Source: Liolophura sinensis (lineage: Eukaryota; Mollusca; Polyplacophora; Chitonida; Chitonidae). Taken from it: a stretch of DNA of 64,000 nt. Location: positions 1,924,001 through 1,988,000 of the forward strand of contig NC_088301.1 in assembly GCF_032854445.1 (NCBI RefSeq), written 5' to 3'. The position numbers and the translations under genes are program-made. The first letter of the stretch is position 1; every line of letters starts with the position of its first letter. This document shows, piece by piece, positions 1 through 64,000 of the stretch. The notes beneath the pieces were generated by a model. The model was not told where the DNA came from and did no database searches. It worked only from the letters and a program-made list of their open reading frames with translations.

Positions 1-1065
1 TGTGTCTACGTGAGTCTGCGCGACGTCCAGTTTTAAACAAATTATTGCTAAAGATAAACACAGAAGTGGGAAGTTCAATTAGCACAGCGAATATACCGTT
101 CATACACGCCGGAATACGTGGAGACGGAGAGTTCCATTCTGGGGAAACTTTCTCCGTCTGTAACGGTGTATTTAGGCCAGGGTTGAAGAGGTCGTCTACC
201 AACCACGTACAGCTCCACGTACTTATGATGCAATAAGTGTCAAACTAGTGGATTGTCCTGATGTGTACAAGTCTGCCATTGGTCGTCCGGGTAACTGTCA
301 TGATACGTCACATGTCGTGTGTGCCCATTTATTCAAGCAGACTCACGTACTGTGTACGTGTGGAGAGCCGAGTTCGTCAAAACTCAGAACATATGTATTT
401 ATTTGAACATTCGGAATTTAAACTTACGAGTTTAAATTTAAATCATACGAGTCAGCTTTGAATACTGACTTTCATTTCGAAAACCACAAGGGTGTGTGTT
501 TTTTTTATTCAAAACTTTGGTATGTCTAGACAGTCTATGGCGTCACATGATCTAGTTTTATAAAACTAGATGATGCTTGACCTGGTTATAGAATGCATCA
601 GTTTGATAAACGGTTACAGTTCTTGAGTTGTCTGTATGTATGTTTTCAATGGTCGGTTGGCAGCGAAATGAACCAACCAATGAAGTGCCTCAAACATGCT
701 GAGCCGGGCTAGAATTTTAGAGAAGTATAAACCCATTACTTGGTTCCTTTTCACCGAAACTGAAAACTATTCCGTTTAACGATGACTTCTGTTATGTACA
801 TTAGTAAAAATCTATGAGACATGCACCATGTTTGAACATGTATACAGTAACGTGGGCTGATCTGGTTTGGCGATGATTTCCATCATAGACGTTTGCCTAA
901 ACTATGTAACATTTAAATACATGTGTGTATATAACATCCATAATAATAAAATTAATTTCAAGGCTACCTATTTTTAACAAACCTATTCAGCCCTTTTATT
1001 CTCAAAAACTGAATTTATATACATAACACAACATATACAGCCTGTTATTGTATATGTGGCCTTCT
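1..1065. other. no gene or element recognised
   Basis: AT-rich unique sequence. Short open frames (45-236, 261-461) show no family resemblance, splice context or compositional support. Confidence 0.6.
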
Positions 1066-1152
1066 GCTCGGTTCCTCCCACCATAATGCTGGCCGCCGTC
1101 GTATAAATGAAATATTCTTGAGTACAACATAAAACACCAAGAATACAAAATA
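1066..1152 (+). mobile_element. SINE 3' tail fragment
   Basis: TCCCACCATAATGCTGGCCG followed by the ATTCTTGAGTAC motif and AAAACACCAA matches the tail of the copy at 4079-4357. The tRNA-like head is missing. Confidence 0.75.
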
Positions 1153-2160
1153 AATATATGTAGCCTAACATTATACAGCCGTAGTAGTTTTCCTGCACTA
1201 ATAATGTGTATAAATGGGAAGAAGTTGCTAGAAACTATATTGAAAGCTTTTATGCAAGGCGTTTTCGGTTTTTCAAATTTTGAATTCTACTAAATGAATG
1301 TTTTTGTTTTTTGTTTTTTTTTCTTGGTTTTTTGTTGCTCAACGTGTTTATTAAGATCACAAATGCCACACATCTGTATTTTTAATGTAGAGCTTAGACT
1401 TCCGTACAGAAAGGTTTTGCCTGATTTCCTAAATAGCTTAGGACTAAATATGTTACTATATAACATGAAAATGATATTACATAGGCGAGTGATTCACAGT
1501 ATTGTGTCTGGTACACTATACAACGCCTTGCCCAACCAAATAGCCACATTACCAGCCGGGCAGATTTTTTTAATACCAAGAGGGTCACTGCATATGATAC
1601 TCTTTTCTAAAGAGTTGTCTTTTGTTAATGCGGAATGTAGCTGTGGTTGACGAATGTCATAACGCTATAAGGATTTGTCTTCGTTATAATGTGCGCCCAC
1701 CGTGAATACAGACTATAAATGTTAGCCTACACATTACCTGCCCGGACAGCCCAGACGGAGATTTCCACAGACATGCAACATGTAATCACTTGTGTAACAT
1801 GTCTGAAGACGGAAAGGACGGCAAACCAGCGCTTCTATTTTCATCTGCCTAATTTACATACCTTGTGACACGACAGGTGACATAACGTGGCTTTAAAACA
1901 GCACCACCTCGTCCTATCGGGCTTCCGGTGTGATTATAGTTACAGGTGTGCCCCTGTCGACATGGGGATTTCCCCCATATATTATCCTTACTTCCACTTC
2001 TATAATTATATATAGTTTTATTACCATGAATCATAGATATATATATATACAGTGGTTTATTCCACTTCCTGGAATGTTACGGAAGTTGAATTGGGAAAAT
2101 ATAATGACATTCATTAAGGGAAGAATGTGTGAGTATACTGGCAATAGATATGTGGATGGG
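1153..2160. other. no gene recognised
   Basis: Contains a T-rich tract near 1300 and a 118-codon frame (1294-1650) without recognisable features. An AT microsatellite-like TATATATATA lies near 2038, just before the 2161 minisatellite. Confidence 0.55.
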
Positions 2161-2535
2161 AAGTGGCTATCTTTGGATCAATATATACATGTGGGTATAG
2201 GGATCAATATACATGTGGGTATAGGATCAATAGATATGTGGCTATCTTTGGATCAATAGACATGTGGGTATAGGATTAATAGACATGTGGCTATCTTTGG
2301 ATCAATAGACATGTGGGTATAGGATTAATAGACATGTGGCTATCTTTGGATCAATAGACATGTGGGTATAGGGATCAATATGCAGGTGGGTATAGGATCA
2401 ATAGATATGTGGCTATCTTTGCAGCAGTATATACATGTGGGTATAAGATCAATATATATGTGGGTATAAGATCAACAGACAAGTTGCTATCTTTGAATCA
2501 ATATATACATGTGGGTATAGGATCAATAGACATGT

Positions 2536-2863
2536 CGGAACCGGTAGATCCAGGATCAATCCTTGATCGAGTCACACTTAAGACTTTAAAAGAGGAAGTT
2601 GTAACTTCCTCGCTTGGCGTTCAGCATGAAGGGGATAGTGCAACGACTGGTTGACCCGTATCAGTATAATGGCTCGGGCGGGGCGGCTTACTTGCCTTCG
2701 GTAAGTCGTCTCAGTGAAGCAGCACTAAATAAAATAGCGGTGGAAATCCGTCCTGCAACAAGGAGGCACATTACACGTACATGCACCCTAATGATTCCTT
2801 CGTCGTCATATGACTGAAAAATTGTTGAGTACGACGTTAAACCCCAAGCACTCACTCACTCAC
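2536..2863 (+). mobile_element. dispersed nonautonomous element (family A), copy 1, with (CACT)n tail
   Basis: About 328 bp from CGGAACCGGTAGATCCAGGA to ACGACGTTAAACCCCAAGCA and a CACTCACTCACT tail. A perfect hairpin GAGGAAGTT-GT-AACTTCCTC lies near 2591. A second copy in opposite orientation is at 41684-42009. TCAATAGACATGT flanks both sides (2523-2535, 2864-2876) but is also the local minisatellite motif. No tRNA-like head is obvious. The simple-repeat tail suggests a SINE-like element. Confidence 0.8.
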
Positions 2864-4078
2864 TCAATAGACATGTTGCTATATTTGGATCAATATATAC
2901 ATGTGGGTATAGGGTCAATAGACATGTGGGTATAGGGTCAATAGACATGTGGGTATAGGGTCAATAGACATGTGGCTATTTTTGGATCAATATATACACG
3001 TGGGTACAGGACCAATGGACATGGGGGTATACGGTCATTAGATGTGTGCGTATAAGGCCAATAGACATGTAGGTATAGGGTCAATAGACATATGGGTATA
3101 GGGTCATTAGACATGTGGGTATAGGGTTAATAGATATGTGGGTAAATGGTCAATATATACATGTGGGTGTAGGGTCATTAGACATATGGGTATAGGGTCA
3201 TTAGATATGTGGGTATAGGATCAATGGACATGTGGGTATACGATCATTAGGCATGCCAGTGTGGGACGGACAGACATGTGGGTATAGGATTAATATATAT
3301 GAACGTGAGTTCAATCTACATTTGAGTAGGATGAATGTACATGTGAGTAGGATCAATGTACATGTTGGTAGGATCAATGTACGTGTTGGTAGGATCAATG
3401 TACATGTTGGTAGGATCAATGTACGTGTTGGTAGGATCAATGTACATGTTGGTAGGATCAATGTACGTGTTGGTAGGATCAATGTACATGTTGGTAGGAT
3501 CAATGTACATGTGAGAAGGATCAATGTACATGCGAGTAGGGTCAATGTACGTGTTGGTAGGAACAATGTACATGTTTGTAGGATCAATGCACATGCGGGT
3601 AGGATCAATGTAAATATGAGTAGGATCAATGTGCATTGGAGTAGGATCAATGTACATGTGAGTAGGGTCAATGTACATGTTGGTAGGAACAATGTACATG
3701 TGGGTAGGATCAATGTACATGTTGGTAGGAACAATGTACATGTGGATAGGATCAATGTACATGTTGGTAGGATCAATGTACATGCGAGTAGGGTCAATGT
3801 ACATGTTGGTAGAATCAATGTACATGTTTGTAGGATCAATGTACATGTGAGTAGGGTCAATGTACATGTTGGTAGGATCAATGTACATGTTGGTAGGAAC
3901 AATGTTCATGTGGATAGGATCAATGTACATGTGGGTAGGGTCAATGTACATGTGGGTAGGATCAATGTACATGTGAGTAGGATCAATATGCATTGGAGTA
4001 GGATCAATGTACATGTGAGTAGGATCAATGTACATGTGAGTAGGGTCAATGTACATTTGGGTACTATCAATGTACATG

Positions 4079-4329
4079 GGGGCCTCCGTGGCTCAGTCGG
4101 TTAGCGCGCTAGCGCAGCGTAGTGACCCAGAAGCCTCTCACCAATGCGGTCGCTGTGAGTTCAAGACCAGCTCATGCTGGCTTCCTCTCCGGCCGTACGT
4201 GGGAAGGTCTGCCAGCAACCTGCGGATGGTCGTGGGTTTCCGCCGGGCTCTGCCCGGTTTCCACCCACCATAATGCTGGCCGCCGTCGTATAAGTGAAAT
4301 ATTCTTGAGTACGGCGTAAAACACCAATC

Positions 4330-4357
<28 letters not shown>
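4079..4357 (+). mobile_element. full-length tRNA-derived SINE with poly-A tail
   Basis: The head CCTCCGTGGCTCAGTCGGTTAG carries an A-box-like TGGCTCAGTCGG and is followed by a B-box-like GAGTTCAAGACC near 4158. The body leads to the tail ATAATGCTGGCCGCCGTCGT and AGTGAAATATTCTTGAGTAC, then 28 A residues (4330-4357). TCAATGTACATG flanks both sides (4067-4078, 4358-4369). It could be a target-site duplication, but it is also the local minisatellite unit. This is the reference copy for the fragments listed below. Confidence 0.88.
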
Positions 4358-4360
<3 letters not shown>

Positions 4361-4745
4361 ATGTACATGTTTGTAGGATCAATGTACATGTGAGTAGGAT
4401 CAATGTACATGTGAGTAGGATCAATGTACATGCGGGTAGGATCAATGTACATTTGGGTGGGATCAATGTACATGTGTGTAAGATCATTGTACATGTGAGT
4501 AGGATCAATGTACATGTCAGTAGGACCAATGTAGGCTACATGTCAGTAGTATCAATGTACATGTGGGTAGGATGAACGTACACGTGAGTAGGATCAATGT
4601 ACATTTGGGTGGAATCAATGTACATGTGTGAAGGATCAATGTACATGTGAGTAGGATCACTGTACATGTCAGTTGGTTCAATGTACATTTGGGTGGGATC
4701 AATAGACATGTGGGTATAGGATCAATATACATGTAGGTAGGGTTA

Positions 4746-6130
4746 ATATATATCAGTGTGGTATGTGGGAAACATATTAAGGGACATGTTATCATTCATT
4801 TGGAGAAGAGCACATCATGAAACAGGGAATATTTAGAAGACAAGCAAAAATTACAAACTAAATCAAGATATAAATCTTATATAAGATTTTATTTAAATGT
4901 ATAGTTTTATTTACTTGATTTGATTTTTTTGGCTTTAGCTATATGCTCAAGAATATACGATGGAGGACAGAAAAACACTTTGCATTAGTGCGTACAATAA
5001 TAAACTACTACGGGTGCCATGCATACACGCAACACAGCAAATGTAGACAGTTGAGCGTGACCTTAAGTTCTCTCGGTGTTCTGTTGTTTCCTCCGCTGTA
5101 GACAAGCCTCCAAAGATACTGACTCATTACACCCTGTAGTCAGATGATTCATAGAAGCACACCATACTGAAACATTACACGTGAATGTATAGTTGCCATT
5201 ACAAACACACATCTAATCAGTCCACGGGAAAGAAATATATTCCCATCTCGATATGTTGTAAAACTAAATAGATAAATATAATAAAATTTAAAAAAAACCA
5301 AAAAAGAAAGAAAAAAATGAAACTATAACATTTGCTGACATCTTATCGTAAAAATAGGTTATTTGGGGGTTTACGACCTTGCATGAATCATAAAAGAATT
5401 CAGTTTGTCTTGCTGTGCTAACACCATAAAATGTGTGCCGAGCCTTGTTTCTTACTAGTAGTGTTTCTTGAATCACTAGGCCCTAACGCCCACATGCAGT
5501 TACCGCCGTATTATTCAGTTCCCAGGCGTATAACCTTACCATCACACCAATACCCACACAGACCGTCTCTTCCCGGTTCTGTGAATCGGCCAGTGTACGC
5601 GTGTATCGAGTGACGCTGTATGCATGTTGTCAGAACAGTGTCAGGGGTGGGGGGATAGTGATGACGTCTCTATTTTCCCGTTCACGGAGCCGATCAGTAC
5701 ATGCATAAAAGTTAATGAAAAACGAAAGTTAATAAGCGTACAGATTCATTTTTTGTTGCAGATTTCCGTTCCCTGTACATTAGATCTGGTATTTGTTTCA
5801 CTGTTCTCAGCTTAGCTTTCAGAAATACAGATCTATACTCTTTCATTTACTAACCTGGAAGTCGACCCTTTCGGGCATGCTGTCCACAACATGTTGAAGC
5901 TGAACGCTACAAAAACATATTCCCTGTAATCCTTCAGTAATTTTTATTTCATATCACCGATAGTTACTCGTCAAAAATAAAGACCATAACCTGCGGAGTC
6001 AATTTTTGTTTGGGAGTCTTAACTTTAGTTTGTGTGTTAATTATGTACAGAACGGAACTATTATCAACTATTGTGAAAAAAGGAGATGATCTTAATTTTG
6101 GGAAGTGCAGCCAAGTCCACCGAGGCAACG
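4746..6130. other. no gene recognised
   Basis: Unique AT-rich sequence with a purine-rich A/G tract near 5285-5320. No SINE or tandem repeat is seen. Confidence 0.55.
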
Positions 6131-6244
6131 CAGTCACGTGATTCGAAAATGGCGGTTTGCGAAGTTCTGATGCTAGTCGGAGTGGATGCGTCGGTTAGAT
6201 TTGTTTTTATTTGCGAATTTATGGTCTTCATGATCTCCACATAA
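6131..6244 (+). promoter_or_regulatory. promoter-like patch: E-box TCACGTGA plus AAAATGGCGG
   Basis: TCACGTGA (6134-6141) lies 5 bp before AAAATGGCGG. Both resemble USF/E-box and YY1 elements found at metazoan start sites. The ATG at 6149 opens 31 codons to TAA at 6244, of no recognisable family. A start site of an unrecognised transcript is possible, but no downstream exon is identified. Confidence 0.25.
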
Positions 6245-6433
6245 TGAGGTGATATGAATTCAGAAATACTTTAAGATCACTGTGCACCTCCTACAACGTT
6301 GCGACTTCGAGGACAGCGCAGGCCACAGGACTGAGTTTCAGATTAGTGAATGTAACGATTCAGAGAGGTTAATGAGGAAGCTAAGCTGGGAACATGGTTA
6401 ACCGAGCTCAGCGCTACCTATACAGATACATTA

Positions 6434-7371
6434 AGTGGTATACACACATGCAGTGGCTGAGGTAGTGGTATACACACATGCACTGGCTGAGGTAGTGGTA
6501 TACACACATGCAGAGGCTGAGATAATGGTATACACACATGCAGTGGCTGAGATAGTGGTATATACACATGCAGTGGCTGAGATAGTGGTATATGCACATG
6601 CAGTGGCTGAGATAGCGGTATACACACATGCAGTGGCTGAGATAGTGGTATACACACATGCAGTGGCTGAGATAGTGGTATACACACATGCAGTGGCTGA
6701 GATAGTGGTATACACACATGCAGTGGCTGAGATAGTGCTACACACACATGCAGTGGCTGAGATAGTGGTATATACACATGCAGTGGCTGAGATAGCGGTA
6801 TACACACATGCAGTGGCTGAGATAATGGTATACACACATGCAGTGGCTGAGATAGTGGTATACACACATGCAGTGGCTGAGATAGTGGTATACACACATG
6901 CAGTGGCTGAGATAGTGGTATACACACATGCAGTGGCTGAGATAGTGCTATACACACATGCAGTGGCTGAGATAGTGCTACACACACATGCAGTGGCTGA
7001 GATAGTGGTATATACACATACAGTGGCTGAGATAGTGGTATACACACATGCAGTGGCTGAGATAGTGGTATACACACATGCAGGGGTTGAGATAGTGGTA
7101 TACACACATGCAGTGGCTGAGATAGTGGTATACACTCATGCAGTGGCTGAGATAGTGGTATACACACCCACAGTGGCTGAGATAGTGGTATATACACATG
7201 CAGTGGCTGAGATAGTGGTATACACACCCACAGTGGCTGAGATAGTGGTATATACACATGCAGTGGCTGAGATAGTGGTATATACACATGCAGTGTCTGA
7301 GATCGTGCTACACACATGCAGTGGCTGAGATAGTGGTATACACACATGCAGTGGCTGAGGCAGTGGTACAG
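6434..7371 (+). repeat. 30-bp minisatellite, about 31 copies
   Basis: The unit is GTGGTATACACACATGCAGT then GGCTGAGATA. It is highly regular up to about 7300 with few point variants; a 2-nt deletion near 7310 shifts the register. Long open frames on both strands (up to 375 codons) come from the 3-divisible period. Confidence 0.96.
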
Positions 7372-8837
7372 GGCCAATTCATTTGGATAATAAATCATGG
7401 CTTCGGCTTTCACATACGCGCTGGGTGCAAAAGAAAAATTAAGTTTTGCAAAAAAACTTGGCCGCTGACCGAAGTCGCAGGCTCGAAACCAAGCTGTGGT
7501 TATATCATCTTTGTTTAGTTTTAGGCCCCTAGAGGTGTTACTCATGCATATGAGGTCATGTCAAGGTGTCTTTCTTCACCCGTCTTAATATCGGTATTCT
7601 ACAGATCGGTAAAAAGCACCAATAAAATAAATAAGATAAAATAAATAAATAAATAAAATAAATAAATAAATAAATAAAACATTTAGCATGAGACTGTACG
7701 AATATATGAAAACATTTCTTAGAACTTCTCCCACAATATGATTCGAAAGAAAATCCTTTGACGGTCAATTATTTCTCGTGGCCTTTTGTACTTCGTTAAC
7801 ATTGTTTGACAATAATGGCAAAAAGTGGATGATACTAATTTCTTTGCCGGAAGTTTCCTTTCACCTTGTTTATGATATCCTTTTGTTTTTTGTGTGACGA
7901 TAAGGCTGCATGCATTCCTAATGAATAAATAAGAAATTATCTTACAGGCCTACGTGAAACTTTGGTGAGAATGAAAAATATATGAAGTGTCTTGTAAAAA
8001 TCGCGGGAAGCACGTGCCTATTGTTCCAGCTCTAAACCCGAAAATATATTTAATAATAGCATAAGTTACATGACAAGCAGGCCTGTATGCAATGTGACAA
8101 GGACGATATTACCACGTAGATGTGATGATATTGTGACAGTTAATCAAACGAAACCTGACTTGTTACGTAACGTTTGCCCAAACCACAGTTGTTGTATTCC
8201 ACGTGTCACGTTAACATCCCCGTCTATTAACTGACGATCTAGCGGACACGATGTCTGAGCTGGGACATAGCGTGGGCTGCTGAATGATGTCATGGACATG
8301 TCTGAGTGGGGGGTTGTGTGATGTAATAAAGTCGCAGAGGTGATCTGTCCAGTCTGTCAGTCACATATTCTCCAGAGGTTGTCTCTTAAGTCCGCTCTGG
8401 AAAGTGGGTTTGCGGTGCGCGTGCATGTATTCCTGTGGTTACAAACGACATCCTTTCGTTGGTCACGTGACCCGTGCAAGACGTACGCGTCCGTGATGAA
8501 ACACACGTAGACACTGTTAACATTATGCAAGTTTAAACACCTTGTTTACAACTACATATACCGCAAAGCATCATTTAGCTGTATGTAGGTTTCTGTATGT
8601 AGATCAACGATTATCAACAAATGTGCAAGCATTAACAAATATGCTTATGTATAATAAGAAATATAGTAAGTAAAGAGACTTACGGATAGTTATCTACCTT
8701 TTGGATAGGGAAGACTCGATTGGAGACTGAACGGCGGATATACTGTTTATGACGCTCTATTCACGAATATCCCAGCCGGTCACTTCTTAATATGAGAGCT
8801 GCCAGTTTTACGGGTGGAGGAAACCGGAAAACGAAAA
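7372..8837. other. no gene recognised
   Basis: Unique sequence apart from the AAAT tract. A weak B-box-like GGCTCGAAACC lies near 7482. No coding exon is evident. Confidence 0.55.
7616..7680 (+). repeat. simple repeat (AAAT/AATAA)n
   Basis: Low-complexity AATAAATAAATAA tract of about 65 bp, preceded by AAAAAGCACCAATAAAATAA, which may be a decayed SINE tail. Confidence 0.7.
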
Positions 8838-8992
8838 GTTTATTTATTTCATTGGTCTTTTACGCCGTACTCAAGAATATTTCACTTATATAACGGCGGC
8901 CAGCATTTTGCTGGGAGGAAATCCGACAGAACCCCGGGGAAACCCGCGACCATCCGCCGGTTGGTAGCAGACCTTCCCACGTAGAGAACAAA
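8838..8992 (-). mobile_element. SINE, 5'-truncated copy
   Basis: It begins on the plus strand with TTTATTTATTTCATTGGTCT, then TACGCCGTACTCAAGAATAT and ACGGCGGCCAGCATT, and runs through GGGAAACCCGCGACCATCCG to CTTCCCACGTAGA. This is the reverse complement of the body and tail of the SINE at 4079. Confidence 0.85.
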
Positions 8993-10187
8993 TAGATGAG
9001 AGATCCTATAAAGTAAATGTTGCGTAATCCACACGTTTTAGGTTTCTGTCAATATATTTTAATTTCTAACGCTTTATACAACTTACAAGTAACAGAACAT
9101 GAAGTTGCCTTTGTTAACACAACATAATTAAATTGAACACTTTATTTGGAAGGCGCATACATTTGAAAGGATTTAACTCAAGTGCCTTGAAAAAATAAAA
9201 AATTTACCATATTATATAAATCAATAATTCTAATAAGTAAAACATAAGTAAAACTAGGTGCACACGATGCATATCCCTGCAAGCTGTTGTATGACCATGC
9301 GCAGGCAGTGAAATGTTGGAATTCTTGAGCACATGGGCTTTATACACCACATAGCCGATGTCTGGATACTTTGGATAGCAAGGTGATGTCAGATTACCTT
9401 TCCACTGGCAGTATACGGTATATAAAAGCCTACTTAATATTCAGACTTAAACCTTGAATGTATTTAATTTCATATGTTTAAACATACGAGGAAAAGTGCT
9501 CTTAAAAATACTTTCCAGAAGCCTATCCTCAAAGATGGAAGGCAGTCTCGCTACAATTGTTTCATGAGTTACACTAGAAAATTAAACCATTCTTAAGGCC
9601 TGAAGACGTGTAATCTCGTCCGTTCCTGCTATTGCGTTTTGTGAGAAACTTACATTGGTAACGTATTATTCTTTGTAAGCTAGAGATCGTGGAAGTTGGA
9701 CCCGAGGTGATTATTGCGCGGGAAAAAGTATAGCTTTGCGGCCCTGTGTAACAGTATTATTCCAGGGCCCTCAACGCCCACCCAAGGGGGAATGGCCGCC
9801 AAACAGGTCTGTAACACGTGTATAGTATGTTTCCAAACTGGTATGGGGTAAGGTTATAGGCCTAGTAATTAGGTAACCTTGGTCATTGACCTTAGCTCTG
9901 TTCTTCTGCGCAGGGTTATAACGGATGGTCTTGACGCAAACTCCGCGATATGGACGCTCTAAATACATTCACAGGTACATCGTGTATACAACAGGTACAT
10001 CTGAAAATACAACTGCTTTGTTATCAGTGTTTTAAGCCTGAGGCGAGCCAATATGAGCTGTAGAACCTGACTGGGAAAACATGTCGCTGTCTGGAAAATA
10101 TTGTGAAATAACAATTTTTTTCAGGTTTAATATACCATGCCAGCAAGTCATTCAGGGTGAAAATGGTATATTGTAACATAATTGTTT

Positions 10188-10510
10188 GAGCTCATAAATT
10201 GATTTGCACTGTTTACGTCGGTGTTCAGAGTCTAAAAGTACAGAATTAAGTATAGTTTGTTACCTAAATGAATTGAGCTCATAGACTGATCTGCACTGTT
10301 TACGTCAGCGTTCAGCGTCTAAAAGTACAGAATTAGGAATAGTAAATTGAGCTCATAAATCAGTTTGCAATGTTTACGTCGGCATTTAGTGCCAAAAAAG
10401 CACAAAAACAAGCATATTTCAGAGCCTAAAAGCCACATAGGTAGTAATTTTTTTTATCACCAAATGAAATGAGCCTACAGATTAATCTACACTGTTTGCA
10501 CTGGAGCTTG
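10188..10510. repeat. diverged tandem repeat, 3-4 copies of about 75-120 bp
   Basis: Copies start with GAGCTCATA at 10188, 10275 and 10349, and a weaker one with GAGCCTACA at 10471. Each continues into CTGTTTACGTCGG-like sequence and TCTAAAAGTACAGAATTA. Spacing is 87, 74 and 122 bp. Confidence 0.75.
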
Positions 10511-10948
10511 GCATACCAAACAATTTCGTTAGAAAGCTGCTATAGACAAATGGAAAGAGTACAAGATAAATTTTAAATTTAATTTGATAATAGTATGCGG
10601 TATAGTTGAAAATGGTCACAAAACTCGTCCGCATGCATGTGCAGGTGAGAAATAAAATCAGTAGTACGCAAATCTTCACAGTCTACACCTATCACATTTG
10701 TTCTCGTCTGAGTGTTTTATACAGCCATGCTTCACCAAAGGAAACTGATTAAGACGGATTAGAATGTTCGGCCCATCAGCTGATTTCAGCTGATTTTAAG
10801 GGAATCCAGGATTCCAGTGTCTAAATTTTGAGCAAAAGGGTCAACATTAATCATTTGACTAATTGGGGTCAACTAGTTGAAGAAATTTCAGCTGAGTTTG
10901 TTTTAAGAAGATTCTCTTGTCTAATTTTAAGAATTGACTGACATTACG

Positions 10949-11129
10949 TATGGATAACAATTCCTGGATTTATTGTGTTGGTGACGTTTCGATGTAGGTT
11001 CTTACATCGTTGTCAAACCACAGTATTCACACACAGTGTGTGAAGTTCTTGCTTATATATTAGTTTCCATTTTTCAGACAGCTTCTTAAAACGTCACCAA
11101 CACAATAAATCCAGGAATTGTTATCCATA
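10949..11129. mobile_element. inverted repeat with perfect 41-bp arms and a small internal hairpin, possible Penelope-like retroelement relic
   Basis: Arms are 10949-10989 and 11089-11129, identical in reverse complement, with a further 6 of 7 bp outside. Just inside the left arm is CGATGTA-GGTTCT-TACATCG (10990-11009). On the minus strand this reads as a hairpin followed by GAAACGTC, a layout I associate with terminal regions of Penelope-like elements, some of which carry hammerhead-type ribozymes. No reverse transcriptase remains. The link to that family is an inference. Confidence 0.5.
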
Positions 11130-13858
11130 AGTAATGAATCTGTCACGCAACGTGAATAAATATAAACACTTAACGTAAACACTAGCATGTAGTGATGTAT
11201 TTATTTATTTGATTGGAGCTAGTTGCATGTTCATTCCTTGTCTACAGGATAGGGAATTGGAAAGTTGCTCTCGATGTTCAGCACGAGGCCCTGGCGACAA
11301 CACGTGGTCGATTATTCTCCTGTGGATGTTAGCCCAGTCTAACGTCCATTGAAGACGACTTGTCACCCGTCTATATGTTATGCCACCAACATGTTGAACA
11401 TATCTGTACGTCACAGGTAGACTGTATGAATAAACAATTCGGGAGTAATGTTGTGCTGAAAAACAGTCAAATAAATACATAATCTCTTCCATAAGCCTTT
11501 ATCGCAGCGTGATTTTCACTTGAAAACCTGCTGCCAGTTTTATATCAGTGCCGCAATTAAACCACTGACCTTTGTCATGTATCTCACAAAAGTTTAGACT
11601 TAAGTCAGTCAAGGCTGGATCCGAACCTGTGACTTCACTGACCAGAAGACAGGCGTCAGGTGAGTTACACGTGTTATAAGTAAATACCTTGGTGTCTTTA
11701 TGGCACAATCATTCATACATTCATAGAAATGAAACAGTAATCAAATGAAGGGATAAATAAACGAAATATCATGTATTGGTTTTGGAGAGCATCGTTCACA
11801 GATCTGTTCAGGCCTGTTTACCTCTGGCTAACTACATGTGTCATTGTATGAGGCTGTAAGATTTTGTATTTCCCTCGCACTCTGTTAACCTGACTGCGAG
11901 AAGAACAACAAACAAGGCTCTTCATGTTGCTTCGCACAAAATCTGCCGGGGTCTTGAACAGCTCACATCTTGCTCCTCGTGGCAATTGATTACCTTCGGA
12001 TGGCCTACATTCGCTGAGCACCCAAATGACTAGTGTCGGGCATTATTCGCTGCAATCCGTACATCTCCGGAAAGCCAGGCGTGCTTGGCTTGGCAATTTG
12101 CCAAACTGGGGCCGAGAGCTGCCGGTTACACACGAAGTAATTCACGACCAGAAAAGTCGGGTGAAAGTCCATTTCACCGCAAGCAATAACAAAATACGGG
12201 CTTGTACATTTCGCTTGTAGGGTAAACAGCGTTGACCTTTTTGCTTAAAGATGGAGATTGCTGATATAAATCCGGAACTGCTAGACTGATCCGATGTGTT
12301 TACGACTCCCGCTCGAGCATGGTATCACATAAAAAACAATGAGGATGTAAAACACATCGGGAATGTTGCATGTAACGCTTACGTAAGGCATGTTGATTTA
12401 TGTACTTATTTGGTTGGCTGGTGTTTTCATGTAAACTATGATAATCACATTTATGTCGCCGTTAAGCCATAATCATTCATTCAATTTTTTGTGATATGGT
12501 GCCATCCAATACATTTTATAACTTGAATTTTCTTTAACTAAAGAAACTTTATCACACATTTCAAACTTGCATGAAACTGGACACATTTAACAGCACCGTG
12601 ATTTCGTCTCATAAACGCGTTTTCTTTGCCTGGGAATATTTGAATACTTCGGCGAGTATAATATATACATCATACCAAATGAACTAATGGTATACATGGT
12701 CGCATATATCTACAAAGGTAAGATTTGAAACCTAACCAAATACTGGGGTCTGAGAGATACGGGTTGTTTATTGGCATTCCATTCCATTATATGCAAACTA
12801 TGGCTTTCCTTTCTTATGACTTGCTATATTACTGCGTGTACATCACACCGCCTTCAAATATAGCCGTAAGTAAGACTGAACTAAATATGTATAAGTTGAT
12901 GCATCGATGTTTATGTGTAGTTCTTTTTTAATCGACCGTAAGGCTTGTGTATATTTGGCCAGTTAAAAGTATGTCACTTAAATATTGAAACTGGGATGTT
13001 TTTTCTATTAGTAAATGCATTGCACAAAATGTAAACTGATGTGGACCCTGTGTCCGCTGTTGTGTAAATTTAAAGCTGCTGGTGGTTTGTCGAGCAATGG
13101 TCAATGGATACAGTCCAGATTTGACCCGACCTATGTGTTGTTCGACCTGAATACACAGTGACGTCACGGATTCGACCTGTTCTAGATATCGCTCCGCTCG
13201 GGTTAGGGTGATCTTGGCACCACTCCAGGTTCAGAGACGAAAGAGACAAGCCCATGGAATCGGCGAGTATCGACTTGGCACTTGGGTCGCTTCGTCACGA
13301 GGTGGTCCAGGCAAAGCAGGGCACAGTCGGGGAAGAATGTACGCCCACGTCAACATCATTAATGTCTAATTCCAGAGCAACGAAATGGTCCCCGAATTGG
13401 TCGGTCAGTCGATAGTGGGAACTCATTGGTAGGCCGACGCAATTATTTGCCAAGCGAATTGTAGGTTCGATGTAATGCTTGCCGTTTCTGCTCAACAATC
13501 AATTTGCAGGAAAGAGTGAAAATGTAGAGTTGTAATTAAATATTAGGGTCACAAACATCTGGACGTCGTAGACCATAAGCTTGGTAGCGCATGACTTCGC
13601 GTGGCATGTTGAATGACTCGCACCTCAGAATATTTATCTTTACGTTCAGGGCTTGCGCGGAAATAAAACCGGTGATCACCATGTCCCATGCAGTATATAT
13701 ATAATGATAGTGAGTATGCGGGAACTGTCAGCACGTCAGGTAAATAAAACACCGTGGCACATCTGAGCACAGCTACATGCACACACACCTACTGAGGTAT
13801 AATACGTGACTACCTGTGAAGAGACAAGCCAGAATATGCTGGTGGATGATAGTCATTG
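11130..13858. other. no gene recognised
   Basis: Mostly unique. A minus-strand B-box-like motif (GGTTCGGATCC near 11625) and a very diverged SINE-tail-like stretch (about 12405-12465) are the only hints of elements. Frames up to 95 codons show no family. Confidence 0.5.
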
Positions 13859-13935
13859 TTGGAGGCGAGCAGTCTAATGGATTTTGTACAAAACGTCCCT
13901 GCACAAGATGTGTGGTCGTGGGTTCGAATCTGTCT
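13859..13935 (+). other. tRNA-like relic (possible SINE head)
   Basis: GGTTCGAATC at 13921-13930 is a perfect B-box, with a poor A-box-like segment about 50 bp upstream (GAGCAGTCTAATGG). No cloverleaf can be drawn with confidence, so it is not called as a tRNA gene. Confidence 0.3.
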
Positions 13936-15956
13936 GTCTGCTGGTTAGATGACTGAGGCTTTGAATTAAGAGGTTTGTGAGGTACCTCACGAAGTGTAAT
14001 AGTTTACCCCGATCAACACAAATATAAGCCTTTATTTGATCTCATAAAAATCATATATAGCCTAAAACACCATTCGTTTTTTTTTTCTGGGGAGAAAATG
14101 CTGAGCCGTGTAGATATGCATCCACAAAAGAACTGTGATCATGCAGATACAAAGTCTTCTGAACAGACGTGCTGCAGGAGAATAATGAGGGAAAATCTGT
14201 CTCTATAGATACATGTGTGGAGTAAACACGTCTTGCCAAGATAGAAATGTATAGATATTGGATCTTATAAACACAAAACCCTGCGTCAGATTTATCATAT
14301 GCGTGTACACCACTCGTACATTTCCAGCTTTCTAATGACCCCAGCCTATTTCTACAACCAAAATAAAATTATACCAACACATATTCCCAAAGGAGTATAT
14401 ATATCACAAATAATTACAGGACTGTATGATATGCTATATGGTAATGGAAGAAGAAACCGATAAATTATCGGCAATTATATCGAATAGACAATCATTTCTT
14501 CTGTTTGAGTATTAAGCGGATATTTTACTCGAACTACATAGTGAACATTTAGGCTGCAAATGTATATAAATCCAAATAGCGCTTTAATGTAAAGCAGAGA
14601 TGGATGTACATGACGAGTACTCTGCAGTGATCACCGAGTCAGTGAAACAATGCAGGGTTAAGAAAATGACAGCGATTTCGCAATACATGTACATGCAACA
14701 GGCTCTATGTATAAATATATAGTTACATCAATGTTACTTCAGTGGATGTATGGTAAAGTTTCAGTGAATGTCTGTATGGAGCGTAATCTTTGACTGATAT
14801 TGTAGGGCTTTCTATACAGCATCTCGCGGGCATCAGCCTTTCCTCAATCGGATGGGCAAAAATAAGATAAAATCAAATGAAAGTTATTTTTGGCAGTGTT
14901 TTGATTGTTTTTTGCATCCTCAAACTGACCTACTTTTTAAGAACCCATTAATTTATAAGTTACACAGCTACTCCACACATTCTCATCTAAACCTGCTTTT
15001 TGCCGTTTCGATGACTGATTTTCCAAAAATGATGCCAGAACTGTATTGTAAGATTTTATGTGGCCAATATTTTGTGTGCCGTACTCAACGAGTGGTTCAT
15101 CAAGAGAGAACATAATCATAAGTTCTTAATTTTGCCCTGGATCACTTTCCTGTAGATTTGAGTCAGTCTGGCAGCAGTACAAGTTAATTGCCGTTTGGCA
15201 TTAGTGACGTGTACTCAGGCCTCAGCACATTTGATATGCAACCTATCGGTTGGGACAAGACGATCAAGTTAGTCGGCGTGAATTTTCTTATTAGTGACCA
15301 AAGTTGACCATGCAATGGTACTGGCAATGCCTAAAAATTCAACTGACATTTTCCATTTTCTAACAATATTTACCATTATTCTATCCATGCATGCATAAAA
15401 AGCTTCATTCTGTTGAGAAAACAATAACTATATTTCCAATGTCTCCAAAGAGCATGTCCTTTGTCAGTATATATCTAATGTCAAATAGCAATGCATCAAT
15501 ACTAGCAAAGCGGTGACCAGATTTCGAATGTTTTACCAAGCATGAACCTATTGGGAATTTATTTCTCATGCAGTGCACTAATAAGAAATATCGTGTGATG
15601 AAATCATGCCATAAATATCTGCTGACTTGGAATGGATGAATCACCGACATCACCGTCACCTCGACAGTATTGCATGTCTGTGCCAGTTCCCCAAACAAGG
15701 TCTTTGAAATATCGAAATTACAAGTAATTTACCAGAGCGTTTCCCTCCTGATTATTCGGCAGGGTCATTCTGCTTGTAACTTGGGTAGCAAGAAGGTGTA
15801 TATAATACAGCTGGCGTGTGTCACAAGTGTAAACCATGCAGTATATACCCACCATGTTCCGTTTGTTAAGATGTAACATACAACACACTTTGAAAATCTT
15901 TCGTACTGCTTTTTTAATTCGGGGTGACTCGGGGTCTAACCGGTTACCTACCAGCA
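13936..15956. other. no gene recognised
   Basis: AT-rich unique sequence; short frames of up to 97 codons on either strand have no recognisable motif or splice pattern. Confidence 0.5.
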
Positions 15957-16198
15957 CACTCAAAAAATTAATCAGTTAAATTTAACAGAAAGTTCGTTGT
16001 CTGAGTCGTGCTAGAATATATTCTGTTCTTGCAGCAGATTATTCTGTTAAAACATACATATTCTGTTTATTCAGCACATTCTAGTAGACTAACAGGATAT
16101 TCTGTTGAATATGACACAATATTGTGTTATAAAAAGAGAAAATATTCTAGCATCATTCAAAAAACAAACCGTTAAATTTAACAGATTAGTTTTGAGTG
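15957..16198. mobile_element. MITE-like element with about 32-bp terminal inverted repeats
   Basis: The left end CACTCAAAAAATTAATCAGT continues TAAATTTAACAG. The right end CGTTAAATTTAACAGATTAG continues TTTTGAGTG. They are imperfect inverted repeats. The 242-bp body is AT-rich with repeated TATTCTGTT motifs and no coding frame. I see no clear target-site duplication, and a SINE fragment abuts the right end. Confidence 0.65.
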
Positions 16199-16262
16199 CA
16201 TAACGCTGGCCGTCGTCGTATAAGTGAAATATTCTTGAGTAAGGCATAAAACAGTAATCAGA
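16199..16262 (+). mobile_element. SINE 3' tail fragment abutting a MITE-like element
   Basis: CATAACGCTGGCCGTCGTCG and ATTCTTGAGTAAGGCATAAA match the SINE tail. It starts at the base after the MITE-like element (ends 16198), so one of the two probably inserted into the other. Confidence 0.75.
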
Positions 16263-19200
16263 TAAGTCTGATACATCCGGGGTGACTTTGTGTCGATCTA
16301 TATTGAGTCTGATTATTAACACGAGCTAAACTCACTTGACCTCAATGCAGACGATGTAATTAACGGACATAAAGGCGATTAGACTGTATTTGCTGATAAG
16401 GTTAGATTAATTCGGGTTTGGCCTGAATATAGATAATATAGAACCTTACACGACCTTAAAAGTACGTGTGATTGATTGGGGCATATTCCATACATGTGAT
16501 ATATGTATACTGCTGTAATTCTTCAACATTTTCGCATGTTTGCAAGGTGTTTGTTCAAGCATATACTCTAAGAGCATTACTCTGTGTAGAATGGTGTTTC
16601 CGTCAAACCCTGGAATTGGTCAAACCAACCAGTGTAGTTATAAACTGCAGTGAAAGTTGCTATTTCAAATGCGAAAAGGTTGAGGAGTTAGGGTAGCCAT
16701 GTGTAAGCGGTGCTCTAGCTGTCCCTTTGTAATACCCATTGACACTGACACATACATATAGTTTATCTGATTTCTAAAAGGTATAGGAGATGAACGGAAT
16801 TATATATGTGAGCTTTGTATACACGATCAGTCGTTTTATTATGTTATGTTGCCTAAGCCACGAAAATAGCCATAATAGTACGCTAATGTTGCATTGTTTC
16901 CTATACCAGATAATGAATCTAGTTTTATTCTTATCCTTGCTACACAAAAAACGAGTAATCGAGGGCTTTGAACTACTTTCTCTTAATACTGAAAGCAGAG
17001 TGGCGTTTAACTAAGGCTGTTTTTTTTTGTTTATTTGTTCTCCTACGAAGGAATGTATAGTGTAGATAAACAATAAAATGGTTTCTCCTCTTTCTTCTTA
17101 ATCTTTCTTTTATGCTCTCCCCAGTTTACATTCCCATGTGACCTCTCCACTTCTCTCAGCTTTAAACACGCTCTTTTTGGGATTTTCCCGAATTTCTTCT
17201 AAACCTACGACTTCTGAACTGTTTTCCTTCAACCGCTTTATGGGTCAACGAAATTTTCCATGAGTCCCGAAAAAATAGAGCACCTGACTCTTAATCCATG
17301 TTTTTTTTATTAGTTTAGAACAGCTAAACTACCCAAGATTTCACCAAATTTGACCGTCTAGATACTGAAGTTAGGTCACAGTGACAAACAGGTCGGTTCG
17401 AAGATTATGGAATTTACTAGGTGTGGTAGAAAACAAAAGTCAGGAGGCGGTTGAGTTTTCTGTGACAACATCGCATTTCTATTCTCAGCGTTTGCTCGAA
17501 CTTTATTCTGGTGTTGTATAACTGTGCTGCCATAAATAGCGAGGGAATCACACCGGTTGAACTTTTCTTGACCATGTGATGAGAATTCCTGCCAACAGCT
17601 GGTGTCTGGACATTCGCCAAAACAGCGGCAATGCCACGCGGCGAATGCGCTGGTGTAAACTTCACGTTGCAAAAGGCCCTCTACTCGCCCCTCCCCACGG
17701 GGAGTGTGGTTGCATAGCCCCACAGAGAATCTGCGCAGTTTCTGCTGCTCCTATCAGACACCAACACAAAGCAGAATGGATGCAGGGGCATTGGGAAAAC
17801 GCCAGGGATAATAATCTGGTCGCCGCCTCCCATCATCACTCAAGGTTTACGGAACAAGTTCATAGCTCGACAAAAGACGAACAGGCTGGTGTGTGTAATA
17901 CACACATATACGCTAGCGTGTACGAGAAGGAAAATACCACTTCGAGTAATGTCTGTGCTGCATGGAGCTAAAATCCAAACATTGAATTGAGATAAAATCC
18001 GATGTCCACTGTGTTTTTTTCTCCGAAAGATTTCATCTGTATATGTATAGCAAGAAAGTATTGCGATAATAAATCAATGCAGTTTTTGATAGATTGCGAT
18101 GCAGATCGAAATTGTGTATTATATATATATTTATACATTTATACATACACTGTCAGGTAATTGCCACGCTGGAGAGATACTTACATGAAAAGCTAAATTC
18201 TTTCCAGCACGATCATGACGGAAAGCGGGATGTTACAAAATGATAATCAAATCCTGTGTATATTTCTGTGGCTTAAAATAAAGACGAAAATAAATTTTTA
18301 AAATACATTATTTATATTGCTGATTACAATAGTAAGAAAAATGCTTTGTTTCAGTTTTATTTTGATTTCGTTGTTGTTTGACGCCATGTTTTGCTCAGAA
18401 GATGGCGGTCACTTTTGTTGGTGGGGGAAACCGGATGGAGATCTTGGAGCTTTTCACTCATGGTTCAATTATTTTGATGTATGAGTAAGGTTCCGCTTCA
18501 AAGACACAACCAGTGTGTTGGTAATAGAAAGAATGGTTACCTGCAGACCTCACCAGACGAATCTGTAACATTGCTTAGTACAGAATGACTGACAGTACAT
18601 GTCATTTAAACACAGCAAACCTCGCTTGTTAACACTTGAATAGACTAAACTTCAGATATACCAGAAGACTGTAAGATTGTGTACAGTTTTGACGAAAGTT
18701 CACACTAACCGGGTTCTTATCAACATAAGCAGGCATTCTGACGATATCATAATAAGTAGGCCAACAAGACACATACACATGGGTTAAGCACTGTTTGGCA
18801 TTTCCGGAGACTAACGATGCTAGCCGATGGTAGCCGATGATGGTGCGTACTGTTAGCGTGTTACATTTTTAGAGAAGTCGGTGAACTGAGACGCGACTAT
18901 ACAAAACATGAATATATTAGTCGAGAAAATAAATGACATACACTCGACCATATCATGTGACTGTACCTAAGAACTGGAGGGGGTGGCTTGTGAGTACGCT
19001 GTAAACCCCACGGTGACTGAGCTATAGCTGTCTAGTTGATGCTTATACACATACAGTTTATGAGCTCAGTTTCCCGCACAAATTTGGGCTAGTCTAACCA
19101 ACGGTACTAACTTTAATTGCACTGTACAGCCAATATCCATACAGAGAATAAACGGTTTCATGACTGCTATAAACTGATACAATCATTAACTGATGTCAAC

Positions 19201-19684
19201 TGAAAAGTTTCAGTATGTATTGACCTTCACAAAGTGGTTCAAGTGAAAGAGTTTGAATAACCAGGTCATATATTTGGCGGATTGGGTTTACTGGTGTTTA
19301 CCACGTGACCAGGTAAATATGATTTATATGCCACAGGTATGCGGGGCTGTGTGACTGTGTCCTCAAACATAACCTGAGGAACAGACAATCTTGTATAACT
19401 TCCTCTAAGTCGGTCAGGTATGCTCACCACGAAAACAGAATGTGCCATCTCTGAAAAACATCCTTTGTCTAACAAAATTGAGCACAGTCAGTTCTTAACC
19501 GCCTCGCTGTTCATTTATGCCTACGGGCGGACAAAGTTGTTTTTATTTCCCAGCCTTCATCCTTACCTCACCGTCCACCTGCGGTTTGTAGATCACACTG
19601 ACCTGCATAACTGTTAATTTGGCGAAAAGAGTCTGTCTTGTTCAGGGCTAGTGAATTCATCAAATTCTCTTCTTGTTTGGGAAT
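16263..19684. other. no gene recognised; pyrimidine-rich tract 17085-17240
   Basis: The tract is C/T-rich with little strand complementarity. A 131-codon frame at 17576-17971 is the longest non-repeat frame in this part, but it has no recognisable domain. An AT microsatellite lies near 18120. Confidence 0.5.
18405..18425 (+). promoter_or_regulatory. YY1-like AAGATGGCGGTC element
   Basis: AAGATGGCGGTC near 18411 is close to the classical YY1 consensus. A GCCAT on the same strand lies just upstream. There is no associated gene in view. Confidence 0.2.
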
Positions 19685-19762
19685 ATTCAGCTTCTTTAGT
19701 TACAAACAAACAAATATATATATATATATATATTTGTTTGTTTGTAACTAAAGAAGCTGAAT
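19685..19762. repeat. perfect 78-bp palindrome with (AT)n centre
   Basis: Left arm ATTCAGCTTCTTTAGTTACA with AACAAACAAATA, an alternating TA core, and the exact reverse complement on the right. It can extrude as a cruciform. It may be a fold-back element remnant. Confidence 0.9.
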
Positions 19763-21287
19763 TTCTTAAATTTGGAGGAAATCCATGTGTATAAACCATT
19801 GAGATTGTAGAGAAAAGGTCAGTCCAGACGTAGTTTTAACAGTAAGAGTTGAAGTGTTCGTGCTCCATTCTCAGCTGACGGCACATTTTCACACAATACA
19901 GCCGGCTAAAGTATGCAAAATATTAATAACTTGTTTTTCTCCATTCGTTCGACTGCCTTCTCCACAGCCAAGGTGAGAGACCGGAAACAGAATTAGATGG
20001 ACTGATAAGGTCGCATAAGAACGGGCTCATTATAACATAACCACAGCCATAAAACACACAAAACGCCATTATTATTTTTAAAAAATTATATAGCACCCCT
20101 TTTTACTGGGATTTAAATACAGAGACGCACCATTTTGAGAGCGTTAAAGGCCATATGTCCAAATATGCATTCATCTTATATTATTGGAATTCATAGCATA
20201 TCATTGGAATCATTTTCACGCAAGAGACAACTACACCACCATTTAAACAAACACGATTTGCAACACAAGTGTAAATGAGATGGTATTGAAAACTATACGT
20301 CAGTGCGGACAACGACCTCCCTAGCTTCATACACACAAACCAGGCATTTCTGTTTTATACATGAACTAAACCAGATCAGTCTGACCGACTTGGCAGTCAG
20401 GCAAATCTCCCCGCGCTCAGTGTGTAAAGCCTCCCCAAATGTACATATATACCTGGCCAATATAACTACACACATGCAGTCACTGTAGATCTCCTGTACA
20501 CAACATCGGTGTTTTTTGGAGTTTTGTGTTAGGGGCACTTTTGAGGGAGTTGTTCGGCTCATTTTTCTGAAAAGCGTTTTTTGCAAAGCCTATAAAGACC
20601 ATCCGTGCAATTTCGACCATGTTTTATGAAATCGTGTGCAAGGTCAAGGCAGCCAATAACTGAATCATGCTAAACTGTTAATCAGTATTTAACTCTTCCA
20701 ATCACCTCACCTATAATTGTGTTATTGCTGGTTTATGTTATGCTGCCTACCTTACACATGCATTCGTCGCATTAAAAATATTAAACGAACTTTAAACTCA
20801 TTTGTTTAGGTACACAGAAGAAAAATTATTTTAAAGCTCCTTGTCACGATATGGCTGTAACACTGCCAATTTAGAACAAAGTCGAAGATCATTTGTCTGT
20901 TGAATTCACTATAGCCGGCCTTTTCTCACACGATTAACACCTGAATAAATCAATATTTGTCTATATAGATGGTCACCGATTATCCACTTATCCACTTGTT
21001 CAGATAACACAACACTTCCAGTGCTGTAAACCATGGTGACTACCAACATCTTCCCGTTGGGTTGAGTAATGATTGTTTGCGAGTTGAATTACAAGACATT
21101 TTTTATTATTTATAAATGTGAAACTCGTCCTGAAGCTGAGGAACAAAACAGTTGGAGATGCAAATAGTGAAAAATGTTAAACTCAAAGAGTTAATCTTAC
21201 AGTTTAAAGGATTTCTCTTCTCCTCCTCGACCAAGTTAGATTGTATGTGACATTTCAGCTTTAAGAGTGTAACCTTGCTCTCATTAT
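19763..21287. other. no gene recognised
   Basis: Unique AT-rich sequence with short frames only (up to 97 codons, 20293-20586 minus). No element is seen. Confidence 0.5.
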
Positions 21288-21549
21288 ATGTTTATTTATT
21301 TGAATGGAGTTTTATTTCGTACCTAATATTTCCTTTATACGAAGGCGACTAGCATTATAGTGGGAGTAAACCGTGTATAGGCCCTGGGGGGTGGGACCTC
21401 ATGGCCAGCTGCAAGTTTCTCGCAGAGCTTGCCTTGTACGAAAGGAGTGGAAACCAGCATAAGCTGGACTTGAACTCACAGCGATCGCATTGGTCAGAGG
21501 ATCCTGGATCGTGCTGCTGCACAAGCACACTAACCATCAAGATGATCAA
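21288..21549 (-). mobile_element. SINE, near full-length but diverged
   Basis: The plus strand shows TTTATTTATTTGAATGGAGT, GCATTATAGTGGGAGTAAAC, then a body and a reversed tRNA-like head (AACTCACAGCGATCGCATTG to about 21545). It is the same family as the 4079 copy but with many substitutions. The 52-bp array starts about 60 bp beyond. Confidence 0.75.
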
Positions 21550-21607
21550 CAACCACGTACGCACGGGATATAACCTTTTCAGAATGACCATGCCACCCAC
21601 ATAATAT

Positions 21608-22805
21608 AACCTTGTTTTCATCACCTACACTGGCCTCCACGATCCACAATCATCTACATAACCTTGTTTTCATCACCTACACTGGCCTACACGATCCACA
21701 ATCACCCACACAACCTTGTTTTCATCACCTACACTGGCCTGCACGAGACACAATCACCCACACAACCTTGTTTTCGTCACCTACACTGGCCTACACGAGA
21801 CACAATCACCCACACAACCTTGTTTTCATCACCTACAATGGCCCACACGATCCACAGTCACCCACACAACCTTGTTTTCATCCCCCACACTGACCTGCAC
21901 GATCCACAATCACCAACACAACCTTGTTTTCGTCACCTACAATGGCCTACACGATCCACAATCACCCACACATCCTTGTTTTCATCACCTACACTGGTCT
22001 ATACGATCCACAATCACCCACACAACCTTGTTTTCGTCACTTAAACTGGCCTACACGATCCCCAATCACCCACACAACCTTGTTTTCGTCACCTACACTG
22101 CCACAGTCACCCACACATCCTTGTTTTCATCACCTACAATTGCCTACACGATCCACAGTCACCCACACAACCTTGTTTTCATCCCCCACACTGGCCTGCA
22201 CGATCCACAATCACCAACACAACCTTGTTTTCGTCACCTACAATGGCCTACACGATCCACAATCACCCACACAACCTTGTTTTCATCACCTACACTGGTC
22301 TACACGATCCACAATCACCCACACAACCTTGTTTTCGTCACTTAAACTGGCCTACACGATCCCCAATCACCCACACAACCTTGTTTTCGTCACCTACACT
22401 GGCCTACACGATCCACAGTCACCCACACAACCTTGTTTTCATCACCTACAATGGCCTACACGATCCACAATCACCCACACAACCTTGTTTTCATCACCTA
22501 CAATGGCCTGCACGATCCACAATCATCTACATAACCTTGTTTTCGTCACCTACACTGGCCTGCACGAGACACAATCAGCCACATAACCATGTTTTCATCA
22601 CCTACACTGGCCTGCACGAGACACAATCACCCACACAACCTTGTTTCATCACCTACAGTGGCCTACACGATTCACGGTCACCCACATAACCTTGTTTTCA
22701 TCACCTACAGTGGCCTACACGATCCACGGTCACACACACAACCTTGTTTTCGTCACCTACAGTGGCCTACACGATCCACAATCACACACATTATATAACC
22801 TCGTT
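21608..22805 (+). repeat. 52-bp minisatellite, about 23 copies
   Basis: The unit is AACCTTGTTTTCATCACCTA, then CACTGGCCTACACGATCCAC and AATCACCCACAC. Internal duplications of several units are visible (21900-22090 resembles 22190-22390). The array begins about 60 bp after a SINE copy on the minus strand. Confidence 0.95.
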
Positions 22806-25800
22806 TCCGCCACCAACAATGACTGAAACCATTGTCTAGATGATCAACATTTATCTGCATGATCAACATGAAAGCATATAATGAAATTGTTGTTACTATA
22901 TAATTTATATACAAAAGCGTCTCCCGTGTTTTATAAACTAGATTCACACAAAATATACGGCGAAAGTTTTTGTCTTTACTTCGAACTTTAAGTGCTTGAG
23001 ACCGTCATTTGTGTATACGTGTGCCGCACAGGTTATAATTGGCGGATTTTATGAGGACCTGAAACGAGGCAGTCATCAAGACATGTCGGTGAAATAAGGT
23101 CATGTGTAAGTGCCTAGCTAGCTGATAACAACACCAGAAACTACAGCTAAAACCACAGCTAAAATGACTTAACCTTTCTCTTCTTAGTGACCTGGCCTGC
23201 GATCCGTAACCCTGTTTCAATGTGGGAAAGGGGTTAAGATCAATATTTCCGCCAACAAATCATAATTTATTTCAGGGAATTGTGGGAGAATGTTTATTTT
23301 GTTTTTGTAATTGCCTGCGAGTAGATTGAAAGAAACGTTTCACTGAAAACGCTATCATCAACGACGTCATTGCATGCGTGTCCCCTCAGCTGTAATTTGA
23401 ATTACACGTGTACAGGGCTTAATGAAAAAGTCCTTCTAGAAGTACAAGCAGGTGTTGTAGCTGTTCACACACAGATACCATCCGTCTCTAAACACTCTTC
23501 CCCCATCCCCTCCCCCATGTGTTCAGGGGTCCTTACAGGAAGTGGCTGGACAAAGAGGAGATAAAAAAAAAAACAATCAAGTGTATACCATTCGACCTTG
23601 ATAGATTAAGATGATGATGTAAAAAGCTCATTTTCTGATGCACCGTGAAAGGAATCTCATTTTCTGATGCACCGTGAAAGGAATCTCATTTCCGTTCATG
23701 CACATGGTTTTCATTACAGGGGTGAGATAATATCGATCAAAAACTGACTGTGCTCTTCATATTTTCGTGAGTTGCCGTTAAGGTCATGCGAACAGAACGA
23801 AAGAAGTTTTTTCTTTGCATCATGTCAAAATTCTCTAGGTGCAACAAAGCTTGAATAAATTACGGCTTGAATTAACAGCTAACAAGAAATGAACCGTATT
23901 TACTGCAATCCAGTGAAAAATGTACAATCAGGGATAAATTGAAGTCTGATTTATACTGACTGCATATTTCATTTACTAGTCGATCGACGGTTTATTTCTT
24001 TTTTTTATGCCAAAGCCGATGATTACAAACGTACATGTGTGTTAGATAAGTGGTTGTTCTTAAGCATGCATGCATCGTAAGTAACTGGAAAGAACATAAA
24101 GGGAGTCCTCTATGTAAGATGAACGACGAATTAACTAACGCACATACACCACATAGGATTTAAAGTTTAATGTAGCTCAAACACCACTAAAGTAGCATCC
24201 AGTTTCGGTGTAACCTGCCCTCCATACAGACAATTTCACTAAAAATAACAACTCGAACCTGTCCTTATATTTGGTATCCACCGATTCACAAAGTCTTCAG
24301 CCATCAGGTACCTTGCGAGAAGTTCGAAATCAAAACAAGGCGGGCGTTGGATTGACATGTTTGATTTAAACGGCTGGGTTACTCTTATAAAACGTGGTTT
24401 ACCGATGATGCCTTCGACACATCTACACTTCGGATGACTTAGGGAATCAATGCATACTAAATATGTGTAGGGTTGGAGTTGCTATTTTTAGTGAAAATGT
24501 CCGTATTGAGCTAGTTTGCACCGATGTGAGAGTAGAGTCCTAACCAGCTTACATACCAAGTGAATCGGGGAACAACATACACAGCTTACAGAAAAACAAA
24601 GCCCCAACATGAATGTGTCTTGTTCCAAACACAAATGGCATTGAGCGTACACACTGCTTGTTGCATAACCTTAAGCGATGAGGCGTCAAGAGGCACTTCC
24701 TAGTGTCAACTTCTCGACTTCTACATGTGTTAAATTAAAAAAGGGAAGCTCCATGTGCCCTCAGGTGGCATTTCAGATCAGCTTCACAGCTAAGCGGCTG
24801 ACGTGAACGCCAGGAGACAAGCAGAGCGGAGGCGGATTGCAAACGAGCAAAGTGATGAGCTCAGACCGTTAGAGCAAAACATCGATTTCTCTGTGAACCT
24901 TACTAATTACAGGCACGGCTTGTAACATGAAACCAGTGTATGTAACAGCCTGGGTCAACAGAGCAAAGCGATGTCAGCAACGGCTATGTATACGTGGAAC
25001 AACTGCTTTTTCACATCAGTTCATTTTTGCCGATTTATAATGTCCTATGTCTTGAATGGATTTCAAGATGAGACAGGTTTTGTCTCAGCTATACTTTCAT
25101 ATATGCCTAACGTTCTGTACAGGTATATCTATAGATAATCTTTTGAATTATGTCTCAGCATTTTAACCTGGTGTACGAAGGCTCTGGAATTAGCAGCATG
25201 AGTTCTATTTGTACAGACTGTAGTCTTGTTTTAGCATAAGTAAACACGACATGTAGGCGTACAAACGGTGGAAATGAAATTAAATACTTCCAATTCAGAC
25301 ATGAGGAAGAGAAATAGCCATCTATATGTTATTACTGTCTTCATATATGAGGAGAATAATAACATATTGATGCCACAGAGACCAGTAGTATTCCGTCTAT
25401 AGATTCGAATGGTCTGTCAGCATGTATCCGCTTTAAGTAAACATGAAAATTAAAACCTAACCAATGAAAGGGTGAAAACTGTAACCATTTTTCAGATTGG
25501 CGTTAAAAGGCGTGAGCGCGCGAGCTACTCAGCCACAGTTAGGTTAAAGTTTAAAATCGAGATACAAAGGCCTGCAGCTATGTCCAAGATGTCTATAAAC
25601 CACTTGCAGAACTAGCCACAACACAGGTGAGTCGTTGTCCTCTATGCAACTGTTCACATTAGGCAGATTTGACTTATTTCAGTGATGTTTTGCACAGTAT
25701 AGTCGACAGTGTCCAGTTTATGTGGTGGCTTATTCGTTGCTAGACAGTTTTCAAATTTTAACCGATTTTCGGGGATACCCTACACAATTTCACCGCAATC

Positions 25801-26734
25801 TGATTAGTACTACAAGCGTATTTTCCTTCGTGGATAAAGATCATTTTTACATGTATTATATGACGCCATATACATGCGATATGACTTTTTTTGTCAATTA
25901 TCTACGGCACTCTGTATCATGATCGCAGACGTGTTTCTTCTGTATATTCAACATCCGCTTGAAGCATGACTTGGGTCTCTTTACCCACACAGTGGGCCTG
26001 CCCATGCACAAATCTACCCACTCTAGCACATTTCAGAACAATAAACCACTTATTCTGTATACACTATACTAAAGTTTTGTGTATGGAGGCGAGAGAATTG
26101 ATGATGGCCTAGTTTTACACTCACTCATGCATGACGGCACTCATAGGGCCACTGACGGTGACAGGACACGTTTGGCTTAGAGGGAAAATCTCATCAAATG
26201 ACGCGTACAAAACACTTTATTTTGTTCTCGAGACGTCACAGAAGGGGCCTTTGTTGTATGATATCCAAGTAATATGTTCTAGACTTACACGTGGCTTACC
26301 ACATACCTGTCCATTCATTCCCTGGTGATGTTTTTTTTTACTTTCATTTCATTTCCACGGCTTATATGTTGAAAGAACGAGCTGTGAGGTATACTTAACA
26401 TATTAACCTGAATATATGATCAACTATTTAATTACTTAAAAAGTTAAAATAACATTTACATACGAACTATTTTTGTTTTATTGGTCTTGACGTTTTAATT
26501 CTAATCATGTATAACCTTTCACAGGTGTGAGTTTCCGGCCAGATAACTGCTCTATTCTATACCTGATTGGATGATTATATACAGGGATACATCGACATCA
26601 AAGGCGCCAACCCGCGTTCTACGAAGCCCACGGCAGACTAGAGTTTCTTTTTTACCAGCTTTTCCACCTGTGAACAATACACGAACTTTGTAATGGCCAT
26701 ACCATCGTCTTCAATCGCTTAATGTCACCAAGGC
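22806..26734. other. no gene recognised
   Basis: About 3.9 kb of unique sequence. Apart from the 29-bp duplication at 23629, I see no repeat, exon or RNA gene. Confidence 0.5.
23629..23686 (+). repeat. 29-bp direct tandem duplication
   Basis: CTCATTTTCTGATGCACCGT plus GAAAGGAAT occurs twice in a row without differences. Confidence 0.85.
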
Positions 26735-26815
26735 CCCTGCGTCCAGAGGCGGGATTGAACCGGAGCAGTATCTTGTATGTTCTGAAGATAGAAAGGTGAC
26801 ATGCGCCTTAATTAT
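26735..26815 (-). other. tRNA-like relic on minus strand
   Basis: GGATTGAACC at 26752-26761 reads GGTTCAATCC, a B-box, on the minus strand. No complete tRNA fold is evident. Confidence 0.22.
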
Positions 26816-27290
26816 GACCATTCTGTAACGACCGCTTCTGAAACTGTATAATAAGAGCCATAATGAGGTACAGCTCTAATGGTCTGCGAAAACAGGTGTT
26901 CGTGCCGTTTAGAAAGTGGTAATCTTTTACAGTATTTAGTTTCTGTGCGTGTCAGGATGTTATGGTTACGATAGCGGGGTAAGGATTGCTTTTGATGGTC
27001 GCTGGAGGAGCACTTTTGACAAAAATGACATGAATGAAAACCTTTTATGTGTATAACTGTATAGGTGGTCGTCGGTTCGAAACCAGGTTGTCTCAGCATA
27101 TTTTAGCCATGTGCAACAGAGACTCTAATTAAAACAATGGATACAACAAACATTGACCTGTTTAATTTGGAGGTAAGCAGCCTACCCTGGCTCTGGAGCG
27201 CCCTAAAATCTATGTCCTGTTTACCAGGGTAGTCACGTTTGCCAGTTTGGAGTGACAGACAAGTGCTGAAGTGGATAGAGTGGTTTGTGA

Positions 27291-27316
27291 GGGGGCAGGG
27301 GGGGGGGGCAGGGGGG
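27291..27316 (+). other. G-run cluster with G-quadruplex potential
   Basis: Runs of 5, 11 and 6 G are separated by CA. The 11-G run can supply two G-tracts, so a four-tract quadruplex is possible on this strand. Confidence 0.6.
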
Positions 27317-27564
27317 CAGCACAAGAAGCGGATGTCCCGTGCAGACAGCTGTGGCGAAGTAAGAACGGCTGTTCTGGTGTAAACAAGTCCGGTTTATGCG
27401 GACCTGCTCTCTCCCCACTACCCCTGGATCCACACGTTCATGCACCGAGTCACTGCGTGATGTGTCTGTATACAGAGTTCGTGTGTACAGAGACCCGATG
27501 GGTATTCAGGATCTCACTCTCCTACGTCTACGCTGACATGGAATTTATAGTGCTCATAACTGTT

Positions 27565-27613
27565 TCTTTATTTGGTTGGTGTTTTACGCCGTACTCAAGA
27601 ATACGCTTATCAC
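27565..27613 (-). mobile_element. SINE tail fragment
   Basis: TTTATTTGGTTGGTGTTTTA followed by CGCCGTACTCAAGAATA is the reverse complement of the SINE 3' tail. The rest of the element is absent. Confidence 0.7.
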
Positions 27614-28199
27614 CTACATGTAGCAGTAAAATTCGACTGTGTCTCGTCAAAGACTCTGTCCACCCGAGTTGAGGTACAATATACTGTATCCCAAGTACAC
27701 CCGAGACTGACAAACTTATTAACTTATTAGATGAGATATAAGCGTCGAATGTCGTACCACATATCCCACTCGGGAAGTGAGAAAGATCGACTCAAGATCA
27801 ATTATCTCACGATTAAGTTCAGACAAGGAATGATTCTTTACAAAAGCTAACGACGAAAAAAAACTTGCTTTTTGTATATTTGCATTTTTTCCAAACCTCT
27901 TTGAAAAATACTTAAACTTGGTACATCGTTTTCCAAGTGAATGGAATGTTGACTATAGTCGACAAACCTGGTCACGCCGCAGAACACCTCAGACTATTCA
28001 AAGAGCGCACATACACTCTACATGAGCTGTCCACAGTTATAATTCAACAGGCACCTTGTCGTCCTTAAAAGTCTTTTGTAAGAAGTGATTCGAAAAAAAA
28101 GAGACAAAGCTCACTGTAAATCAGGCTTCAATTAATCAATCATTCAATGGAAACTACCAACATACATGTACACTTAGAATAATGAAACGGAGACAGTGT
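27614..28199. other. no gene recognised
   Basis: Intergenic sequence beyond the presumed MNK 3' end. Nothing is supported. Confidence 0.5.
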
Positions 28200-31100
28200 T
28201 CCAAAAGGTCGAAACGTTTATTTTCATCAGCATACACAGACGACTTCGTCACAAACTGAACAGGTATCGTCGTGTTAATCTCGTGACGAGATTAGCGTAA
28301 AATAAAGCCAAAAGAAACAGGAGTACAGTTATAGGTATAATGATATATAGTCCATAGGTTGTATCTCGTACCTGCAGTCTGCAGTTGCCATGTTCGTGTA
28401 AACATACAGCTTTAGGTTTGAGGGAAGATCAGCCTTGTACTAGTCACATACATAACAGTAATCAATAACATATACGATATTCATTTGTATATTAAGGATA
28501 CTCCTGCACTTAATGACGATGCATAACTGACTTAGCAAACACAATCACTGGGTAAAAAAATAAACAAAAAGAAAACGAATCCCTCCTCTGTTACCAGTCC
28601 CTTAACAACTGGCGTTTCAATTTAACAACATAAATGCGTAGCTGGATCCAGACATATTGGGGGGAACACTGCAGCCTGGAACTCAGCCATGCTGAGATTC
28701 AAGAAAATAACCTCTACTCTGGACTGCTTGTATTGCCTGGCGGAAGATGATAGCTGGCAATGGGACAAGGAGCACATGAAAACCTGTAGATGACCAGGAC
28801 TATTAGACAGGCTGCTTTCTGGTGGCCTCGTGTCTGCACAGTTGTGAAAGAGATTTGGCACTATAGATTCTATTGTAACATGAAAGTGCATGTATGCTAT
28901 TACATTCCCTGAGTATTACAAATAACAAGGGTTGCTTTGAGAATTATCTAACAATTTCTTTGCTCTGTCCATCAACCACATGGTCAGAGTGAGCATCAAA
29001 GCATGTGAAAACAATGGAAATTAGGCTTGCCAGGAAGTCAGGGGAGACTAGGTGAACAAAATTAGGCCTGGGATACGTTAATACAGATGGGAATGTCATT
29101 TGAGCAGAAAATCACAATTGCTCTACATCATATCATTATCACAATACAGTTCAACCAAAGACCAGAGAGGCAAAAAAGTAAACCTTCCAACAAGTGAACA
29201 ATTTGACCAAACACCCCATGCTATGGGTCTCCATTCGCAGTTTTAACATTATGCATGGAGATGGTCACAGCTAGTCTTGTGAAAAAGGGTGCCTCAAGTA
29301 AGTAGCTATCACCCTCACCCATGTCTAGGCCTACTACTATTCTGGTAAATGGCTGAAGTGTTTTTCAATACTGGCAGTTGGGTGTCAATAACTGACTACA
29401 AGCTATTCCCCATGACAAGGTTGTTCTTTGACAAGACAGCCGTGTTGAGGAATAGTATGGTACAATATATTTTACATCTTCATAAATAGCAGTCATCTGC
29501 ACACAGGCAGTTGTCACATGTTCAAACATACTGTTGCATTCACTCATCTTGTGCTTTGGACTCTGCAGCAACATCGATAATAACTTCATATGCATGCATA
29601 TACATGAATACATGTACAATCAAATATCAGTCCAAATATCCACTATCATACCAAATGCTTGCAAAACCTGCTAGTACGCAGAGTAATCTAGCAAAATTCA
29701 AACTGCGTTTCAATCACTCAACCGAACCAAGCCAAAAAAAAAAAAAAAAATTAACAGAAAAAGCTGCTCAGCTTTGAAATACACATCTACAAGTACAAAA
29801 AGCATATAAAAGTACAATCTCAATCTTCTAAAAAAATATTATGTGTAGCACAACTCTGCTATTATACATAAATGAGCCAGGGCTATTATTATAAAGCATA
29901 CCACAAGTTCACAATATTGGTCCCAGGAACTATCCAGAAGACAGAAATTCTTCATACTGCTCACATCTAGCAAATAATGCTCAGTCAGTATGCCACTAGT
30001 ACCGAATAGTGGAGCAATTATTTTGGCAAAAATTTTAAGCAAGCTAAAACTACACTGCTGGAACACTGCCAAAAAACATGTGAAGCTTATTGGATGCCAA
30101 AGATTGCACTTTTGAAGGGCAAATTAAGCACTGTTTGTGATGAGGTGACCAATCACAATCAGTTCATCTGTCACATTTACACACCTCAGTCATACATGTA
30201 TAGGCCACATCGGTTCTATTATATAGAATACATATTTAGATCTAGTACATTTATCCGTTGACAGCATTAATCTAGCAGGTCAGTCACAGCGCACTCTCAG
30301 AGGTAGACATTCTATCACGGAACCCCACATCAGGAAACTGTGTACAAGGATATTTGATTGTCCTTTGATATCAATGAAAAAGGGTATGACTGGTATTACT
30401 GCATATGTAAATGGGAATGGGACCAATCTTTCACTTGTACATTTTGAGCTGAACTGTTCAACTATGACCCATTCAATGCTGGATTTACACGAAAATAAAA
30501 TGCCCCTGCTCACGAACAGTATAAGTTTTATCAATCACAATAGTTAGCTTGGATTTTTCCATGGTATTATGCACAGGGCCATCTCAAATGAAGACTTGGA
30601 TTTGGTATTTAGCAAAGTTAGACAAATATTTTGTATCTTACATGTACAACGATAACTAAAGTCTTTATGTTTCATGTCAACCAAAATGTATATAGATATA
30701 GTATTATGTTTAACAAATGCTCACATCTTTTTCCTTGTGCGATGATAACAGTGTGTGACCACAATAATGTACGGAAACTAAATGTTTATGCAGTTGTTCC
30801 CCCTGCTGACCCTTTAGCACCGACAGTCACAGAACAAGTTCCAGCAGACTGGCTGCTGGTCACACCCCATAGCATGAGGACAATGTTCGGTGTCTGGACA
30901 TGATGGCTGGGCAGAAGAGGGCCTGCATCTTACCCATGGAGAAACCAAAACAACCTTCAGGCCACTCCATTCATAGACAAATCAAAACCAATTAACACAT
31001 CTCATAAATAAGCACAGTGATCTTAATGCAACTTAAGTTCCAACAGAAAGGATTTACAAGTCCATGAACACCCTTTTCACAACCAAGGCCAAAAAAAAAA

Positions 31101-31217
31101 AAAATGTTCATTCATTTGATGAAAATGGAATTGATGAAGGAGAAAAAAATGAAACAAAATGAAATCGGTCAAATGGATGATGAAAGTATGAGCAAATGAG
31201 ATGGGATTTTCCTGAGT
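28200..31217 (-). other. probable long 3'UTR of MNK
   Basis: Downstream of the MNK stop I see no coding exon on either strand. Reading down the minus strand, the first AATAAA I find is at 28222-28217, about 3.0 kb past the stop. The stretch is AT-rich unique sequence with two poly-A/poly-T tracts (29733-29749, 31090-31104) and no minisatellite, which suits a 3'UTR. The extent is inferred from this single signal, and an upstream variant poly(A) signal could shorten it. Confidence 0.35.
28217..28222 (-). terminator. candidate poly(A) signal AATAAA for MNK
   Basis: TTTATT on the plus strand reads AATAAA on the minus strand. It is the first canonical hexamer I find downstream of the MNK stop codon. 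No transcript evidence is available. Confidence 0.3.
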
Positions 31218-35929
<4,712 letters not shown>

Positions 35930-35947
<18 letters not shown>

Positions 35948-36210
35948 GATGTGAAGTAGGGCTTTCACTAAGATGGTGAAATAACAAAATCTAGCCGAGT
36001 TGTATATAACTCTCTGGACACCTCTGGAACGCCGTGTAAAAGACGGCAGTTCAGCTTATTAACTGCTACAAAAACAAAGGCACAGTCCGCTACTTCAGCC
36101 TGGACGGTAAAGTCTCTCCTCCTCACAACTCTGGGTGTAAAATACACGAACATCTGAGCTCGAGAGAGCTATCGCCTTCTGCTACCTCACCATATCCTTT
36201 CTTCAGCCAA
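35930..36210 (-). CDS. MKNK: MNK exon 1 (5'UTR plus 6 codons MIPERP)
   Basis: The ATG at 35947 opens six codons that end at a GTAAGC donor (35929-35924). They join in phase 0 to exon 2, which itself starts with ATG directly after its acceptor AG. The 5' end at about 36210 is placed only from a TATA-like box at 36245-36238 and is an estimate. Translation could instead start at the exon 2 ATG (35167). Confidence 0.6.
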
Positions 36211-36890
36211 CACTGGCTATGATGTCGTCAGCAGGCCTATTTATACGGCCCGTGCCTCGACTACGTAGCCAATCCGGGTGAGTCACGCCAGACAACCTGG
36301 CAGTTTTCGACCACGCTACATTTGTTTACGTCGTGGAGAGTGGCGAGATGTTTACATCAGCACGGAAGCCATTAAACACGGGATTTATGTGCAGACCGAT
36401 CGCTCCACAGGCTAAACAACAATGCAATGTTACGCAATACTGTCACACCACCCCCGGGAAAATATATGGGACAGGTTTATGCAGCTAAACCCTTGAAAAT
36501 ATCAGTTACTCACCCCCAAAAGAGCTGTGTAGCCAGAGCCCAGCGCACGGTAGTCGGCCATCACATCTCTCACTCAAAACAGTGCTTCGTGGCTTTCCGT
36601 CTGTTAGATACATTTATATGGAAAAAAGTAAAATTCTTTACATACTCTCTTGAAATGAAATAAAAAAAAACAATTTGCTATGGAGATTGTTGGGAATAAA
36701 AAGTTGCATGTCTCAAATATAGGCCGTTAACGGAGTTTTCCGGAAACATCCGAAAGAGTGGAGCAAAGCTGAGAAAATGGCTGCTGCCATGGCACACTCA
36801 TGACTTTTCCTCAACAACTGTGTCTCGTCTGTATCAAATTGTTCTTTTTCTCCCCCAAATCATACTGAAGATTGCAGCGATTACTTCAGG
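36181..36890. promoter_or_regulatory. shared head-to-head promoter region of MNK (-) and CHERP (+)
   Basis: The two start codons are 944 bp apart and diverge. For MNK, TATAAATA lies at 36245-36238 on the minus strand, with GCCAAT on the plus strand about 25 bp further upstream (near 36268) and an AP-1-like TGAGTCA near 36281. For CHERP, an ETS-like CCGGAA near 36740 and AAAATGGC (36775-36781, a YY1-like element common at metazoan housekeeping start sites) lie 115-150 bp before the ATG. The stretch is locally richer in CpG than its flanks. Motif matches only; transcription starts are not shown by the sequence. Confidence 0.55.
36777..36803 (+). other. possible upstream ORF in CHERP leader (or YY1-type initiator)
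   Basis: ATGGCTGCTGCCATGGCA opens an eight-codon frame ending in TGA, 88 bp before the CHERP start codon. The first ATG has a purine at -3 and G at +4. It may be a translated uORF if transcription starts upstream. The same bases fit a YY1-type AAAATGGC element, in which case the start site may lie here and no uORF exists. Confidence 0.3.
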
Positions 36891-36915
36891 ATGGATCTCC
36901 CTAAACCACCAGAAG
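36891..36915 (+). CDS. CHERP: CHERP exon 1 (start codon, MDLPKPPE)
   Basis: ATG at 36891 has A-G-G before it and G after it, a fair initiation context. The 25 coding nt end GAAG/GTAAAA and the split codon G+AT makes D9 with exon 2. The peptide resembles the short acidic/proline start that precedes the SURP domain in CHERP. Confidence 0.8.
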
Positions 36916-39900
36916 GTAAAATGGTGTAATTTATCAAAATAGGTAAAAAATGGCAACACACTGTCGTTGTTGTTGTACATATAGCCGGTTACCGTTGTCC
37001 GTCTAAATGAAGGATTAAGCAGGAGCCGGTACATTTTTGGTGCCTGAAAATAGTATCATGACACTTTTTGCGTTTGTACTCCATGGTATTAATGGAGAAA
37101 ATGTTCAGCTTGACAAGTAGGGGCCTACAAAAAGGTCAGTGTTAAATTCAGTTTCATAAATCTGTATGATCAGTTGACAGCGGCTAGAATAATATGATAT
37201 AATACGTGAATATAATTCGTTTGCAATATTTCTCTCCTGTTGTATGTGTATGAAGCAGTGTAGTGAATGGAAAAAACAGTGAAGCCTGAGACTCGATTTT
37301 GGCTAATTGCACATGGAAGCTTCATAAAACTCATTAAACTGAGGAACACTGTATCCCCAAAATTGGTGAAAGTAATAGACAAGTCATATCTAATCTGTTG
37401 AACATGTGTTGTATACAGGGTCATTCCCCTCTGCATCTCGATGACCAGCTGTTACTTTCTCATTAGTTTGTTGACTCTAAAACTGAAGTCAGCAAGTACA
37501 CGTGTATCCGGGGTCAAGGTGGACACAGAATGTGGTGGACCTGGAATTGTCATTGTATTTTTCTTAATTTTCTTAAGATATACATGTACTTACTTGAGTC
37601 ATGCAGTATTCATGATAACAAATGGAAGGACTCTGATGTGTTCATCCATCATAAAACACACCTTGGACAGTTCTGAATTATTTCCAAACAGCTGTATGTG
37701 TGTCAACCAAGCTGTACATGTTGACAAGTGAATTGAAATCCCATGTCCATCCTCAGAATGGATGCATGGATTTTAGTTTCATGTCAGATGTCTTATTTGT
37801 AACAGATACAGAATGTTGTCAGCCTATCTTATTCTCTTGTGCCCTTCTTGAAAACATTAATGCCTGGAATAAATATGTACTTTTTTTGTAAGAATAATTG
37901 TATTTAGTACATGTAACTGCAATCTCACATAGGGATTATTGTCATGATTTTGAAGAAACCTATAACTTGTTTAAAATTGAAGCTATGCAGATGTATTAAC
38001 ATATTTAATCATTACAATTAAATGATTATTCAGGTCAATGTTTAATAACACTCCAACAGCTTACTCATTTTTTTTTTAGTGCATTAAACATTGTTGTTCA
38101 TATTTGAGTTTGGACTCCTTAGCATAAGGTGTACTGACAAGCTGTCATTCAACATCATTTGCTTGATGGAAAGACTTTGCATGTAGCTTTAGTGCTTTTG
38201 ATTCACAAAAGCGTTACGAAACTGTTGCTTATAGAATGTTGTTTAAACTACTTTACAAAGTTGTTGATACAGGGTGTTGTTTAGGCTACGACATAACACA
38301 AGAAGGATTAATACTTTGGATAGTGGCTTTACCTTTGTAGTCAGCTTTTGTTTTCTGATGTCATGCTAAAAGCTATCTCCATGTTTTGATATCCATTAGC
38401 ACCAAAGAGAATGAGCCTGGATTAGGAATGACCCGACAAATAAAGGTACAATTGTTCACAGGGTGGGGTGACGGTGGCATACATTGAGGAGTAGTAAAGC
38501 TTGAAAGCAACCCCAAACATCCTTGTAGCTTAATCTACAGGGGTTCGATAGGAACTTTGTAGTGATACACGCATTACAGTCTTTTTCAGGCAGGTGGGTG
38601 GGTTTGTTATTTTTCCATGAAGCCTAACCAATAACAAAATTCCCAGTTTTTGAAATGTAAAAGAAGGTCTTTGAAACCTTCGGTTTATGCTTGTGGTTAC
38701 TAATATTAAAGCCTGATTGTTACACCTACAAAGCAAGTACCTTTTCAGTGTATCAGTTGTTTATACTGTATACGGTGTCACATTTGTACATACATGTATT
38801 TGCAAGAGTTGTCTGCGTAATGGTGTTCAAGTGTAAAGACATATGCACATTAGGTGATCACCATGCTTTACTATGGTCTGTCACATGTGGAGCCAAATGT
38901 ACTTATGTGAGGTTATATGCAAACTGGTTATTCGGATATAATCGTTTGTGGTATTAGAATGATTACAGGCTAAAATTATTTTGACTCAGTTAAAATGAGA
39001 GTCACTGATTCTCTGTATCACAGTTTACCAGCCCTTGTTTCGTTTCTTGTTTATTTCCATTTTACTTGTGCTGCTTTCATTTCTCAGTAGCTGATTGTAT
39101 TTGTGGAGCGAATGTACGTACGATAGAACAACAGAACATCGTAGACTTTATGCGGGTACATGGATATTTATATCTCATGCCAACACCATCATAAGATTTA
39201 CAGAGGATGTTCCCATAATTTTAAGAGGTGACTGTAAAGCACATTTAGCTTTAAAAGGTATTTGTTGATATTTGTGTCATTCATTGGGATGCTTAAACCT
39301 TTAAATTTCGATTGACAAAAAAATTTGTCTTGTATTCCTCGCCATTGAGGATTAACAGAAGATATAGTGTTTTTAGTGTTTTTAGCAGATTTTATTATTG
39401 GGAGCAAAAGCAGGATATGAAAATAAGAAACACATTTCTAAATTCAAAATACATAGTTGTGGGCTTATGTTCAAAATTAAAATAAGGGCTAAGGGCTAGA
39501 GCCCTAAGGGCACCTGTCCTTTAGGGCTTATGTCTCAGATTGGCTCTTAATATGGCTTCCTTTAAGGGGGAAAATTTCCAGGTGTGTTTGTTTGTGTTTG
39601 ATAGATTGATAAGTTCAATCCATATGTTAACTAAGATCAAGGAATACAGTAAGCTATTAATAAGACCTGAGCTTCACAGTGACACTTTTGGGCAATGTGG
39701 TAAAAATCCGAAAGACATGTATCGGTAGAAATGTAAGTGTGAAATGTAGGAAAGAGTACACAGATAGTTTTTCTGGGTGGAATTTAACCGTCTGGGCTTT
39801 TATCTCTTGCTCTACTTCCTCAGCATTGACCGACCTCCATGACTCCTTCATTTGCTGATAGGGTTGGAACCTGCCTGTAAATTAGCTAGGTCATAGATAA

Positions 39901-42900
39901 AAACATCACCCCATCTTCTCCATGTACTCTGGCTCACCCCAGATTTTATTTATTAACCGCCCTAATAGCCAGAATCGGTAATCTCTGAAAAAAGATCTCT
40001 GGAAATGAAATTCTGTAAATGTTCCTCCAAACAACAGTGCCATCCTGTTTGCCCTCAGTTTAGTATCCTGCAGTTGGCATAGTGATTTTTAGATCTTCAA
40101 GGTATTTTTTTTCTGAGCAAATATCTACTATTGTAACTACATGTGCAACAGTCATGCCAGATGCTGCACTTTGTGACCTTACAGGTATGCAACGTGTGCA
40201 TATGACAAGAAATGGATTTATGAATAGAAGATAATTACTTTTTTAAGTGCATTTTATCGGCGAGAACAATATTCTTTGCAGCCACTTGTGGGCTAAGTTT
40301 TCTTATCATGAATTTTCATGACAGATTTATCAGTGCTGCTTTAATGTTTGATTTCAGTGTTACAGTGAAAGAGTTACTAACAAATGGAAGTCAGTGCAAC
40401 TTTATTTTTGCACATTACATTCTGAGCGTTTATTTCCATGAAATAGCTTTTTATGGCATCTTGAAAAAATGTCAGTTTGGTATGTGGGAGTGGGAAATTA
40501 ATGTTAATGTAGTATATACATTTTTCTGCCAAGGCAAATTCATCTCTTTGGTTGAAATTTATATAACCTTGAGTTCTTGCTTGATCAGACTCAGTTACAG
40601 GTATAGTTTCATATGCCAAATTGATGTATATTTACAGGTAATGATCCAATGTTTCTGAGTACAGTGCTGTCCCTGGGGTGACTGTGTCACAGGGGTGCTC
40701 GTGTTATTTGTCAGGCTAGCCTAAAGAATGACCACTGTGTTTGGGAGGGTGGGGGTGACTGAATGACTTGTCAGTCTGGGTTGATACCAAAGCAGGTCGT
40801 TGGGTAAACAGTCTCCTCTACTTTACACCAGGTAGACAAAAGTTATCTCGTCATTTACTAAGTGATAATAGTCTGAACCTTCTCACCGTCACGCCATTCA
40901 GCAGATGATATGGAAGACTGCTCATTTGCATACTCTCCCGTCAACACAGATTTCTACCAATCAGAATAGAGATCCCCCACATCAGCCCATGGTATTTGTG
41001 CTCAATTGTCTCCTGACCAAGATTTTGCTTGCAGAGCCCTATCTGTTGTTCTGCTAGATTTCTCTTCCACATACATGTAGATGATTATTTTTCATATTTA
41101 TAAATTTGCTTTTGACAGAAAATGTTTGTAGACAGCATGGCTGTTATATTGAATTTGAAACTACATGTAAATGTATTTTAACTGATCATAAACAATATCA
41201 ACAATCACTTAAATTTGGTGTGTGAATTTGGAATGGTCAGTGCACATTTCCACGACTGCTGATTTTCTTCATGTAAGTCGATGAAACTTCTGGTTTTTGA
41301 TGAATCCAAAGTACATGTACACCATGATGTATGAAAGAAATATTTTATGTCATTTGTGAGACTTTTGAGACATTCCAGGAAATTTCATTGTGGTTTTTAG
41401 CTCAGATAATCCTGCAGATCTGACTGGTTATAATGTGGTTTATTACTATGTACATGTAGATAAATTACATTTTTTAAATGATCAATGAATGATTTAGCCT
41501 AGAACAGAGCAGCTAAAGCAGGATTGTCAGGTTGCATACCCGCTAAATACATTTGTACCTTTTACAGTCATTGACTACAAACTTCGCACACTTTGCCTGA
41601 TTCTGAGAGGTCAGAATTGTTCAAAGGCAAAATTACACCCATGTGAACAAAAGTAGTGTCCAGCACCAAGATTAGTATTTAAGGTGAGTGATTGAGTTCT
41701 TTGGGTTTAACATCGTACTCAACAATTTTTCAGTCATATGACGACGAAGGAATCCTTAGGGTGCATGTACGTGTAATGTGCTTCCTTGTTGCAGGACGGA
41801 TTTCCACCGCTCTTTTATTTAGTGCTGCTTCACTGAGACGACTTACCGAAGGCAAGTAAGGCGCCCCACCCGAGCCATTATACTGATACGGGTCTACCAG
41901 TCGTTGCACTATCCCCTTCATGCTGAACGCCAAGCGAGGAAGTTACAACTTCCTCTTTTAAAGTCTTAGGTGTGACTTGATCAAGGATTGATCCTGGATC
42001 TACCGGTCCTGAAGTATTTTATGCCATTTGCCTCTAAAACGGAGACACTTTTTGGAGGACATTTTAGGTAATTCACCAAAACTTCAGCACTCAAAGGATG
42101 CAGTGTGTATGAAACGCTTGGTTTTTATTTCTTAATGTGTAGTACTAGTATATAAGATGGCCTGACGTATACAACTGCAACAAAGGTTTAACAGCTTTCT
42201 TCTTAAGGTGTAAAAATGGCTTTAAACTTTAAACCTCAGTTTTCGTAAGCCGCCTCGTCGGCCAGACGGGAAATTATTAAGTAACTTGCTGTGGTGGCGA
42301 GTCTGGATGATAGGCACAAAGCTGCTTCTGCTTCCCCACATAGGTTAAGCCACAAGAGGTTCTCAGTGTCTTGGAGACTTCCTGTTCTGAGAAAATTAAC
42401 ATGGGAGAGAAATTAAAAATAGAAGAAAGTTGGAATTGAAATGGCCTGATTTCACATTCTGGTTAAACCTATTCTGTAAGATGGACCGGAAGTTAGAGAC
42501 CACCTGATCTTCTTAGTAACAACCGGCCTGGGTGAAGAAAAACAGTCCTCCCAACGTTATTGTGTAGGAAAATGCTTATTTTTGAATTGCTGGCAGCAAT
42601 CTTGTATCTGTTGGATTTGTAAAATTTTCAGCTTTCCATATAGTTTTGAGTATTTCTGAAGAGCGTTTGTGATGTTATTGTGGACAACTAGGCTTTACTG
42701 GTTGCTAGCGAGACAGTGGCAGAAAGTGACCTTTTCTGCAATGCTTTAACATTTTCGCGGCCATTTTGTCTTAGACACAAAAGGGTGGCCATGTGACCTC
42801 CAACTTCCGACCCGTCTTACAGAATGCTTTCCCAGTATGTTAATTGATGACGTCTTTGCTAAGAAATAAGATAAAAATGCCTCAAGAATGAAAAATTTTA

Positions 42901-45900
42901 TGCCAGATTTGCAGTTGAGACAGCCACCATTTTTGTAGTAGAAATGCCACAAGATCTCATAGTACAGGCAATAATTTTCTCTTGGTGACCTATGATTTGA
43001 CCTCTTGGCATTATTTTTCATTGAAACTCTTCATTGTAAATTGTATGTCCATTTGCAGTGGCATGGGGTAAAAACAATGGAGAAAATGAAAATACATGTA
43101 CCAAGAAATTGTTACATCGCAGTGTTGGCCTTTTATTAGGCATAGAAAGATACTACAGGATTAGAACTTCAAAGACCCCTGTCTGTGACTGGGTGACAGT
43201 TTGACTGTGGCTGCTTTGTTGTGGTGAGCATAGGAACACAACCTTAATTTGCTGAAATATGAATGTGGCTTCTTCAATCTTCTCATAATAAGATGTCAGA
43301 AATAATATAAAGGTGGAGAAAATTAGAACATATGTAACCTCCTCAAAAATGTGTATATATTTCTGACTTTTCTAACTTTGTGTGACATGTCATGTAATGA
43401 TCTGGAGTGCTGTTGTGTCCACATTGACCCATCTCACACCACATCTGTGGAGATTTCTGGTCTACTTTTCTGGTCTAAACCTTCTCTAGTGAAAGTTTTC
43501 AAGAGTGATGAAGCCATTCTGAGCACTGGTTGTGAACTTGTCACTGTCATATTGTAGATAGCCAAAGAGAAGATGAGAGACACTAACAAGTGACAGTGTG
43601 AATTTAACATATGCCCTTTGATGACCTTTACAGATAAGACTAGCTTTCACAGAAAATAGCTACCTTAGCGGAATTTATCTCCTGTAGGTTCATGTATACT
43701 TCAGTATTACATACCCTTGGGGTCAAAGAAAGGCAAATTAAAAAAGCCAAAAAAAAAAAAAAAGTATAAAAAGAAAAGATGAAAAGATGTCTTACTCAAG
43801 GATGTATCTGAAATACCACAACTGGTTGGTTTACAAAATTTAACGTCATTAATTTGTCTGACATCTTAGTTAATGATTATTCGGAGGTTTTACATCGTTG
43901 CGGATCCTGGTAGCACAACACTGTTCAATGGGATTGTCAACATATTTGTTCTCATTTTCTTATTTTTCTTTGTCTTTCACTGCTGTAAGTTGTCATGAAT
44001 TAAGTCATGCTACGGGTACCTTTATGTTTGAATTTAGTGTCTAATACAGCATAATTTTGGATAAGTGTTTTATTGCGTAAGGAAAAGGTACATGTATGCA
44101 TAAAAAATAAATTGTGACAGTGGCATGAACAGAGCAATTAGAACATTGAAGAACGTTTTTCATTTGCTCTTGTTTTCTTAGGAAAGAATTCATGTGATCA
44201 AATTTAATAATGATAGTAACTAAGGAGTAGGAATTTTATCGTAATATCATAGATTTACACATATAAATACAGTCAATCAGTTGTTGCATTTCCTGTTTGC
44301 ATATGTACCTAGATGTATTTGTTTGTCTATACATATTTTCAAGCTTGGCGTCGGATTTAACAAAAACGTTCTTAGGTTACAAGTTAGATTGTACTGTTTA
44401 TAAAAGTTTGTGAAAATGGAAGCAAAGTTTATTCAGACATGTCTTGTATCTGACCAGTCTTTCACATGATGGCGTTTGTTTCTTGGGGAAGATGTCCACT
44501 ATAGAAAATAAAGTATGTGCAGTACTCCCTGCCTACAGTTTCCCGGCCATTTGCATGAACTTATCAGAGTGAATGGGACTTCTGTTTGCGTACATAGAAC
44601 TTACGATGTTGATATGAGAGTTTTTAGTAGGAACAGGTCCTTGACAATATTTTATCTCTTAAGATAACTTGTTTGTGTTCTACATGGATATAAAACTCAT
44701 GGATATATAACACTACACGGATATATTCTCTCATGACAGGCACGTGTCTTCAAAATCGGAGCGTTTCACTATCACAAGAGTTCAAGGCAGTCACATGTGT
44801 CTTTGATAAATCCATAACAGCCTGAGGTTTTGAGGTTTTGACAGTTTTCTGCGTTTTTACGTATTTGAATTGTTGTCAGGAAAAATGAAATGCTGTAAGA
44901 AATAAGAGTATTAATAATATACACGTGGGTAACATCACAAAGTTTGTACACTCATAGTGACTTTTGATTTGTTTTGTCGCAGCAGTTCAGTGTACATTCT
45001 AGCATTGTTGTCAAGCATGGCTGTGATAATCTCATATCCTTAGTTTTGGGGTTGAAGCAGTGACACATTCAGATTGATTCAGATAATGTTTGGAAGATAA
45101 TCATGTACTGTAACTCTGGATTTTAAAAATTTCATCGTTTTGTTTTTGCCCCTTCGCTAGTTACAACCAATTGAAAATATTTAATCAGTTGGAATAATTT
45201 GTAAATGTGTATTTATTTTTACTTCAGATTTCGCAAAATAAAGGAATACTTTTTGTCTCATACATGTATCTCCAAAGATAAAACGATTCTTTATTTATAT
45301 AAATACAACCACGAACTAATTTTCTTGTTACATGTACATGAACAATGTATGTGGGTCCAAGTTACAGGAAAACTCAATATTCACAGGATAGAATAGATGG
45401 TGAAAGGCCAATGGCTGCAATATCTGAGGATACTTGTTTCATGTTATACACATTTTATTGTTCATGCAGTAGCCAGATTTGTGAATGTATACATGGTGCA
45501 TGGACAGTTCTAAGTGTAGCATCTACAGCAAACTCTCTTTGACAAGGTATGACATAGCTGGCATGCTTTCATAGGCTCAGTGTCTACATGTGTCTTTCCA
45601 GGCCACCCTTAGGAAATTTCCTTGCCACCTGTCACATTAAGTAACAGCAAACTTCCCGTTAAGGTCAGGCATGGTTCCATTGTGCCTTACCTGTAACTTG
45701 GGGTGCCTTTGTCACAGAGTGGGGTGGTTGGGTTGGAAGGGTTCCAGGACCAGCAGGGTATTGATTCTGTTAGTTGACCTGACCCACTGCCCTGACCACT
45801 GCAGTCACACCTGAACCCTATATGAGCTTTGCCACTTAACTTCTGAGAACCCTGCTGGTTTGACATGCCATTGTTTGAGATGATCCCAGTTAGCTTACAT

Positions 45901-48900
45901 CATCTGCAGAGCATTGTCTGTATTGTTTTCAAGGTCATTTATTCTCTTAAGTGCATTTAGCATGAATCTGTTGATATGGGTCACTTAGGACTAAAACTGT
46001 TTGCCTTAAGGTTTCATAGTGGTATCAGGTGTGAGGTTGTCTAGGTTAAGAAACTCATGGAAAGGAAAGAAACGCAGACTGTTTGTAGAGTGTTAAAGTA
46101 TTGGATATGTTTCATTGAAAAGAAGATTGTGAAAGGGGCTCATCGTAATATGTGAACTTTTAAGCATTGCTGATTTCATGTGTTTTCAAAGATTTTAGGA
46201 ATAAAGCTACATCGGTAGGTACAGATTCAATAAAATTGTCTTAAAAATGCGCATTTCTGAGAGTAGGGGGCAGAATGAGGCTATCATGGAAGATTATGTG
46301 GTGCTATATGAACAGGCCAGACGGATTGTTCACATGCGGATCAGTCCAAAGGTTTAATGTTCGTGGTTCATTCAGGGTTGACTGGAATTGGAAAAGTACT
46401 TGACAGTAGCTTATCAACAAGAGAAAGATGCATTGAATGAAGTTCCATTACAGAGGGAAACACAAGATATAACTGGAATTTCAGTTTATGTGTGGAGTTG
46501 ATGGAGCAGAATCTCCCATTATAAATAGCCAGTTTTTTTTTTTTGGAGAGTACCTCACGTGTCTCTTAATCACACGAAATCCATGAAAGAATGGTTGTCC
46601 GGTTCTTTAAAGAGACCAATTACCGGAGAGGTTTGGTAAAAAATTGATGAACGCAAGTCCAGTCTAGTTTGTGCAAGTATTTTAGATAGCCTAAGGAATT
46701 ACCATTCACAGATATAAGCCTTGTCTTTATAGGTGTTACCAGTCAAAATCTGTCTTCATGTATAAATGTTAAACTTCATAATGCTGGTTGCCCTATAACT
46801 TTTCCAAATTTTAAAATCATATTAACAATAAATGGTACAGGTATGAGCCTGGTTTTATCTCAAAGGCATTAATCTAAGCTATTCTTGGTAATTAGAGAAA
46901 TTTGGTTTGACTGAACATATATTTTTGGCAACAAAAAATCAACAGTATATCAATTTTATCCATTTCGGTTCATTGATTTGCCGTTTTTACGCACATTGTA
47001 TCATTGGCCACTTGTGTTTTTAAGAACCATATGTTATCTGCTGTTGACCAAGAAACCCGTTTTATACATGAGCACATGTTGAAGAGCCCACAGTTTATAG
47101 GTTGATCCCCAGTTTGCATATCGCTGGTCATGATAAGTTCCATTTAAGAGAGAAAGTGTTTATTGGACTTTCAGAACATTTAACAGTGTGTACATTATCA
47201 GTTACATAAGTTGTTTTGTTTTTTCCTTTTCAGATCTTGAACTAAAGAACATTATAGACAAGTTAGCCAACTTCGTGGCTCGGAATGGTCCAGAGTTTGA
47301 GTTCATGACCAAAAACAAACAGAAAGACAATCCCAAGTTTTCTTTCCTGTTTGGTGGGGAGTATTTTAATTACTATCAGTACAAGGTGACAACAGAGCAG
47401 ACAAGTAAGTCCACATGTTAGCCATCAAGTAAGTTTACCATCAAGTAAGTTCACTATCAAAGGATACAAGAAAAGGAACTATAAAACAAAGATTATGTTT
47501 CTATGTCAAATGAAGAAAATTATGAGCAAGAATTGTTGTTAAAAAAAATGTCATTTGGAGAGTTATATACCTGTTAATTACTGGGCTATATTGTTCATAT
47601 TTTCCGTCAACGGTCAGATTTCTTCAGAAATAATGTCATCATCGATCTTCCTCGGAGTTTGGTGAACACCCACTAAGTGCCCCCAGCCCAGTGAACAGGT
47701 CGCTATAGTGTGGGCAAGGCGACATGTACACAGCTACTGCATGTCGTCTTGGGGCCAGCTTAGCGTCCCCTGAACCTCCCTATACCGGCCCCCATTCCGT
47801 CTGTTCGCCCCACCCCAGCCCAAATTAGGCCAGACCTATGCAGTCTGTCCCACACAGAGTTCTTTTTAAACAGGGGTCATTGATGACCTCACTGCTGCAA
47901 GGGACTTAATTTCCAGACTGACCGCTGGGGCCTTAAGAAAACTTTACTTTGAAGCCATTTTACCCCCCAAAGTGAAAGTAGAAAAATTTGTTTGTACTGT
48001 TATGTTATTACACATGATAATGTGCAGATTAAGAAATAAAACCAAAGAGTTTCATGTATCTTTCAAGTAAGTTCATATGTTGGCCATCAAGTAAGTTCAT
48101 ATGTTAGCCATCCAGTAAGTTCACAATCAAATAAGTTCATATTTTATCCATTAAGTAATTTTGCTATCAAGTAAGTTCACATGATGGCCGTCAAGTATGT
48201 TTACCATGAATTAAGTTCATATGTTAGCCATCAAGTAAGTTTACCATCGAGTATGTTCACATGTTAGCCATCATGTAAGTTGAGCATCAAGCAAGTTCAC
48301 CATCAAGCAAGTTCATATGTTAGCCATCAGTTAAGCTTGAAAGTTTATCTTCCAGTAAGTTTATAGATGTAATTTCTGTCAATTACATTCACAGGTTTAC
48401 CATTAAGTCAGTACCAAGATGACATATGGCATTTATAGGAGAGGTTAAATGTGCATATTAGTGCAGTTTTTCTTCATAAAATGGGAGTGTGCTTTATAAT
48501 GAAATTATATTTTCGTTATCAAATACACTCCATAGTTTTCTGGAAAACTTGTTAAACTCCTTGGTGACAGCATGCTGGCTATAAAGGGGGCTTGTAATTC
48601 TAACTTTGTCAAATAAGAAACTTGAACTCTGAAATGTGGACAGCCAACATGTAATTGCTGGTAGGGGAACATTTTTACTTTGACGATACGAAGCTAAATT
48701 AAAAGTTGAAACTAGTTACAGTTTTCATATATAGGGGATGAATGTAAAGGTTGAAACTAGTTACAGTTTTCAGATGTAGGGGATGAAGGTAAAGGTTGAA
48801 ACTAGTTACAGTGTTCATATATAGGGGATGAAGGTAAAGGTTGAAACTAGTTACAGTGTTCATATATTGGGGATGAATGTAAAGGTTGAAACTAGTTACA

Positions 48901-51900
48901 GTTTTAATATGTAGGGGATGAATGTAAAGGTTGAAACTAGTTACAGTGTTCATATATAGGGGATGAATGTGAAGGTTGAAACTAGTTACAGTGTTCATAT
49001 ATTGGGGATGAAGGTAAAGGTTGAAACTTTTCCAGCAACAATACAGATAGGTGACCATTGTCTGGCTGGTAAAGTACCCCAGAATGAGACATCAGCATGT
49101 GACAGATTGTACATGTTCACATGTATCTCTCTTTAGTTCCTATCTTGTTTGGTGTTTAGGGCTGTTTATTGATTGATGACCTGGTTTCAGGGGGAGATAA
49201 GACATGTGACTTCAGCAGCTGTGATGACTGTCACCACCAGGGGGCTCTGATCTATCAAGGCTCAGACCATAGCTTCTGAACTTTTATTTTTTTATTTACT
49301 AAATTTTTAGTTTTAAACACAGAATAAGTAGATATACATGTACATGTAAATTCCCCGCATCTGCTGTTAAATTCAGTTTTACTCTAACTCCACCCGTAAT
49401 TAAAGACATGGGCGGTATGTATTTGGCAAGACTGTGTAGTTAAACATGTTTTTGGTGCCAAATTGTAAGCTCTAAGCTCACCAGCAATTTAGCAAAATCA
49501 GTTATCACTCTAGACTTCATGGAGTAACACAGCAAGGGTTATTTGTGTAAATGTTGAGTTCATGTACATATTATTAGCTTCTGTTATTGTGCGTGTTGGT
49601 GGAGCATTCTAGGAGTTGTTATTCATTGTAGTTTGTATGTGATTATGATGCCAGCTCATACATTTGCATATCCGGACTCTTGATCATAAAGACATATGCC
49701 TTATAAGAAGAGGGAGTAACTTATATGTAAGTCTTAGGGTGTGTCAGAGGGCAGCTGTTCAGAAACTCCAGGTAGTCAGGTGTGTCATATTACCTCACCT
49801 GGAAATTTACAGCTGGTCAAGACTGAACTGTTTACTTGTGTGAGTAAGCCATGTCATCAGGTGATTAGCCTAAGCTTGGTCGGCTTGTGGCCTGACTCAC
49901 TGATGAGAACCACTCACCTGTTCATATCTGGTTTTAATAACACAGATTTCTTTTGCTTTGTTGTTTTTTTTTTCAACTTTTGTTCGTGTTTTGGAGGAAG
50001 TTATCCTGTTTTATAATGACTTTTGTGCACTTGACACTCCAAATTCTTTGATATATTACATTGCTTTTGTTATGGTTTTGAAACATTGTTTTATTTTTCT
50101 TTGTGAGCTAAATTATATTGTAGTAGTAATCCCCTTCTTCCCCCAGTAAGGGTAATTGTAAACGGATTGCAGAGACACGTGTATACATGTGGGTAATTCG
50201 TATCCCTTTGTTGGTTTAGAACAACATTTGTCTTCTTTCTTTTTTTTTGACTATTTTGAATTTTGTTCAGCAATTTACTTTTTAATAAAGAGCATTGTGT
50301 TAAAAATTACAACTGTAGGTAATTGATGGTCATGGATGGAACGTAAGATTCAGTTCTGATAATACTCTTCATGTTGCATGGGCCTCAAAAAAGATGAACA
50401 TTTTTTATCTGTAAACAGAAGTTTCATGCCCTCATGTTTTTTTGCAAAAGTGGCCTGCCTGAGAAAATGTCTGCTCTCCAGAAAAAATGGTGAGGCAAAG
50501 TCACCCAGGTCAGTTAGTACTATTAATATTATCAATCAAATACATGTTCTGGAAGCTCGTTGACTGCTTTGGGAACCCCCCCCCCCCAAAAAAAAGAGTT
50601 GTTTTTTGCTTGAGATTTCATCGCCCTTTGTCTCAGTAGGAGGTTACACATTGCAAACAGTCAAAAGTAAACCTGCTGATAATGGTTGTAGACAGAATGT
50701 ATGTATTACATGTACAGATAACTGTTTACATGTAGAGATAACCCTGTCTGCCCCTGTTGTGTGAACAGTTACACCGCTGAGGTCATTGGTCTCTATGGCC
50801 TGTCTGTACTGCTGTTTTCAGGCCACACCTAGAGCTCTGCAAACATCTCCAGCAGGAACATCTGTTGATTTGCTATACAAACATGGTCTCATGTACTCTG
50901 TACAAAGCATCATCTGGGATGTCTGGTAGCTAGCTATAGAGTATCCCTCTTATGTGTGTGTATTAAAAAATACACGTTCATTATTGATACTAGTACATAT
51001 CAACTGAACAGAGATAGTTTAACATTTAACTGAAAAGACTGGTAATGTTCATTGTGTCACAATAGCACATGCACAGTTGTACATATACGGTACATGCACA
51101 CAGGTGCCTTCACCAGTTGTATGTATACAGTACATGCATGCATGTGCCCTCACCAGTTGTGCATATACAATACATGCACACACGTGCCTTCACCAGTTGT
51201 ACATATACAGTACATGCACACACGTGCCCTCACCAGTTGTACATATACAATACATGCACACACGTGCCTTCACCAGTTGTACATCTACAGTACATGCACA
51301 CACGTGCCCTCACCAGTTGTACATATACAGTACATGTATACATGTGCCTTCAGCAGTTGTACATATACAGTACATGCATGCATGTGCCTTCACCAGTTGT
51401 ACATATACAGTACATGCATCCATGTGCCTTCACCAGTTGTACATGTACAGTACATGGACACACGTGCCCTCACCAGTTGTACATATACAGTACATGCACA
51501 CACGTGCCCTCACCAGTTGTACATATACAATACATGCACACACGTGCCTTCACCAGTTGTGCATATACAGTACATGTATACATGTGCCTTCAGCAGTTGT
51601 ACATATACAGTACATGCATGCATGTGCCTTCAGCAGTTGTACATATACAGTACATGCATCCATGTGCCTTCACCAGTTGTACATATACAGTACATGCATC
51701 CATGTGCCTTCACCAGTTGTACATATACAATACATGCACACATGTGCCCTCACCAGTTGTGCATATACAGTACATGCACACAGGTGCCTTCACCAGTTGT
51801 ACATATACAGTACATGCACACACGTGCCCTCACCAGTTGTACATATACAATACATGCACACACGTGCCTTCACCAGTTGTGCATATACAATACATGCACA

Positions 51901-54900
51901 CACGTGCCTTCAGCAGTTGTACATATACAGTACATGCACACACGTGCCCTCACCAGTTGTATGTATACAGTACATGCATGCATGTGCCCTCACCAGTTGT
52001 GCATATACAATACATGCACACACGTGCCTTCACCAGTTGTACATATACAGTACATGCACACACGTGCCCTCACCAGTTGTACATATACAGTACATGCACA
52101 CACGTGCCTTCACCAGTTGTACATCTACAGTACATGCACACACGTGCCCTCACCAGTTGTACATATACAGTACATGTATACATGTGCCTTCAGCAGTTGT
52201 ACATATACAGTACATGCATGCATGTGCCTTCACCAGTTGTTCATATACAGTACATGCATCCATGTGCCTTCACCAGTTGTACATATACAGTACATGCGTC
52301 CATGTGCCTTCACCAGTTGTACATATACAGTACATGCACACACGTGCCTTCAGCAGTTGTACATATACAGTACATGCACACACGTGCCTTCACCAGTTGT
52401 ACATTCACAGTACATACGTACATGTGCCTTCAGCAGTTGTACATATACAGTACATGCATACATGTGCCTTAACCAGTTGTACATTCACAGTACATGCGTA
52501 CATGTGCCTTCACCAGTTGTACATATACAGTACATGCATGCATGTGCCTTCACCAGTTGTACATGTACAGTACATGCATCCATGTGCCTTCACCAGTTGT
52601 ACATATACAGTACATGCACACACGTGCCTTCACCAGTTGTACATATACAGTACATGCACACACATGCCTTCACCAGTTGTACATTCACAGTACATGCGTA
52701 CATGTGCCTTAACCAGTTGGTTTATTGGAATGGTGTTTTACGCCTTACTCAAGAATGTTTCACTTCTACGACGGCAGCCAACATTATGGTGGGAGGAAAC
52801 AGGATGGAGCCTGTAGGAGACTCTCGACCTTCTGCAGGTTGCCCTTCACCAGTTTGTGTATGGAATTTATTATGTTGTATTCTTGTCAAAAAAGCTTCAT
52901 TGTGCAGTTTGTGTATACATGTTCATATATGTGAAACACATTGTTTATATTTAGGCTTCGTAGACATTGAGTTATAAATGCAATGAAGAACAATGACTGA
53001 AAAATAAAAGGAAATGAATCATTACTAGAAATCCTTTGAAATGATTGGACACTTCTGACATGGTGAATATGATTTGACACTTCTGAAACGCTGAATATGA
53101 TTTGACACATCTGAAACGCTGAATAAAATTTTCACTTTAGACTGGTTTATAATGTTACCGCAGAGCTAAATGATTACCCACATTATTCTCTTCAACTTAC
53201 CAGTTACATTACGTTCTGTTAGGAAAAATGATTACCCTTGTAATGTACATTTCTGTTCTCTGTTGTCAGTTATTAACCATCAGAAGCAAAAACTTGCAGA
53301 GCAGCAGCAGAAGTTAGCGCAACAACAAGTGATAGTTCAGCAGGTGATTACCCAGCAGGCCATTCAAACAGCACCATGGCAACAAAACCAGCAAGCGACT
53401 CAGCAAATCCAGCAGCTCCAGCAGCAGATACAACAACAACAACAGCGGATGCAGGAGCAGATCAAACAGAGCGAGCAGAATCTGGCTGCGCAGTATCAGA
53501 GCCTGATACAGCAACAACAGGTGGGTGGTCATGTAAAACCTGGTGGAGTTCTGTGTATTGATGGGTTGAAAGCAGGAGAGAATTAGGGTGCTTTCGGTTA
53601 TGCGAAATCACCAGCTCATAAGGACCAATCAAGTAACAGTAGCATTCATATAACATGACATGAATGGTTGGGCCTGGCTGGTGACACAGGTGTTTTTACA
53701 CAGGTGTGATTTTAAGCGCCTATATGATGGAGAAGCAGAAGCATAAGGTGTGGCAGGAAATATCAGATCACAAAGCTTTCTGTTTTTGCCTTTTCCAGAG
53801 CAGAAGCGTAAGGTGTGGCATGAAATATCAGATCGCAAAGCTTTCTGTTTTTGCCTTTTCCAGAGCTATATATGGAATTACTATTCCAGTACATGTACAC
53901 TCATTGTGTATTGTGGTCTAGGAGGTTTTGCAGATCTTATCAGATATGATAGTCATCTTCAGTAGATTCTATACCCAAAACATCTTCCACAATACATACG
54001 TTATTTGCTGGTGACTCTTTTTTTTCTATGTTTAAAATTAATTGTGTATAAGACCTCAGTTTTGTTCAGGTATTTCACATGTGTATTCGTACAGGAGTTT
54101 GCATTTAGTTCTCATCTCTAACATTGGTGTTTGGTGTTGATTGGGCTAGGGGACATGAGCATATACCATCAACCTGTTGTTTCATGAAGGAAGTTGGAAA
54201 TGTTTCATATTTGGTACTCTAATATTATCTTTTTTATTTGTACGGGTTTGTAGGTTAGCTAGTAAAGTAATGATTATTATGGCGCCTGCCTCATGGATGA
54301 ATTAAACAACTCTATATGCCTCCTCATGGTGTTGCCAGGTGGATATGGATTCTATGGATTATGTGGATTCTACAATACAACGGCTAATACCTTATGAACA
54401 ATGTTTGTGGGATTATGTGGCTGGATTAGAGTTGAGCGCTACTTTGTTATTAGTGGCGTTAATCGTTTTGATGTAATCATTGCATAAAAACCAACCGATC
54501 AGTGAAGGGCTCAAACAGTGTTAAGCTGTGTATAAGTTTATGAGTCAGTGCCTTACCAGTGCTGTGTAAACTGTAATGTGACTGCTAGTGAGGTAACGAC
54601 ATCAGGCATAAAAATAACCCAAAGCCGTAAGTCAGATTTACTGATGACAGCAGCATGGCCACATTAATCTCACTGTGGCTAAGTATTTGACAGATCCAGC
54701 GCTAACTGTGCTACTAAAGCTGTGGTTTTGCTGTCTTTATACACCATGACTTTCTCCCATTATTGTTTATATTAAGACTGAATTGGAACACAAATTTCTT
54801 CCAAAGGTCTTTCGGTTTGAATGGGAAAGATAACATTAGACTAATCCAAGGATGTGGACCTTTATCGTCTTTAGTTACCCAGTATTTAAGAACCTCTGTG

Positions 54901-57900
54901 ATTATACCAACACAGCTGGCAAACAAATATATTTTCATGTATAAGCTGATATGTTTTTTTTATCCCATGCATGCTAAAGTATAACTGAACAGTTACAAAA
55001 GAGAAATGACGCTTATCTTAACTGTGTTACCCAGGGTATCTGAAATCGAACTCCCCTGTAATAGATGGGATTTAATTGTCATGCACTTATGTTGCGTAGA
55101 TGTATGAGAGATCAAACCGAGATTCAGTGTTTGCTTGAACACTGCATAAAAGAGCAGTCACATAAATACAATTAATTGTTCAAAATAACTTGCCTTACGT
55201 AATAATGTATGTTGCAAAGCAAACATCTTTTTTAGTTAAGCAGTGAAATTGACACACATTTCATGAATCGCCAGTGTTTGTGTGAGAACATTAACATAAA
55301 CATTGACTTAGTGCTGTTAAGGAGATGGATGCCTACAGGACATCCTTGTTGTATTACTTGACATAGCCCACTGAACCTTTAGGGGCAGGGTCTTCAGGGG
55401 AGCACTGTTCCTAAAAGGCGCAAGAAGGTATTTTGAACCTCCCAGGAAAATATAGTTTCCCCCTTGGCAGAAAATAGGCAGGGCACAGAACCTTTCTGAT
55501 CTATGTTAAGCCTGAAGAGATTAGGGAAAATAAAGTGTCACTGTTAATGTACTGCATATGGCAGCGAAAGAAGTATCAGCTTATGGAAAAGAGCAGGCCT
55601 GAACAAAAGAGTATATGTGTATGTACAGTGATGTATCTGCAGGTATTAAAGCTACAGGTAAAAAGATGTACAGCATTTACTTTTGTATATTAATATAAAA
55701 TTGGTCAGTGCGTGATCATGGGCTGATGTTCCCTATTGTTACGTAATGGATGTCAGGACCCACTCAGCCATGGAGCCCTCCCTGTATATATGTATGTGTA
55801 ACCACTTACCGGAACATGTATTACAGGTGAACATGCAGTGTGACGAATGCTACATTAATTGTGGAATATTTTGGAAACATTATTACCTGTGTACTCCATT
55901 AGGAGATGGTATGTTGAGATCAAAGGGCAATGTCTCTGAGTATTGACAGGTAAAAATATCAGCTCATGGTACGTCCTACAGGTATACAGAGTGTTTAGGT
56001 GCAGGTGTTAAAACTGGGGGTAATAGTAAATATAAACCGGGTTATTGTATTACAATGGACTGATGTGCCCTATTGCTACATAATGGATGTCATGAACACG
56101 TTCAGGTGAAATACAGTCTGTTGAAATCAAAGCGGTACAGTAATTAGTCTGAGTGAAGATGTAGAAGATGTCTGCAGCAGTTCTATCACTTGGAGAACAC
56201 CTGGCGCAGAGGTTAGACTTTCAGAGAAGGTTAACATGAATCTGATGGCTCAACAGGGGTGGGGGTAGGGGAGAAGCTAGAAGGTAATGGTGGAAGCTTT
56301 CCCTGGCCAACCGGTCATGAGTGTTTCATTGTAGAGTTCTCCACCCATAAACCACACAGGTAGGAGTTTCTTTGTTGGCGGACAACTGTGGCACTCTCTG
56401 GAATAAACAGCCAAGATGACATCAGAAATTGCTTACACAAAAGTCTTTCCACAAGATGAAGAGCGTAGATACACTCATTCATCATGCTGAAGGAGAATTT
56501 GACCACCTGTGGCTCGGCTTCATGTTACTTTTCCTTGTAATTGTGTGCGTCAACCCCAGGTAAATCAGTAGCCCTTACGTGAAGCTGTGCTATCACACAG
56601 TCAGCTATCACACAAGTAAACTTACTTCCTGGCTCTGATGTCGTCTTAGACATTTTCATGACAATCAGCCTACTAAATATAGGTTTGTGTACAAATGTGG
56701 GGGTAAATCAGGAAGGTAGCAGATGCAGGTCCTTTGACGCAGGTCTGGCTGCTCATCTTCAGGAGTGGTAAATATATTTATGTTTACATACTGAAATTTT
56801 GTATTTTCACAATTTATATATACATGTATATATATAAACAAGTAACACTTTGGGATTCCAAACCTTATCATTTGGGATTCCAAACCTTATCATTTGGGAT
56901 TCCAAACCTTTGACCCCTAAACCCTTGTGAGGGGTTGTGAAATGCCCTGGATCAGGCCTGCAGTACTGGTCAGTATGGTTTTGAGGCTTATACATGTACA
57001 TGGTTCACACCATACAATTAACACATGAAAAATGTGTCTGCCTACAGTTACCACTGGGTGGTCAAGTCTGTATTGAAAAACTTCCAAATATTGAGGAAAT
57101 GGTTACATCAGCCTGCACTTTGATGAATGAATTCATTAGTTTGTTGATAGATTGAGATCCGTGCACCTTAGTAACAGTCTCAAATTAGAGTGTGGTATTT
57201 CGAGTCCAGAAAACATTAATCCCATCACAACATAGTATGGAATCGTTGATTTATCAGTTATCTCTGGGGTGTCTCTGTGCAGTGGGTTGCCCAGGCTTAA
57301 TAGAGCAGTAAGCTTTAGTAAGTTTTACGGACTACGAATCGTATACGAATGTCGGACATGACGCATATATTTAAAAGCTTTACCTGTAGTGATATTGTAT
57401 TTGAATTTTCCTTGTTTTACCTCAGTTACATTCGCACTGATTTCATCAGTTATGGTCAGTGTCTGTTATGTACTTCTCAGTTATTATTTATACATGTAAA
57501 GGCCTGCATACAGTATATGGTTATTGTAGTATGAAATGATCTGAACTCAGCTGTGATGAACATACAGCGTTTTACATATGCATGAAGGTGGGACTTTGTG
57601 ATCGGCTAGCCTAATTTATACAACACATACAGGATGTTTTATTTGTACTGCACAGAATATGCTGATAATACAGTATAGCATGATACACGTAGGTATTTCA
57701 GCGTACAGAAACGTTGAGAAATGCTAATGAAATTGATGCACATGTAGACGTGTGGACATGGATGTGTGTTTTCAAGGTTCATGGCAGAAAGGAGCTTTGA
57801 TTTTCAGTTTTGGTTTGATTGTAATAGAGAAGTACAGTATAGCATGATACACGTAGGTATTTCAGCGTACAGAAACGTTGAGAAATGCTAATGAAATTGA

Positions 57901-60900
57901 TGCACATGTAGACGTGTGGACATGGATGTGTGTTTCCAAGGTTCATGGCAGAAAGGAGCTTTGATTTTCAGTTTTGGTTTGATTGTAATAGAGAAGTACA
58001 GTATAGCATGATACACGTAGGTATTTCAGCGTACAGAAACGTTGAGAAATGCTAATGAAATTGATGCACGTGTAGATGTGTGGACATGGATGTGTGTGTC
58101 AAGGTTCATGGCAGAAAGGAGCTTTGATTTTCAGTTTTGGTTTGATTGTAATAGAGAAGTACAGTATAGCATGATACACGTAGGTATTTCAGCGTACAGA
58201 AACGTTGAGAAATGCTAATGAAATTGATGCACATGTAGACGTGTGGACATGGATGTGTGTTTCCAAGGTTCATGGCAGAAAGGAGCTTTGATTTTCAGTT
58301 TTGGTTTGATTGTAATAGAGAAGTACAGTATAGCATGATACACATAGGTATTTCAGCGTACAGAAACGTTGAGAAATGCTAATGAAATTGATGCACGTGT
58401 AGACGTGTGGACATGGATGTGTGTTTCCAAGGTTCATGGCAGAAAGGAGCTTTGATTTTCAGTTTTGGTTTGATTGTAATAGAGAAGTACAGTATAGCAT
58501 GATACACGTAGGTATTTCAGCGTACAGAAACGTTGAGAAATGCTAATGAAATTGATGCACATGTAGACGTGTGGACATGGATGTGTGTTTCCAAGGTTCA
58601 TGGCAGAAAGGAGCTTTGATTTTCAGTTTTGGTTTGATTGTAATAGAGAAGTACAGTATAGCATGATACACGTAGGTATTTCAGCGTACAGAAACGTTGA
58701 GAAATGCTAATGAAATTGATGCACATGTAGACGTGTGGACATGGATGTGTGTGTCAAGGTTCATGGCAGAAAGGAGCTTTGATTTTCAGTTTTGGTTTGA
58801 TTGTAATAGAGAAGTACAGTATATTATTTATACTATATGTTGGGAGTTTTTTTTAATATTTTAGGAGAAGGCTTAGCAGGCTTTTATTATAATATAAAAA
58901 CTTAACATAAAAAAAACAGTGGAATATTAAAAGTTATGTTGTATTTTAGCAATTTATAGCTAAAATGTGCTGTACCACATGTTATGTACCACCCACAGGT
59001 CATGTACCATAACAGACGGAATGAGTTGTGGTTTGGGTTTGTGAAATGGAGCTCACACAAAATCATGTGACCTTTTTGAACCATTATTCATAGAATGTAA
59101 AATTGTTTATATGCATCATTTAATTGTTGAAATTCTACCTGCTGTTGTAGATTCAGATTGAGGATGCCATTCTTAAGGCTCGAGACGAGAGGCTACAAGC
59201 GCTGAGTGAGAACAGTGGGATAAGCATAGATGACCTGAACAAAGTCGTACAGCCGATCATCGAGTCCTGTACCAAAGATGCCATCTCTGTAAGTCACCAC
59301 AGATAGGTACAGCCTATCACGGAGTCATGCACCAAAGATGCCATCTCTGTAAGTCACCACAGATAGGTACAGCCTATCACGGAGTCATGCACCAAAGATG
59401 CCATCTCTGTAAGTCACCACAGATAGGTACAGCCTATCACGGAGTCATGCACCAAAGATGCCATCTCTGTAAGTCACCACAGATAGGTACAGCCTATCAC
59501 GGAGTCATGCACCAAAGATGCCATCTCTGTAAGTCACCACAGATAGGTACAGCCTATCACGGAGTCATGCACCAAAGATGCCATCTCTGTAAGTCACCAC
59601 AGATAGTTACAGCCTATCATAGAGTCATGTACCAAAGATGCCATCTGTGTAAGTCACCACAGATAGGTACAGCCTATCACGGAGTCATGCACCAAAGATG
59701 CCATCTCTGTAAGTCACCACAGATAGGTACAGCCTATCATAGTCATGTACCAAAGATGCCATCTGTGTAAGTCACCACAGATAGGTACAGCCTATCACGG
59801 AGTCATGCACCAAAGATGCCATCTCTGTAAGTCACCACAGATAGGTACAGCCTATCACGGAGTCATGCACCAAAGATGCCATCTCTGTAAGTCACCACAG
59901 ATAGTTACAGCCTATCATAGAGTCATGTACCAAAGATGCCATCTGTGTAAGTCACCACAGATAGGTACAGCCTATCACGGAGTCATGCACCAAAGATGCC
60001 ATCTCTGTAAGTCACCACAGATAGGTACAGCCTATCATAGTCATGTACCAAAGATGCCATCTGTGTAAGTCACCACAGATAGGTACAGCCTATCACGGAG
60101 TCATGCACCAAAGATGCCATCTCTGTAAGTCACCACAGATAGGTACAGCCTATCACGGAGTCATGCACCAAAGATGCCATCTCTGTAAGTCACCACAGAT
60201 AGGTACAGCCTATCACGGAGTCATGCACCAAAGATGCCATCTCTGTAAGTCACCACAGATAGGTACAGCCTATCACGGAGTCATGCACCAAAGATGCCAT
60301 CTCTGTAAGTCACCACAGATAGGTACAGCCTATCATAGTCATGTACCAATGATGCCATCTGTGTAAGTCACCACAGATAGTTACAGCCTATCATAGAGTC
60401 ATGTACCAAAGATGCCATCTGTGTAAGTCACCACAGATAGGTACAGCCTATCATAGTCATGTACCAAAGATGCCATCTCTGTAAGTCACCACAGATGGTT
60501 ACAGCCTATCATAGAGTCATGTACCAAAGATGCCATTTGTGTAAATCACCACAGATAGGTACAGCCTATCACGGAGTCATGCACCAAAGATGCCATCTCT
60601 GTAAGTCACCACAGATAGGTACAGCCTATCATAGTCATGTACCAAAGATGCCATCTCTGTAAGTCACCACAGATAGGTACAGCCGATCATCGAGTCCTGT
60701 ACCAAAGATGCCATTTGTGTAAATCACCACAGATAGTTACAGCCTATCATAGAGTCATGTACCAAAGATGCCATTTGTGTAAATCACCACAGATAGTTAC
60801 AGCCTATCATAGAGTCATGTACCAAAGATGCCATCTGTGTAAGTCACCACAGATAGTTACAGCCTATCATAGAGTCATGTACCAAAGATGCCATTTGTGT

Positions 60901-63900
60901 AAATCACCACAGATAGGTACAGCCTATCACGGAGTCATGTACCAAAGATGCCATCTGTGTAAGTGACCGCGGATAGTTACAGCCTATCATAGTCATGTAC
61001 CAAAAATGCCATCTGTGTAAGTTACCATGGATAGGTACAGCCTATCATAGAGTCAAGTACAAAAGATGCCATCTGTGTAAGTCACCACGGATAGTTACAG
61101 CCTATCATAGTTATGCGCCAAAGATGCCATCTCTCTTGTACCAAAGATGCCATCTGTGTAAGTCACCAGGGATAGGTACAGCGTATCATAGTCATGTACC
61201 AAAAATGCCATCTGTGTAAGTCACCAGGGATAGATACAGCCTATCATAGTTATGCGCCAAAGATGCCATCTCTCATGTACCAAAGATGCCATCTGTGTAA
61301 GTCACCAGGGATAGGTACAGCCTATCATAGTCATGTACCAAAAATGCCATCTGTGTAAGTTACCATGGATAGGTACAGCCTATCATAGAGTCAAGTACAA
61401 AAGATGCCATCTGTGTAAGTCACCAGGGATAGATACAGCCTATCATAGTTATGCGCCAAAGATGCCATCTCTCATGTACCAAAGATGCCATCTGTGTAAG
61501 TCACCAGGGATAGGTACAGCCTATCATAGTCATGTACCAAAAATGCCATCTGCGTAAGTCACCAGGGATAGGTACAGCCTATCATAGTTATGTACCAAAG
61601 ATGCCATCTGTGTAAGTCACCATGGATAGGTACAGCCTATCATAGTCATGTACCAAAAATGCCATCTGCGTAAGTCACCAGGGATAGTTACAGCCTATCA
61701 TAGAGTCATGTACCAAAGATGCCATTTGTGTAAGTCACCAGGGATAGTTACAGCCTATCATAGAGTCATGTACCAAAGATGCCATTTGTGTAAATCACCA
61801 CAGATAGGTACAGCCTATCACGGAGTCATGTACCAAAGATGCCATCTGTGTAAGTTACCATGGATAGGTACAGCCTATCATAGAGTCAAGTACAAAAGAT
61901 GCCATCTGTGTAAGTCACCACGGATAGTTACAGCCTATCATAGTTATGCGCCAAAGATGCCATCTCTCTTGTACCAAAGATGCCATCTGTGTAAGTCACC
62001 AGGGATAGGTACAGCGTATCATAGTCATGTACCAAAAATGCCATCTGTGTAAGTTACCATGGATAGGTACAGCCTATCATAGAGTCAAGTACAAAAGATG
62101 CCATCTGTGTAAGTCACCAGGGATAGATACAGCCTATCATAGTTATGCGCCAAAGATGCCATCTCTCATGTACCAAAGATGCCATCTGTGTAAGTCACCA
62201 GGGATAGGTACAGCCTATCATAGTCATGTACCAAAAATGCCATCTGCGTAAGTCACCAGGGATAGGTACAGCCTATCATAGTTATGTACCAAAGATGCCA
62301 TCTGTGTAAGTCACCATGGATAGGTACAGCCTATCATAGTCATGTACCAAAAATGCCATCTGCGTAAGTCACCAGGGATAGGTACAGCCTATCATAGTTA
62401 TGTACCAAAGATGCCATCTGTGTAAGTCACCATGGATAGGTACAGTGTATCATAGTTATGTACCAAAGATGCCATCTGTGTAAGTCACCATGGATAGGTA
62501 CAGCCTATCATAGTCATGTACCAAAGATGCCATCTGTGTAAGTCACCATGGATAGGTACAGCCTATCATAGTCATGTACCAAAAATGCCATCTGCGTAAG
62601 TCACCAGGGATAGGTACAGCCTATCATAGTCATGTACCAAAGATGCCATCTGTGTAAGTCACCATGGATAGGTACAGCCTATCATAGTCATGTACCAAAG
62701 ATGCCATCTGTGTAAGTCACCATGGATAGGTACAGCCTATCATAGTTATGTACCAAAGATGCCATCTGTGTAAGTCACCATGGATAGGTACAGTGTATCA
62801 TAGTTATGTACCAAAGATGCCATCTGTGTAAGTCACCATGGATAGGTACAGCCTATCATAGTCATGTACCAAAGATGCCATCTGTGTAAGTCACCATGGA
62901 TAGGTACAGCCTATCATAGTCATGTACCAAAGATGCCATCTGTGTAAGTCACCATGGATAGGTACAGCCTATCATAGTCATGTACCAAAAATGCCATCTG
63001 TGTAAGTTACCATGGATAGGTACAGCCTATCATAGAGTAAAGTACAAAAGATGCCATCTGTGTAAGTCACCAGGGATAGATACAGCCTATCATAGTTATG
63101 CGCCAAAGATGCCATCTCTCATGTACCAAAGATGCCATCTGTGTAAGTCACCAGGGATAGGTACAGCCTATCATAGTCATGTACCAAAAATGCCATCTGC
63201 GTAAGTCACCAGGGATAGGTACAGCCTATCATAGTTATGTACCAAAGATGCCATCTGTGTAAGTCACCATGGATAGGTACAGCCTATCATAGTTATGTAC
63301 CAAAGATGCCATCTGTGTAAGTCACCATGGATAGGTACAGCCTATCATAGAGTTTTGCACCAAAAATGCCATCTCTGTATGAAGCGGAACATCTTAGAAT
63401 TGATCTTTTGCATTAATTTTATTAGAAAGTGGGTTGTAGGTCTAAAACAGGATGACCTGTTCTCTGGTGGACTGCCATTGTAAAAGTGAAATATTTTCAA
63501 GTACAACAATAAACACAAATCAGTAATCCCAAAACTTTTTTTCTTGTCAGAATGGCAAGACCTGGATATTCACCAGAAGTGTGGGAGATGCTCAGTGTGA
63601 ATTTGTCACTTTGTACCTGCTCAAAAGGTAATAATGTGCATTAGTAAGTGTCATTTGTAATTATTGCTTTCTTGTGAAGTGAAATTTGTGCTAAAGTCTA
63701 GAATTTTCTTTTGGAAGGGACACAACTCTTGAGACTGACAGTGAGTTGGCCCCTTTATGTTTTTTTTTTTTTCAATTTGATTAATACATGCATGTGTTCA
63801 TACTTTATATGGCCGTTATATTACATTTAGTGGAACAGTCTTTATGTATGTGCAGCACTTTTAAAACTTGAAATTAAAAATAAGCATGAGTATTAAAGTT

Positions 63901-64000
63901 ACCTTCTGAATACTGTATTATTTCCCTTTTACAGGATAACTGCAAGAGAAGCAAGTTTTCAGATGAGACTACATCTCATTTACCTAATCAATGACTTGTT
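36891..64000 (+). CDS. CHERP: CHERP (SURP and CID domain splicing factor), 5' part, 6 exons, runs off the window
   Basis: CHERP works with the U2 snRNP partners U2SURP/SR140 and RBM17 in pre-mRNA splicing. Despite its name it is mainly nuclear. Exons are 36891-36915, 47234-47404, 53270-53520, 59151-59288, 63551-63627 and 63935-64000+. Phases are 1, 1, 0, 0, 2 and all junctions are GT-AG. The 242 visible residues give MDLPKPPE, a SURP module (about 9-62, with GPEFEFMTKNKQKDNPKFSF), a Gln-rich coiled coil (66-149), and the start of the CID (about 176 on: VVQPIIESCTKDAIS, then LHLIYLINDLL). Order and spacing match CHERP. SR140 and SCAF proteins also combine SURP/CID modules but differ in order. 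Introns are long (10.3, 5.9, 5.6, 4.3 and 0.3 kb) and three carry large tandem arrays. The C-terminal half (Pro-rich, SR-rich and G-patch in the family) lies outside. Confidence 0.93.
36916..47233 (+). other. CHERP intron 1 (10.3 kb), largely unique
   Basis: It is bounded by GTAAAA and TTTTCAG. Apart from family A copy 2 and a hairpin-rich patch at 39487-39528 (AGGGCT/AGCCCT and GCCCTAA/TTAGGGC stems), it is unique AT-rich DNA with many short TACATGTA motifs. No alternative exon was recognised. Confidence 0.7.
41684..42009 (-). mobile_element. dispersed nonautonomous element (family A), copy 2 (CHERP intron 1)
   Basis: It is the reverse complement of 2536-2863 along its full length with scattered differences; the CACT tail here is short and degraded (GTGAGTGATTGAGT). 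AGTATTT occurs directly outside both ends and may be a short target-site duplication. Confidence 0.8.
47234..47404 (+). CDS. CHERP: CHERP exon 2 (SURP module)
   Basis: The acceptor TTTTCCTTTTCAG is followed by DLELKNIIDKLANFVARNG and then GPEFEFMTKNKQKDNPKFSF. The exon ends TTEQT plus one base. This is the signature of the CHERP/SR140 SURP module. The donor CAA/GTAAGT is the seed of the repeat that follows it. Confidence 0.95.
47401..48366 (+). repeat. 24/16-bp repeat built on the exon 2 5' splice site, two blocks in CHERP intron 2
   Basis: Block 1 (47401-47460) starts at the true donor CAAGTAAGT and repeats it at about 47429 and 47445. Block 2 (48063-48366) has about 15 more units. Two unit types occur, a 24-mer beginning CAAGTAAGTTCATATG and ending TTAGCCAT and a 16-mer CAAGTAAGTTTACCAT, often alternating. 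About ten donor cores GTAAGT remain intact, and others are mutated to GTATGT, GCAAGT or GTAATT. Some 600 bp of unrelated, partly GC-rich sequence separates the blocks. Confidence 0.9.
47461..48062. other. unrelated segment between the two donor-repeat blocks, with GC-rich core 47640-47945
   Basis: The core is clearly richer in C and G (runs such as CCCCCAGCCC and CGCCCCACCCCAGCCC) than the AT-rich intron around it. It has no coding frame and no SINE similarity that I can see. It may be an insertion that split one repeat array, or a conserved intronic element. Confidence 0.4.
48701..49028. repeat. 45-bp minisatellite, about 7 copies (CHERP intron 2)
   Basis: The unit is GAAACTAGTTACAGTTTTCA, then TATATAGGGGATGAATGTAA and AGGTT. 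Because 45 is a multiple of 3, a minus-strand 119-codon frame stays open across it, a by-product of the repeat. Confidence 0.9.
49029..51063 (+). other. CHERP intron 2 unique part
   Basis: No exon is seen. A run of 13 C followed by A residues lies at about 50577-50596. Short frames (for example 49741-50016) lack family resemblance. Confidence 0.55.
51064..52720 (+). repeat. 40-bp minisatellite, about 41 copies (CHERP intron 2)
   Basis: The unit reads ACATATACAGTACATGCACA then CACGTGCCTTCACCAGTTGT. About half the copies contain the E-box CACGTG and the rest have CATGTG. Because 40 is not a multiple of 3, one repeating peptide appears in all three plus frames, giving open frames of up to 641 codons that are not genes. 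The array ends directly at a SINE fragment (52720). Confidence 0.95.
52720..52846 (-). mobile_element. 5'-truncated SINE at the end of the 40-bp array (CHERP intron 2)
   Basis: GGTTTATTGGAATGGTGTTT, CGCCTTACTCAAGAATGTTT and ACATTATGGTGGGAGGAAAC match the reversed SINE tail and body. The last minisatellite unit runs straight into it. Confidence 0.82.
53270..53520 (+). CDS. CHERP: CHERP exon 3 (Gln-rich coiled coil)
   Basis: The acceptor TCTGTTGTCAG is followed by residues 66-149, dominated by Gln with heptad-like Leu/Ile (KLAEQQQKLAQQQ; QIQQLQQQIQQQQQRM). Family members have a comparable Gln-rich helix here. The donor is CAG/GTGGGT, weaker than those of exons 2 and 4. Confidence 0.9.
53734..53863 (+). 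repeat. 65-bp tandem duplication, each copy ending in a 3'-splice-site-like tract (CHERP intron 3)
   Basis: Copies are at 53734-53798 and 53799-53863, with about three differences. Each ends in a pyrimidine tract (CTTTCTGTTTTTGCCTTTTC) followed by CAG. The sequence after each CAG begins AGC. No matching donor or CHERP-like peptide could be recognised after either. Confidence 0.8.
53864..57670 (+). other. CHERP intron 3 unique part
   Basis: Unique intronic DNA with the 22-bp repeat at 56850. Two roughly similar stretches mention CCCTATTG(T/C)TAC(G/A)TAATGGATGTCA (near 55730 and 56068), which suggests an old duplication. No exon was recognised. Confidence 0.55.
56850..56912 (+). repeat. 22-bp repeat, 3 copies (CHERP intron 3)
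   Basis: TTTGGGATTCCAAACCTTAT with CA is repeated in tandem, and the third copy diverges at its end. Each unit contains the near-palindrome TGGGATTCCA. Confidence 0.8.
57671..58820 (+). repeat. 164-bp tandem repeat, 7 copies (CHERP intron 3)
   Basis: The unit begins CAGTATAGCATGATACACGT and ends near TTTGATTGTAATAGAGAAGTA. Copies begin at about 57671, 57835, 57999, 58163, 58326, 58490 and 58653. They are nearly identical (a few substitutions and a 1-nt deletion), which implies recent expansion or homogenisation. No splice-site seed is evident. Confidence 0.93.
59151..59288 (+). CDS. CHERP: CHERP exon 4 (helix and start of CID domain)
   Basis: Forty-six codons in phase 0 (residues 150-195) end VQPIIESCTKDAIS at the donor TCT/GTAAGT. 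The last 42 nt (59247-59288) are also the exonic part of the 60-bp unit that fills the next intron. Confidence 0.93.
59247..63380 (+). repeat. 60-bp satellite made of exon 4 3' end plus 5' splice site, about 68 copies, filling CHERP intron 4
   Basis: The first unit is the real exon end (59247-59288, 42 nt) plus gtaagtcaccacagatag (59289-59306, 18 nt). Copies then follow without gap. The first five after the exon are identical to each other and differ from the exon at 5 of 42 sites. Further right, variants appear: TTAC for GTAC, TATCATAG(AG)TC with a 2-nt deletion giving 58-bp units, CCAGGGATAG and CCATGGATAG for CCACAGATAG, and GTAAAT in some donors. Nearly every unit keeps GTAAGT. The last recognisable unit ends GTATGA near 63380. 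The array lies wholly inside the gene between exons 4 and 5. Confidence 0.97.
63467..63525 (+). mobile_element. diverged SINE tail remnant after the 60-bp satellite
   Basis: GTAAAAGTGAAATATTTTCA followed by AGTACAACAATAAACACAAATC resembles the tail (GTGAAATATTCTTGAGTAC, AAAACACCAATC). It is short and diverged, so this call is less certain. Confidence 0.5.
63551..63627 (+). CDS. CHERP: CHERP exon 5 (CID)
   Basis: The acceptor TTTTTTCTTGTCAG is followed by NGKTWIFTRSVGDAQCEFVT and LYLLK (residues 196-220). The donor is AAAAG/GTAATA. It continues the CID after the satellite-filled intron in correct phase. Confidence 0.92.
63935..64000 (+). CDS. CHERP: CHERP exon 6, partial (CID, truncated by window end)
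   Basis: The acceptor TTCCCTTTTACAG completes R221. The exon then reads ITAREASFQMRLHLIYLIND and is cut by the window end after two further Leu codons. The LHLIYLINDLL helix is diagnostic of the CHERP/SR140/SCAF CID. Confidence 0.93.

Follow-up and report, generated by a model that had tools for sequence, protein, structure and literature searches.

A tandem array of 5' splice sites at an exon boundary in intron 4 of a CHERP-like gene of the chiton Liolophura sinensis

Introduction

Lancelet genomes contain mirages, minisatellite-like tandem duplications that lie over exon-intron boundaries, either 5' or 3'. They have been described in Adh3 and in the globin genes BflGb6 and BflGb9 (PMC3087553). 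Many of the repeats carry AG/GT signals, and unit length is 10-72 bp in Adh3, rising to about 150-160 bp for the globin genes (PMC3087553). TnC is also among the mirage genes (PMC3087553, PMC3902484), and units of 60 and 108 bp are reported for PGBD5 (PMC3902484). In the accounts given by these sources, mirages reportedly leave splicing undisturbed (PMC3087553, PMC3902484). Haplotypes can differ in array length, with 6 and 3 repeat units in those of BflGb6, and the globin study suggests that new introns may arise from mirages (PMC3087553). Here we describe an array in intron 4 of a CHERP-like gene of the chiton Liolophura sinensis. We analysed a 64,000-nucleotide stretch of DNA, referred to as the window. 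The array resembles lancelet mirages in its boundary-spanning tandem unit, its splice signals and its unit size range. It differs in its mollusc host and in its extent, with 68 units over most of the intron compared with 6 and 3 in BflGb6. A literature search found no report of such arrays in molluscs among the papers listed, which is not proof that none exists.

The human IFI6 (6-16) minisatellite is said, in 1995 work by Turri et al., to supply several splice donor sites. Its unit is about 12 nt long. As in the CHERP array, several donors lie within the repeat. Two downstream repeat units of IFI6 reportedly act as donors, so that three mRNAs are made (PMC4526556). Use of downstream donors in the CHERP array, in contrast, would bring in the stop codon TAG at 59304. 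Intron gain by tandem genomic duplication has reportedly been described in potato and in flies. Duplication of an AGGT segment likewise copies splice signals in tandem. However, no new intron results here, and the copies lie inside an existing one. The first-pass annotation did not recognise an array seeded on an exon-intron boundary as something described; the lancelet mirages and the IFI6 minisatellite are precedents.

Results

The coordinates of the features are given in Table 1. Exon 2 encodes a Surp domain. The CID domain encoded by spliced exons 4-7 (PF04818, E 5.4e-17) covers residues 33-134 and spans the exon 4/5 junction. The peptide of exons 4-6 matched nothing in PDB at E 0.001. With its Surp and CID domains in the order of human CHERP, the gene looks like CHERP, a splicing factor.

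Table 1. Features of the CHERP-like gene in the window. A slash marks the exon-intron junction.
Feature	Coordinates	Strand	Evidence
CHERP-like exon 2, SURP domain, ending ACAA/GTAAGT	47234..47404	+	Pfam Surp 2.1e-18; sequence
Start of intron 2: three GTAAGT (47405, 47429, 47445), spaced by 24 and 16 nt, the first being the exon 2 donor	47405..47460	+	sequence
Intron 2 donor array resumed beyond an interruption of about 600 bp, seven GTAAGT	48063..48360	+	TRF 48063-48335; GTAAGT list
Exon 4	59151..59288	+	reading frame; spliced exons 4-7 give CID domain, 5.4e-17
Unit 1: 42 nt of exon end (...VQPIIESCTKDAIS) and 18 nt of intron start	59247..59306	+	sequence
Authentic 5' splice site, predicted, TCT/GTAAGT	59289..59294	+	CID domain across junction
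Units 2-67, each with donor-like GTAAGT or GTAAAT	59307..63334	+	sequence
Unit 25, first part with the letters of the real exon (CCGATCATCGAGTCCTGT), neighbours differ; 95% identical to unit 1	60677..60736	+	unit list
Unit 68, broken off after GTA, array end	63335..63379	+	sequence
Unique intron tail: AATAAA at 63508 and 3' splice site	63380..63550	+	sequence
Exon 5	63551..63627	+	sequence; spliced CID domain

TRF finds a tandem array with a period of 60 and 65.7 copies, starting at 59247. Splitting at GTAART divides 59247-63379 into 67 complete units followed by a truncated one. Complete units measure 60 nt (32 units), 58 nt (29 units) or 81 nt (6 units). This procedure cuts units on the donor motif itself, yet the spacing is regular, mostly 58 or 60 nt, and TRF detects the array without the motif. 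From the 32 GTAART on the + strand at 1-47404 of the window, about 2.8 would be expected by chance in 4.13 kb. The annotation had proposed about 68 repeats that begin at the true junction and stop some 170 bp before the next exon. This description holds: unit 1 joins exon end to donor, the CID domain crosses the exon 4/5 boundary, and the final 45-nt unit ends 171 nt short of exon 5. Its statement that nearly all copies keep GTAAGT applies to 62 of the 67 complete units; the other five read GTAAAT. We conclude that the intron 4 array is an exon-boundary minisatellite of the broad kind, with a boundary-spanning unit, splice signals in the repeats and a unit size within the reported range. In its narrow sense the term mirage belongs to lancelets, for which it was coined, and we do not apply it in that sense to the chiton array. 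The Surp and CID domains also agree with the earlier placement of this exon-end-plus-donor satellite in CHERP.

The 67 complete units fall into 25 distinct types, and the window contains no N. When the genome was searched with unit 1, all 64 matches listed lay on scaffold_3 at C7:1983247-1987379, which is the intron 4 array; the search scored the best candidates only and leaves room for copies elsewhere. Eight matches to Haemocyan_bet_s, a molluscan family, point to a chiton rather than a lancelet genome; a search for the GFP family gave no match, but its controls gave none either, so this is no proof that the family is lacking. No AATAAA or ATTAAA occurs within the array span, and a single AATAAA lies 3' of it in the same intron. 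Stable hairpins of the unit were found neither as RNA (five stretches tested, z -1.16 to 0.60) nor as DNA (three stretches tested, z -1.64 to 0.11).

An in-frame TAG at 59304-59306 lies 15 nt past the end of exon 4. Hence, use of any downstream donor brings a premature stop. We compared the match of each donor to the U1 consensus. The authentic donor and 61 of 66 decoys match at 6/9 positions, and the five GTAAAT decoys match at 5/9.

The intron 4 array is one of several in the gene. They include two donor-carrying arrays, one array whose first letter is the 9th of intron 6, and a 3-copy array over a likely acceptor. The exon behind this acceptor array had no Pfam match. Contact with a junction was seen for 3 of 11 arrays against 1.0 expected, which is not significant (permutation, P 0.07); the test used eight exons, with some edges off by 1 nt and the first of two late exons roughly placed. 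Other arrays nearby produce long false open frames.

Arrays seeded by exon ends recur in this genome. They are found in two other genes identified by domain match, GH31 and Branch. On C1, the GH31 array runs upward from 26353409, and the Branch array occupies about 3201464-3203429 on the minus strand. In the GH31 gene, an array of 39-nt units separates two neighbouring segments of the domain (profile positions 201-246 and 244-292), and a PDB alignment to maltase-glucoamylase reaches the exon end SIPG. The frame is open from the exon into the first units, for 136 codons. Hence, use of the first decoys would bring no stop. Of 18 scored decoys in this array, 13 outscore the authentic donor on U1 consensus match. 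The Branch gene has an array with a 46-nt unit (exon Pfam 1.4e-6), and the peptide after it had no Pfam match. Here, 36 of 55 scored decoys match the U1 consensus more poorly than the authentic donor, and these weaker decoys may help choice of the first donor.

A Pfam scan of ten exon-like peptides, nine from donor arrays and one from a mirror array, gave three matches at E <=0.1, two of them over the cut-off. Weaker cases include a deoC-like exon (L015; model match E 0.0022) and some exons called by open frame or by eye. We presume likenesses to DERA, GBF1 and a PKD-like protein for L015, L017 and L008, respectively, with a weak model match for L015 alone. L015 and L017 returned nothing in PDB, and nothing in Pfam at E 10. 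One of the 15 mirror arrays, L037, also begins at a site resembling a donor; the exon-like sequence preceding it matched RCC1 at E 0.018, which is below cut-off. The mirror set covers 18 pieces, with script-printed edges judged by eye.

We compared arrays of the donor octamer with those of its mirror. Among the matches listed for the initial 72 Mb of C1, there were 16 donor and 15 mirror arrays, giving no enrichment by array count. The octamers themselves occur 26,660 (donor) and 29,208 (mirror) times genome-wide. Whole-genome matches were higher for the donor pattern than for the mirror, at 629 against 468 and, when the pair pattern was counted, at 470 against 232; in these counts a single array can yield many matches.

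A coding-like stretch lay upstream of 4 of 13 scored donor arrays; for single octamers the figure was 4 of 40 (Fisher P 0.09). With all 20 fetched arrays as the denominator, the figures are 4/20 and 4/40 (P 0.25). The 13 were drawn from 20 C1 donor arrays; for L003, L013 and L020 the sense-side edge fell outside the piece, and L006, L008, L011 and L018 were left out. The 40 single octamers are a subset of those listed and all lie within 2.3 Mb at the start of C1, with clustered sites excluded. At its true donor, L012 scored P 0.033. The coding score is a weak one, detecting CHERP exon 4 (P 0.01) and missing exon 2 (P 0.11).

Conservation of the donor hexamer was ranked among positions of each unit. 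Ranks were high in CHERP (9/60), GH31 (2/39), L017 (6/38) and L019 (3/35), and low in Branch (42/46), the deoC-like array (46/49) and L002 (37/56). Donor letters are thus not consistently protected across the seven exon-linked arrays, and a common constraint is not supported. The TRF consensus of two more exon-linked arrays, L010 and L037, lacks the donor, and these are unranked. In seven arrays with no recognised exon, ranks ran from 1/29 and 1/56 to 68/84, so that exon-linked arrays do not stand out; choosing arrays by a repeated donor octamer biases the set toward donor conservation. The 62/67 GTAAGT and rank of 9/60 leave room for the possibility that some constraint may act on the CHERP array, and GH31 and L019 rank higher still.

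Discussion

We consider it likely that the CHERP array is a mirage-type exon-boundary minisatellite whose expansion is tolerated, with the first, exon-linked donor used by virtue of its position. A short duplication of the exon end with its 5' splice site would have founded the array. Slippage or unequal exchange could then have expanded it into the intron, 3' of an intact exon. The array would be tolerated if splicing picks the first donor. In match to the U1 consensus, 61 of 66 decoys equal the authentic donor in CHERP, and most of those scored are better in GH31. Hence, strength cannot explain choice of the first donor; because the copies match the original, position must decide. Order of transcription together with exon definition may provide this information. 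Decoys would be mostly silent, and their rare use would give early-stop transcripts that decay. For CHERP exon 4, we infer first-donor use from the intact protein domain alone. In classic duplication experiments, the intron-proximal of two duplicated donors was reportedly often preferred. Such a preference predicts trouble for the CHERP gene and counts against use of the first donor.

The annotation offered three roles for the array, and inert expansion in which the first donor wins fits best. The other two are a decoy function and a U1 landing pad. As general roles, neither is supported: donor columns are unevenly retained in the seven exon-linked arrays, and array counts among the matches listed for the initial 72 Mb of C1 show no octamer enrichment over the mirror, although whole-genome matches are higher for the donor. 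Decoys could regulate CHERP itself if downstream donor use tuned its level through decay of TAG-containing transcripts, an autoregulation by unproductive splicing. The stop that any other donor would introduce suits such a circuit, as do the second donor array at exon 2 and the report that alternative splicing is under CHERP control (PMC8910253). We nonetheless think this improbable. Like arrays occur in GH31 and Branch, neither of which is obviously connected with splicing, the open frame of GH31 means that its first decoys bring no stop, and several arrays show no protection of donor letters. U1 sites can protect transcripts against early polyadenylation, a function known as telescripting. 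The CHERP array shares with this system its U1-matching intronic sites and shows no sign of the protective function. Dozens of GUAAGU sites, and the AATAAA at 63508 beyond them, would be in keeping with a pad that prevents premature cleavage and polyadenylation of the transcript. However, the predicted match is 6/9 for the authentic donor and 61 decoys and 5/9 for five, the array holds no AATAAA or ATTAAA to shield, and donor arrays are not in excess by count in the C1 sample. A landing pad is therefore very improbable.

Two further explanations concern origin and assembly. Arrays might be born preferentially at 5' splice sites, by mutation linked to transcription or splicing, rather than landing at random. 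The CHERP gene alone has two donor arrays, the intron 6 array starting at the 9th nt and the 3-copy acceptor array; the single mirror array at a donor-like site and the greater number of whole-genome donor matches point the same way. Against this stand the junction contacts in CHERP (P 0.07), the upstream coding comparison (P 0.09, or 0.25 with all fetched arrays) and the near-equal donor and mirror array counts, 16 and 15. We regard preferential birth as unlikely. An error of assembly, in the length or the existence of the array, is hardly credible. HiFi coverage is just 14X, but the mean read of 8,347 bp is twice the array length (PMC11068029). The absence of N, the 25 unit types among 67 and the like arrays at other loci also argue for a real structure. 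Tolerated expansion at the exon boundary remains our preferred reading.

The arrays are a known oddity of lancelets, now found in another animal group. This extends the phenomenon to molluscs, and to several genes of one genome. A bolder reading, which we think rather unlikely, is that donor-seeded arrays form a large recurrent class in this chiton, so that many genes would carry tens of equal or better donor copies and owe splicing accuracy to position alone. Under that reading, leakage to decoys could set the level of CHERP, and births might be commoner at donors. For annotation, the arrays are a warning because they offer false alternative donors. They are also natural constructs that confront the splicing machinery with as many as 67 near-identical 5' splice sites and, in GH31, with decoys that are mostly better than the real site. 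Hence, they provide a natural test of the part that position, transcription order and exon definition play in the choice between equal donors.

A satellite seeded on an exon boundary

The first-pass annotation described intron 4 of CHERP as filled by a satellite made from the end of exon 4 and its own 5' splice site. This is confirmed, down to the composition of unit 1, and the roughly 68 repeats claimed correspond to 67 complete units plus a last unit cut at GTA. Most copies do retain GTAAGT (62 of the 67 complete units); 5 carry GTAAAT. Units measure 60 nt (32 units), 58 nt (29) or 81 nt (6). They were split on the donor motif itself; spacing is nonetheless regular, and TRF also detected the array without the motif. 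At the rate found in window positions 1-47404, 2.8 donor-like sites would be expected in the span. The array stops 171 nt short of exon 5. When unit 1 was searched against its own genome, all 64 matches listed, the best-scoring candidates only, lay inside the CHERP array.

The end of exon 4 is supported by protein domains. When exons 4-7 are joined at the boundaries read from the sequence, they encode a CID domain (5.4e-17) that crosses the exon 4/5 junction; exon 2 encodes a SURP domain (2.1e-18). We take the gene to be CHERP, which fits this domain order and the human sequence. The exon 4-6 peptide matched no chain in the PDB. Read in frame after exon 4, the intron encodes VSHHR and then TAG. 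Hence, use of any downstream donor would import a stop codon.

The 67 units comprise 25 distinct types. The commonest (14 units) occurs only within units 2-23, close to the exon, while exon-distal units in the unit list are mainly 58 nt and more heterogeneous. Apart from unit 1, 31 units are 60 nt long, and they show 7 versions of the exonic part; 23 of the 36 mismatches between these versions and the real exon are at third codon positions. Unit 25 begins with the letters of the real exon and continues with those of neighbouring units. This points to a past exchange between exon and array or to an old retained copy.

HiFi reads of the source assembly average 8,347 bp at 14X (PMC11068029). Thus, the array is within reach of a single read. 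Eight genome matches to a molluscan haemocyanin family agree with a chiton as the source. Elsewhere in the assembly, contig C99 matches COX1 seven times, at intervals of about 15.5 kb, and contig C632 once; C99 is probably an assembled concatemer of the mitochondrial genome. Rhodopsin-type receptor matches cluster on contigs C12 and C6, with scores and frame lengths equal or nearly so.

Coordinates of arrays, duplications and clusters
Feature	Location	Description
CHERP intron 4 tandem array	59247-63379 (window)	67 complete units and one cut unit
Array unit 1		42 nt of exon 4 end, first 18 nt of intron
Intron 3 duplication	53734-53866 (window)	65 nt
40-nt array	51023-52977 (window)	41 copies
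CHERP intron 6 array	L001:18-599 (C7:1988018-1988599)	30-nt unit, 19 copies
Acceptor array	L001:6819-7005 (C7:1994819-1995005)	61-nt unit, 3.1 copies
GH31 tandem exon copies	L040 (C1:26353701-26356000)	from ~2435 and ~2638 in joined L012+L040
Mirror-motif array	L037:1100-1502 (C1:57172299-57172701)	
Rhodopsin-type cluster	C12:20941372-21269244	
Rhodopsin-type cluster	C6:49469255-49717645	

Other repeats in CHERP

Intron 2 opens on a run of three donors at intervals of 24 and 16 nt, and seven more follow after ~600 bp. The intron 6 array begins at the 9th nucleotide past exon 6; its consensus has no donor. Ahead of a later CHERP open frame, each copy of a 61-nt array holds a likely 3' splice site (TTGCACTGCAG) and the frame that follows. 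This would be the acceptor-side counterpart of the donor array in the same gene. The open frame behind it had no Pfam match. Both copies of the intron 3 duplication end in TTTTTGCCTTTTCCAG, resembling a 3' splice site. The 40-nt array reads through without a stop in three frames, over 597, 643 and 468 codons, and is likely to prompt false gene calls. Overall, 3 of 11 arrays in CHERP touch a junction, where 1.0 would be expected (P 0.07); the count is without the short intron 2 start, which TRF missed.

Donor arrays at other genes

Scanning the genome for AGGTAAGT three times over, 28-58 nt from start to start, gave 629 matches. Those listed fell into 20 arrays on contig C1, from each of which one piece was retrieved. 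In 2 of the 20, a Pfam-supported exon ends within the first unit (GH31, 7.2e-13; Branch enzyme, 1.4e-6). The exon past the GH31 array carries on the same domain (profile 201-246, then 244-292). Hence, this array fills much of its intron, as in CHERP. That downstream exon is present in two similar tandem copies, which encode one and the same part of the domain (Pfam E ~8e-22 for each) and are possibly mutually exclusive exons. A deoC-like exon matched weakly (0.0022). Pieces L002, L010, L016, L017 and L019 resemble exon ends, judged solely by an open frame or by position, and the L008 array, judged by eye, seems to adjoin a donor. The remaining arrays had no clear exon or were beyond judging. 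One array found with the mirror of the donor motif also starts at a donor-like site, behind a stretch resembling RCC1 (E 0.018, which misses the cut-off).

Tests for a special status of the donor in arrays gave no clear sign of one. Among the matches listed for the first 72 Mb of C1, the donor octamer was not enriched by array count (at least 16 arrays against at least 15 for the mirror). Genome-wide, the octamers occur 26,660 and 29,208 times, respectively. Match counts favour the donor pattern (629 vs 468; 470 vs 232), though a single array may yield many matches. By a coding score, coding-like sequence lies upstream of 4 array donors, out of 13 scored and 20 fetched, and of 4 of 40 single octamers; Fisher P is 0.09 when the 13 are taken and 0.25 when the 20 are. 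In CHERP the donor hexamer ranks 9 of 60 by conservation within the unit. Its rank spans 2 of 39 to 46 of 49 among six other exon-linked arrays, and 1 of 29 to 68 of 84 among seven arrays without a recognised exon; L010 and L037 have no donor in the consensus.

Splice site choice

Donor strength was compared by match to the U1 consensus. Of the CHERP decoys, the donor copies beyond unit 1, 61 of 66 equal the real donor and 5 are one position worse. Decoys that match better than the authentic donor make up 13 of 18 scored in GH31, 10 of 26 in L010, 11 of 33 in the deoC-like array, and 3 of 9 in L017. There are none in Branch, L019, L002 or CHERP intron 2, and 36 of 55 Branch decoys are poorer. 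Judged on these matches, choice of the first donor in CHERP and GH31 could not be explained by donor strength alone. The first donor would likely win through order of transcription and exon definition.

The suggestion that such an array was undescribed does not hold. Exon-boundary minisatellites are already described as lancelet mirages (Adh3 among them), tandem duplications spanning an exon-intron boundary, and, with donors in use, in human IFI6; statements on Adh3 and IFI6 are as given by citing papers. The CHERP array is likewise of this kind, a long example from a mollusc. Regular splicing is apparently preserved in mirages, according to PMC3087553 and PMC3902484, whereas in IFI6 two downstream repeat units reportedly serve as donors (PMC4526556). 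The CHERP array is a useful natural experiment for 5' splice site choice.
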